IMG/VR virus record: IMGVR_UViG_3300030388_001015
Span: 7,085 to 46,523 of that record
Length of the DNA: 39,439 bases
Origin: a virus
Direction: 5' to 3' (one strand)
Below are positions 1-39,439 of this stretch, piece after piece. Position numbers and translations under genes: made by a program. Every line of letters begins with the position of its first letter. The stretch's first letter is position 1. A model generated the notes under the pieces. That model saw only the letters and a list, made by a program, of their open reading frames with translations. It was not told the origin of the DNA and searched no databases.

Positions 1-1416
1 CAAACACAGGGTAAAGAAAACTTTTTAGATTTTATCAAACACGTCTATCCTGATTATAAAATAGGAGCACACCATGCAAGACTGGCTAAATTGTTTGAAG
101 AGATTGCTGAAGGTAAAAGAAAAAGGGTTATTGTTAACATCGCGCCTCGTCACGGGAAGTCAGAACTTATATCATACTTGGCTCCCGCGTGGTTTTTGGG
201 TAAACACCCTGCGAAAAAGGTTATCATGGCTTCGCATACTGCAGATCTGGCTGTTAACTTCGGTCGTAGGGTTCGAAATTTGGTTGGTTCTGATCCGTAC
301 AAAGACATATTCCCGAATGTATCACTTCAAGCAGACAGCAAATCCGCTTCTCGTTGGGGTACTAACTTCAATGGGGAGTATTTTGCAATTGGTGTTGGTG
401 GTGCTTTGGCTGGTAGGGGCGCCGACTTATTCATTATTGACGATCCCCACTCAGAACAAGATGCAAAGCTTGGCAAATCTGATGTCTTTCTCCCTGCATG
501 GGAATGGTTTCAGTCTGGTCCGTTACAGCGTCTTATGCCTGGCGGTGCTATTATTGTTGTTATGACTCGATGGTCTAAATTAGACCTGACAGGACAGATA
601 GTTAACCAGATGGTAAAGAATGATGACGTAGATGACTGGGAAGTTGTAGAGTTCCCTGCGATTTTAGAAGATAAAGATGGAGAAGAGGTGTCATTATGGC
701 CAGATTTTTGGCCTATAGAAGAACTACAGTCTAGAAGAGCTTCAATTGACATAAGATATTGGAACGCGCAGTATATGCAGAACCCAGTATCAGAAGAAGG
801 GGCATTAATCAAGCGGGAATGGTGGAATATTTGGGAAGAAGATGAACCACCCCCCTGTGAATTTATAATAATGACGCTAGATGCGGCTCAGGAAGCTAAT
901 AATAGGGCAGATTACAACGCATTAACCACTTGGGGTGTCTTCTATAATGAAGAAGTTAACAACCACAACATTATTTTACTCAATTCGGTTAAACAGCGGC
1001 TAGAGTTTCCTGAATTAAAGCAAATGTGCCTAGAAGAGTACCGTGAATGGGAGCCTGATGCGTTTATTGTAGAGAAAAAATCTAATGGCGCGGCTTTATA
1101 CCAAGAATTTAGACGAATGGGTATCCCCGTTGGTGAGTTTACACCGGGTAAAGGACAAGATAAAATAAGTAGGGTAAATGCCGTCTCTGATTTGTTTCAT
1201 GGGGGGGTAGTATGGGCCCCAGATAGACGCTGGGCACATGAGGTTATAGAAGAATGTAACGATTTTCCTAGTGGGGCCAACGATGACTTAGTGGACTCCA
1301 CTACTTTAGCACTTGCTAGATTTAGGCAGGGCGGATTTATTAGATTACCAAACGACGAAGAAGAAGAAAAACAAATGTTCAGAAGTCGTGGGCGAAAAAG
1401 ACTATATGCGTTATAA
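1..1416 (+). CDS. terL: Terminase large subunit, 5' end missing
   Basis: ATP-driven DNA packaging motor and nuclease that docks on the portal. The reading frame is open from base 1, and the residues upstream of the first possible internal start (TTG at 91) look like normal terminase sequence, so the gene begins outside the window; 471 residues are visible. Numbering from the window edge, an ATPase Walker A variant APRHGKSE lies at residues 48-55 and a Walker B DLFIIDDP at 142-149. The C-terminal nuclease half shows the expected acidic residues: Asp in MTLDAAQEA, Glu in FIVEKKSNG and paired Asp in NDDLVDST. The portal follows after 14 bases. The family is clear; only the N-terminus is unknown. 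Confidence 0.95.
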   Translation, partial: QTQGKENFLDFIKHVYPDYKIGAHHARLAKLFEEIAEGKRKRVIVNIAPRHGKSELISYLAPAWFLGKHPAKKVIMASHTADLAVNFGRRVRNLVGSDPYKDIFPNVSLQADSKSASRWGTNFNGEYFAIGVGGALAGRGADLFIIDDPHSEQDAKLGKSDVFLPAWEWFQSGPLQRLMPGGAIIVVMTRWSKLDLTGQIVNQMVKNDDVDDWEVVEFPAILEDKDGEEVSLWPDFWPIEELQSRRASIDIRYWNAQYMQNPVSEEGALIKREWWNIWEEDEPPPCEFIIMTLDAAQEANNRADYNALTTWGVFYNEEVNNHNIILLNSVKQRLEFPELKQMCLEEYREWEPDAFIVEKKSNGAALYQEFRRMGIPVGEFTPGKGQDKISRVNAVSDLFHGGVVWAPDRRWAHEVIEECNDFPSGANDDLVDSTTLALARFRQGGFIRLPNDEEEEKQMFRSRGRKRLYAL

Positions 1417-1430
1417 ACAAGGAAAAACTA

Positions 1431-3977
1431 ATGGCAGATATTGACAAAGGACTATATGAAGCACCTAAAGGAATGGAGGAGCTAGGTGCAGAAGAAACCG
1501 CTATTGAAATTGAAATTGTTGATCCCGAAGAAGTTACCCTAAGAATAGGTGATAAAGAGATAGTGATCGACCCTAATGCAATAGACGAAGATGCCTTTGC
1601 AGATAACCTAGCAGAAGACTGTTCTGAACAATATCTTGCTGAACTATCCTCTGACCTACTAGAGGATTTCTCTAACGACATTAACTCAAGAAAAGATTGG
1701 TTAGAAACTTATGTTGATGGTCTTGAATTACTAGGTCTTAAAATAGAACAAAGAAGTGAGCCTTGGGAAGGGGCTTGCGCTGTATATCACCCACTCCTAT
1801 CTGAAGCACTCGTTAAGTTCCAAGCAGAAACTATGATGGAGACGTTCCCAGCAGCGGGGCCGGTTAAGACTTCTATTATTGGCAAAGAAACGCCAGAGTG
1901 TTTAGAATCTGCTGCTCGTGTACAAGAAAATATGAACTACCAGCTTATGGATAAGATGCCTGAGTATCGTCCAGAGCACGAAAGAATGTTATGGGGTCTA
2001 GGACTCGCAGGGAACGCATTTAAGAAGGTTTATTATGACCCTAGCCTAGAGCGTCAGGTATCTGTATTTGTCGCTGCAGAGGACATGGTAGTGCCCTACG
2101 GAGCCTCTAACCTAGAGACCGCAGAGCGTGTTACTCATGTAATGCGAAAAACTAAACAAGAATTACACAACCTTCAACATATAGGCTTCTATCGTGACGT
2201 TGAGCTAGGAGATCCTGGCTATGATCTAGATGAAGTAGAGAAGAAGATAGCAGAACAAATGGGTTTTGATGCGACCAATGATGATCGCTATAAAATCTTA
2301 GAAATGAATGTTGATCTTGATCTAGAAGGACACGAAGACGAAGATGATGGTAAGAAGACAGGGATTGCACTACCTTATGTTGTAACCATAGATAAAGGTA
2401 CAACGGAGATTCTAGCTATTCGCCGTAATTGGAAACAAGAAGATAACCTAAAAACACGTAGACAACACTTCGTTCACTATGGTTACATTCCTGGATTTGG
2501 TTTTTATTGTTTCGGCTTAATTCATCTCATCGGGGGGTTTGCTAAATCGGGGACTATGCTACTTCGGCAGCTTGTTGATGCTGGTACACTCTCTAACCTG
2601 CCCGGTGGATTTAAAGCTAGAGGACTAAGAATCAAAGGAGATGACACGCCTATAGGTCCAGGTGAGTGGAGAGATGTAGATGCTCCTTCAGGAACAATAC
2701 GCGATAACTTAATGCCGCTTCCTTATAAAGAGCCCAGTCAGGTTCTTGCACAGTTGATGGATAAGATTATTGAGGAAGGTCGTAGGTTTGCTAGTGCTGC
2801 TGATATGAAAGTATCAGATATGTCAGCTAACTCTCCTGTAGGTACAACGCTTGCTATCTTAGAAAGAACACTTAAAGTAATGTCTGCCGTTAATGCGCGG
2901 ATTTACTACTCTATGAAAAAAGAGTTTACGTTACTTAAAGATATTATTCGTGATTATACTGATCCAGACTATCAATATGATCCAGCGACAGGCACTCCAG
3001 GTGCTAAACAAGAAGACTATAATAAGGTTAACTTAATACCTGTTGCTGATCCTAACGCCGCAACTATGGCGCAGAAGGTAGTACAGTATCAAGCCGTCAT
3101 GCAGCTTGCACAATCTAACCCAGACATCTACGACTTACCTGTACTTAACCGTCAGATGCTAGAAGTGTTAGGCGTTAAAAATATAGATAAGCTTATACCT
3201 GATGAAGATGATGTAAAAGAAGCAAACCCTGTTACAGAGAATATGAATATCATTAATGGTAAACCCGTTAAAGCATTTATATACCAAGATCAGGAAGCTC
3301 ACATTATTACACACATGTCATTTATACAAGATCCTAAGATTACACAGATGATAGGACAGAGTACTAAAGCTAATGCAATCACAGCAGCGATGGAGGCTCA
3401 TATAGCCGAACATATAGCATTTGAATATCGCAAACAAATAGAAGAACAACTTGGTGTTCCACTCCCAGCTCCTGATGAAGTATTACCAGAAGATGTAGAA
3501 GTAGAACTATCTCGTCTAGTGGCTCGTGCTGGTCAACAACTACTACAGAAAGGCCAAGCAGAAACTCAACAGGAACAAGCGCAACAGCAACAACAAGATC
3601 CACTGGTACAAATGCAACAAGCAGAGCTTCAGATTAAACAACAAGAAATTCAAGTTAAAGCTCAAAAAACTATGGCAGATATTGAACTTGATAAAGCTAA
3701 GTTAGAGTTTGATAAATACAAAATGGAGTCTGGGTTTGAACGAGATTTAATGTTGGAAAAACAAAGAATAGAATCACAAGAATCAATAGCAGGCGCTAAG
3801 ATTGGTGCTGACGCGCAAATGGAACAAGAAAATAATCGCGCTAAAGCCGTATTAAAAAGTGCCGAGTTAGGCGCTCAAGGTTTAAGTAAAGATCTTGATA
3901 TGCAACTACGCGCAGAAGAACAAAGATTACGTAGCGAAACTAAAGTAGAAGATACAGAAATTCAACAAGATGAGTAA
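1431..3977 (+). CDS. Portal protein
   Basis: Forms the dodecameric ring at the capsid vertex through which DNA is packaged and ejected. The 848-residue length, the position directly after the terminase and the conserved segment around residues 90-230 (WEGACAVYHPLLSEALVKFQ and the following helices) fit large portals of short-tailed phages. The last ~150 residues are Gln/Glu/Lys-rich with long predicted helices, resembling the C-terminal barrel of P22-type portals. An AAGGA ribosome site lies 7 bases before ATG 1431. The acidic N-terminal ~60 residues are probably disordered or arm-like. The portal assignment is firm; the subfamily is not. Confidence 0.88.
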   Translation: MADIDKGLYEAPKGMEELGAEETAIEIEIVDPEEVTLRIGDKEIVIDPNAIDEDAFADNLAEDCSEQYLAELSSDLLEDFSNDINSRKDWLETYVDGLELLGLKIEQRSEPWEGACAVYHPLLSEALVKFQAETMMETFPAAGPVKTSIIGKETPECLESAARVQENMNYQLMDKMPEYRPEHERMLWGLGLAGNAFKKVYYDPSLERQVSVFVAAEDMVVPYGASNLETAERVTHVMRKTKQELHNLQHIGFYRDVELGDPGYDLDEVEKKIAEQMGFDATNDDRYKILEMNVDLDLEGHEDEDDGKKTGIALPYVVTIDKGTTEILAIRRNWKQEDNLKTRRQHFVHYGYIPGFGFYCFGLIHLIGGFAKSGTMLLRQLVDAGTLSNLPGGFKARGLRIKGDDTPIGPGEWRDVDAPSGTIRDNLMPLPYKEPSQVLAQLMDKIIEEGRRFASAADMKVSDMSANSPVGTTLAILERTLKVMSAVNARIYYSMKKEFTLLKDIIRDYTDPDYQYDPATGTPGAKQEDYNKVNLIPVADPNAATMAQKVVQYQAVMQLAQSNPDIYDLPVLNRQMLEVLGVKNIDKLIPDEDDVKEANPVTENMNIINGKPVKAFIYQDQEAHIITHMSFIQDPKITQMIGQSTKANAITAAMEAHIAEHIAFEYRKQIEEQLGVPLPAPDEVLPEDVEVELSRLVARAGQQLLQKGQAETQQEQAQQQQQDPLVQMQQAELQIKQQEIQVKAQKTMADIELDKAKLEFDKYKMESGFERDLMLEKQRIESQESIAGAKIGADAQMEQENNRAKAVLKSAELGAQGLSKDLDMQLRAEEQRLRSETKVEDTEIQQDE

Positions 3978-4007
3978 TTAATTTAAAACCAACTAGAGGA
4001 ATGCAAA

Positions 4008-4250
4008 ATGATAGAAACGCTAATGAACTTATCAGCGCAAATAGAAGAAAGAAGAAAAACAATCCAAGAAAATCTTAGTGCGGGAACGGCTAAAGATTAT
4101 GGTGGCTATCAACACGCTTGCGGCGAAGTCCGTGGGTATCTTATAGTTCAGAGTTATCTATCTGAAATTATTACAGCTATAAATAAAGGCGAAGATGATT
4201 TTGAAACTAGCCCAACTGACTCAGTAGTTAGTAAAGGAGATAGCGCATGA
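4008..4250 (+). CDS. Small acidic protein of unknown function, between portal and co-chaperonin
   Basis: An 80-residue protein with a GAGGA-type ribosome site before ATG 4008. The first ~35 residues are predicted helical (EERRKTIQENLSAG), followed by DYGGYQHACGEVRGYLIVQ and a second helix, with a short acidic Ser/Thr-rich tail. I associate the motif combination (helix, Gly-Glu-x-Arg-Gly, helix) with small proteins placed next to portal genes in marine phages, but I know of no assigned function. Its stop overlaps the next start by four bases (ATGA), so the two are translationally coupled. It may be a head-assembly accessory; that is only inferred from position. Confidence 0.75.
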   Translation: MIETLMNLSAQIEERRKTIQENLSAGTAKDYGGYQHACGEVRGYLIVQSYLSEIITAINKGEDDFETSPTDSVVSKGDSA

Positions 4251-4687
4251 ATAATATAGCTACTGCCGATAAAGCTATTGTATCTGCTTCAGGTGTTCCC
4301 ATAAAACCCAAAGCCGAAGTTAAAACTAAAAAAGAAGCCGTAGAGAACCTTAGCAAAGTGTTACCTCAAGTTAGAGGCTACCGTATATTGTGTGCTGTCC
4401 CAGAAGTTGAGGATGCTTATGAGGGTAGTGGTGTTTTAAAATCAGACGGCGTAAAAAGAATTGAAGAACATTCTACTGTTGTTCTTTTTGTAATGAAACT
4501 AGGAGATCTGGCTTACAAAGATGAAGAAAGATTTCCTACGGGTGCTTGGTGTAAAGAAGGCGACTTTGTTATTACTCGCGCTTACTCTGGTACACGCATA
4601 AAAATTCATGGCAAAGAGTTTCGTATTATTAATGATGATACTGTAGAAGCTGTGGTCTCTGATCCTCGTGGCTACGAGAGAGCCTAA
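4247..4687 (+). CDS. GroES-like co-chaperonin (Cpn10 fold)
   Basis: Probably caps the host GroEL cage to help fold virion proteins, as T4 gp31 does for its capsid protein. The 146-residue protein has a ~38-residue N-terminal extension, then a Cpn10-like core: VRGYRILCAVPEVEDAYEGS (the conserved first strands and start of the mobile loop), a Val-Gly-type region around VMKLGDLAY, and a closing WCKEGDFVITRAYSGTRIKI followed by GKEFRIINDDTVEAVV, matching the Gly-Asp-x-Val ... Ile-x-Asp-Asp-x-Val pattern of GroES. It is coupled to the previous gene by ATGA and sits four genes upstream of the capsid gene, which suits a capsid-folding role. It could be a structural protein reusing the fold; GroEL partnership is inferred. 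Confidence 0.75.
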   Translation: MNNIATADKAIVSASGVPIKPKAEVKTKKEAVENLSKVLPQVRGYRILCAVPEVEDAYEGSGVLKSDGVKRIEEHSTVVLFVMKLGDLAYKDEERFPTGAWCKEGDFVITRAYSGTRIKIHGKEFRIINDDTVEAVVSDPRGYERA

Positions 4688-4689
4688 CG

Positions 4690-5169
4690 TTGTCGGGCTG
4701 GAAGTCTGTAGCAAGTCGAATAGCTTATTATAAAGCTAACCGAAAGAAAGCTTATAACTGGAGAAAAGCTTGGAAAGAGGCTAATTCAGAAAAGGTATTA
4801 GAGAGTCAAAAAATCTATTACCAAAAACACGCTAAACAAGAACGAATGCGTGTAAGCGCTTGGAAAAAAGCTAATCCAGAAAAAGTAAATTGTTATAAAG
4901 CAACAAGAATGGCAACAAAAAATAAAGTAAATGATATTCATACAGCAGACGATAGATGGATGTTAATAGAACTTTACTCTTTAGCTAAGTTACGCGAAGA
5001 GGTTTTTGGGTTTAAGTGGCACGTAGATCATATTGTGCCATTGAGCAAAGGAGGCAGACACGGCCTCTCAAACCTTCAGGTAGTTCCACAGTATTGGAAT
5101 TTATCTAAAGGCAATCGAAACACCAACTTATTTGTTGGTGCAACCATCGGAGATGATGATAATGACTAA
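4690..5169 (+). CDS. Free-standing HNH endonuclease
   Basis: Probable site-specific DNA nicking or cutting enzyme of the homing type. The C-terminal half contains a classic HNH module: WHVDHIVPLSKGGRHGLSN then LQVVPQYWNLSKGNR, with the catalytic His in the DH pair and the closing Asn/Lys. The N-terminal ~80 residues are basic and repetitive, with two copies of an Ala-Trp-Lys-x-Ala-Asn-x-Glu-Lys-Val motif that resembles DNA-binding modules of homing enzymes. The start is a TTG two bases after the preceding stop, with no obvious strong ribosome site, so initiation probably relies on coupling. Its 3' end overlaps the next start by eight bases. It interrupts a head-gene cluster, as mobile HNH genes often do. 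Confidence 0.88.
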   Translation: MSGWKSVASRIAYYKANRKKAYNWRKAWKEANSEKVLESQKIYYQKHAKQERMRVSAWKKANPEKVNCYKATRMATKNKVNDIHTADDRWMLIELYSLAKLREEVFGFKWHVDHIVPLSKGGRHGLSNLQVVPQYWNLSKGNRNTNLFVGATIGDDDND

Positions 5170-6199
5170 GATAGTAAATGAGATACCGGATGAGCTTGAG
5201 CTCGAAGGTGAAGAAGTAGAGGTAAACTTAGATCCGGGTAAAGAAGCTAAACTTGAAAAATCTACTGCTGATGTTGAGCGTGTAGTTCAGGAGAAGCCTA
5301 ATGAACCTGCGCCTGAGTTTGAGATTGAAGAGGAGGATGATACTCCTCCGGTTGATCGAGGAAAGGACCCACTACCAGACGAAATTGTTGAGCAGTTGGA
5401 AAACGATACCTTAGATGATTATTCTGAGCGCGTTAAACAACGTATGGCACAACTTAAAAAAGTCTATCACGACGAAAGACGTGCTAAAGAGTCTGCAGAT
5501 AGAGAGAGAGAAGAAGCTATTAGGTTCGCAAGAAGTATTGCAGAAGAAAATAAAAAGCTAAAGTCTACTCTTAGTAGCGGCGAAGAAGATTATTTAAAGG
5601 CAATTAAAGACGCACACGAAAAAGATCTAACATTAGCTAAACGAGATTATCGAGAAGCCTATGATGTTGGAGATACGGATAAGGTTATTGAGGCTCAATC
5701 TAGAATGACTGAGGCACAATATAAACTATCTTCTAGTCTTGAAAGAAAACCACAGTATAAAGCTGTACAAGCGCCTGAGAATAGTGTAGATTTTGAACAA
5801 AATGCCCCTAAACCTAAAGTTACGCCTCCTGACGCTAAAGCAAAAGCGTGGCAAGAAGCAAATCCTTGGTTTGGTAAAGATGATGAGATGACAAGTCTTG
5901 CATTGGGTGTACACGAAAAGCTTGTCAAAAATGGAGTCAACCCCACTTCTGACATTTATTACCGTAGTATCGACGATACTATGCAAAAGCGATTCCCTGA
6001 GAACTTTGGGGATAATTCGTTGGTAGAGGTTAAACCCGCCCAACGCAAACCTTCTAATGTTGTTGCACCGGCTACGCGAAGTACCGCGCCTAAAAAAGTA
6101 CGACTAACTAAAACTCAGATAGCCTTGGCTAAAAAGTTTAAGTTAACACCGGAGCAATATGCAAGAGAACTTATAAAATCGGAGAACGCAAATGGATAA
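5162..6199 (+). CDS. Scaffold-like head assembly protein
   Basis: Likely internal scaffold that shapes the procapsid and leaves before or during packaging. ATG 5162 is chosen because a GGAG lies 9 bases upstream at 5149-5152; upstream in-frame starts lack one. The 345-residue product has a very acidic Glu/Asp/Pro-rich first ~90 residues, a long charged coiled-coil region (about 95-215), a linker, then a segment with WQEANPWFGKDDEM that I associate with this family in marine phages, and a basic Lys-rich C-terminus. An acidic coiled-coil protein with a basic tail just upstream of the capsid gene is the usual scaffold arrangement. No protease domain is visible. The assignment rests on composition and place. 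Confidence 0.7.
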   Translation: MTKIVNEIPDELELEGEEVEVNLDPGKEAKLEKSTADVERVVQEKPNEPAPEFEIEEEDDTPPVDRGKDPLPDEIVEQLENDTLDDYSERVKQRMAQLKKVYHDERRAKESADREREEAIRFARSIAEENKKLKSTLSSGEEDYLKAIKDAHEKDLTLAKRDYREAYDVGDTDKVIEAQSRMTEAQYKLSSSLERKPQYKAVQAPENSVDFEQNAPKPKVTPPDAKAKAWQEANPWFGKDDEMTSLALGVHEKLVKNGVNPTSDIYYRSIDDTMQKRFPENFGDNSLVEVKPAQRKPSNVVAPATRSTAPKKVRLTKTQIALAKKFKLTPEQYARELIKSENANG

Positions 6200-6662
6200 G
6201 GTTAAAGTTAAAGTTAATCGAGCTGACCGCGAGGTCGATGTAAGAGAAGATCCTGTAAAAGAAGCGATGTGGCAGCCTGCGGCATTATTACCTGAATTTG
6301 TTCAGAAGCCAGGGTATGTGTATCGTTGGATTAGAGTATCTTTACTAAACGAACCAGACAACATGAACGTTTCCTCGAAAATGCGCGAGGGCTGGGAACC
6401 TGTAGCAAAAGGAGAACACCCAGAACTTAAAGTTGGTGGTATGGCGCTAGACCAAGGCCGATATAAAGATAATATTGAAATTGGTGGCTTACTACTATGT
6501 AAGGCCCCGAAAGAAGTAATGGATCAACGTCAGGCTTATATAGATAAGAAAACTAAAGCCCAGACTGATGCAGTGGACGCATCTTACTTGAGTAGCCAAA
6601 ATGACTCACGTATGCCGAAATTTGCTGAGGGTTCAGAAACTTTTGGAAGAGGTCGAAAATAA
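6192..6662 (+). CDS. Conserved head-module protein of unknown function
   Basis: A 156-residue soluble protein whose start overlaps the scaffold gene by eight bases. The core is PGYVYRWIRVSLLNEPDNMN followed by a Gly-Trp-Glu-Pro-Val segment and GRYKDNIEIGGLLLCKAPKE, then a helical, charged C-terminal third. The Trp/Tyr-rich core with a basic patch resembles small head proteins placed between scaffold and capsid genes in marine podovirus-like genomes. There is no signal peptide, membrane segment or enzyme motif. Its place suggests a role in procapsid assembly or scaffold-capsid contact, but no function can be assigned. Confidence 0.75.
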   Translation: MDKVKVKVNRADREVDVREDPVKEAMWQPAALLPEFVQKPGYVYRWIRVSLLNEPDNMNVSSKMREGWEPVAKGEHPELKVGGMALDQGRYKDNIEIGGLLLCKAPKEVMDQRQAYIDKKTKAQTDAVDASYLSSQNDSRMPKFAEGSETFGRGRK

Positions 6663-6684
6663 ATTAAATTAATGGAGAATTAAA

Positions 6685-7311
6685 ATGGCTACAGTTGCAG
6701 GTCCTTACGGACTTAAAGCCGTAAACCACATTGGTGGTACGCCTTACGCGGGATCTACTCGCTTACTCCCTATTACTACCGCAGCGGTTGCTAACGCAAC
6801 TTCGATATTTAACGGCCAAGTTGTTAACTTAACAGCAGGTGGAACCGTTATAGTAAACCCGAATGATGGTGATTCGGGCGGCGCCGGTGGTACAGCTGCA
6901 GCGTTTGGTGCTGGAGTAGTTGGAGTATTTGTAGGATGTACTTACTCAGATCCTGTCACAGGGGTATTAACTTTTAATCAGTACTGGCCAGGTAATGCGG
7001 CAACAGATGCACTAGCTTATGTTGTTGACGATCCCAATGCTTTGTTTCAAATACAAGCAGCAGGACCGATTGTTCAGGCAGAACTTGGAGAGAATTTTCA
7101 TTTTCAAGCTCCTCAAACCGGAACAGCCATATCAGGTAACTCTACAACAGCCGCTTGTATAGCTGCAGACTTTGCTGTTACAGCAGGTTTTGGGTTTAGA
7201 CTGGTTGATTTTGTTGATGGTCCTACCTCCACAGTTGGTGATGCGTTTACAGATTTAATCTGTAAGTTTAATGCTGACATTCATTCATATACCAACTCAA
7301 CCGGTATCTAA
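6685..7311 (+). CDS. Beta-rich head protein, decoration candidate
   Basis: A 208-residue Gly/Ala/Thr/Val-rich protein with few charged residues, preceded by a GGAG ribosome site. It opens with GPYGLKAVNHIGGTPYAGST and contains GVFVGCTYSDP and FNQYWPG, a pattern I associate with capsid-associated proteins coded just before Mu gpT-like capsid genes in marine phages. The composition predicts mostly beta structure, as expected for a decoration or cement protein on the capsid lattice. It could also be a minor capsid component. Twelve bases separate it from the capsid gene, so the two are very likely co-expressed. Confidence 0.7.
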   Translation: MATVAGPYGLKAVNHIGGTPYAGSTRLLPITTAAVANATSIFNGQVVNLTAGGTVIVNPNDGDSGGAGGTAAAFGAGVVGVFVGCTYSDPVTGVLTFNQYWPGNAATDALAYVVDDPNALFQIQAAGPIVQAELGENFHFQAPQTGTAISGNSTTAACIAADFAVTAGFGFRLVDFVDGPTSTVGDAFTDLICKFNADIHSYTNSTGI

Positions 7312-7323
7312 GGAGAATAAATC

Positions 7324-8235
7324 ATGGCGATTTCAAGAGCTCAACTCTTAAAAGAGTTACTCCCTGGCCTAAATGCTTTATTCGGTCTAGAATATGCGCG
7401 TTATGGAGAGGAACACAAAGAAATCTACGAAACTGAGTCATCTGACAGAAGTTTTGAAGAAGAAACTAAACTAGCAGGCTTCGCTGCCGCCCCACTTAAA
7501 AGTGAAGGTGCAGCTATTGCATATGATAATGCACAAGAAGCTTTCACGGCTCGTTACAACCACGTAACTATTGCTTTAGGATTCAGTCTGACTGAAGAAG
7601 CAGTTGAAGATAATCTATATGATTCTCTATCAGCTCGTTATACTAAAGCTCTTGCCCGTTCAATGGCCAACACTAAGCAAGTTCGCGCAGCCAACGTTTT
7701 AAACAACGGCTTCAACGCAGCTTTCCTCGGTGGCGATGGCGTATCATTGTTCAATGCTAACCACCCCCTTGTTTCTGGTGGTGTAAACAGCAACACTCAA
7801 GCAGTAGCTACAGACTTGAATGAAACCTCGTTAGAAAACGCGACCATTCAAATTGCAGCTTGGACTGATGAGCGTGGACTGTTAATAGCAGCTAAACCAC
7901 AGAAACTAGTAATTCCACCCGCGTTACAATTCGTTGCAACTCGTTTATTGGATACACAGCTGCGTACAGCAACTGCCGATAACGACATCAACGCATTACG
8001 CACTAATGGTGTAATTGCTCAAGGTTATACAGTAAACCACTTCCTAACGGATGGTGATGCTTATTTCCTAACAACTGATGTTCCTAATGGTATGAAGCAC
8101 TTCGAAAGAACTCCGCTTACTACTTCTATGGACGGAGACTTCGACACAGGCAATGTACGTTACAAAGCTCGTGAACGTTACTCATTTGGTTGGTCTGACC
8201 CACTAGGTATGTGGGGTTCTCAAGGTGCTGCGTAA
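7324..8235 (+). CDS. Major capsid protein, Mu gpT-like (HK97 fold)
   Basis: The main shell protein. At 303 residues it matches the usual length of Mu gpT-type capsid proteins. Recognisable features are the N-terminal helix MAISRAQLLKELLPGLNALF, the FSLTEEAVEDNLYD segment of the P-domain spine (about 87-100), the hallmark SLFNANHPLVSGG at 141-153, and the Gly-Trp-Ser-Asp-Pro C-terminal end. An AAGGAG ribosome site lies just before the ATG. A hairpin terminator begins 18 bases after the stop, so this is the last gene of the first transcript, consistent with high expression. There is no long removable N-terminal delta region and no protease gene nearby. Confidence 0.9.
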   Translation: MAISRAQLLKELLPGLNALFGLEYARYGEEHKEIYETESSDRSFEEETKLAGFAAAPLKSEGAAIAYDNAQEAFTARYNHVTIALGFSLTEEAVEDNLYDSLSARYTKALARSMANTKQVRAANVLNNGFNAAFLGGDGVSLFNANHPLVSGGVNSNTQAVATDLNETSLENATIQIAAWTDERGLLIAAKPQKLVIPPALQFVATRLLDTQLRTATADNDINALRTNGVIAQGYTVNHFLTDGDAYFLTTDVPNGMKHFERTPLTTSMDGDFDTGNVRYKARERYSFGWSDPLGMWGSQGAA

Positions 8236-8253
8236 GTAGTACTGGCTCGGCGG

Positions 8254-8290
8254 AAAACCCTGGTGTCATCCTCCACCAGGGTTTTTCTTT
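8254..8290 (+). terminator. Intrinsic terminator after the capsid gene
   Basis: AAAACCCTGGTG at 8254-8265 pairs perfectly with CACCAGGGTTTT at 8274-8285 around an 8-base loop, and the stem runs into TTTTTCTTTTTC. This is the strongest terminator-like element in the window and separates the head transcript from the downstream tail and accessory transcript. It may be partly leaky, since few clear promoters are visible downstream. Confidence 0.9.
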
Positions 8291-8413
8291 TTCTGTTGTA
8301 TAATCATTTTAATAAGTGTAGTATTTAATTATTCCGGGAAAATCCGGCTTATTAGACTGCCCCGGCAGACGCATACACGACTAATAAGCTTTATCTTTGT
8401 ATGGAGAAATACA
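8291..8413 (+). promoter_or_regulatory. Structured leader with possible promoter
   Basis: Non-coding stretch between the terminator and the next gene. A perfect TATAAT lies at 8299-8304, but no good -35 box is visible because that position falls inside the terminator stem, so a promoter is only possible. Downstream are two inverted repeats: CCGG at 8334-8337 with CCGG at 8344-8347, and a perfect 9-bp pair GCTTATTAG (8347-8355) with CTAATAAGC (8381-8389) enclosing a small CTGC/GCAG hairpin at 8357-8368. They share base 8347, so they may be alternative or adjacent folds. The pairing ends about 14 bases before the GGAG of the next gene, so it could influence translation or stabilise a 5' end. 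Confidence 0.45.
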
Positions 8414-9040
8414 ATGGCTATAACCACTTTTTCCGGTCCTGTCAGATCCCTTGGGGGTTTTGTTGAGTCTGGTTTCAATAACGCAATTGATGCAACCGCA
8501 GCTTTAACTGGCGGCACTCTTGCTCTAACCGCACTTCCTATAGCAGTTTCAGCTCCTGGCGTATTACCAGCAACTACTGGTTCACCCGGACACGCCGGTA
8601 AAGAACTTACCATTACCGCAGATGGCGGTACATTTACTTTACCTCTTATTAATGCAATTAATCCCGGCGCTAACGCAGCTGCAGGCCAAGGCCAAGGCGG
8701 AGCTTCTGATCCTAATCAAACAAGTAATTTAGGTATGCAGTTTAGATTTACTGTTTTAGTTGATATTACAACTAACCTTATTATTAACACCGGCGCTGTT
8801 GCCGATGTAATTTTTGGAACTATTAATTTCTGTGATGATGCTAACGATGCTGGTGTAGCTGGATTTTTTATGACTCCTGGTACAGCTAATACAGTTACAT
8901 TTAATGGTACTACTCAAGGCGGAGACGCGGGTTCTACATTTACTCTAACAGCGGTTGGTGCAAACGCTTGGAAAGTAGAAGGGGTTTCAGTATTCCCTAC
9001 TGCTTCAGCACCAGCTACGCCATTCTCAACTAGAGTTTAA
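8414..9040 (+). CDS. Beta-rich virion protein, marine-phage decoration type
   Basis: A 208-residue protein, poor in Lys and Arg and rich in Ala, Gly, Thr and Asn. It begins with FSGPVRSLGGF, has a central GKELTITADGGTFTLPLI strand repeat and ends with the pattern Asn-Gly-Thr-Thr-x-Gly-Gly ... Trp-Lys-Val-Glu-Gly ... Thr-Pro-Phe-Ser. I associate that C-terminal pattern with proteins coded after the capsid gene in marine phages, where a capsid-surface or fibre-associated role is usually proposed. A GGAG site precedes the ATG. It is the first gene after the terminator and leader, so its output may be set separately from the capsid gene. Confidence 0.65.
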   Translation: MAITTFSGPVRSLGGFVESGFNNAIDATAALTGGTLALTALPIAVSAPGVLPATTGSPGHAGKELTITADGGTFTLPLINAINPGANAAAGQGQGGASDPNQTSNLGMQFRFTVLVDITTNLIINTGAVADVIFGTINFCDDANDAGVAGFFMTPGTANTVTFNGTTQGGDAGSTFTLTAVGANAWKVEGVSVFPTASAPATPFSTRV

Positions 9041-9054
9041 TTTAGGAGAAGGCT

Positions 9055-9651
9055 ATGACTGGAGATATTTGGGCAATAAGACCTAGCGTAGGAGCAGCTA
9101 TTTACAGAGCCGCAGCAGCTATTACGGGTGACGCTCCTATTACGCTCCCACTACTTATTAATGATCCCGCGCCGCAAGGTGCAGGGTACTTAGTGACTAT
9201 TACTTCCAACGGAGACGATAGAGCTGTTATCTTTACTATTACCGGACGACAGGTAGGCGATATAACAGGGGGCAGTACAGTTGAAACTATAGCGGGACCT
9301 AATGCCGCAGCTGTTACAGGTGCTATACCCTTTGCATCTATTAGTAGTATTACGGCAAGCGCCGCATCGGCAAATAATATAAGCATAGGAACAATAGGAA
9401 ATTTGTTTCTACCTAGAGCTCGTATTAAAGGATTTTATGTAGTATCTGGTGCAAACGCAGGTACGCTTGTAGTAAATATAGGTACTGCTTCCGTTATTAA
9501 TACTATATTCAGTATTGCTACACCAGGAGGTGTTACTATTACTAATGAACTATTGTTACCAGGAGACGGAATTTTAACGGCTCGTCAGGTTAATGATTTT
9601 GCGGAAGTAATAGCAACGGGTATAACTGACTACACACTGTTCTGCGGATAA
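9055..9651 (+). CDS. Beta-rich structural protein of unknown role
   Basis: A 198-residue Ala/Ile/Thr/Gly-rich protein with an AGGAG ribosome site. The central part (about 40-105) shows the pattern TSNGDDRAVIFTITGRQ, then GSTVETIAGPNA and FASISSITASAASANNISIG. This is a repeated beta-sandwich-like layout that I associate with phage virion proteins. The N-terminal WAIRPSVGAAIYRAAAAI is mildly hydrophobic but not a convincing signal peptide. It follows the preceding gene by 14 bases and is probably also displayed on the capsid or tail. No enzyme motif is visible. Confidence 0.65.
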   Translation: MTGDIWAIRPSVGAAIYRAAAAITGDAPITLPLLINDPAPQGAGYLVTITSNGDDRAVIFTITGRQVGDITGGSTVETIAGPNAAAVTGAIPFASISSITASAASANNISIGTIGNLFLPRARIKGFYVVSGANAGTLVVNIGTASVINTIFSIATPGGVTITNELLLPGDGILTARQVNDFAEVIATGITDYTLFCG

Positions 9652-9654
9652 ATT

Positions 9655-9939
9655 ATGCCAACTAAAAAGAAGGCTAAGAAAGGCGTATCATTAGCAGTAG
9701 GAAGAGGCGAAAAACTCCCCGTTTCAAAAGGAGCGGGACTTACTGCTAAAGGTCGTGCTAAATATAATCGTAAAACTGGAGCTAATTTAAAGGCTCCTGC
9801 ACCCAACCCTAAAACTAAAAAGGATGCGGCTCGCCGTAAGTCTTTTTGTGCAAGAATGTCTGGTATGAAAGGCCCCATGAAAGATTCTAAAGGTCGTCCT
9901 ACTAGAAAAGCGGCATCATTAAAAAGGTGGAAATGCTAA
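9655..9939 (+). CDS. Small basic protein, possibly DUF6321-like
   Basis: A 94-residue, strongly basic protein starting three bases after the previous stop. It contains VSKGAGLTAKGRAKYNRKTG, a central Pro/Lys-rich NLKAPAPNPKTKKDAARRKS, and ends KGRPTRKAASLKRWKC. I recognise this layout as a conserved small protein of marine phages and tentatively link it to DUF6321; no function is known to me. Composition suggests nucleic-acid binding or neutralisation of packaged DNA. The closing Lys-x-x-Ala-Ser-Leu-Lys-Arg-Trp motif recurs as Lys-Gly-Ala-Ser-Leu-Lys-Arg-Trp near the start of the 11472 protein, so the two may share a binding element. Confidence 0.75.
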   Translation: MPTKKKAKKGVSLAVGRGEKLPVSKGAGLTAKGRAKYNRKTGANLKAPAPNPKTKKDAARRKSFCARMSGMKGPMKDSKGRPTRKAASLKRWKC

Positions 9940-10160
9940 TGAGTACCGAACGTGAACTAGGAGAACATTCAGTAGCTATTGACCATATGCAAAAAGATAT
10001 GGACGAAGTGAAAGAAGATATCCGCCATCTAAAAGTTGCTGTTGATAATATTGAAACTATGTTATCTGAAATAAAGGGCGGTAGAAAAATGGCTATGTGG
10101 TTTTGTGGTGCTATTGGCAGTGCAATTACAACGGTTATATATTGGTGGGCTGGTAGATAA
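9939..10160 (+). CDS. Small coiled-coil membrane protein, XhlA-like holin accessory candidate
   Basis: A 73-residue protein with a charged heptad-type helix (about residues 8-47) followed by one C-terminal membrane segment (about 51-71, MAMWFCGAIGSAITTVIYWW). This topology matches XhlA-type haemolysin/holin accessory proteins and related phage membrane proteins. ATG 9939 overlaps the previous stop as TAATG, with AAGGTGG upstream; an in-frame ATG at 9933 and GTG at 9927 are alternatives. It is coupled by another TAATG to the next gene. A lysis role is plausible, but it sits among basic virion proteins, so it could instead anchor a virion component. Confidence 0.6.
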   Translation: MSTERELGEHSVAIDHMQKDMDEVKEDIRHLKVAVDNIETMLSEIKGGRKMAMWFCGAIGSAITTVIYWWAGR

Positions 10161-10900
10161 TGCCAGCTAAAAGCGCCAAGCAACTTAAACTTATGCAAGC
10201 GGTGGCTAATAACCCTAAGTTTGCTAAAAAAGCGGGTATTCCACAATCTGTGGGTAAAGAATACACTAAGGAGAGCATGATGAAAAAATATAATATGGGT
10301 GGTGGAGTAGCGGATGCTGCAGGTGCACGAGCTATGGATCCAAAAATGGCTATGGCTATGGAAGCTCAACGACGACGCGCTGCTATGGGTGGAATGAATA
10401 AAGGTGGTAAGGTTAAGAAAATGAAAGCGGGTGGTAATACTTCTCGTGAAAACAGAATGGAAGAGCTAGGTAGAGTAGACGCAGAACGCGCTAATACTGC
10501 TTCAGGTCGTCGTAATCTGAGTGATGAGAAAAGTCGTATTAGAAGCGAACTCAAAATGAAGAAAGGCGGTTCTGTTAAAGATAAAGAAGGCCGTGCTATG
10601 GCTATGAATAAAAAAGATATGACAGGCGCTCAAATGAGCGACGCAGCCGGTCGTGCTATGATGAAAAAAGGCGGTAAAGTTAAAAAGCAGGGCTATAATG
10701 ATAGACTTAATGAGTCTTTGGGTGCAAGAAAGGGTAAGAAATCTCAGTCAATGAAATCTCGTCGTAACGAGTCTAAAGGCGCTAAAGCATCTGCGGGGAA
10801 GAAAGCTTATTCAGGTAATAAGTCTTCAGCTCAAAGCAGTGCATCTAAACGAGCAGATGGTATAGCTCAACGCGGGCGTACTCGTGGTCAAATGAGATAG
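10160..10900 (+). CDS. Lys/Gly-rich basic protein with Gly-Gly-Lys motifs and conserved C-terminal tail
   Basis: A 246-residue, very basic, low-complexity protein. The N-terminal ~40 residues (MPAKSAKQLKLMQAVANNPK ... PQSVGKEYTKE) form a small folded-looking segment resembling DUF3008-type phage proteins. The rest is probably disordered and carries repeated short motifs: NKGGKVKKMKAGG, MKKGGSVKDK and MKKGGKVKKQ. The last 14 residues, DGIAQRGRTRGQMR, match the ends of the proteins at 10910 and 12445. It is joined to the previous gene by TAATG and followed by a GGAG for the next. Probable roles are DNA condensation or loading into virions; neither is shown by sequence alone. Confidence 0.75.
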   Translation: MPAKSAKQLKLMQAVANNPKFAKKAGIPQSVGKEYTKESMMKKYNMGGGVADAAGARAMDPKMAMAMEAQRRRAAMGGMNKGGKVKKMKAGGNTSRENRMEELGRVDAERANTASGRRNLSDEKSRIRSELKMKKGGSVKDKEGRAMAMNKKDMTGAQMSDAAGRAMMKKGGKVKKQGYNDRLNESLGARKGKKSQSMKSRRNESKGAKASAGKKAYSGNKSSAQSSASKRADGIAQRGRTRGQMR

Positions 10901-10909
10901 GAGTTGAAT

Positions 10910-11245
10910 ATGAGTTTTGCTGACACACTTAAAGACCCTAAGACACTAAAAAAGGCATTACAACTAGCGCAGAGCCTTAAAAAACTTGATAAAACAAGTA
11001 CGGCAAACTCTTCTTTAACTAGTAGCCGTACTTTAGGTTCTCTTTCAAAAGATGTAGCAAAACTAAAAAAAGGGGCTAGATCAAAACCCGGAGCACTAGC
11101 CAAGAGAAATGCAACTGTGGCGGGTTCTTCTGTTGTTGGTAGTCCCGTTACAGGTTCACGGGTAGTTAATGTAGCACCAAAAAAGAAAAAAAGACCCATA
11201 GATGGTATAGCTCAAACAGGACTTACTAGAGGTAGAGTAGTATGA
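10910..11245 (+). CDS. Small basic protein with the same C-terminal tail
   Basis: A 111-residue Lys/Ser/Leu-rich protein. ATG 10910 is preferred because GGAG at 10900-10903 sits six bases upstream; the in-frame TTG at 10904 abuts it. The first ~30 residues are a predicted amphipathic helix (TLKDPKTLKKALQLAQSLKK), followed by a Ser/Thr-rich linker and a basic stretch of five lysines in PKKKKRP. It ends DGIAQTGLTRGRVV, the tail shared with the proteins at 10160 and 12445. The stop overlaps the next ATG by four bases. I recognise no family beyond the tail; a virion or DNA-associated role is inferred from the neighbours. Confidence 0.7.
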   Translation: MSFADTLKDPKTLKKALQLAQSLKKLDKTSTANSSLTSSRTLGSLSKDVAKLKKGARSKPGALAKRNATVAGSSVVGSPVTGSRVVNVAPKKKKRPIDGIAQTGLTRGRVV

Positions 11246-11472
11246 GAGCCTCTCGTGGCATGGGAATTATAAACCCCAAGAAATGTTGTAGTAAGGTTTT
11301 GTCACGACCATCTACAGCTAGTTCCCGCAAGGCTTATAAGTCTGGGGGTAGCGTTAAAAAAAGCGTTAAAGATGCTTGTTATAAAAAAGTAAAGGCTAGT
11401 TATAGAGTCTTTCCTAGCGCTTATGCTTCTGGGGCTATTGCTAAATGCAGGAAAAAGAAAGCAGGTAAATAA
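11242..11472 (+). CDS. Small basic Cys-containing protein, conserved in phages
   Basis: A 76-residue basic protein. The N-terminus has GIINPKKCCSK, the centre a Gly-Gly motif YKSGGSVKKS, and the C-terminal half DACYKKVKASYRVFPSAYAS followed by GAIAKCRKKKAGK. The pattern Cys-x-Lys-Val-Lys-x-x-Tyr-x-Val-Phe/Trp-Pro-Ser-Ala-Tyr-Ala-Ser-Gly is one I recognise as conserved across phages and some giant viruses, but no function is established to my knowledge. Four Cys residues could bind metal, though the spacing is not a standard finger. It is coupled to both neighbours (ATGA and TAATG). Confidence 0.75.
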   Translation: MRASRGMGIINPKKCCSKVLSRPSTASSRKAYKSGGSVKKSVKDACYKKVKASYRVFPSAYASGAIAKCRKKKAGK

Positions 11473-11753
11473 TGGCTGTTCGTAAAACCAAAAAAGGCGC
11501 ATCTTTAAAACGCTGGTTTAAAGAAGACTGGAAAGACGTAAGAACAGGTAAAGCTTGTGGTAGAAAAAAAGGTGAGACTCGTGGTACGCCTTACTGCAGA
11601 CCTTCTAAACGTGTTTCTGCTAAAACCCCAAAAACATCTGGGGAGATGACACCTGCACAAAAGAGATCGCGTATAGCTCAAAAGAAAAGACTTGGGCAAC
11701 CAGCGGGTAAACCTCGTAGAGTAGCGGCACTTAAAAGAAAAGGTAAGAAATAA
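11472..11753 (+). CDS. Small basic protein, DUF5872-like
   Basis: A 93-residue, extremely basic protein. The first ~55 residues contain KKGASLKRWFKEDWKDVRTG, then CGRKKGETRGTPYCRPSKRV and TPKT, which I tentatively match to DUF5872, a family of phages and large DNA viruses with no assigned role. Two Cys in the core and several Trp/Arg suggest a compact nucleic-acid-binding fold. The tail is Lys/Arg-rich and probably disordered. It overlaps both neighbours by one base (TAATG), so it is produced in step with the preceding basic proteins and the connector that follows. Confidence 0.75.
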   Translation: MAVRKTKKGASLKRWFKEDWKDVRTGKACGRKKGETRGTPYCRPSKRVSAKTPKTSGEMTPAQKRSRIAQKKRLGQPAGKPRRVAALKRKGKK

Positions 11754-12433
11754 TGACAGCAACAAATACACATAATTTTAACCTAGATCTTAATTTGCTA
11801 GTAGAAGAAGCGTTTGAGCGTTGTGGTAAAGAACTCAGAACAGGGTATGATCTAAGAACTGCTACACGCAGTTTAAACTTATTAACTATTGAGTGGGCTA
11901 ATCGTGGGATTAACTTGTGGACTGTTGAACAGGGAGCTATTACTCTAATTCAAGGGACGGCAACTTATGATCTACCTACGACTACTATTGACCTTATTAG
12001 TCAGGTTATTAGAACAGGAACTGGAACAACCCAATCAGACATAACTATATCTAGAATATCAAACCCCACCTATGCTTCTATACCAAGTAAAAATGACACG
12101 GGCCGTCCTATACAAGTTTATATAGATAGACAGGCGGCAATACCTAAAATAACTTTATGGCCTATCCCGAACGATGGAAGCTATACTTTTGTTTATTGGT
12201 TTTTGAAAAGAATTGACGATGCAGGCACGGGTGTTAATACCCAGCATATACCCTTTAGGTTTTTACCTTGTATGGTTGCTGGACTTGCTTATTATCTATC
12301 ACTAAAGATTCCAGAAGCAGGACCTAAGATACAATTTTTAAAACAAGAATATGAAGAGCAGTGGCTACTTGCTTCTACGGAAGACAGAGAAAAAGCTACA
12401 TTATCTATTACACCTAGACAATCATATGTATAA
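11753..12433 (+). CDS. Head-tail connector candidate (P22 gp4-like)
   Basis: A 226-residue protein probably forming the ring below the portal that seals the packaged head. The N-terminal region has LLVEEAFERCGKELRTGYDL and SLNLLTIEWANRGINLWTVE, a helical signature typical of connector proteins in P22-like and marine podoviruses, followed by a beta section (TYDLPTTTIDLI, ISRISNPTYASIP) and GRPIQVYIDRQ with WPIPNDG. The C-terminal helix LKQEYEEQWLLASTEDR is also characteristic. It is coupled to the preceding basic-protein gene by TAATG, so a connector is embedded in the basic-protein island. Assignment to gp4 specifically is by resemblance; a generic adaptor is the alternative. Confidence 0.68.
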   Translation: MTATNTHNFNLDLNLLVEEAFERCGKELRTGYDLRTATRSLNLLTIEWANRGINLWTVEQGAITLIQGTATYDLPTTTIDLISQVIRTGTGTTQSDITISRISNPTYASIPSKNDTGRPIQVYIDRQAAIPKITLWPIPNDGSYTFVYWFLKRIDDAGTGVNTQHIPFRFLPCMVAGLAYYLSLKIPEAGPKIQFLKQEYEEQWLLASTEDREKATLSITPRQSYV

Positions 12434-12444
12434 GGAGAATTAAA

Positions 12445-12927
12445 ATGGCAGAGCAGAAAAAAGGAGGGCCTAAATTTACATTTAGAAACTTTACTGAAGA
12501 AGAACTTAAAAAACAACAAGAAAATGAAAGCCCCGTTGACAAAATAACAAGAAAGAACAGCGAAACAAGCAAGGCAAAGAGGGAGGCTAAAGCACAGGGT
12601 GATATGACTAAAGCTGAGTCTGACGAAAAAATAATGGACAAAATGACACCAGCAGAACTACGAGCTAATCAATCTCCTAGTGAAGCACAGACTATGCTAG
12701 AGAATAAAAAGAAAAAGAAAAAGAAAAAGAAAATGAAAGCTGGCGGAGCACTAAAAGCACCCGCTAATCCTGGACTAAAAAAGTTACCTACAGAAGTACG
12801 TAACAAAATGGGCTATATGAAAAAAGGCGGTAAAATAGGCTATTCTAAAGGTGGTTCAACCTCACCTAAAAAATGTAAACGCGATGGTATAGCTATACGA
12901 GGTAGAACTAGGGGTAGAATGGTTTAA
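12445..12927 (+). CDS. Basic low-complexity protein with poly-Lys run and conserved C-terminal tail
   Basis: A 160-residue charged protein with a GGAG site. The first ~85 residues are mixed-charge and helical (FTEEELKKQQENE ... MTKAESDEKIMDKMTPAEL), followed by nine consecutive Lys at residues 88-96, then MKAGGALKAP, YMKKGGKIGYSKGGS and the ending DGIAIRGRTRGRMV. The tail matches those of the proteins at 10160 and 10910, and the Gly-Gly motifs recur in the same set. It is coupled by TAATG to the next gene. Its split architecture (acidic helix, then a basic motif-rich end) suggests one end binds a protein partner and the other DNA or capsid; this is inference. Confidence 0.7.
   Translation: MAEQKKGGPKFTFRNFTEEELKKQQENESPVDKITRKNSETSKAKREAKAQGDMTKAESDEKIMDKMTPAELRANQSPSEAQTMLENKKKKKKKKKMKAGGALKAPANPGLKKLPTEVRNKMGYMKKGGKIGYSKGGSTSPKKCKRDGIAIRGRTRGRMV
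12706..12732 (+). repeat. AAAAAG hexamer microsatellite encoding poly-Lys
   Basis: Four perfect AAAAAG units plus AAA encode nine lysines inside the 12445 gene. In-frame gain or loss of units would change the run by two residues each. It lacks the six consecutive A of a standard A-AAA-AAG slippery heptamer. Confidence 0.9.
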
Positions 12928-13295
12928 TGAGTAACGCTTTTGCTAGTAAAAAGAATGCGATAGCAGACTGTGATGTTTGTGGGTTTCAATTTAAGCTAAC
13001 AAAATTAAAAAGCTTAGTTGTAAGAACTACAAAAACACAGATACTAGCGTGTCCTGAGTGTTGGAACCCAGATCAGCCCCAGAACTTACAGGGTATGTAT
13101 CCGGTTAACGATCCTCAGGCTATACAAGATCCTAGACCTGATAAGAGTTTTGTTATTGCGGGACCTTTTAGCTCTAGAGATATACAATGGGGATGGAGCC
13201 CTGTAGGGTTTTCAAATCCTTTACAACTAGAAGGACTAGAGAATTATTTATTAGCACAAGGACAAATAGGAACCGTAACGGTTACTACAACTTAG
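12927..13295 (+). CDS. Zinc-ribbon virion-module protein
   Basis: A 122-residue protein starting at the TAATG overlap with the previous gene. It has two Cys pairs, CDVC at residues 15-18 and CPEC about 30 residues later (LACPECWNPDQPQNL), a typical four-Cys zinc ribbon. After the ribbon comes NDPQAIQDPRPD, then a Trp/Gly/Pro-rich section and a Thr/Val tail. I associate this combination with a conserved small protein of marine phages near the adaptor genes. The zinc site could be structural or nucleic-acid binding; no catalytic motif is visible. Confidence 0.75.
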   Translation: MSNAFASKKNAIADCDVCGFQFKLTKLKSLVVRTTKTQILACPECWNPDQPQNLQGMYPVNDPQAIQDPRPDKSFVIAGPFSSRDIQWGWSPVGFSNPLQLEGLENYLLAQGQIGTVTVTTT

Positions 13296-13304
13296 GAGAA
13301 GATA

Positions 13305-13481
13305 ATGAAACAGAACCAAGAAAGAAAACCTAAAATGGTAGGTGGTTTTACACAACCACAAAACGTACCTGTACCTAATACAGCAGGATACCCAGAAAAG
13401 AATGTTAAAACTTCTGGCATAGTAACTCGTGGTAATGGAGCAGCTACTAAAGGAACTATGGCTCGCGGCACTATGGCATAA
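13305..13481 (+). CDS. 58-residue protein with Arg-Gly tail motif
   Basis: A short gene with a good AGGAG site at 13294-13298 and ATG 13305, filling the gap between two well-supported genes. The product is Pro/Asn/Gly-rich in its first half (GFTQPQNVPVPN) and ends TSGIVTRGNGAATKGTMARG-TMA. The ending, especially Ser-Gly-Ile-x-x-Arg-Gly and Ala-Thr-Lys-Gly-Thr-x-Ala-Arg-Gly, is one I associate with small conserved phage proteins, and it loosely resembles the Asp-Gly-Ile-Ala...Arg-Gly tails coded upstream. It is probably a disordered, virion-associated protein; no function is known to me. Confidence 0.7.
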   Translation: MKQNQERKPKMVGGFTQPQNVPVPNTAGYPEKNVKTSGIVTRGNGAATKGTMARGTMA

Positions 13482-13490
13482 GGATAAGCA

Positions 13491-14144
13491 ATGAACTACA
13501 CAGAATTAGTTGCTGCAATTAAATCTTATACTGAAAACGAATATCCGACTGTAGACGTTAATCTATTTATAGAACAGGCGGAACAGCGTATATTTAATTC
13601 GGTCCAAATACCTGATCTACGTAAAAACGTAACGGGAAATATAACATTGGGAAACAAATATCTTAATGTTCCTTCTGATTGGTTAGCTACTTTTAGTTTA
13701 GCTGTTATAGATTCTAATAATGTATATACTTATCTATTAAATAAAGACGTAAATTTTATTAGGCAATCATTTCCTGACATTGATGCCACATTTCGCAAAA
13801 AGCCAGAATACTATGCTATTTTTGATGATACAACGTTTATACTTGGAGCTACGCCAGACGCTGCTTACACTGCTGAGCTTCATTATTACTACTATCCTCA
13901 AAGCATTGTTGCTGCTGGTACTAGCTGGCTTGGGGATAATTTTGATAGTACACTATTATATGGATCTTTGTTGGAAGCGGCTACTTACTTGAAGGCTGAT
14001 GCCGATACTATTACTAACTATATGACTAGATATAATGAAGCTATGGACTTAATTCAGAATTTAGGTGAAGGCAAAAACAGACGAGATGCGTATAGAAGTG
14101 GGCAAGCGCGTATTCCTGTTAAAGGTAGTAGAGGGCCTATATAA
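13491..14144 (+). CDS. Head-to-tail adaptor candidate (SU10-adaptor-like)
   Basis: A 217-residue protein likely to form a ring in the neck. It opens with a short helix and a characteristic VNLFIEQAEQRIFNSVQIPD, continues with a beta region (NITLGNKYLNVPSDWLATFS), RKKPEYYAIFDDTTFILGAT and the Tyr-rich LHYYYYPQ, and ends with helices (YGSLLEAATYLKADADTITN) and a basic tail. This order (helix, beta barrel-like insert, helix) is what I associate with adaptor proteins of SU10 and marine podovirus-like phages. It lies 9 bases after the 58-residue gene. With the 11753 gene it gives two connector-type proteins, as expected for a short-tailed phage. Confidence 0.68.
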   Translation: MNYTELVAAIKSYTENEYPTVDVNLFIEQAEQRIFNSVQIPDLRKNVTGNITLGNKYLNVPSDWLATFSLAVIDSNNVYTYLLNKDVNFIRQSFPDIDATFRKKPEYYAIFDDTTFILGATPDAAYTAELHYYYYPQSIVAAGTSWLGDNFDSTLLYGSLLEAATYLKADADTITNYMTRYNEAMDLIQNLGEGKNRRDAYRSGQARIPVKGSRGPI

Positions 14145-14183
14145 TAAATACATTAATAAAACATTTAGACTAGGAAGTTAATT

Positions 14184-14630
14184 ATGGCAATTTCACAGGC
14201 AATGTGTACCTCATTTAAAGTTGAGCTATTAACAGGTATACATAATTTTACTAATGGTGCAGACGTATTTAAAATTGCACTATTTAGAAACCAAGCAGCT
14301 ATTCAAGGTACTTTTGGTGCGGCTACAACTAATTTTTCACAAATGGGGGCAGACCAAGTAACAGGTGCGGGTTATACTTCTGGAGGGTTTCAGTTAACAA
14401 ATGTAACTCCTACTTCTACTGGTACAACCGCATTTGTTGATTTTAGTCCTAATGCTACGTTCGCCAATTCTACTCTTACTTCTTCAGGTGCTCTAATTTA
14501 TAACAGCACAGACGGAGGTAAAGCGGTAGCAGTATTAGATTTTGGTGGAGATAAAATATCAACCTCTGGTACTTTCACCGTTGTATTTCCAGCTAATGAC
14601 GCTTCTAATGCAATTGTTCGTATAGCTTAA
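14184..14630 (+). CDS. Conserved beta-rich tail/fibre-associated protein
   Basis: A 148-residue protein with a weak AGGA site. It contains MAISQAMCTSFKVELLTGIH-NF, FKIALFRNQA, GAGYTSGGFQLTNVTP, and a C-terminal LIYNSTDGGKAVAVLDFGGD followed by GTFTVVFPANDASNAIVRIA. I recognise this as a widely conserved phage structural protein, usually annotated hypothetical. The repeated strands and closing Asn-Ala-Ile-Val-Arg-Ile-Ala predict a jelly-roll-like or beta-sandwich unit. It precedes the fibre gene by 11 bases and could join fibre to tail. No enzyme or membrane features. Confidence 0.72.
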   Translation: MAISQAMCTSFKVELLTGIHNFTNGADVFKIALFRNQAAIQGTFGAATTNFSQMGADQVTGAGYTSGGFQLTNVTPTSTGTTAFVDFSPNATFANSTLTSSGALIYNSTDGGKAVAVLDFGGDKISTSGTFTVVFPANDASNAIVRIA

Positions 14631-14641
14631 TAGGATTTAGT

Positions 14642-17401
14642 ATGGCGCTCATTTTAAATGATAGAGTAAAACAAGAGACTACTACAACAGGAACGGGCAC
14701 AATTACGCTTGGTACTCAACCTGCTGGGTATCAGTCTTTTGCTGCGGGAATTACTAATGGGAGCACGGTTTATTATGCTATCGCTAATACGGAAGCATCA
14801 ACAACTGAATGGGAAGTAGGTTTAGGTACATTCTCTTCTTCTGGTGCTGGTACTGTTACTAGAGATACTGTCTATACTTCGTCTAACTCAAATAATAAAA
14901 CAAACTTTGGTGCTGGCACAAAAGAAATTTTTGTTACTTATCCCGCCTCTAGATCGCTTTTTAAGGCTGCTGATAATTCTATTTCTCTTGCTGGCCCAAC
15001 TACTTTTGGTAGCACCGTTTTACTTAATCAAGATCCTACACTTAACTTACAGGCAACCACTAAACAATATGTAGATAACTCTATTGCTGCGGGCTTAGAT
15101 ATTCACACTGCGGTGAGACTAGAAACAACTGGAGCTTTAAGTGCTGGATATTCAAATGGTTCTTCAGGTGTTGGCGCTACTTTAACTAATAGTGGAACCC
15201 AAGCCGCATTAGTTATAGATAGTGTTGCAGCAGTTGCTAATAATAGAGTCTTAGTTCAACAACAATCTAATGCTGCTCATAACGGTATTTATGTTGTTAC
15301 TAATATAGGTTCAGGGTCAGTAAATTGGATATTAACTCGGTCTACTGACGCAAATACTTTTGGGTTAAATACCCCAACTAAATTAGGACAGGGATCCTAT
15401 GTATTTGTAACCTCTGGTAATACTAGAGCAGGTCAATCTTTTGTTTGTAATACTGTAGGGACAATTACTTTTGGTACAACAAACATAACTTTTGCTCAAT
15501 TCTTTGCAACACCTGTTTATACAGGAACAGCACCAATAAATGTAACAGGACAAGTTATAGCCTTAACTGGAGTTGTTGGTCCAACAAAAGGTGGTACAGG
15601 ATTAAGTTCATTAGCGACAGGTAATTTATTATATGGTACAGGATCTAATACTTGGGGTGCGCTAGGGCTAGGAGCGGCATATAAAGTACTTGTCGTTAAT
15701 TCAGGTGGTTCACAACTTGAATGGGGTACTGTTGCATTAAATCAATCTGCCGCAGTATCAGGAGCTTTGGGTGTTGCTAATGCAGGTACGGGACTAACTT
15801 CTTATACACTTGGAGATTTAATTTATGCTTCAGGTAGTGCAACACTAGCTAAACTTGCAGGGAATACAACCACTACTAAAAAATACTTACAAGAACAAGG
15901 TAACGGAAGTGCTGCCGCTGCCCCTAGTTGGCAACAAGTAGCCGCTGCGGATATATCAGGGTTGGCTACGAGTGCAACAACAGACACTACCAATGCAGCT
16001 AATATCTCTAGTGGTACTTTACCTGCGGCACGACTTTCAGGTTCATACACCGGGATTACAGGCGTTGGTACTTTAACAGCGGGAACTTGGTCAGCAAGTA
16101 CTATTGCTTTAAATAAAGGTGGTACAGGAGCTACAACTGCAAGTGATGCAAGAGATAATTTAGGTGTAGAGATAGGTGTTAATGTACAAGCCTATGATGC
16201 TGATTTAACAGCAATAGGTGGTTTAGCAAAAACAGATGGTAACTTTATTGTTGGTAATGGTTCTACTTGGGTAGCAGAAAATGGTGCTACAGTTAGAACA
16301 TCTTTAGGACTAGGAACAGCAGCTACTACAGCAGCTAGTGCTTACGCCACAGCAGCACAAGGAACTAAGGCAGACAATGCATTAGCTAAAGCTAGTAACC
16401 TATCTGACTTAGCAAACGTAAGTACAGCAAGAGATAATCTTGGAGTACAGATTAATGATGATGTAATAGGTTATGTAACACCTAGCACTTCTGGTAATGT
16501 TTTAACTTCTAATGGTTCTGCTTGGACAAGTGCAGCCATTTCTAGTATACCATCAACTTTAGGGGTAACAGGTCTATTAACAGCAAACGCAGGTGTTGTT
16601 GTAGACGAACTTACTATTGATGCTGACACCATTACAGCTACAGATGACTTCATAATAGATGCAGCAGGTGACATAACACTTGATGCAGGAGGCGGAGATG
16701 TAAATTTTGCTGATGATGGAACAGGTTTTGCATTTATTGCTAGAAGTGGTAATAATGCCATATTTGGTAATCCTGTTTCAGATGGTAACATATTAATTCA
16801 AGGAAGTGACGGAGGAACTGGTCAAGTTTACATTGAAATAAATCCAGGCGTAAACGAAGGTGTTTATGCTTTTCATGCCAATGGTGCGGGTAGTAGTGGA
16901 AATCAACTTGGAATCACTCTATTTAATGCTACCAATGGAGGTACGTTCTCTATTAATACAAACACAACTAGTGGTTTTGAGACCCATACTTTTAGAGTAA
17001 ATGGCACTCAAAAAGGAGCTATTGTTGTTAGTTCTAGTGGAACTGCTTTTCAAACAGGCTCTGATTACAGATTAAAACAAAATGTAAATTATAGTTGGGA
17101 TGCAACAACTGAGTGTAAAAAATTAAAACCTTGTAGATTTAAGTGGATTAGTGATGTTGAAATAGAAGATGGTGGTGGTGCTGTAGCACCAATTACTTCA
17201 GGATTTATTGCACATGAATTACAAACAGTAGTCCCTGAAGCAGTTTCTGGTGTAAAAGATGCAACTGAAACATATATAAATGATGATGGTGATAGTGCCA
17301 CACGAATAAAACCACAAGGAATAGACCAAAGTAAAATTATCAGCATCTTAACCAAAACTATACAAGAGTTAGAAGCTCGCATAACAGCATTAGAGGGTTA
17401 A
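14642..17401 (+). CDS. Tail fibre with C-terminal S74 self-cleaving chaperone domain
   Basis: A 919-residue host-recognition fibre. The N-terminal ~110 residues form the usual attachment domain (LNDRVKQETTTTGTGTITLG ... TKEIFVTYPASRSLF). The shaft has repeated Gly-Gly-Thr-Gly motifs (KGGTGLSSLATGNLLYGTGS, NAGTGLTSYTLGDLIYASGS, NKGGTGATTASDARDNLGVE). The last ~110 residues are an S74 intramolecular chaperone: SDYRLKQNV with Ser807 and Lys812 as the expected catalytic pair, SGFIAHELQTVVPEAVSGV, and a final coiled coil (IISILTKTIQELEARITALE). S74 domains help the fibre trimerise and then cut themselves off. Two Ser-Ala-Arg-Asp-Asn-Leu-Gly-Val type segments suggest internal duplication. Confidence 0.9.
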   Translation: MALILNDRVKQETTTTGTGTITLGTQPAGYQSFAAGITNGSTVYYAIANTEASTTEWEVGLGTFSSSGAGTVTRDTVYTSSNSNNKTNFGAGTKEIFVTYPASRSLFKAADNSISLAGPTTFGSTVLLNQDPTLNLQATTKQYVDNSIAAGLDIHTAVRLETTGALSAGYSNGSSGVGATLTNSGTQAALVIDSVAAVANNRVLVQQQSNAAHNGIYVVTNIGSGSVNWILTRSTDANTFGLNTPTKLGQGSYVFVTSGNTRAGQSFVCNTVGTITFGTTNITFAQFFATPVYTGTAPINVTGQVIALTGVVGPTKGGTGLSSLATGNLLYGTGSNTWGALGLGAAYKVLVVNSGGSQLEWGTVALNQSAAVSGALGVANAGTGLTSYTLGDLIYASGSATLAKLAGNTTTTKKYLQEQGNGSAAAAPSWQQVAAADISGLATSATTDTTNAANISSGTLPAARLSGSYTGITGVGTLTAGTWSASTIALNKGGTGATTASDARDNLGVEIGVNVQAYDADLTAIGGLAKTDGNFIVGNGSTWVAENGATVRTSLGLGTAATTAASAYATAAQGTKADNALAKASNLSDLANVSTARDNLGVQINDDVIGYVTPSTSGNVLTSNGSAWTSAAISSIPSTLGVTGLLTANAGVVVDELTIDADTITATDDFIIDAAGDITLDAGGGDVNFADDGTGFAFIARSGNNAIFGNPVSDGNILIQGSDGGTGQVYIEINPGVNEGVYAFHANGAGSSGNQLGITLFNATNGGTFSINTNTTSGFETHTFRVNGTQKGAIVVSSSGTAFQTGSDYRLKQNVNYSWDATTECKKLKPCRFKWISDVEIEDGGGAVAPITSGFIAHELQTVVPEAVSGVKDATETYINDDGDSATRIKPQGIDQSKIISILTKTIQELEARITALEG

Positions 17402-17450
17402 TTATTTATGTCTAACATAACAACACTAGACCAGCTTAAAGGACTAATAT

Positions 17451-17636
17451 ATGAAAGGAGTTAAGCACTACAAAAGAAACGGTAGCTTACACAAGGGCAG
17501 CACACATAAAATGTCCGATGGGACGTTACACACTAATAAAGCACACACTCGTACGAGCGTACAATTATTTCATTTAAAAGAACTTAGTAAAACCGCTCAA
17601 GCTAAAATAAAATCTAAAACCAAAAAAAATAGTTAA
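17451..17636 (+). CDS. Small His/Lys-rich protein, fibre module
   Basis: A 61-residue basic protein with eight His residues. The sequence alternates KHYKRNGSLHKGSTHKMSDG then LHTNKAHTRTSVQLFHLKEL, ending in a Lys-rich tail. I associate the motif Lys-His-Tyr-Lys ... Thr-His-Lys-Met-x-x-Gly-x-Leu-His-Thr with small proteins coded next to fibres in marine phages. His clustering could bind metal, but no standard finger is seen. The ATG at 17451 follows AAAGGA; it lies 49 bases after the fibre stop. Function unknown. Confidence 0.7.
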   Translation: MKGVKHYKRNGSLHKGSTHKMSDGTLHTNKAHTRTSVQLFHLKELSKTAQAKIKSKTKKNS

Positions 17637-17646
17637 GGACGCTTAG

Positions 17647-18015
17647 ATGTTAGGTTTTAATGCCTTTAGTCAAAATGCTATAGCTGACATTCAATCTGGT
17701 GTTAATGTTACTGTTAGTGTAACTGGAGTTCAGGGCACTACGGCTCTAGGAACTGTGGCTATAATTCTAGCTCCAAATGTTAGTGTAACTGGAGTTCAGG
17801 GCACTACGGCTCTAGGTACTGTAACTGTAACTGCAGACGCTAATGTTAGTGTAACGGGAGTGAGTGCTACGGGTGAATTGGGCGTTGTATTAGTATGGAG
17901 TGTAATTCCTACTCCTCAAGTACCAGCTTGGCAAGTAATAGTAGAAGGACAAACACCAGCTTGGAATACTATTACCACCTCACAAACTCCTGATTGGGAA
18001 AAAATAGCTTCATAG
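17647..18015 (+). CDS. Repeat protein with 22-residue beta repeats and Trp-rich C-terminus
   Basis: A 122-residue protein built almost entirely of repeats. Residues ~23-85 hold three copies of a 22-residue unit starting VSVTGVQGTTALGTV (third copy diverged: VSVTGVSATGELGVV). The C-terminal ~30 residues carry three copies of a Pro-Ala/Asp-Trp motif (PAWQVI, PAWNTI, PDWEKI) spaced by about 11-12 residues. I associate the Gln-Thr-Pro-x-Trp ending with small marine-phage virion proteins. It lies between two fibre genes and is probably a fibre- or capsid-linked beta-solenoid-like unit. There is no signal peptide. Confidence 0.7.
   Translation: MLGFNAFSQNAIADIQSGVNVTVSVTGVQGTTALGTVAIILAPNVSVTGVQGTTALGTVTVTADANVSVTGVSATGELGVVLVWSVIPTPQVPAWQVIVEGQTPAWNTITTSQTPDWEKIAS
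17713..17888 (+). repeat. 66-bp tandem repeats
   Basis: Units start at 17713, 17779 and 17845. The first 44 bases of copies one and two differ at one position only (GGAACTGT against GGTACTGT); the third is clearly diverged. The near identity of two copies points to a recent duplication or to ongoing homogenisation. Confidence 0.92.
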
Positions 18016-18048
18016 GTATAATAGGAAAATAAAACAAGAGATAAAATA

Positions 18049-19362
18049 ATGACTACTTATTCAAATTTAGGAATAGCACTCATAGGAACCGGCGAAGAGT
18101 CAGGTACGTGGGGAACCGTAACTAATAATAACTTAGCTTTTGCGCTTCAAGAACCTATTGCTAACACTACAAATGTAGCTGTTTCTGGTGGCGGTGCTAC
18201 TAATACAATGGCATGGAACACTTCTTCTAATGCTTCTCAACCCCCCAGGTTCTTACGGCTAAATCTTACTGGCTCTGGTGGTGGCACAGGAAACTTAGTT
18301 GTTCCTACGCTTAGTGGTGGTAAAAATTATATTATTAACAACGCTTCTAATAGTGCAATGACTGTAAAAACAGCAAGCGGTTCAGGCATTTTAGTGCCTG
18401 CAGGTAACTCTCGCTCTGTTTATCAAGATGGAACAAATGTAGTTTTGACGAGCAATTACTTTACAGGTACGGGCGCTTTCGGTGCTCTATCTGCTTCGGG
18501 TACTGTTTCGGGTAATGGTTTTGTTGCTAGGTTTGCAACTCCAGGTCCTATTGGAAATGGAACTCCAAGTACGGGTGCTTTTACTACGGGCGCTTTTACT
18601 ACACTAACTAATACAGGTAATACTACATTAGGAGACGCTGCAGGCGACTCAGTTGTTTTTAATGCCTCTACAGCTACTATTCCAAACAATTTAACATTTA
18701 GCGGTACGGGTTCTATTACGCTTCCTGTTGGTACAACAGCACAAAGACCTACACCGGCGGTAGGTATGCTTCGTTATAATTCAACTTTATCGACTGCTGA
18801 ACAGTATGCAGGTAGCGCTTGGATTGGAATACCTACTACGGCTTCTATAACTGCAATCGTTGATGCGGCTGTTTTAGCAGGTAAGTTAGCTTTATATCCG
18901 GTAGGTACTATTTACACACAAGCAGGTGTATCTACTAATCCGAGTAGTTTACTTGGGTTTGGTACATGGGCATCACATGGTACTGGACGAGTATTAGTAG
19001 GATTAGACGCAGGAAACGCACTAATAGATACACTAGGAGAAACAGGCGGTAGTGCTAATTCTCCTGCTGTTAATACAACTACTGGTGCTACAGCACTTAC
19101 AGCAGCACAAACTAAACAAGGTAGTTTATCAAGAGTTCGTTTAACAAATTCATCTACTGCTGCTGACAGAAATATACCAGCAACTGGAGAATCAAGTGGC
19201 GTAATGGTAGATGCTAACAGTATTTCAGGAGCTTTCGGGTTGCAATTTACTAATAATTCAACTACATCTGATACTCACACTCACTCAGTAACTAATGGTA
19301 CTACTACTAATGCTAACTACCAACCATTTATTGTGGTTTATATGTGGAAACGGACCGCTTAA
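18049..19362 (+). CDS. Second tail fibre / tail-tip protein with collar-like C-terminus
   Basis: A 437-residue fibre-type protein. The N-terminus (TTYSNLGIALIGTGEESGTW-GTVTNNNLAFALQEPI) is a domain I often see at the start of fibre proteins in marine phages. A beta-rich middle (TGSGGGTGNLVVPTLSGGKN, Ala/Thr/Gly-rich shaft) leads to a C-terminal domain PVGTIYTQAGVSTNPSSLLG-FGTW ... GRVLVGLDAG, ending YQPFIVVYMWKRTA. That layout resembles collar-type tips (T4 gp12/gp10-like) in which the final Trp-Lys-Arg segment closes a trimer. No chaperone domain is attached. The next gene starts immediately after its stop. Confidence 0.82.
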   Translation: MTTYSNLGIALIGTGEESGTWGTVTNNNLAFALQEPIANTTNVAVSGGGATNTMAWNTSSNASQPPRFLRLNLTGSGGGTGNLVVPTLSGGKNYIINNASNSAMTVKTASGSGILVPAGNSRSVYQDGTNVVLTSNYFTGTGAFGALSASGTVSGNGFVARFATPGPIGNGTPSTGAFTTGAFTTLTNTGNTTLGDAAGDSVVFNASTATIPNNLTFSGTGSITLPVGTTAQRPTPAVGMLRYNSTLSTAEQYAGSAWIGIPTTASITAIVDAAVLAGKLALYPVGTIYTQAGVSTNPSSLLGFGTWASHGTGRVLVGLDAGNALIDTLGETGGSANSPAVNTTTGATALTAAQTKQGSLSRVRLTNSSTAADRNIPATGESSGVMVDANSISGAFGLQFTNNSTTSDTHTHSVTNGTTTNANYQPFIVVYMWKRTA

Positions 19363-19950
19363 ATGAAACCAGCTAAACCCAATAGTGTTGCTTGGGGGAT
19401 AATTATATTTTATATAGTATTACTTTTTATATTTTATGTAGCTGGTTCTGCTATGACTCATGCAGCTACAGAAGTAAACACTACTACTAACTCTGACTCA
19501 GAGATTAAATCTAGGGGTAGAACAGTAGTTATATCGCCCCCTCCCTCTGCTATTAGCCCATCTATGGGTGGTTCTTCATCAGATATATGTACGTCAGGAG
19601 TATCAGGAGCAGTACAAACACAAATCTTAGGTATATCATCTGGTGAAACTGTACGAGATGAGAATTGTGAACGATTAAAGATTTCTAAGACCCTGTACGA
19701 TATGGGAATGAAGGTAGCAGCAGTATCCGTACTATGTCAAGACAGAAGAGTGTATGACGCAATGGGTATGGCTGGGACTCCTTGCCCATACTTAGGTGCT
19801 ATTGGTGACTTAGCTGCTAAAGGTTGGAAAGCTAACCCACAACTTATACCAGAACCTACTGTATTGGAAACCAAAGAAGATGTTAAGAAGAACAGAAACA
19901 AAATTACTTTTGGTACTATGGGTCTTAGCATGTTGTTATTCCTTCTCTAG
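19363..19950 (+). CDS. N-terminally anchored exported protein of unknown function
   Basis: A 195-residue protein with one hydrophobic segment at residues ~10-29 (WGIIIFYIVLLFIFYVAGSA) followed by a Ser/Thr/Pro-rich linker, so the bulk should lie in the periplasm. The core CTSGVSGAVQTQILGISSGE then VRDENCERLKISKTLYDMGM and VLCQDRRVYDAMGMAGTPCP has four Cys that could pair in the oxidising periplasm. The last ~14 residues are hydrophobic (TFGTMGLSMLLFLL). I associate this core with an exported marine-phage protein of unknown role. It starts directly after the fibre stop and overlaps the next gene by 71 bases. Lysis, envelope change or virion assembly are all possible. Confidence 0.72.
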   Translation: MKPAKPNSVAWGIIIFYIVLLFIFYVAGSAMTHAATEVNTTTNSDSEIKSRGRTVVISPPPSAISPSMGGSSSDICTSGVSGAVQTQILGISSGETVRDENCERLKISKTLYDMGMKVAAVSVLCQDRRVYDAMGMAGTPCPYLGAIGDLAAKGWKANPQLIPEPTVLETKEDVKKNRNKITFGTMGLSMLLFLL

Positions 19951-21634
19951 TTTTAGTGAAGAAGTAAAGCTAACTAGTCCCGGCCATACCACAGTACATG
20001 ATGACCACTACGCAGAAGTGCCATTGCAATTTGTGTTCCCGTTCTATGATGAAAACTTTAGTACTTCTTATATGTTTACCAATGGGGTAGTAGGGTTTAG
20101 GAATCCAACACAAGCAAGTGTACACAGCCATTGGTGTTGTAATGGAAGGGATTTAGAGAATCAACAAAACATTAGCCAATATGGGTATGCAATAGCCCCA
20201 TTGTGGACAGATTTAATAGATTTAGGTGCAGAAGGAAGTGGTTTATTTACTGAAGGTGATGCTTTACAACAGACCTATATGTGGAGAAACTTAGCAGAAT
20301 ACAGAGATGCTACTAGGTTAAACTCTTTTAAACTACAGATTAAACAAGATGGTTCGTACACAGTAGATTATGCTGCTGTAAATATACAAAACCACGCAAT
20401 AGCTATAGGAGAACAAGGAAACTTATCACAAGGCTATCAGGGTACTCAGAACTATTATTATCCTTCGGGATACACAGGAGTACCACAGGGGTACGGCAAT
20501 GAACAGAATAGTATTAATGTTCTTAGCACTCTCTGCTCCGCAAACGCTTTATACGACCCTCAGTGTTCGGGATATGCTGAAGCGTATGCACAACAGCTAT
20601 ACACACAGGAGTGTAGCTCAGATACATTATACGATAGTGGATGCAATGGGTATGAAGAAGCCTACTTCCTCGATCAATGTACAACAGATGCAACCTACGA
20701 TAGAACTTGTCAAGGGTACACAGAAGCCTACCTAGAACAGCAGTGTATGTACAACCCACAGTATGACACTACTTGTAATGGATATGTTAATATGGAGGAA
20801 CAAGAGCCTTCATTAGTTACAGCTATGGTAGATGATGGGAGTATAGTTGAGGGTGATAACCCTATCAATGAAGTCCTAGAACAACCAGATATTATAACTG
20901 ACTTTGCTAACACAAGCGGTTATGAGATAGAGGGTATGCCAAGTGCCTCTGCTCAACTTTTTGAAATGCCGTTGCCGGTAATAGATATACCACTTATAGT
21001 TGAACCAGAGGTGGTAGAAGTTGTTACTGAAATGCAACAGATGGAACAAGAACTAGAAAGGGAGATAGCCACAATTGAACCAGAACCTGAACAACTGGAG
21101 CAAACTGAAACACCTGAACCAGAGATGGCGGAAGAACCTATTGAAGAGATTGTTGAGGCAGAATCTGAACCAGAGCCGGAGGAAGAACAGAGAGAGGAGC
21201 TGGTTGTAGAAGAAGTAGCAACTGAAGAAGAACCCGAAATACAAGAGGAAGTTAAAGTTGAAACAAAGGTTGCTACAAAAGAAAAAGCTGTTAAAACAAA
21301 GGCAACAACTAAGTTACTACCTAATAAAAAAGAACTTACAAAAAGTCAAAAGCTTAAAATCTTAGTAGCACAAAAAGCTAATGCTTTAACTAAAAAAATT
21401 GAAAGTGCAGTAACGTTAGAACAACAGATGGTAATACAACAGCAGCTACTATCTCTTATTTCGTTTGTTCCTAACTTTAACTACGCTGAAAGTAAGATGC
21501 AAGATAGAGCTAGTTTTTACCCACCTAGCGCACTTGCTGATAGTTCATTTTCTAGATGGTTTAGAACAGACCCTAACTTTGAACGATTAGAAGATTTACA
21601 ATACCCACAAAGGAACAGGCAATGGCAGAGATAG
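19880..21634 (+). CDS. Secreted Cys-repeat protein with NIDO-like N-terminal domain
   Basis: A 584-residue protein starting inside the previous gene. ATG 19880 yields a signal peptide (MLRRTETKLLLVLWVLACCY, then SFSSFSEE); a Cys18 that could be lipid-modified is present but the lipobox is imperfect. Residues ~30-185 form a beta-rich domain with HSHWCCNGRDL and YGYAIAPLWTDLIDL, reminiscent of NIDO domains of extracellular proteins. Four Cys-x9-Cys repeats follow (219-302). Residues ~300-450 are extremely Glu/Pro-rich, then come a Lys-rich section and a helical C-terminus. The stop overlaps the next gene by 13 bases. It is probably exported; adhesion, envelope protection or a virion role are all open. 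Confidence 0.75.
   Translation: MLRRTETKLLLVLWVLACCYSFSSFSEEVKLTSPGHTTVHDDHYAEVPLQFVFPFYDENFSTSYMFTNGVVGFRNPTQASVHSHWCCNGRDLENQQNISQYGYAIAPLWTDLIDLGAEGSGLFTEGDALQQTYMWRNLAEYRDATRLNSFKLQIKQDGSYTVDYAAVNIQNHAIAIGEQGNLSQGYQGTQNYYYPSGYTGVPQGYGNEQNSINVLSTLCSANALYDPQCSGYAEAYAQQLYTQECSSDTLYDSGCNGYEEAYFLDQCTTDATYDRTCQGYTEAYLEQQCMYNPQYDTTCNGYVNMEEQEPSLVTAMVDDGSIVEGDNPINEVLEQPDIITDFANTSGYEIEGMPSASAQLFEMPLPVIDIPLIVEPEVVEVVTEMQQMEQELEREIATIEPEPEQLEQTETPEPEMAEEPIEEIVEAESEPEPEEEQREELVVEEVATEEEPEIQEEVKVETKVATKEKAVKTKATTKLLPNKKELTKSQKLKILVAQKANALTKKIESAVTLEQQMVIQQQLLSLISFVPNFNYAESKMQDRASFYPPSALADSSFSRWFRTDPNFERLEDLQYPQRNRQWQR
20534..20785 (+). repeat. Four Cys-x9-Cys / Gly-Tyr repeats in the secreted protein
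   Basis: Cys pairs at residues 219/229, 245/255, 267/277 and 289/299 keep nine residues between partners. Each unit ends with Tyr-Asp-x-x-Cys-x-Gly-Tyr, and three continue with Glu-Ala-Tyr. Units are 22-26 residues apart; the first has four extra residues. The pattern predicts one disulphide per unit in a small helical or solenoid-like repeat. Confidence 0.88.
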
Positions 21635-21957
21635 AATATGCAGGAGTTAAAGTAGGGGGCAGCAAACTATTACTTATAGTACCACTTATAGGTACGTTGT
21701 TAGGAGGTCTGTGGGGTGGTTTTGAGTTTTATAAAGACTACTCAGATATGAAGGAACAAATTCAAAGCTATGTTGCTCCAGATCTTAGCGGTATTGAACA
21801 GAAAGTAGCAGTCTTTGCAGCAGAGAATTTAACTATTCGTCAGACTATGGATCAGCAAGTTAAGATCATAGAAAAACTATCAGAAGATATGTATAAGATA
21901 GAAGAAAGGATAAATAAAAAAGTAACCAAAGCCTTAGATAACCCTCTGGCTTACTAG
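21622..21957 (+). CDS. Small membrane protein with periplasmic or cytoplasmic coiled coil
   Basis: A 111-residue protein with one membrane segment at residues ~16-35 (LLLIVPLIGTLLGGLWGGFE) followed by an aromatic linker (FYKDYSDM) and a long heptad-type helix to the C-terminus (VKIIEKLSEDMYKIEERINK). It starts within the previous gene with AAAGGA upstream. Size and topology fit an inner-membrane spanin-like or holin-accessory protein, and the next gene codes a 3-TM holin-like protein. I associate the segment Gly-Gly-Ser-Lys-Leu-Leu-Leu-Ile-x-Pro with marine phages, where the function is unproven. Confidence 0.7.
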   Translation: MAEIEYAGVKVGGSKLLLIVPLIGTLLGGLWGGFEFYKDYSDMKEQIQSYVAPDLSGIEQKVAVFAAENLTIRQTMDQQVKIIEKLSEDMYKIEERINKKVTKALDNPLAY

Positions 21958-21966
21958 GAGATTATT

Positions 21967-22449
21967 ATGATTTCAATGTTATCAGGCATATTAGGTTTTG
22001 CTACATCAGGATTACCTAACGTATTAAAGTTTTTTCAGCAGAAAGGAGACCAAAAGCATGAAAGAGATATGGCGCAGCTGGCTACAGAACGTTCTTTGGC
22101 AATGGCTGAAAAAGGTTACGCCTCTCAAGAACGTATTGAAGAATCTAAAACAGATCAAGTTAATATGCAAACCTACGCCGAAGAACGTAAAGCGTTATAT
22201 CAACATGATTCTACCGTGGCTGATGGTGCAAGCCAGTGGGTCACTAATCTTAGGGCTTCTGTTCGGCCTATTATTACTTATGTGTTTATTTTTCTTCTTT
22301 TGTTTGTTGATATAGCTGGAATGATATGGGCCATTAACTCTGGCGTTGAGTTTCAAAAAGCAATGGATATAGTATTTTCTGATGAAGAAATGGCTATTGT
22401 AGCTAGTATTATAGGTTTCTGGTTTGGTAGTCGTCATTGGGGCAAGTAG
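21967..22449 (+). CDS. Holin-like protein (3-TM, GTA-holin type)
   Basis: A 160-residue membrane protein. After a mildly hydrophobic N-terminus (MISMLSGILGFATSGLPNVL) there is a long charged helix, then two strong membrane segments: RPIITYVFIFLLLFVDIAGM and, near the C-terminus, MAIVASIIGFWFGSRHWG. The segment Leu-Arg-Ala-Ser-Val-Arg-Pro and the ending Phe-Trp-Phe-Gly-x-Arg are typical of the 3-TM holin superfamily seen in gene transfer agents and marine phages. It would form membrane holes at lysis; no endolysin gene is seen in the window, so its partner must lie elsewhere or be unrecognised. Confidence 0.75.
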   Translation: MISMLSGILGFATSGLPNVLKFFQQKGDQKHERDMAQLATERSLAMAEKGYASQERIEESKTDQVNMQTYAEERKALYQHDSTVADGASQWVTNLRASVRPIITYVFIFLLLFVDIAGMIWAINSGVEFQKAMDIVFSDEEMAIVASIIGFWFGSRHWGK

Positions 22450-22485
22450 GTGCTAAAATACTGCAAGGTATAACGAGATAATAAA

Positions 22486-24630
22486 ATGGCATTAAAAAAA
22501 TTAAAATTTGTCCCTGGAATTAATCGTGATCGAAGTAATTTAGCCTCAATGGGTGGTTGGTACGATGGTGATAAAATTCGTTTTAGAGAGGGCTACGCAG
22601 AAAAAATAGGTGGCTGGACGGTAGCTACTTTTGACCGATATGTAGGAGAAGCGGTTAAACTTTTTGTTTATTCTACTTTTACTGGTATTGAACTTACAGG
22701 ACTAGCTACAAGTCAAAAAATATATATTCGAGCAGGTACAGCTCTTTACGACATTACCCCTATTCGTGCTACTTTTACTTCTACTGCTACAAATAATTGT
22801 TTTACTACTACTTCGGGTTCTGGTGTTGTTACTGTCGCTATTACAGGACACGGAGCACAAAATGGTGACTTTGTTACTTTTAGTGGCGCTGCTGCTGTTG
22901 GCGGTATTACCGCTGTCCAACTAAATCAAAACTTTGAAATAACTTATATTAATGCAAATAGCTTTAGTATCTCAACCGCTGGCAGTGCAACTTCTGCAGC
23001 AACTGGAGGGGGTACAGGAATTACCGCTGCATTTGAAATTAACATTGGTCCCGATACTTCAGTAGGTGGTTATGGTTGGGGCACTAGCACTTGGGGTCGT
23101 GGTACTTGGGGTTCAGGTTCTGCTACACCTGCTCTTATTAGTGTTCGCCTTGTCTTTATGGACAACTTTAATGATGATCTTATTTTTAATCTAAATGACG
23201 AAGGCCCTATTTTTTATTGGGATTATAGCGCTGGGTTTACTACTAGAGCTGTTTTATTAAGTAGTATTTCGGGTGCAATTGCTGTACCAACTAAAACAGA
23301 ACAAACCTTTTTTGCTCCTTCAGGTCATTTTCTTGCTCTTGGTTGCAGTGAATACAGTCAAGTTGATACTGCGGGCATATCAATTAATAGTATTACTCGC
23401 GTTGCAGGAAACAAAGTAGCTACGGTAACTACAGCTAGTAGTCATAATTTAGAGACGGGTGACTACGTGACGATGTCAGGACAACAACCCAAAGATTATT
23501 TAGGAAGCTATCAAATAACTGTTACGGCTGGAACTACATTTACTTACACAATGCTTACTGCCCCCGCCAACAATACTGTAGTTGGAACTTATGTTTATAA
23601 TGATTATAGTCAGGGTATTTTTGATCCTTTACTTGTTCGCTGGGCGGATGTTAATGCAGACATAGGCCCTAAACCTGAGTATTGGAAACCTGAAATAGCT
23701 AATTCTGCAGGATTTTTAAGGATTCAAGAAGGTTCTAAAATTGTTACGGGTCTTAACACAAGACAGGAAACGCTAGTGTGGACAGAAAGCACCCTAAATA
23801 CCCTGCAATTTTTAGGTACTGCCGAGGTATTTAAACTACAGCTACTCTCTAATTCTACTAGTATTATGGGACCTAATGCTGTTGTTGAGGTAAACAACAT
23901 TACCTACTGGATGGGTACAGATAACTTCTTCCAATACGATGGTCGAGTCAACGTACTCCCTTGTCCACTACTACGCTATGTATTTGAAGATATTAATAGA
24001 GCTCAATCAAGCCTCGTTTATGCGGGGTCAAATAAAGAATTTAATGAAATAGTTTGGTTTTACTGTTCAAGTGGTAATTCAAGTGCTAATCGTTATATTA
24101 TTTATAATTATAGAGACAAAATCTGGTATTACGGACAGCTTAATAGAACAACATGGCTTGATGCAGGGCTTAATCAATTTCCTTTGGCGACTGCTAATGG
24201 TTATATATATAACCACGAACGAGGAACAGATGATGGGCAGCCATTAGGAGCTACATCTCTTCCTATTACTGCTTACATTGAGTCTGCTTTTGTTGATATA
24301 GATGATGGTGAGTTTTATATGCTGACTAAACGGATAATACCAGATGTTGATTTTACCGCTTCTGATCCTGCTGTTACTCCAGAAGTTGATATGTCTATTG
24401 CTGTTACTAAGTTTCCTGGTGCAGCTACGTCTGTGTCAGATGTAGGCGGAGTTTCATTAACACGTAATGTAGTTACTACAGCAGGGACTATTTCTCAGTA
24501 TACTAATGAGATTTTTATTAGAGCTAGAGGTAGACAAATTAGTTTTAAAATAGCATCAGATACTTTGGGAACTCAATGGCAATTAGGTGATACAAGACTT
24601 GATGTTAAACCCGATGGAATGAGAGGCTAA
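22486..24630 (+). CDS. Tail nozzle-like protein (P22 gp10 / T7 gp12 analogue)
   Basis: A 714-residue protein likely to form the distal tube of the short tail. It begins KFVPGINRDRSNLASMGGWY followed by DGDKIRFREGYAEKIGGWT, a start I associate with nozzle or DNA-stabilisation proteins of marine podoviruses. A Thr/Gly-rich insert occurs at ~100-185, then Gly-Trp-Gly repeats (GWGTSTWGRGTWGSG). The middle has TLNTLQFLGTAEVFKLQLLS, SIMGPNAVVEVNNITYWMGT and FFQYDGRV, and the end GRQISFKIASDTLGTQWQLG then RLDVKPDGMRG. Beta-propeller folds are typical of this class. The role assignment is by order and resemblance only. Confidence 0.65.
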   Translation: MALKKLKFVPGINRDRSNLASMGGWYDGDKIRFREGYAEKIGGWTVATFDRYVGEAVKLFVYSTFTGIELTGLATSQKIYIRAGTALYDITPIRATFTSTATNNCFTTTSGSGVVTVAITGHGAQNGDFVTFSGAAAVGGITAVQLNQNFEITYINANSFSISTAGSATSAATGGGTGITAAFEINIGPDTSVGGYGWGTSTWGRGTWGSGSATPALISVRLVFMDNFNDDLIFNLNDEGPIFYWDYSAGFTTRAVLLSSISGAIAVPTKTEQTFFAPSGHFLALGCSEYSQVDTAGISINSITRVAGNKVATVTTASSHNLETGDYVTMSGQQPKDYLGSYQITVTAGTTFTYTMLTAPANNTVVGTYVYNDYSQGIFDPLLVRWADVNADIGPKPEYWKPEIANSAGFLRIQEGSKIVTGLNTRQETLVWTESTLNTLQFLGTAEVFKLQLLSNSTSIMGPNAVVEVNNITYWMGTDNFFQYDGRVNVLPCPLLRYVFEDINRAQSSLVYAGSNKEFNEIVWFYCSSGNSSANRYIIYNYRDKIWYYGQLNRTTWLDAGLNQFPLATANGYIYNHERGTDDGQPLGATSLPITAYIESAFVDIDDGEFYMLTKRIIPDVDFTASDPAVTPEVDMSIAVTKFPGAATSVSDVGGVSLTRNVVTTAGTISQYTNEIFIRARGRQISFKIASDTLGTQWQLGDTRLDVKPDGMRG

Positions 24631-24631
24631 G

Positions 24632-24817
24632 ATGGCAGATATAACACAACCAGCTGGACCTAATTTAGTTAACCCCTCTACTGAATACGAGCAGGGTACA
24701 CAAGAACAAATTAACAATCAGCTACGAATTTACTTTAACGCTTTAGATGCTGCAAATGCAGAAGAAATAAGAAGTATTAAAAGTAATAGTGTTCTTGGCT
24801 GGCTAGGAGTTTATTAA
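24632..24817 (+). CDS. Short structural protein
   Basis: A 61-residue protein beginning one base after the previous stop and overlapping the next start as TAATG. It has a Pro/Asn-rich N-terminus (ITQPAGPNLVNPSTEYEQGT), a helical middle with QINNQLRIYFNALDAANAEE and a short hydrophobic end (VLGWLGVY). I associate the motif Leu-Arg-x-Tyr-Phe-Asn-x-Leu-Asp-x-x-Asn with small proteins after the nozzle gene in marine phages. Coupling to both neighbours suggests it is made with the tail proteins. Function unknown. Confidence 0.7.
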   Translation: MADITQPAGPNLVNPSTEYEQGTQEQINNQLRIYFNALDAANAEEIRSIKSNSVLGWLGVY

Positions 24818-25164
24818 TGGCCGATTTTCAAGACATTACAGGAATTAAAATAGCACAAGCAGCTATAACGACCAGCTATGTTGTTATTTATACCTCGCCA
24901 ACTGATACGCGAACCTATATAAAAGATATTATGATTGCTAATACAACAGGGGCTAGTGGCGCTGCCATTACTGTATCAGTAAATATAGTTCCTGAAGCAA
25001 CAACAACAGGTACAAGTAATGCAGTTATAGCTGATTACAGCATAGCAAAACAAGAGTATTTACAGTGGTCAGGACTACAGATTCTTAATTCTGGCGATAC
25101 TATAGAAGTTAAAGGCTCTGCAACGGGCTGTACTGTGACTATTAGTGGCGGTCAAGCAGTATAA
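24817..25164 (+). CDS. Small beta-rich tail or virion protein
   Basis: A 115-residue protein with FQDITGIKIAQAAITTSYVV, a YTSPTDTRTYIKDIMIANTT strand pair, and a C-terminal LQILNSGDTIEVKGSATGC. The Thr/Ile/Val-rich alternating pattern predicts a small beta-sandwich, like many tail-tip or decoration proteins. It is coupled to the preceding short gene by TAATG and is the last gene before an 83-base gap, so it ends the tail segment. No motif defines its function. Confidence 0.7.
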   Translation: MADFQDITGIKIAQAAITTSYVVIYTSPTDTRTYIKDIMIANTTGASGAAITVSVNIVPEATTTGTSNAVIADYSIAKQEYLQWSGLQILNSGDTIEVKGSATGCTVTISGGQAV

Positions 25165-25171
25165 CAAAAGG

Positions 25172-25217
25172 GTTTATAAGTAATAAACTACATGGTACTA
25201 TCGAGGGAATCGGTAGT
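25172..25217 (+). other. Two tandem hairpins in the gap before the ejection genes
   Basis: GTTTAT (25172-25177) pairs with ATAAAC (25183-25188), and ACTATCGA (25197-25204) pairs with TCGGTAGT (25210-25217) with one G-T wobble around a GGGAA loop. No T-tract follows, so these are not classical terminators; they may be processing or attenuation elements. The rest of the 25165-25247 gap shows no gene. Confidence 0.55.
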
Positions 25218-25247
25218 TATAATTAACAAAGATTAACAGGTTTTATT

Positions 25248-26147
25248 ATGGGTTGGTTTAGTGATATTTTTAGTCCAGAAGTTTTGTTGCCTATTGCGGC
25301 TGGAGCTTTAACAGGAGGCGCTGGTTATGGACTGTTGGCCGCTTCAGCAGCTGGTGCAGGAACTGGAGCTGGTATTGCTGCATTAAAAGGAGAAGATATA
25401 GCCTCTGGAGCAATTGGTGGGGGTCTTGGTGGTATGTCAGGTGGAAGTTTAGGTAGCGCCTTTAATCCAACTAGTTCCGCTATAACAGCTTCTCAAACTG
25501 CTGCAACTGAAGCAGCCAAAACAGGCGCAAAAAGCGTAGCCGCACTAAAACCAGCATTGTCACAAGGTTTTAGCGGTGCTGGATTTAAAGAAGGTATACA
25601 AAATCTTGGTGGTGGTAGTACTCTTATGGGTGCGGGTAAACTAGCTTCTACGGGAATTCTGAGTGCTGGTATTGGGGGTATTGGAGATGTACCTATACAA
25701 GAAGATCTCCTGCCTGATGCTTATAAGTACGACCCTAACAGAAGACTTGATTTAAGTAACGACACTGGACTAAGATTAATTGCTAGTGGTGGTTATATAG
25801 GAAAGAAAAATTACTCTGGTGGTGGTTACTTAGAAGGCGGAGGTGTACCAGCGGTTATGGAAGGATCAGAAACTGAGGTTATATCAACAGAACGCGATGG
25901 TATGAGTGACAGTATTGCAGCTACTATTGATGAAACACAACCCGCTGCATTATCCGAAGGAGAGTTTGTAGTTCCTGCTGACGTTGTTTCTTTCGCTGGT
26001 AATGGTTCGTCAGAAGCAGGCGCTAAAAGATTTTATAAAATGCTAGGGGATATTCGAGAAGCATCTACAGGTCAGAGAGAACAGATTAAAGAGATTGATG
26101 TAGAAGAATATATGCCAATGGGTGGTGGGTTAGGTGCACTTGCGTAA
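25248..26147 (+). CDS. Gly-rich internal virion / ejection-type protein
   Basis: A 299-residue protein. The N-terminal ~130 residues are hydrophobic and Gly/Ala-rich with glycine-zipper-like runs (LPIAAGALTGGAGYGLLAAS, GAIGGGLGGMSGGSLGSAF), as in proteins that insert into membranes during DNA ejection. The middle carries Gly-Gly motifs (LIASGGYIGKKNYSGGGYLE). Residues ~218-275 contain DGMSDSIAATIDETQPAALS followed by EGEFVVPADVVSFAGNGSSE, a segment I recognise in many phage tail or ejection proteins. The ribosome site is weak (AACAGG). Coupled by TAATG to the GNAT-like gene. Ejection role is inferred. Confidence 0.7.
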   Translation: MGWFSDIFSPEVLLPIAAGALTGGAGYGLLAASAAGAGTGAGIAALKGEDIASGAIGGGLGGMSGGSLGSAFNPTSSAITASQTAATEAAKTGAKSVAALKPALSQGFSGAGFKEGIQNLGGGSTLMGAGKLASTGILSAGIGGIGDVPIQEDLLPDAYKYDPNRRLDLSNDTGLRLIASGGYIGKKNYSGGGYLEGGGVPAVMEGSETEVISTERDGMSDSIAATIDETQPAALSEGEFVVPADVVSFAGNGSSEAGAKRFYKMLGDIREASTGQREQIKEIDVEEYMPMGGGLGALA

Positions 26148-26575
26148 TGCATATTTCCTTAGTGCCAACAGATCACATTGATGAGATTTGGCCCAGAGTA
26201 AAAAAACATATGGAACGCGCTGCAGAGTATACTTATGGTAGGTTCTTAGCAGAAGATATAAAAGAAGCATTAACTAAACCCGACACCGCACAACAATTGT
26301 GGATCGCATTTGATAAAGATAAAATTTATGGAGCTGGTGTTACCGAGATTATTCAGTTTCCTAGATTAAAAACTCTTACTATGCACTTTGTAGGAGGAGA
26401 TGAATTTAAAAAATGGGGGCACAAAGGCTTGGAAACATTTCAAAACTTTGCAAAAGATAATAACTGCGATGTAATAGAATCATACGGCAGACCCGGTTGG
26501 AAGAAAATGTGGGAAAAAGATGGTTATGTTTCTAGATATACATTATATGAATTACCAGTAGGGAAACAAAAATGA
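26147..26575 (+). CDS. GNAT-like protein, T7 gp13-type internal virion candidate
   Basis: A 142-residue protein with an acetyltransferase-like layout: N-terminal strand HISLVPTDHIDEIWPRVKKH, a strand pair QLWIAFDKDKIYGAGVTEII, LKTLTMHFVGGDEFKKWGHK, then helix LETFQNFAKDNNCDVIESYG and the closing GYVSRYTLYELPV. The Arg/Gln-x-x-Gly-x-Gly acetyl-CoA loop is not clear (WGHKGLE), so catalysis may be lost. In T7-like phages the internal virion protein gp13 belongs to a GNAT-related family, and this gene sits just ahead of the large ejection-type proteins. That parallel is the basis of the virion hypothesis; an active small-molecule acetyltransferase is the alternative. Confidence 0.65.
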   Translation: MHISLVPTDHIDEIWPRVKKHMERAAEYTYGRFLAEDIKEALTKPDTAQQLWIAFDKDKIYGAGVTEIIQFPRLKTLTMHFVGGDEFKKWGHKGLETFQNFAKDNNCDVIESYGRPGWKKMWEKDGYVSRYTLYELPVGKQK

Positions 26576-27870
26576 ATGTACTAAAGCTATTACCAAACAA
26601 ATTTAAAGTATGGGCACTCAAGAATCTATATTCCGATATAGCTTCTAAGGGAGATGAGGGTGATACCGCATTAGCTCATGTTAACTCTTTTGAAGTTGCA
26701 TTACTTAGAGCCGTTGGTGGTTCAGGTACTATCAATGCAAGAACAGGGTTACTAGAATTTAAAGGTGGTGGTTCTTCTGGTCCTTCGGAAACTAAATCGG
26801 TTACAACTAACTTACCTGAATATGCACAGCCTTACTATGAAGAACTACTAAAACAGTCGGGTAAGGAAACATATACTACAGACGCTTCTGGAGCAGTTAC
26901 AGGGGTTAAATCTTATACTCCTTATGAAGGAGACCGAGTAGCTGGGTTTACCGGCGAACAACTATCAATACAAGACCAAATTGGTGGATTGCAGACTCCC
27001 GGTGGGTTTGCTACTTCCCAAGCAGGTTTACAACAGGGTACAAATTTAGGACTGGGTGCGGCGCAAACTGGCATAACAAGCGCTTTAAATTATAACCCTA
27101 ATGCTCTTGCTAACTTAGGTGTAGCTACACCTCAGTCCTTTGGTAATCAACAAGCTGCACAGTACATGAGTCCTTATCAACAAAATGTTACTGATGTACA
27201 GTTAGCCGAGGCTAGAAGACAGGCTGATATAACAAAAAACCAACAGGCGTTAGGCAGTATAGGACGCGGTACTTTTGGTGGTGGCAGACAAGCTCTAATG
27301 TCTAGTGAAGGTGATAGAAATTTAGCCACTCAACTTGGTAAAATTCAAGCCCAAGGTTCACAATCAGCTTTTGAAAATGCACAAAAACAATTTGGTGCTG
27401 ATAGAACTGCACAGATGGCAGCGGAGCAACAGAATTTACAAGCTAACATGGATCAAAGAAGACTTGGACAACAAGGCGAACAGTTTGCTATACAACAACA
27501 GAAAGATTTAGGTCTTGCAGGACTACAAGCAGGAATGGAAGGGTCAGCTAAAACTGGAGCTTTAGCTTCTGATACACAACGAGCAAATCTTCAAAGACTC
27601 AAAGCACAAGCAACTACCGCTGCGCAAGAACAAGCTTTACAACAAGAACTTGATAACATTGATTACCAAGAGTTTATGGAAGCACAAAACTACGAAAGGT
27701 CTTTGTTAGCCTATCAATCTGATATTCTACGAGGTAATGCTTCTGCTTTAGGTAGCACCCAAAGATCTTATGCTCCAACTCCTAGTTTAGCTCAGTCTCT
27801 TATAGGTGTAGGTGGAGCAGGACTTAGTGCTCTTTCACTTGCTCAACAATTTGGAGGCCAACAATCGTGA
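26572..27870 (+). CDS. Ala/Gln-rich tail or ejection protein
   Basis: A 432-residue protein coupled by ATGA to the previous gene. A short N-terminal domain contains KGDEGDTALAHVNSFEVALL then RAVGGSGTINARTGLLEF, a start I associate with phage virion proteins. After a disordered stretch with EYAQPYYEELLKQSG come YMSPYQQNVTDVQLAEARRQ, ALGSIGRGTFGGGRQALMSS and long Gln/Ala-rich helices (AFENAQKQFGADRTAQMAAE). The Tyr-Met-Ser-Pro-Tyr and Gly-Thr-Phe-Gly-Gly-Gly-Arg-Gln motifs are, in my reading, conserved in proteins coded near ejection genes of podovirus-like phages. The Gly/Leu-rich C-terminus may touch membrane. Confidence 0.7.
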   Translation: MNVLKLLPNKFKVWALKNLYSDIASKGDEGDTALAHVNSFEVALLRAVGGSGTINARTGLLEFKGGGSSGPSETKSVTTNLPEYAQPYYEELLKQSGKETYTTDASGAVTGVKSYTPYEGDRVAGFTGEQLSIQDQIGGLQTPGGFATSQAGLQQGTNLGLGAAQTGITSALNYNPNALANLGVATPQSFGNQQAAQYMSPYQQNVTDVQLAEARRQADITKNQQALGSIGRGTFGGGRQALMSSEGDRNLATQLGKIQAQGSQSAFENAQKQFGADRTAQMAAEQQNLQANMDQRRLGQQGEQFAIQQQKDLGLAGLQAGMEGSAKTGALASDTQRANLQRLKAQATTAAQEQALQQELDNIDYQEFMEAQNYERSLLAYQSDILRGNASALGSTQRSYAPTPSLAQSLIGVGGAGLSALSLAQQFGGQQS

Positions 27871-30002
27871 TAACTAACCCACTTAAAATGTTAGATATGT
27901 TAAAAGGTCTTACAGAAGAACAACTTATTTCTTATGTACAAGAACCTAGACCTATGGATATACCTATGAGTAAATCTATGGATAGAATGGGTGGTTATGG
28001 GCTATCTAGTCGTCAACAGGCTGAGCGCGGTATTCTTCCTCTGACTGAAGAAGAAAAATTAGCAAAAAAGAGTATTGTGCCTTCATATATGATATTAGGT
28101 GAAATAGAACGCCGGAAAGCAAATGAAACAAAAGCTCAGGCACAAGAGGCAGACAAGCCACCAATAGCAGAACAGATAGTACAAGAAGCTATGGCTTCTA
28201 CGGGAATAGCAACAGGTATGCCACAAGGTATGCCACAAGGTATGCCACAAGGTATGCCACAAGGTATGCCACAAGGTATGCCACAAGAAGAAATTATTAC
28301 AGATACTATTGCAGAAACCGGTATTGCAGCTAATGACCCACAGAATATAGGTATGGCACAAGGCGGTATTGTAGGCTATGCAGTGGGAGGGGGTGTAGGT
28401 GATTATCTGCCTTATTATGATTTAGGTAATAAAGATCTAAATATAGTAGAAGACGATATAAGAATAGATCGTTTAGCTGCAGATGGCTTACTTGATAGAC
28501 GGTTTTTTGATAAAACATATAATGAGAGTATAGGAGGGGACACCGGGATTCAAGCTGCAAGAGACCAGATATTAAGTGACGCTGGTATGGTTAGTAACCC
28601 TGCCATTGAGGGAGGTATAGCTCAATATCGGCGTAATGACTATTCTCCTGGTGCAACATTCCAAAGACAAGCAGAAGAAAATGAAGAATTAGGTGATAAG
28701 CAGGTTATTTTTTCCGATAACCTTAGAGGTGGCTTTAACATAAACGCTCCTGGAGATTCTCCAGAAGTTACACCAGACTCTATAGAAGACATAAAACAAT
28801 TTTATGCAGACATTGATGAAAGTGTAGCACCTTTTGTTGGGCCAACAACTTCAGAAAATCCAGCTGACGAAGACTTTATTCTAAGGGATGAAGTATTGAC
28901 TCCTGCAGGTAAGGCACAGAAAAAGGAGGAAGAAAACAGAGCGTCTAGGACAGCGATAGAAACTAAACTAGCAGAAACTGACTCTTTAAGAGCGGAAAAA
29001 GCTCGTGTAGAAGGCATGAATATGACCAAAGAACAAGTCGATGCAGATCTTGAAGCGTCAGCAACAGAAGATGATTATAAAGCCGCAGAAACAACGCTTT
29101 CTAGGAGAAACGTACTTGATAAAATAAAAGAGTATGGTGATTTTGATCCTGAACAAATGAGCAAAGTATTTGGTGCACCAGACAGTTTAACTGCAGAAGA
29201 ATATAAAGAACGCATAGAAGACCAAAGAAAAACATTTGGCTTAGATAGAACAGGTATAGAATCAAGACAAGCTTCTTTACAAGCTATGCAGCAAGCAGCA
29301 AATGACAAGCGTAGACGTATAAATGCACCGCTGGCAGCTTTGAAAGGTTTCTTAGCTTTAGCGTCTAGTGATAACACTAATTTTGTGCAGGCAGCTTCTG
29401 ATTCTGCTCTGGGTGCAGTCACTGCCTTTATGGAAGGAGATGCACAAATTCAACTAGCAGATCTACAAATGGAGCAAAATGCTTTAAGTTATGCAGAAGG
29501 CGATTACAATAGATTAGAAAAAGATTATGAAAAATACGAAGGATACAAAAAAGTAAGAGAAGAGCAGTATATAGCACTTCTAAAAGATTATTATGCTGGG
29601 CTAAAAGCTGCAGCGGGAAAAGGTAATACTTTAATTGCAGACGCGCAGGAAACAATGATTAAACTCTTAAATTCTGAACAAGGACTAGATCTACAGTCTT
29701 TCTTTGGAGATAATTATGTAGCTAAAGGTATATATCAGGCGAAACTTTTAGCCCATATTATAGGGCAACGGTTAGGAGCTATAGATATAAAAGAACCATA
29801 CCCTCAACCTATGGGCGGCGGTACAGGACCAGAACAAGTTCAGGCAGCGCGAAGAAAAAAATTCGAAGTTAATATTGGCCCAAATGATGCAAAAGCATAT
29901 TCTAAGAAAGCAGGGAGAAAAATAGAGCCAGGAAAATATACTAAAGATGAAAACGGTAAACTTGTACTTATAGACGAAAACCTTGAATTAGATGTAGATT
30001 AA
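27867..30002 (+). CDS. Large helical virion / ejection protein with GMPQ repeat
   Basis: A 711-residue protein starting with GTG, overlapping the previous stop, with GGAGG 9 bases upstream. The N-terminal ~80 residues (RPMDIPMSKSMDRMGGYGLS, LTEEEKLAKKSIVPSYMILG) look conserved. Residues ~117-140 are six Gly-Met-Pro-Gln units, flanked by a duplicated Ile-Ala/Val-x-x-Thr-Gly-Ile-Ala motif, then GMAQGGIVGYAVGGGVGDY. A long acidic coiled-coil region (about 330-570) contains RRRINAPLAALKGFLALASS followed by helices. It sits between the Ala/Gln-rich protein and the giant protein, where podoviruses place ejected core proteins. No catalytic motif was found. Confidence 0.7.
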   Translation: MITNPLKMLDMLKGLTEEQLISYVQEPRPMDIPMSKSMDRMGGYGLSSRQQAERGILPLTEEEKLAKKSIVPSYMILGEIERRKANETKAQAQEADKPPIAEQIVQEAMASTGIATGMPQGMPQGMPQGMPQGMPQGMPQEEIITDTIAETGIAANDPQNIGMAQGGIVGYAVGGGVGDYLPYYDLGNKDLNIVEDDIRIDRLAADGLLDRRFFDKTYNESIGGDTGIQAARDQILSDAGMVSNPAIEGGIAQYRRNDYSPGATFQRQAEENEELGDKQVIFSDNLRGGFNINAPGDSPEVTPDSIEDIKQFYADIDESVAPFVGPTTSENPADEDFILRDEVLTPAGKAQKKEEENRASRTAIETKLAETDSLRAEKARVEGMNMTKEQVDADLEASATEDDYKAAETTLSRRNVLDKIKEYGDFDPEQMSKVFGAPDSLTAEEYKERIEDQRKTFGLDRTGIESRQASLQAMQQAANDKRRRINAPLAALKGFLALASSDNTNFVQAASDSALGAVTAFMEGDAQIQLADLQMEQNALSYAEGDYNRLEKDYEKYEGYKKVREEQYIALLKDYYAGLKAAAGKGNTLIADAQETMIKLLNSEQGLDLQSFFGDNYVAKGIYQAKLLAHIIGQRLGAIDIKEPYPQPMGGGTGPEQVQAARRKKFEVNIGPNDAKAYSKKAGRKIEPGKYTKDENGKLVLIDENLELDVD
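28215..28286 (+). repeat. Six perfect 12-bp tandem repeats (GGTATGCCACAA)
   Basis: Six identical units encode Gly-Met-Pro-Gln six times within the 27867 gene. Complete identity at all third codon positions points to very recent expansion; copy number changes would stay in frame. Confidence 0.97.
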
Positions 30003-30017
30003 AAGGTAGAACGATTT

Positions 30018-33000
30018 ATGGCTGAAAAATTTACGATTGATGATTTTGCTGAAGAATCTTTCTCATCTGCACCTAAACAGAAATTTACGATTGATGATTT
30101 TGCTGAAGAATCTTTCTTATCTGCACCTCAACCTGCACCTCAACAAAAATTTACGATTGATGATTTTGCTGAAGAATCTTTCTCCCCTGCATCTCCTGCA
30201 GACACCCCACCCGCTTCTGATGCTCGTGATGAGTTTGGTTACATATCTGAAGCAGAACAAGACAGAGAATCTTTTTTTCTTCCTACTGATATATTTCGGG
30301 GTTTTAGACAGGGGTTACAAACCACAAAAGATGTTACTGGGGCCTCTATGGCCGCAGCGGGGATAGCTCGTGACAGAGCTGAAGAAGGTTCAGGCGATGC
30401 CTTAATTCAAGAAGGCATGGCAATGGTTCAGCGAGCTGAAGAAGGAAGAAAAAAAATAGGTATTAAAAAGTCTGATACTTTTAGTGGTGCTTGGGAAGAA
30501 GGTATAGACGAAGTATTTTTTGATTTTGTTCCTTATCAAATAGGTGCTCTTATACCTATGATAGCTGAGGCTGTTGCAACTGGGTTTGGGGTTGGCAAAA
30601 TTGCTGAGAAGACGGGTAGTAAGACAGCTCCAGCACTAAAGAAAATTGCTACTAAAACCGCAGGAAAACTTGCAGCGGCTACTAACCCTGTTACAGGAGC
30701 TGCAGCTGCAGTTAGCACGGCTGTTGATGCAGCAAAAGGAATAAGAAAAGCAAGTAACTACATAAAAAAAGTTGTAACGCGAGGGGCTTTTAAAGGGGAC
30801 GTAAAAAAAGAAATTGCATTAATTAATAAAAAACGAGCAGCAAAAAATTTAGCCCCACTTAATAAAGCGCAAGCAAAAGTAGAAGCTAACAAAATTATTA
30901 CAAAAAAACTATCAGAGCCAGGTACGCAGGCTTTGTTTAGAAAACGTCTTGGTAACGTTATTGGTTCACAAACAGTATTACAACGGTACGGTCAAGGAGA
31001 AGTTTATGGTCGTGCTATCCACGAGGCTATTAAAAATGAACCTGATCCACAGTTACAACTAGACCTTATTAAAGAACTCCCCGCAGCAAAATTAGCTACA
31101 TTAGGTGCAGTTCATGGACTAACAGATCAACTGTTGTTTGCCGCGCTTGGTAAAACTATTCGCAATGCTAACCCTAAAACAAGAAATGCTTTACTTGCTA
31201 CTGCCATAAGCACGGGTAAACTTAGTACACAAAGTGGTGTAACAGAAGTAATTCAATCTGCAATTGAAAGATATGGTGCAGAGTTACCTCTGTCTGATAA
31301 AGAAGCGCTGACAGAATATTTAGATTCGTTTGCAGCTGGGTTCGCTGGAGTTCTTCCTTACGGTGTTGCAGGAGGAATATCTGCAAAGAATAAACAAGTT
31401 GAAGCACAAACAAAAGAAAAACTAGAACAAGAAATTAAAGAGGAAGCCGCACGTGATAAGGACCGTTCTGGACAACGTAGAGAAAGAGCAGCTAGTGATA
31501 CTAATACAAGCAGAGAAGCTGCAGCTGTTCAGAATATACAAGAAGAATTTAGTGTAGGACCTGTAGAAACCTTTGGAAAATATATAAGAAGGACTTTACT
31601 TAGATTACCAGAAAACAGTTCTGCTAATAAAACGCTAGAAAATATTGACCTAACCAAACCCGGTGAAACACAAGTAGCAATTGATATTTTAGAGTCTACT
31701 TTATTACCTCAAGAAGACGGAGGGCTTACTACAATAAATAAAGAGCCTGTTAGGTTAACTATTGACCAACTGAAAAAACAACTTGATCCTGAATATGTGC
31801 CTCCAGCTAGAGCAGAAACTATAGGAGAGACTATAGTAGAAACTGGTGATATCACAGCATATGACGCTGTATTAGCTACTGAAATAAATAACATTAAAAA
31901 AAGAAAAGATATATTTATAACCGAAGCTCGCCTAAATAGAATTTTACCTAACGCTACAAACGAGGTTATAGATACTGTAACAGAACGTTTAAAAAAAGAG
32001 GGTATTTTTGTTGGTAGTAAAAAAGATGCTTTGAAAGCTAAAACAATTGCTGAAGCAGAAACTCAAACTAGGTTTGATGAGAACATAGAAAAAGAGCGTT
32101 TAGAAAAAGAGCGTCTAAATAAAGAATCTCAGGATAGACTTAATAAAGTAGTTCCAGTTAAATTTGACGAAAATAGTCAGTCTGATTTAGATCTAGATAA
32201 TAAACCTCAGCTTGCAAAAGGTATAGACACGCAACAAGACACACAACAAGACACACAACAAGACATACGGCAACAACTTAGCGAGGCGCAAGGCGAACTT
32301 ATAAGAGCAGAAAGTGTAAGAAAGCAAGACTACGAAAGACTAAAAAACCCAATAAAAAAAGCTAAACTTGATAGAAATGTTGAAGTTGCAAAACAAAAAG
32401 TTTTAAACCTAGAAGCTCAGATTCCAGCAGAAACTCCAGCACAAGCAGAAACTAGAAGAGTAGCTGGTTTAGAAGCTATAGCTAAAATAAGAGCAGATCT
32501 TAATTTATCTGAACAAGAAGCTAGAGTTATTCTTGATGCAGGGCAAGTTATTGAAAACACAGGCGAAACAATTGAGTCTGTTACAGAATCTTTTGCAAAT
32601 CAATATGGTAAGAATATTACTCAAGGAATAAAACGCGGGCTTATTAATATAGTTGATAGCGTAGAAGGTTTAGCTACTCTTAATATACCCAACTATTTAG
32701 GTATTACTCTCCCTGCTAACGCAAAAGCTTTTGTACTAAATGGGAAAGCTTATTTTATTGCTAACCGTATAACCAAAGAAGAAGCACCAGGATTGTTATT
32801 ACATGAAGTGGGTGCTCATTATGGTTTAAAAAGAATGTTAGGAGTAAAAAAATATAATGAGTTAGTTGCCTCTCTAAAAAGTAAAAGAAATTCTGATAAA
32901 GAAATCAGCGCCGCTTTTGATTATGTTACTCGTGCTTATCCTGAGTTTACTGAAAATGGCGAAGCTAATATTAATGACCCTTATTTTGTTGACGAGGTCA

Positions 33001-36000
33001 TTGCTTACATAAGCGAAAGCACACCTAATAATTCTTTATATCGAACCGTAGTTGCTAACATTAAAGCCTTCTTAGCAAAATTAGGTATGGGCTGGAACGT
33101 TAACAACATTAGTGCCAGACAAATTCAAGATTTAGTTCAACACTCTCTTAAAACTGCTATAAAAGAAAAAGAAAATACCCAATCACTTCCTCAAGATATA
33201 AACCGTCTACAGGCAGCTTTTAGGGACCCTAATGAAAACACAGCAGAAAATAAAAACAAACAGGATGAACTAGAAAAAAGAAGAAGCCCAGAACAAAAAA
33301 GAAATAATGCCAACAGAGAAGCGGGCACAACACCACAAGAAACTTTCTTTGACCAACCCGGACAGCCTACGATAGCACAGAAAATAGGTGGAGCCGTATT
33401 TAGTTTTGATAGCCCACTTAATACAGCAATTAGAAAAGCAATGAAAGAAAGTGGAAAGGCATTTGAAGAAATTAAAAGGGTAATGTTAGACATGGCGGTT
33501 TCACAAGCAGTCCATGCCGCTACTGTAGCTGAACGTTTTCTAGAGTATGGGGGAATAAAGTGGTCTGATAAAAAACAAATGTTTGAAAATTTTGATACAG
33601 AACCAGATCCAACTACGGGTAAAGAAATGCCACTACCCAGTCTATTAAAAGCAACGTTTTTAGCAAGAGATCTAGCTAAGAAAAATAATATTACTTTTGA
33701 AACAATGCGAGAAGAAATAACAAGGGCATTTGTTGCGCGCCGTGTTGAGTATTTAGTTAAACAAAATCAAATATATTTAAGCGAGTATCAAACAGCTATT
33801 TACAACGCAAACCGTAAAAGATCTGAAGCAAACAGAATTGAAAGTAAAAGTTTAGAAGCTGCCGAATCACTTGAAGCTCAGGCTGATGCTATAGAACAAG
33901 AAGCTAAAATTAATTATAGAAAAAACTATGTATTAGTAGATAACGAACAAAAAAATTTGGTTGGCGATTTAAAATACTTTGAAGAGTATGGACAAGATTT
34001 AGAAAATATTTATGATATGGTTATTGCGTCTAAAAACCGCGCTCTTAAATTTGGAGTCCAAAATCAATTAATGTCACAAGAACAATTTGAAGAACTTACA
34101 GGTCTTGTTCTTACTGAAAACTTGCTTAAAAAAGACCCAAAAATTTTAGGGGGAATGGTAGATGTATTTGTACCTTTCTACCGAGAGGGTAAACCAAGAG
34201 ATAGTACTAATCAAAAAGGATTAGAAGAACGCGGGCGATATTATAAATTAAGAGGCTCGTTTGAACCTGTTGCAGATGTATTTGATAATATGGAAAGGTT
34301 TATACAAAGCACTATTACACGCGGTATTATCAATCGTGCGGCTCTAGCAAAAATTAAATACTCAATGAGATATTTAAATAATGACACTACAGGAATTACA
34401 CATGTAAGAGAAGTAGACAGAGCTACTGAAAATAAAGAATCAAATGTAGTTGAAGTGAGTCGGGTAATAGAAGGTGAACAAAAAAAGGTTTTGTATGAAT
34501 TTTCTAGTCCTTATTTTGCTTCGGCAGTTAGCGGTATTGAAAGTATTTCTATTCCGGGCATAAGTATGATGGCAAGTGTATCTAACTTATTTAGATCAAA
34601 TATTATTTTGTACCCAGCGTTTGGCCTTTCGCAACTATCTCAAGATGCTATTAGTGCTATGACTTCTTCTGGAACATTTATTCCCGCTGCAATACCGCTT
34701 CGCGTTATAAAAAACTTTGTAGGTACCATGATTGGTATGAATAAAACTCACGACGATGCAAGGAAACTGGGCTTAGTATCGGGCTGGGCGCATCTACAAG
34801 CAGCTGATGATATAGAAAATAACCCTAATTGGTTAGGCGCATATAATGCTTTTAGACGGCAGCTAAGTAAAGTTCCCGGATTAACTAGAGGTAGCGCTAT
34901 TGAGGTGCCAATCGCTGGTAAAATTAAACCTTTAGAACTTTCTGTTAGTGGTTTTTTACATAGAATAGCAATGGCTTCAGATAACTCTATTAGAGAGTCT
35001 GTTTTTGAGCAAGTTATGTTTGAAACACGAATTAAAAATTATTTTAAAAATAAAGCTTCTGGTAAACCAACTACATGGAAAGCTACTGTAGGGGATGAAG
35101 CAGAGGCATATTCTAAGGTAGCAGAAGTAATTAACTTTAAACGCGCTGGTTCTGACCCTCGTGTTACAGCCGTTCGTAGAACAGTTGCTTTTAGTGGAGC
35201 TATGTTGCAGGCGCTGTCTGTACAAGGAAGAGTATTTACACTTCAAGGAGTAAGCCCTACTTCAAAAGGAGTAGCAGCGGCTCAACTAGCTTCAGGGTTA
35301 GGGCAAGTAACAATGATGACTCTTTTGTATTACATGCTTATTTCTGATGAAGAAGAATATAAAAACTTATCTGACTTAGAAAAAATGCATTATTATTACA
35401 TTCCAGGTATGGGCGCTGAAGGTAGACTAAGAGTCCGTCCTGACATGACTGCGCTTCTTGGTAAAGTAATTCCAGAAGCTTATTTAGATTTACAAATGGG
35501 TAGATCAGACGTACGCGCATTTCGACAAGCTATAAATAAAAGTGCAGATAAAATCCTTGCTGGTAACTTTATTCCTACTATTTTGCAACCTTTAGAAGAA
35601 GCTGTTTCAAACCGAAGTAGATTTACGGAGAGAGAAATAATACCAGAATATATGGAAGGTATAGATGCAAAAAATCAATACAACGGTTCTACTAGTGAGT
35701 TTGCTAAACAACTCGGTGTTATGACAAATGTTTCTCCTCTTTGGGTAGACCATTTTTTAAAGGGATATCTAGGTACCACAGGTAATATGATAGGTCTAGG
35801 TATGGGTACTTTGCTAGAAGACCAAAATATTATTGCTCCCCCTCCTGCTAAAACTGACAGAGATGCAAGAGCCGCGTTTCCCGGTAATGCAGCTTTTGTT
35901 AGAAAAGAAAATGAAAATGCTAGGGCTAGAGAATTAATATATGATGTGATTGAACAGCTTAAACAAGCTAAAAACTTTAGTTCTGACTTAACTAAAAGAG

Positions 36001-36359
36001 CAGGGTATAACCCTACAGAAGGTTATAGAGAATTAGCAAACAGATTAAGTCAAACACCAGAAAATAGTAAAGATTTTACAAAAAGAAAGCTACTTAACTT
36101 TAGTACGCAGATAAATATATTTAGCAAAGTTTTATCAAATTATAATGCCGATATAAAACGTATAAAAGAAGATAAAAGCATGAAACCAGAATTAAAACGA
36201 CAAAAAATAGCAGCGTTTGATAACCAATTAAAAAGTTTGCTTTCTCGTTCTGCAATATTAAATTTAAGACAGCAGATATATGGGTCTGGTGTAGATGCTA
36301 ATAGCCCCTTAACAAAAAGAATTAGAAAATTAGTAAAAGATAGTGAATCTATAGATTAA
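30018..36359 (+). CDS. Giant polyvalent / ejection protein with zincin-like motif and LPD38-like region
   Basis: A 2113-residue protein, the largest here, coupled to the ejection genes. It opens with three copies of KFTIDDFAEESF (residues 4-15, 22-33, 44-55). A membrane-prone Ala/Gly segment follows at ~175-240, then charged helices. Residues ~895-1050 hold a metallopeptidase-like domain with LLLHEVGAHYGLKRML: His929, Glu930 and His934, with Glu993 in DEVIAYISE a possible third ligand; the spacing is HExxxH rather than HExxH. Residues ~1495-1935 (LFRSNIILYPAFGLSQLSQD, DPRVTAVRRTVAFSGAMLQA) resemble the LPD38 region of phage polyvalent proteins. It is probably carried in the head and ejected to open the wall and guard DNA entry. 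Confidence 0.82.
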   Translation: MAEKFTIDDFAEESFSSAPKQKFTIDDFAEESFLSAPQPAPQQKFTIDDFAEESFSPASPADTPPASDARDEFGYISEAEQDRESFFLPTDIFRGFRQGLQTTKDVTGASMAAAGIARDRAEEGSGDALIQEGMAMVQRAEEGRKKIGIKKSDTFSGAWEEGIDEVFFDFVPYQIGALIPMIAEAVATGFGVGKIAEKTGSKTAPALKKIATKTAGKLAAATNPVTGAAAAVSTAVDAAKGIRKASNYIKKVVTRGAFKGDVKKEIALINKKRAAKNLAPLNKAQAKVEANKIITKKLSEPGTQALFRKRLGNVIGSQTVLQRYGQGEVYGRAIHEAIKNEPDPQLQLDLIKELPAAKLATLGAVHGLTDQLLFAALGKTIRNANPKTRNALLATAISTGKLSTQSGVTEVIQSAIERYGAELPLSDKEALTEYLDSFAAGFAGVLPYGVAGGISAKNKQVEAQTKEKLEQEIKEEAARDKDRSGQRRERAASDTNTSREAAAVQNIQEEFSVGPVETFGKYIRRTLLRLPENSSANKTLENIDLTKPGETQVAIDILESTLLPQEDGGLTTINKEPVRLTIDQLKKQLDPEYVPPARAETIGETIVETGDITAYDAVLATEINNIKKRKDIFITEARLNRILPNATNEVIDTVTERLKKEGIFVGSKKDALKAKTIAEAETQTRFDENIEKERLEKERLNKESQDRLNKVVPVKFDENSQSDLDLDNKPQLAKGIDTQQDTQQDTQQDIRQQLSEAQGELIRAESVRKQDYERLKNPIKKAKLDRNVEVAKQKVLNLEAQIPAETPAQAETRRVAGLEAIAKIRADLNLSEQEARVILDAGQVIENTGETIESVTESFANQYGKNITQGIKRGLINIVDSVEGLATLNIPNYLGITLPANAKAFVLNGKAYFIANRITKEEAPGLLLHEVGAHYGLKRMLGVKKYNELVASLKSKRNSDKEISAAFDYVTRAYPEFTENGEANINDPYFVDEVIAYISESTPNNSLYRTVVANIKAFLAKLGMGWNVNNISARQIQDLVQHSLKTAIKEKENTQSLPQDINRLQAAFRDPNENTAENKNKQDELEKRRSPEQKRNNANREAGTTPQETFFDQPGQPTIAQKIGGAVFSFDSPLNTAIRKAMKESGKAFEEIKRVMLDMAVSQAVHAATVAERFLEYGGIKWSDKKQMFENFDTEPDPTTGKEMPLPSLLKATFLARDLAKKNNITFETMREEITRAFVARRVEYLVKQNQIYLSEYQTAIYNANRKRSEANRIESKSLEAAESLEAQADAIEQEAKINYRKNYVLVDNEQKNLVGDLKYFEEYGQDLENIYDMVIASKNRALKFGVQNQLMSQEQFEELTGLVLTENLLKKDPKILGGMVDVFVPFYREGKPRDSTNQKGLEERGRYYKLRGSFEPVADVFDNMERFIQSTITRGIINRAALAKIKYSMRYLNNDTTGITHVREVDRATENKESNVVEVSRVIEGEQKKVLYEFSSPYFASAVSGIESISIPGISMMASVSNLFRSNIILYPAFGLSQLSQDAISAMTSSGTFIPAAIPLRVIKNFVGTMIGMNKTHDDARKLGLVSGWAHLQAADDIENNPNWLGAYNAFRRQLSKVPGLTRGSAIEVPIAGKIKPLELSVSGFLHRIAMASDNSIRESVFEQVMFETRIKNYFKNKASGKPTTWKATVGDEAEAYSKVAEVINFKRAGSDPRVTAVRRTVAFSGAMLQALSVQGRVFTLQGVSPTSKGVAAAQLASGLGQVTMMTLLYYMLISDEEEYKNLSDLEKMHYYYIPGMGAEGRLRVRPDMTALLGKVIPEAYLDLQMGRSDVRAFRQAINKSADKILAGNFIPTILQPLEEAVSNRSRFTEREIIPEYMEGIDAKNQYNGSTSEFAKQLGVMTNVSPLWVDHFLKGYLGTTGNMIGLGMGTLLEDQNIIAPPPAKTDRDARAAFPGNAAFVRKENENARARELIYDVIEQLKQAKNFSSDLTKRAGYNPTEGYRELANRLSQTPENSKDFTKRKLLNFSTQINIFSKVLSNYNADIKRIKEDKSMKPELKRQKIAAFDNQLKSLLSRSAILNLRQQIYGSGVDANSPLTKRIRKLVKDSESID
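30027..30182 (+). repeat. Three 36-bp repeats encoding KFTIDDFAEESF
   Basis: Copies at 30027-30062, 30081-30116 and 30147-30182 are identical over 36 bases, separated by Pro/Ala/Gln-rich linkers of 18 and 30 bases. They sit at the extreme N-terminus of the giant protein. Confidence 0.96.
32226..32261 (+). repeat. Three 12-bp tandem repeats encoding Asp-Thr-Gln-Gln
   Basis: GACACGCAACAA is followed by two copies of GACACACAACAA inside the giant gene (residues 737-748), just ahead of a helical linker region. One base differs in the first copy. Confidence 0.92.
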
Positions 36360-36364
36360 TGAAA

Positions 36365-36571
36365 TTAACCTGTGCGCCAGACTCGGACACCTAAGTGTCC
36401 GTCTTTGGTAGTTACAAAAGTTTTTACTTTTACTTTTGCTTTTTTAGCTCCAGTCTCTGCCGCGTAAATCATGTTAGAGGTCTTTACCGTAGGAATAAAA
36501 AAACTCTCTCCATACTTCATCTGTTCAAACGGAAACACCCACTCTGGTTCATTATGCAAGTTCAGGATCAA
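36365..36571 (-). CDS. Small basic protein of the replication module
   Basis: A 68-residue protein read from the minus strand, converging on the giant virion gene with only five bases between stops. Core motifs are FPFEQMKYGESFFIPT, YAAETGAKKAKVKVKTFVTT and DGHLGVRVWRTG, a small beta-rich pattern I associate with proteins linked to phage replication genes; no function is known to me. The start is uncertain: TTG 36571 lies within the end of the primase-helicase gene with AGGGG only three bases upstream, and other TTG and GTG codons follow in frame. It is coupled to that gene either way. Confidence 0.65.
   Translation of the reverse strand: MILNLHNEPEWVFPFEQMKYGESFFIPTVKTSNMIYAAETGAKKAKVKVKTFVTTKDGHLGVRVWRTG
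36384..36401. other. Hairpin near the convergent gene ends
   Basis: CGGACAC and GTGTCCG form a perfect 7-bp stem around CTAA, 25 bases after the stop of the giant gene and inside the last codons of the minus-strand small gene. Neither strand has a strong T-tract, so it could be only a weak bidirectional terminator. Confidence 0.45.
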
Positions 36572-39398
36572 TTACCCCTATAATATCTTTATTCATAGTA
36601 TCGGTATTAATGATAAAAGCATCTATATTAAATTGGTCCATACCTTGTTTCCAGTTCGTTGCCAGTCGCTTACGTTTTTCTACAACCTCTGTACCAATTT
36701 GTTTCATTTGTTGCATCCATTGTTTAGGAGATACATTTTTTTCTTCTACAAGCCATTTACGAAATATAGCTTTAGATAAACAAAGTTCTTTTTTGTCCAC
36801 ATCTAACCTAATTACTAAAGTATTTCTAGGTTCCGTAGTAACGTGTCCCGCCGCTACTATTAAAATATTGCTATTGTTAATATTAATAAACTCTCCTATC
36901 AATGACTGATAGTTAATCTCATTTTTATTTACTACATTTTCTCTAATGTCTATCATTTCTGTAATTATGCGTTTATATATTCTATCCAAATCAATATGAA
37001 CAATATCCGCTTCCGCCGCAAATTCACCCGCCACCATAGTTACAGCAACTAAATTTTCATAGAACCTAAATGCAGTATTATCACCAAAATCTTTTTTAAA
37101 TCTATCAACCCAAACATTAATTTTATTTTCTATATCACCATTGGAATGTTGCATTACTTGTTTAATAAACACAGGACCGGCCCAACCAAAATTTTTGTTA
37201 AATGGATTAAACAATTTACGCGCTTCAGTAGGGTTGTCTACAAACAATTTAGCTTTTCGTATGTGAATCTCTATCAATCGAGCTACTTCACCATTAGGGT
37301 CTTTTTTAAGAATAGAAAGTTTATCGTACAATGAATGGTTAGAAGTAAACATAGCCACTAAAGCTGCAGAAAACTCAGTTGCTCTTTCAGCATTAATAGA
37401 AGCCTGCATTCTAAGTTTAGCTTTTCCGTGTGATATTTTATGAATAAGATTAGAAAGTACTTTACCATCTACGTTGCCTACTTCATCTAAACCAAAAGGG
37501 ATATTATGTAGTGCTAAGTAACGTCCAACCATAGCGTTATCTGTTGTTGTCTGTTGTGTTGTCGATAATAAGTCAGGATCACCCCATATACTCAGCGCAG
37601 AAAAAAGAGCCGCCGTTTTGCCTGCTCCTGTATCTCCAGTTAAACATATTGTTATACCTGAAGTAGCGGTGTGAGACATAAGAGTAGAACCAAAACCGGC
37701 TAACATTGTAAATGCGTGAATCTCTAACCCCTCTGCATTTAATTTATTTGCTGATTCTTGCCATACTTCATAAGAACCAGAGCGTTTTAAGTGTGTAGCC
37801 ACGTTTCTACAAAGGGGAGAAGTAGGGCTTTCATGTTCCTTTCCTTCTTTATCAATTTCTAAGGCACCTATAACAAAAGCACTATAGTCAGATGTCCAAC
37901 CCATTTGTGTACGCATAATATCAGCGGCACCTTTGGCTTGCAGATACTCACCCCATTTAACTAAATATTTCATAATATACTTCCATTGATTAGAGAGCGG
38001 ATCATATAAAACTCCGTTATGTGCCATAGACTTTCTAAATGCCGCTGACTCATATAAGTCTGAAAAGGGTAAATAAAATTCTTTAGGTTCGTCGTGAGGA
38101 GGGTCGTACTTAATTAAAAGACACTCTCCATCATCTCCACTAAGAACTCTTCTAAGCGCGTAAAGGTTATAAGTAGTTACTAAGTGTTCTTTACCCTCTA
38201 CTAAGTCGCCGTTCTCATCAAAAATAGGCTTTTCTTTATATATTACTCCACCATTTACACCTTGCTTAAACTCCCCTAATTCTTCTGGAAGCCCTTGTAA
38301 TGTAGTTGTTATTTGAGAAACTCCTCCTTCTACTGATACAATCTCATTATGAATTGGGCTGTCAGTAGTTGGCAAAGCTACAAATGTTTTACCCAAAGAA
38401 AGTGGATTAGTTATCTTATTAAAATGAGTACATTCATCACAAACTCCAGAATTTATAGTATTAAAGGTAGCGCAGGACTGAGGTTTATCTTGTGTCTGAT
38501 TAGCTTTATTCTCTGTTGCCTCTTTGTTGTAACCTTCATAGTCCTGAGATAAAAGATGTATAGCTTCATTCCGGTCAATACAGTGTTGAGCAATAGATAA
38601 ACCTGCATACCATAAAGGTTCTGGAAGCGCAGTGCGATTATTAATAATGTGCCGCATCTGTAAGCAACCTTCGTTAGAGTCTTCATCTAAACTCTTAGTA
38701 GCAATCTTGGCAAACTCTGAAGAATAGTTATTATGACCGGACATCTTTCTACCCAGATCAGTTATCTTTTCACGTTTAACTATATCCTCTAAAGGTATTT
38801 CAACCTCACCTAAAAAGCCTTTCCAGACATTAAAGTCAGAAGTAAAGTCTGACCAACGAATAATCTTAGTAGGAATAGCTATACTAGTTTTATGATTAAA
38901 GGTATCTGGACAACGTAAAATTCTAGATACATCTGCTGTAACAACTGGATCAATCTTTAAGTTATTACTAAGGCAGAAGTCTTTAAACTTAGTAGCATAT
39001 ATTTTCCATTCGCCCGCAGGGATATTTTCATTAAAAAACCAATAGGCGTGAGCGCCTGTACCAGAGTCAACTACTACTGGTGGTGGTAACTCATTACTGT
39101 CTACAAAGTTATCTAGAGAAGCTATGGCCTCTTCTTTACTGCTATATTCTTTCTCTTGTCCTACATCAAGATCTACAAAGAAAGAACGTAAACTAATAGC
39201 ATCATCTGCCTTTCGGCTGTGCCCTTTAAAATTACTAAGTGCAACAAAAACATTTGTATCTTTTTTAGATTTAACCACACTAACAAGTTCATCTATTGAT
39301 TCAACAAAAGTATGTTTAGTTTTTTTAGTAGTCGGATCTATGTCCGCAACGCAGTAAATCCCGCTATCGGGAAGCGCTAAGGCGTAAAAGTCTTTCAT
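36552..39398 (-). CDS. Primase-helicase (AEP-type primase fused to DUF927-type ATPase)
   Basis: A 948-residue replication enzyme. The N-terminal ~200 residues form an archaeo-eukaryotic-type primase: SFFVDLDVG (Asp76/Asp78), SGTGAHAYWFF (His117) and DVSRILRCPDTFNHK (156-170). A probable zinc-binding segment follows with Cys309, Cys320 and Cys323. The C-terminal half is a DUF927-like AAA+ helicase with Walker A TGDTGAGKT (587-595) and Walker B FGLDEV (Asp638/Glu639). Such fusions prime and unwind phage DNA. It is read opposite to the virion genes, marking the edge of the early module. The ATG at 39398 gives a natural start 41 bases from the window edge; the upstream strand is AT-rich and I see no further gene there. 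Confidence 0.88.
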   Translation of the reverse strand: MKDFYALALPDSGIYCVADIDPTTKKTKHTFVESIDELVSVVKSKKDTNVFVALSNFKGHSRKADDAISLRSFFVDLDVGQEKEYSSKEEAIASLDNFVDSNELPPPVVVDSGTGAHAYWFFNENIPAGEWKIYATKFKDFCLSNNLKIDPVVTADVSRILRCPDTFNHKTSIAIPTKIIRWSDFTSDFNVWKGFLGEVEIPLEDIVKREKITDLGRKMSGHNNYSSEFAKIATKSLDEDSNEGCLQMRHIINNRTALPEPLWYAGLSIAQHCIDRNEAIHLLSQDYEGYNKEATENKANQTQDKPQSCATFNTINSGVCDECTHFNKITNPLSLGKTFVALPTTDSPIHNEIVSVEGGVSQITTTLQGLPEELGEFKQGVNGGVIYKEKPIFDENGDLVEGKEHLVTTYNLYALRRVLSGDDGECLLIKYDPPHDEPKEFYLPFSDLYESAAFRKSMAHNGVLYDPLSNQWKYIMKYLVKWGEYLQAKGAADIMRTQMGWTSDYSAFVIGALEIDKEGKEHESPTSPLCRNVATHLKRSGSYEVWQESANKLNAEGLEIHAFTMLAGFGSTLMSHTATSGITICLTGDTGAGKTAALFSALSIWGDPDLLSTTQQTTTDNAMVGRYLALHNIPFGLDEVGNVDGKVLSNLIHKISHGKAKLRMQASINAERATEFSAALVAMFTSNHSLYDKLSILKKDPNGEVARLIEIHIRKAKLFVDNPTEARKLFNPFNKNFGWAGPVFIKQVMQHSNGDIENKINVWVDRFKKDFGDNTAFRFYENLVAVTMVAGEFAAEADIVHIDLDRIYKRIITEMIDIRENVVNKNEINYQSLIGEFININNSNILIVAAGHVTTEPRNTLVIRLDVDKKELCLSKAIFRKWLVEEKNVSPKQWMQQMKQIGTEVVEKRKRLATNWKQGMDQFNIDAFIINTDTMNKDIIGVIDPELA

Positions 39399-39439
39399 AT
39401 CACACCCTGATTAAGTTAGGTTTTATTTTTGTTTCTAAA

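Follow-up and report, generated by a model that had tools for sequence, protein, structure and literature searches.

What does a large, probably exported repeat protein do for the phage that encodes it? The question is raised by a stretch of 39,439 nucleotides of viral DNA (IMG/VR record IMGVR_UViG_3300030388_001015, positions 7,085 to 46,523; hereafter the window), which is part of a virus record of 46.5 kb that may be incomplete. The window encodes a terminase, a portal, a major head protein and a DNA-ejection-type protein; downstream of the gene for the last of these lies a 2113-aa ORF (30018-36359), by its position perhaps an internal virion protein. The original prediction for positions 20534-20785 was of an exported, adhesive or surface-exposed protein with Cys-paired repeats and a NIDO-like domain. 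The ORF that contains these positions, here called gene B, is organized as follows:

19880..21634, plus strand: gene B, 584 aa, the ORF containing positions 20534-20785
19880..19957, plus strand: signal-peptide-like segment of B, residues 1-26 (end inferred), from the sequence, with a helix at residues 4-20 in the AlphaFold2 model
19982..20494, plus strand: NIDO-like beta domain of B, residues 35-205, the exchangeable head; pLDDT mostly 84-94, loops 53-77
20534..20785, plus strand: four Cys-paired units of 22 or 26 residues in B, residues 219-302, a predicted helical stalk; pLDDT 86-94 over most
20807..21334, plus strand: Glu-rich, predicted disordered linker of B, residues 310-485; pLDDT below 50 for most
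21341..21631, plus strand: conserved, predicted helical C-terminal end of B, residues 488-584, from the model and a profile

The structure of B was modeled with AlphaFold2 on a 32-sequence alignment. The model contains a mostly confident beta domain (residues 35-205), a confident helical array (213-305), a disordered region (about 312-485) and helices with moderate scores (488-574); its mean pLDDT is only 64 because of the linker. Most of the motifs named in the original prediction could be located. The four C-x9-C units start at residues 219, 245, 267 and 289, and four such pairs were found in none of 20,000 shuffles of B, the maximum being three pairs, in 13 shuffles. WCCNG is at residue 85 and APLWTD at residue 106. 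The GYxEAY motif, on the other hand, is present in three units (residues 231, 257 and 279), while the fourth reads GYVNME, and the stretch described as Glu/Pro-rich (residues 310-485) is Glu-rich (26%) more than Pro-rich (10%). Among 168 complete relatives, the Cys spacing within units is 9 residues in 579 cases, 8 in 43 and 10 in 2, the commonest step from unit to unit is 22 residues (411 cases), followed by 26 (43 cases), and the copy number ranges from 0 to 14 per protein (two in L025, three in L003, four in the window, 12 in L038). By its sequence, this repeat looks like a length-adjustable stalk. The prediction of export is likewise upheld, as our own simple-rule heuristic identifies a signal-peptide-like N terminus in 156 of the 168 relatives. 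A lipobox pattern occurs in 18 of the 168; the B protein of the window fits it by letters, its close relatives L001 and L003 do not, and no outer-membrane lipoprotein subunit is evident at the family level among the 168 B proteins, to which the scan was confined. In L007 (933-2270) and L033, which represent the same contig, the frame of B ends early and the similarity continues in another frame, which would indicate either a broken copy or an assembly error.

The NIDO-like call for the head is supported by sub-threshold matches to PF06119 and by a profile comparison with a protein that passes the Pfam cut-off. The gathering cut-off of PF06119 (25 bits) was reached in none of 15 B-bearing records, and Pfam calls no NIDO domain in B of the window; sub-threshold matches fall within the B ORF in five of the 15 records (judged by frame length) and in another frame in a sixth, and a Pfam search of 32 B members returned PF06119 at E 0.0017 in one. 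In 143 genomes of one class, a NIDO match above the cut-off was found in two, and one of the proteins, L206, a bacterial protein that by its letters is secreted and of the PEP-CTERM type, was compared with the phage B family (35 non-redundant rows) using hhalign. The two align with a probability of 95.4 (E 1.7e-8, 108 columns), with five shuffles and the reverse all giving 0.5 or less, and the homology to a cut-off-passing NIDO protein rests on this one protein. As judged at the profile level, the head of B is a distant NIDO homologue.

Other comparisons yielded little. B matched no fibre or endolysin in searches of PHROG, Pfam or the PDB, and its identification as a known fibre or endolysin, which found no support in PHROG, Pfam or Foldseek against the PDB, was rejected. 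Foldseek returned no PDB match at E <=0.001 for the predicted models of B or A (the gene upstream). VIA-align gave Z-scores of up to 5.7 for the head (rmsd 4.5, 129 residues aligned) against beta-sandwich parts of PL26 and GH81 enzymes, which is below the level that stands out, with no NIDO chain among the rows, and up to 3.3 for A. Four phage proteins in BFVD matched at E <0.001, one of them from Synechococcus phage S-SRM01, and none has a named function except one that is TerB-like. A PDB sequence search with the B profile produced what we read as low-complexity matches to the linker only. No PHROG was found at E 0.01 for seven diverse members of B, no tail or fibre PHROG for these seven or for B of the window, and neither a PHROG nor a significant Pfam family in the members tried. 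Three B queries matched no phage record at E <=0.001 (the limit being 1e-5 for one), and the sole phage-record match of the B protein of the window at E up to 10 has E 3.

B does not stand alone. Its neighbors in the window are:

14642-17401: tail-fibre-type gene 1, upstream of A
18049-19362: tail-fibre-type gene 2, directly upstream of A
19363..19950, plus strand: gene A, 195 aa; phrog_20531, no function assigned in PHROGs
19880..19950, plus strand: A/B overlap of 71 nt in different frames, encoding the A tail helix and the B signal peptide
21622..21957, plus strand: gene C, 111 aa; one hydrophobic segment, then a coiled-coil-like region; ends ...NPLAY
21967..22449, plus strand: neighbor D; phrog_6637, with GTA_holin_3TM as a weak match that fails the cut-off (E 0.26)
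22486-24630: virion structural protein, downstream of D

The gene had been placed in a membrane-protein cluster and not with the fibres. The cluster is there, but two tail-fibre-type genes lie directly upstream, so that B adjoins fibres as well as membrane-protein genes. The product of A begins with a hydrophobic helix (signal or anchor), followed by a Ser/Thr/Asn- and Pro-rich stretch, a core with four conserved Cys residues (76, 102, 125 and 141) and a C-terminal hydrophobic helix (171-194); the mean pLDDT of its AlphaFold2 model is 78.7. Long Asn/Thr/Ser repeats enlarge the N-terminal region of A in L061, L064 and L097; this might be a reason why phage genes of this kind could be mistaken for those of curli-repeat proteins. 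The C homologues of the roseophages CRP-207 (L018:3292-3873) and CRP-810 (L019:9162-9584) are annotated as lysozyme in their records; they group with the membrane/coiled-coil family C, among the seeds of which they were. The overlap between A and B is found in 100 of 107 representatives, with a median of 65 nt, and the A tail is transmembrane-like in 69 of the 87 with an overlap of at least 40 nt and in none of the 20 with less. The DNA for the B signal peptide also encodes the membrane tail of A, which ties the two proteins together and would put the C-terminal end of A in the membrane, provided that this tail is not just a side effect of the overlap. The conserved Cys residues in both A and B fit an oxidising compartment.

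The association of these genes extends far beyond the window. A scan of IMG/VR with the B head alignment confirmed 90 of 138 candidate stretches, of which the best 80 were kept. Of 86 loci chosen by B alone, 83 have A upstream of B, and in the other three (L002, L031 and L074) the contig starts inside the B match or about 270 nt before it. A profile of A, for which the window and 10 records of isolated or uncultured phages supplied the sequences, detects 96 of the 99 sequences gathered, and phrog_20531 is matched by all 86 A family members. With A as the probe, at least 598 stretches were confirmed among the 600 candidates listed from IMG/VR contigs, and again the best 80 were kept; 28 A loci lie in bacterial contigs (MAG/SAG), which may be stray phage contigs. 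When the A loci were thinned at 90% identity of A, 137 representatives remained; in 126 of them B belongs to one of the three main clusters, and 106 have a member of the C family. Some of the 11 loci outside the B clusters end just past A (e.g. L112, L116, L121 and L199), and others encode a different or unassigned protein after A (e.g. L017, L018, L019, L023, L109 and L117). Since most loci are fragments and the best-scoring 80 were kept per scan, the class sizes given here and below are not natural frequencies. B is the middle gene of a self-contained A-B-C cassette.

Carriers range from 32-kb podovirus-type phages to contigs of at least 300 kb. The cassette is present in the isolates HTVC023P, HTVC033P, HTVC115P and Mosig, and A is also found in CRP-207 and CRP-810, in which the next gene is outside the main B clusters; the isolates that carry A infect Pelagibacter and Roseobacter-type bacteria. 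In phage HTVC202P the cassette takes up 2.3 kb of 32.2 kb (7.3%), and the retention of such a share of a small genome speaks for a function worth the cost. The neighbors vary among phages and include fibres, terminase, primase, reductases and endolysins, with no fixed place in the genome. The cassette is not named in the libraries searched: A is a member of a PHROG without function, while B, at the thresholds used, has no Pfam or PHROG family (for PHROGs, E 0.01 and seven members). Nor did we find a description of it in the open-licence literature on NIDO phage proteins, on pelagiphage spanins and signal peptides, and on phrog_20531.

Within the cassette, the two ends of B behave differently. 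The N-terminal regions of 168 complete B ORFs fall into classes of 76 (the NIDO-like type), 38, 27, 8, 7, 3, 2 and 2 members plus five singletons. A profile of the last 85 residues, built from NIDO-type B proteins only, finds 151 of the 168 at their C-terminal end, and no reversed sequence reached 0.001. By head class, the profile found 76 of 76, 38 of 38, 26 of 27, 7 of 7, 2 of 2 and two singletons (1 of 1 each), and none in the classes of 8, 3 and 2 or in three singletons (0 of 1 each); on iteration, the frame-broken NIDO-type L007 and L033 were lost and one member of a class of two was gained. The last 110 residues of L035 (NIDO type) and L151 (class 2) are 71% identical despite their different heads. 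Different classes of N-terminal head are thus exchanged on a shared C-terminal end of B. Comparison of close cassettes indicates purifying selection on the head (dN/dS 0.13 for the window and L001, 0.23 for the window and L025), and an arms race by positive selection on the head is unsupported in these pairs.

The cassette as a whole is also exchanged. L001, a near-identical sister phage, belongs to the phage type of the window, and most genes in the stretch they share are 86-97% identical, as opposed to 76% for A and 66% for B. At synonymous sites, the fibre and structural genes on either side diverge by 0.18, compared with 0.81 for A, 1.02 for the head, 1.42 for C and 0.70 for D; the value for gene 14184, further upstream, is 0.41. 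Likewise, the nucleotide sequences of the flanks are for the most part 94-98% identical, and those of 19,250-22,400 for the most part 67-82%, the exceptions in the latter being one 250-nt segment in A (88%) and the last one, in D (85%). A-B-C together with D, and only this block, was therefore replaced in either the window or L001. Phages that share little else with the window in the stretch compared show nucleotide similarity to it at 19374-21956 (L025), 19461-21956 (L027) and, in pieces, at 19457-21944 or nearly so (L003-L007). The homology to unrelated phages begins where A starts and ends at the stop codon of C, and this region moved as a block; D is outside the block transferred in these other phages, and was replaced along with it relative to L001. 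Short stretches of fibre genes are also common to the window and L007, L025 and L032. In L025 the cassette is next to terminase, portal and head protein genes, of which the terminase and head protein have best families different from those of the window, while both portals belong to phrog_1216. A of the window is 91% identical to A of L025, versus 76% to A of its sister phage L001.

As to the end use of the cassette, its surroundings give a divided picture. A search with five lysis gene families in 50 records gave no hit above the cut-off in 34; of the 16 records with such a match, 7 have a holin or endolysin no more than 5 kb from the cassette, compared with 2.5 expected for random placement (P 0.005). 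This proximity is seen in six of nine records below 100 kb and in one of seven above; in six of the seven records of at least 100 kb, the nearest lysis gene found is more than 20 kb away. Strict membership in a lysis cassette was therefore rejected as a rule. In a class-1 version of the cassette (example L184:8494-12494, with about 31 similar representative loci), three extra signal-peptide-like genes, E, F and G, are located between B and C, and all three are present in 31 of the 137 representatives; in L184 and L188 the order is A-B-E-F-G-C-H-3TM holin-GH19 endolysin. E corresponds to phrog_25895 and G to phrog_37374, neither with an assigned function, and F has no family; the assignment of F as a PapD-like chaperone and E as a pilin, suggested by the letters, was dropped, as neither has a Pfam match. 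Homologues of G occur in 180 Vibrio phage records, and in the one record opened, that of Vibrio phage Brizo (L209:5001-5306), a distant homologue lies near a putative holin and an M15 peptidase.

Export, conserved Cys residues, the membrane segments of A and C, a long linker and a head of a binding type together suggest an envelope-spanning complex. We saw no autotransporter, outer-membrane anchor or CsgG-type pore, so that, compared with the surface exposure originally envisaged, a periplasmic action directed at the outer membrane is no less likely. It is tempting to regard A-B-C as an undescribed envelope machine that is anchored in the inner membrane, crosses the periplasm, combines a constant docking end with interchangeable ligand-binding heads and, like the tips of tail fibres, is passed as one block between unrelated phages that infect Gram-negative bacteria of aquatic habitats; we hold this view tentatively, at somewhat less than an even chance. 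In such a machine, exported B would be held at the inner membrane by its constant C-terminal end, docked on A and/or C, while its long acidic linker and its stalk of Cys repeats would span the periplasm, and the exchangeable head (NIDO-like here) would bind a ligand at the outer membrane or in the cell wall. Late in infection, the complex could tether and destabilise the outer membrane so that the progeny leave, which would be the work of spanins carried out by unrelated proteins. That B is the large exported subunit of an envelope cassette whose end use is such a late, spanin-like attack on the outer membrane is a more doubtful proposition, for which we would give distinctly less than even odds. 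The spanin-like role is slightly ahead of receptor blocking or surface adhesion, and the model of an envelope complex itself is well ahead of either lysis or exclusion as its end use. Lysis is favored by the proximity to holin or endolysin genes in 7 of the 16 records, by the gene order of L184 and L188, by the G homologue beside a holin and a peptidase in the Vibrio phage, and by the upkeep of the cassette at 7.3% of a 32-kb genome. A spanin role would not in itself predict the exchange of heads, and the distant lysis genes in large records, the varied neighbors and the absence of a family-level lipoprotein also count against lysis.

Alternatively, the head may block further phages by binding their receptor or a glycan of the envelope, either from within the periplasm or from outside, with head types that are swapped to match different receptors. 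The exchange of heads on a constant tail, the NIDO homology of the head, the traffic of the cassette between differing phage types without a fixed genome place, and its position next to tail-fibre genes in the window would all agree with such superinfection exclusion. We regard it as somewhat less likely than the spanin-like role. A dispensable trait would hardly be expected to occupy 7.3% of a 32-kb genome, the dN/dS values of the head (0.13 and 0.23) point to purifying selection and give no hint of an arms race among heads of one type, and no outer-membrane anchor was identified. The purpose of B could also be served only after lysis, if the periplasmic protein were freed and its head bound debris or neighboring cells, thereby shielding virions from inactivation or clustering hosts; a secreted multi-domain protein with a long stalk and linker, related to a NIDO protein that by its letters is secreted and of the PEP-CTERM type, would be suited to this, but the constant linkage to A and C, with their membrane segments, would be left unexplained, and we find this improbable. 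Still less probable is a virion appendage or fibre: B of the window does lie between fibre genes and a virion structural gene, but 156 of 168 B proteins have a signal-like start, B has no tail, fibre or virion match, and elsewhere the cassette adjoins terminase, primase or reductase genes. The least credible alternative is a curli-like type VIII secretion system of pelagiphages with A as the fibre subunit and B as its tip. Its attraction lies in the repeats of Asn, Thr and Ser near the N terminus of certain A proteins (L061, L064 and L097) and in the curli genes reported in related phages (PMC7029224, PMC9004378 and PMC9599517). Against it stands CsgG, which is absent from the record of the window itself (46.5 kb, possibly incomplete) and from all 10 A-bearing phage records, while control genomes were positive (4 of 14); a curli system as the carrier of the cassette was therefore rejected.

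The proposed envelope machine resembles several known systems in part. Like NIDO proteins (PF06119, L206), B is probably secreted and has similar stretches of the FPFYG, SNG and IAPxWxD types, but it adds the Cys repeats, the acidic linker and a phage-specific C-terminal end, and remains below the Pfam gathering score. With two-component spanins (Rz/Rz1) the cassette shares overlapping genes for exported envelope proteins, sometimes beside a holin and an endolysin, and C, with one hydrophobic segment and a coiled-coil-like region, may correspond to the inner-membrane partner. In contrast to spanins, the cassette shows no family-level lipoprotein among the 168 B proteins, B is much larger than the known spanins and has an exchangeable head, while spanins are not known to have lectin-like heads, and in large phages the lysis genes found are mostly distant from the cassette. 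Exclusion proteins such as T5 Llp and those of the Cor type are small lipoproteins; the idea of an exported phage protein that acts on the outer membrane would be common to both, whereas B is large, modular and part of a three-gene set. A further likeness is to the pelagiphage curli/type VIII secretion cluster (PMC7029224, PMC9004378 and PMC9599517), which also consists of exported proteins of marine phages that moved between phage families.

If the proposed model is true, a system that acts on the envelope through an interchangeable binding head would be common to many aquatic phages, and how the outer membrane is breached or altered by pelagiphages and related phages could be tested directly in existing isolates.
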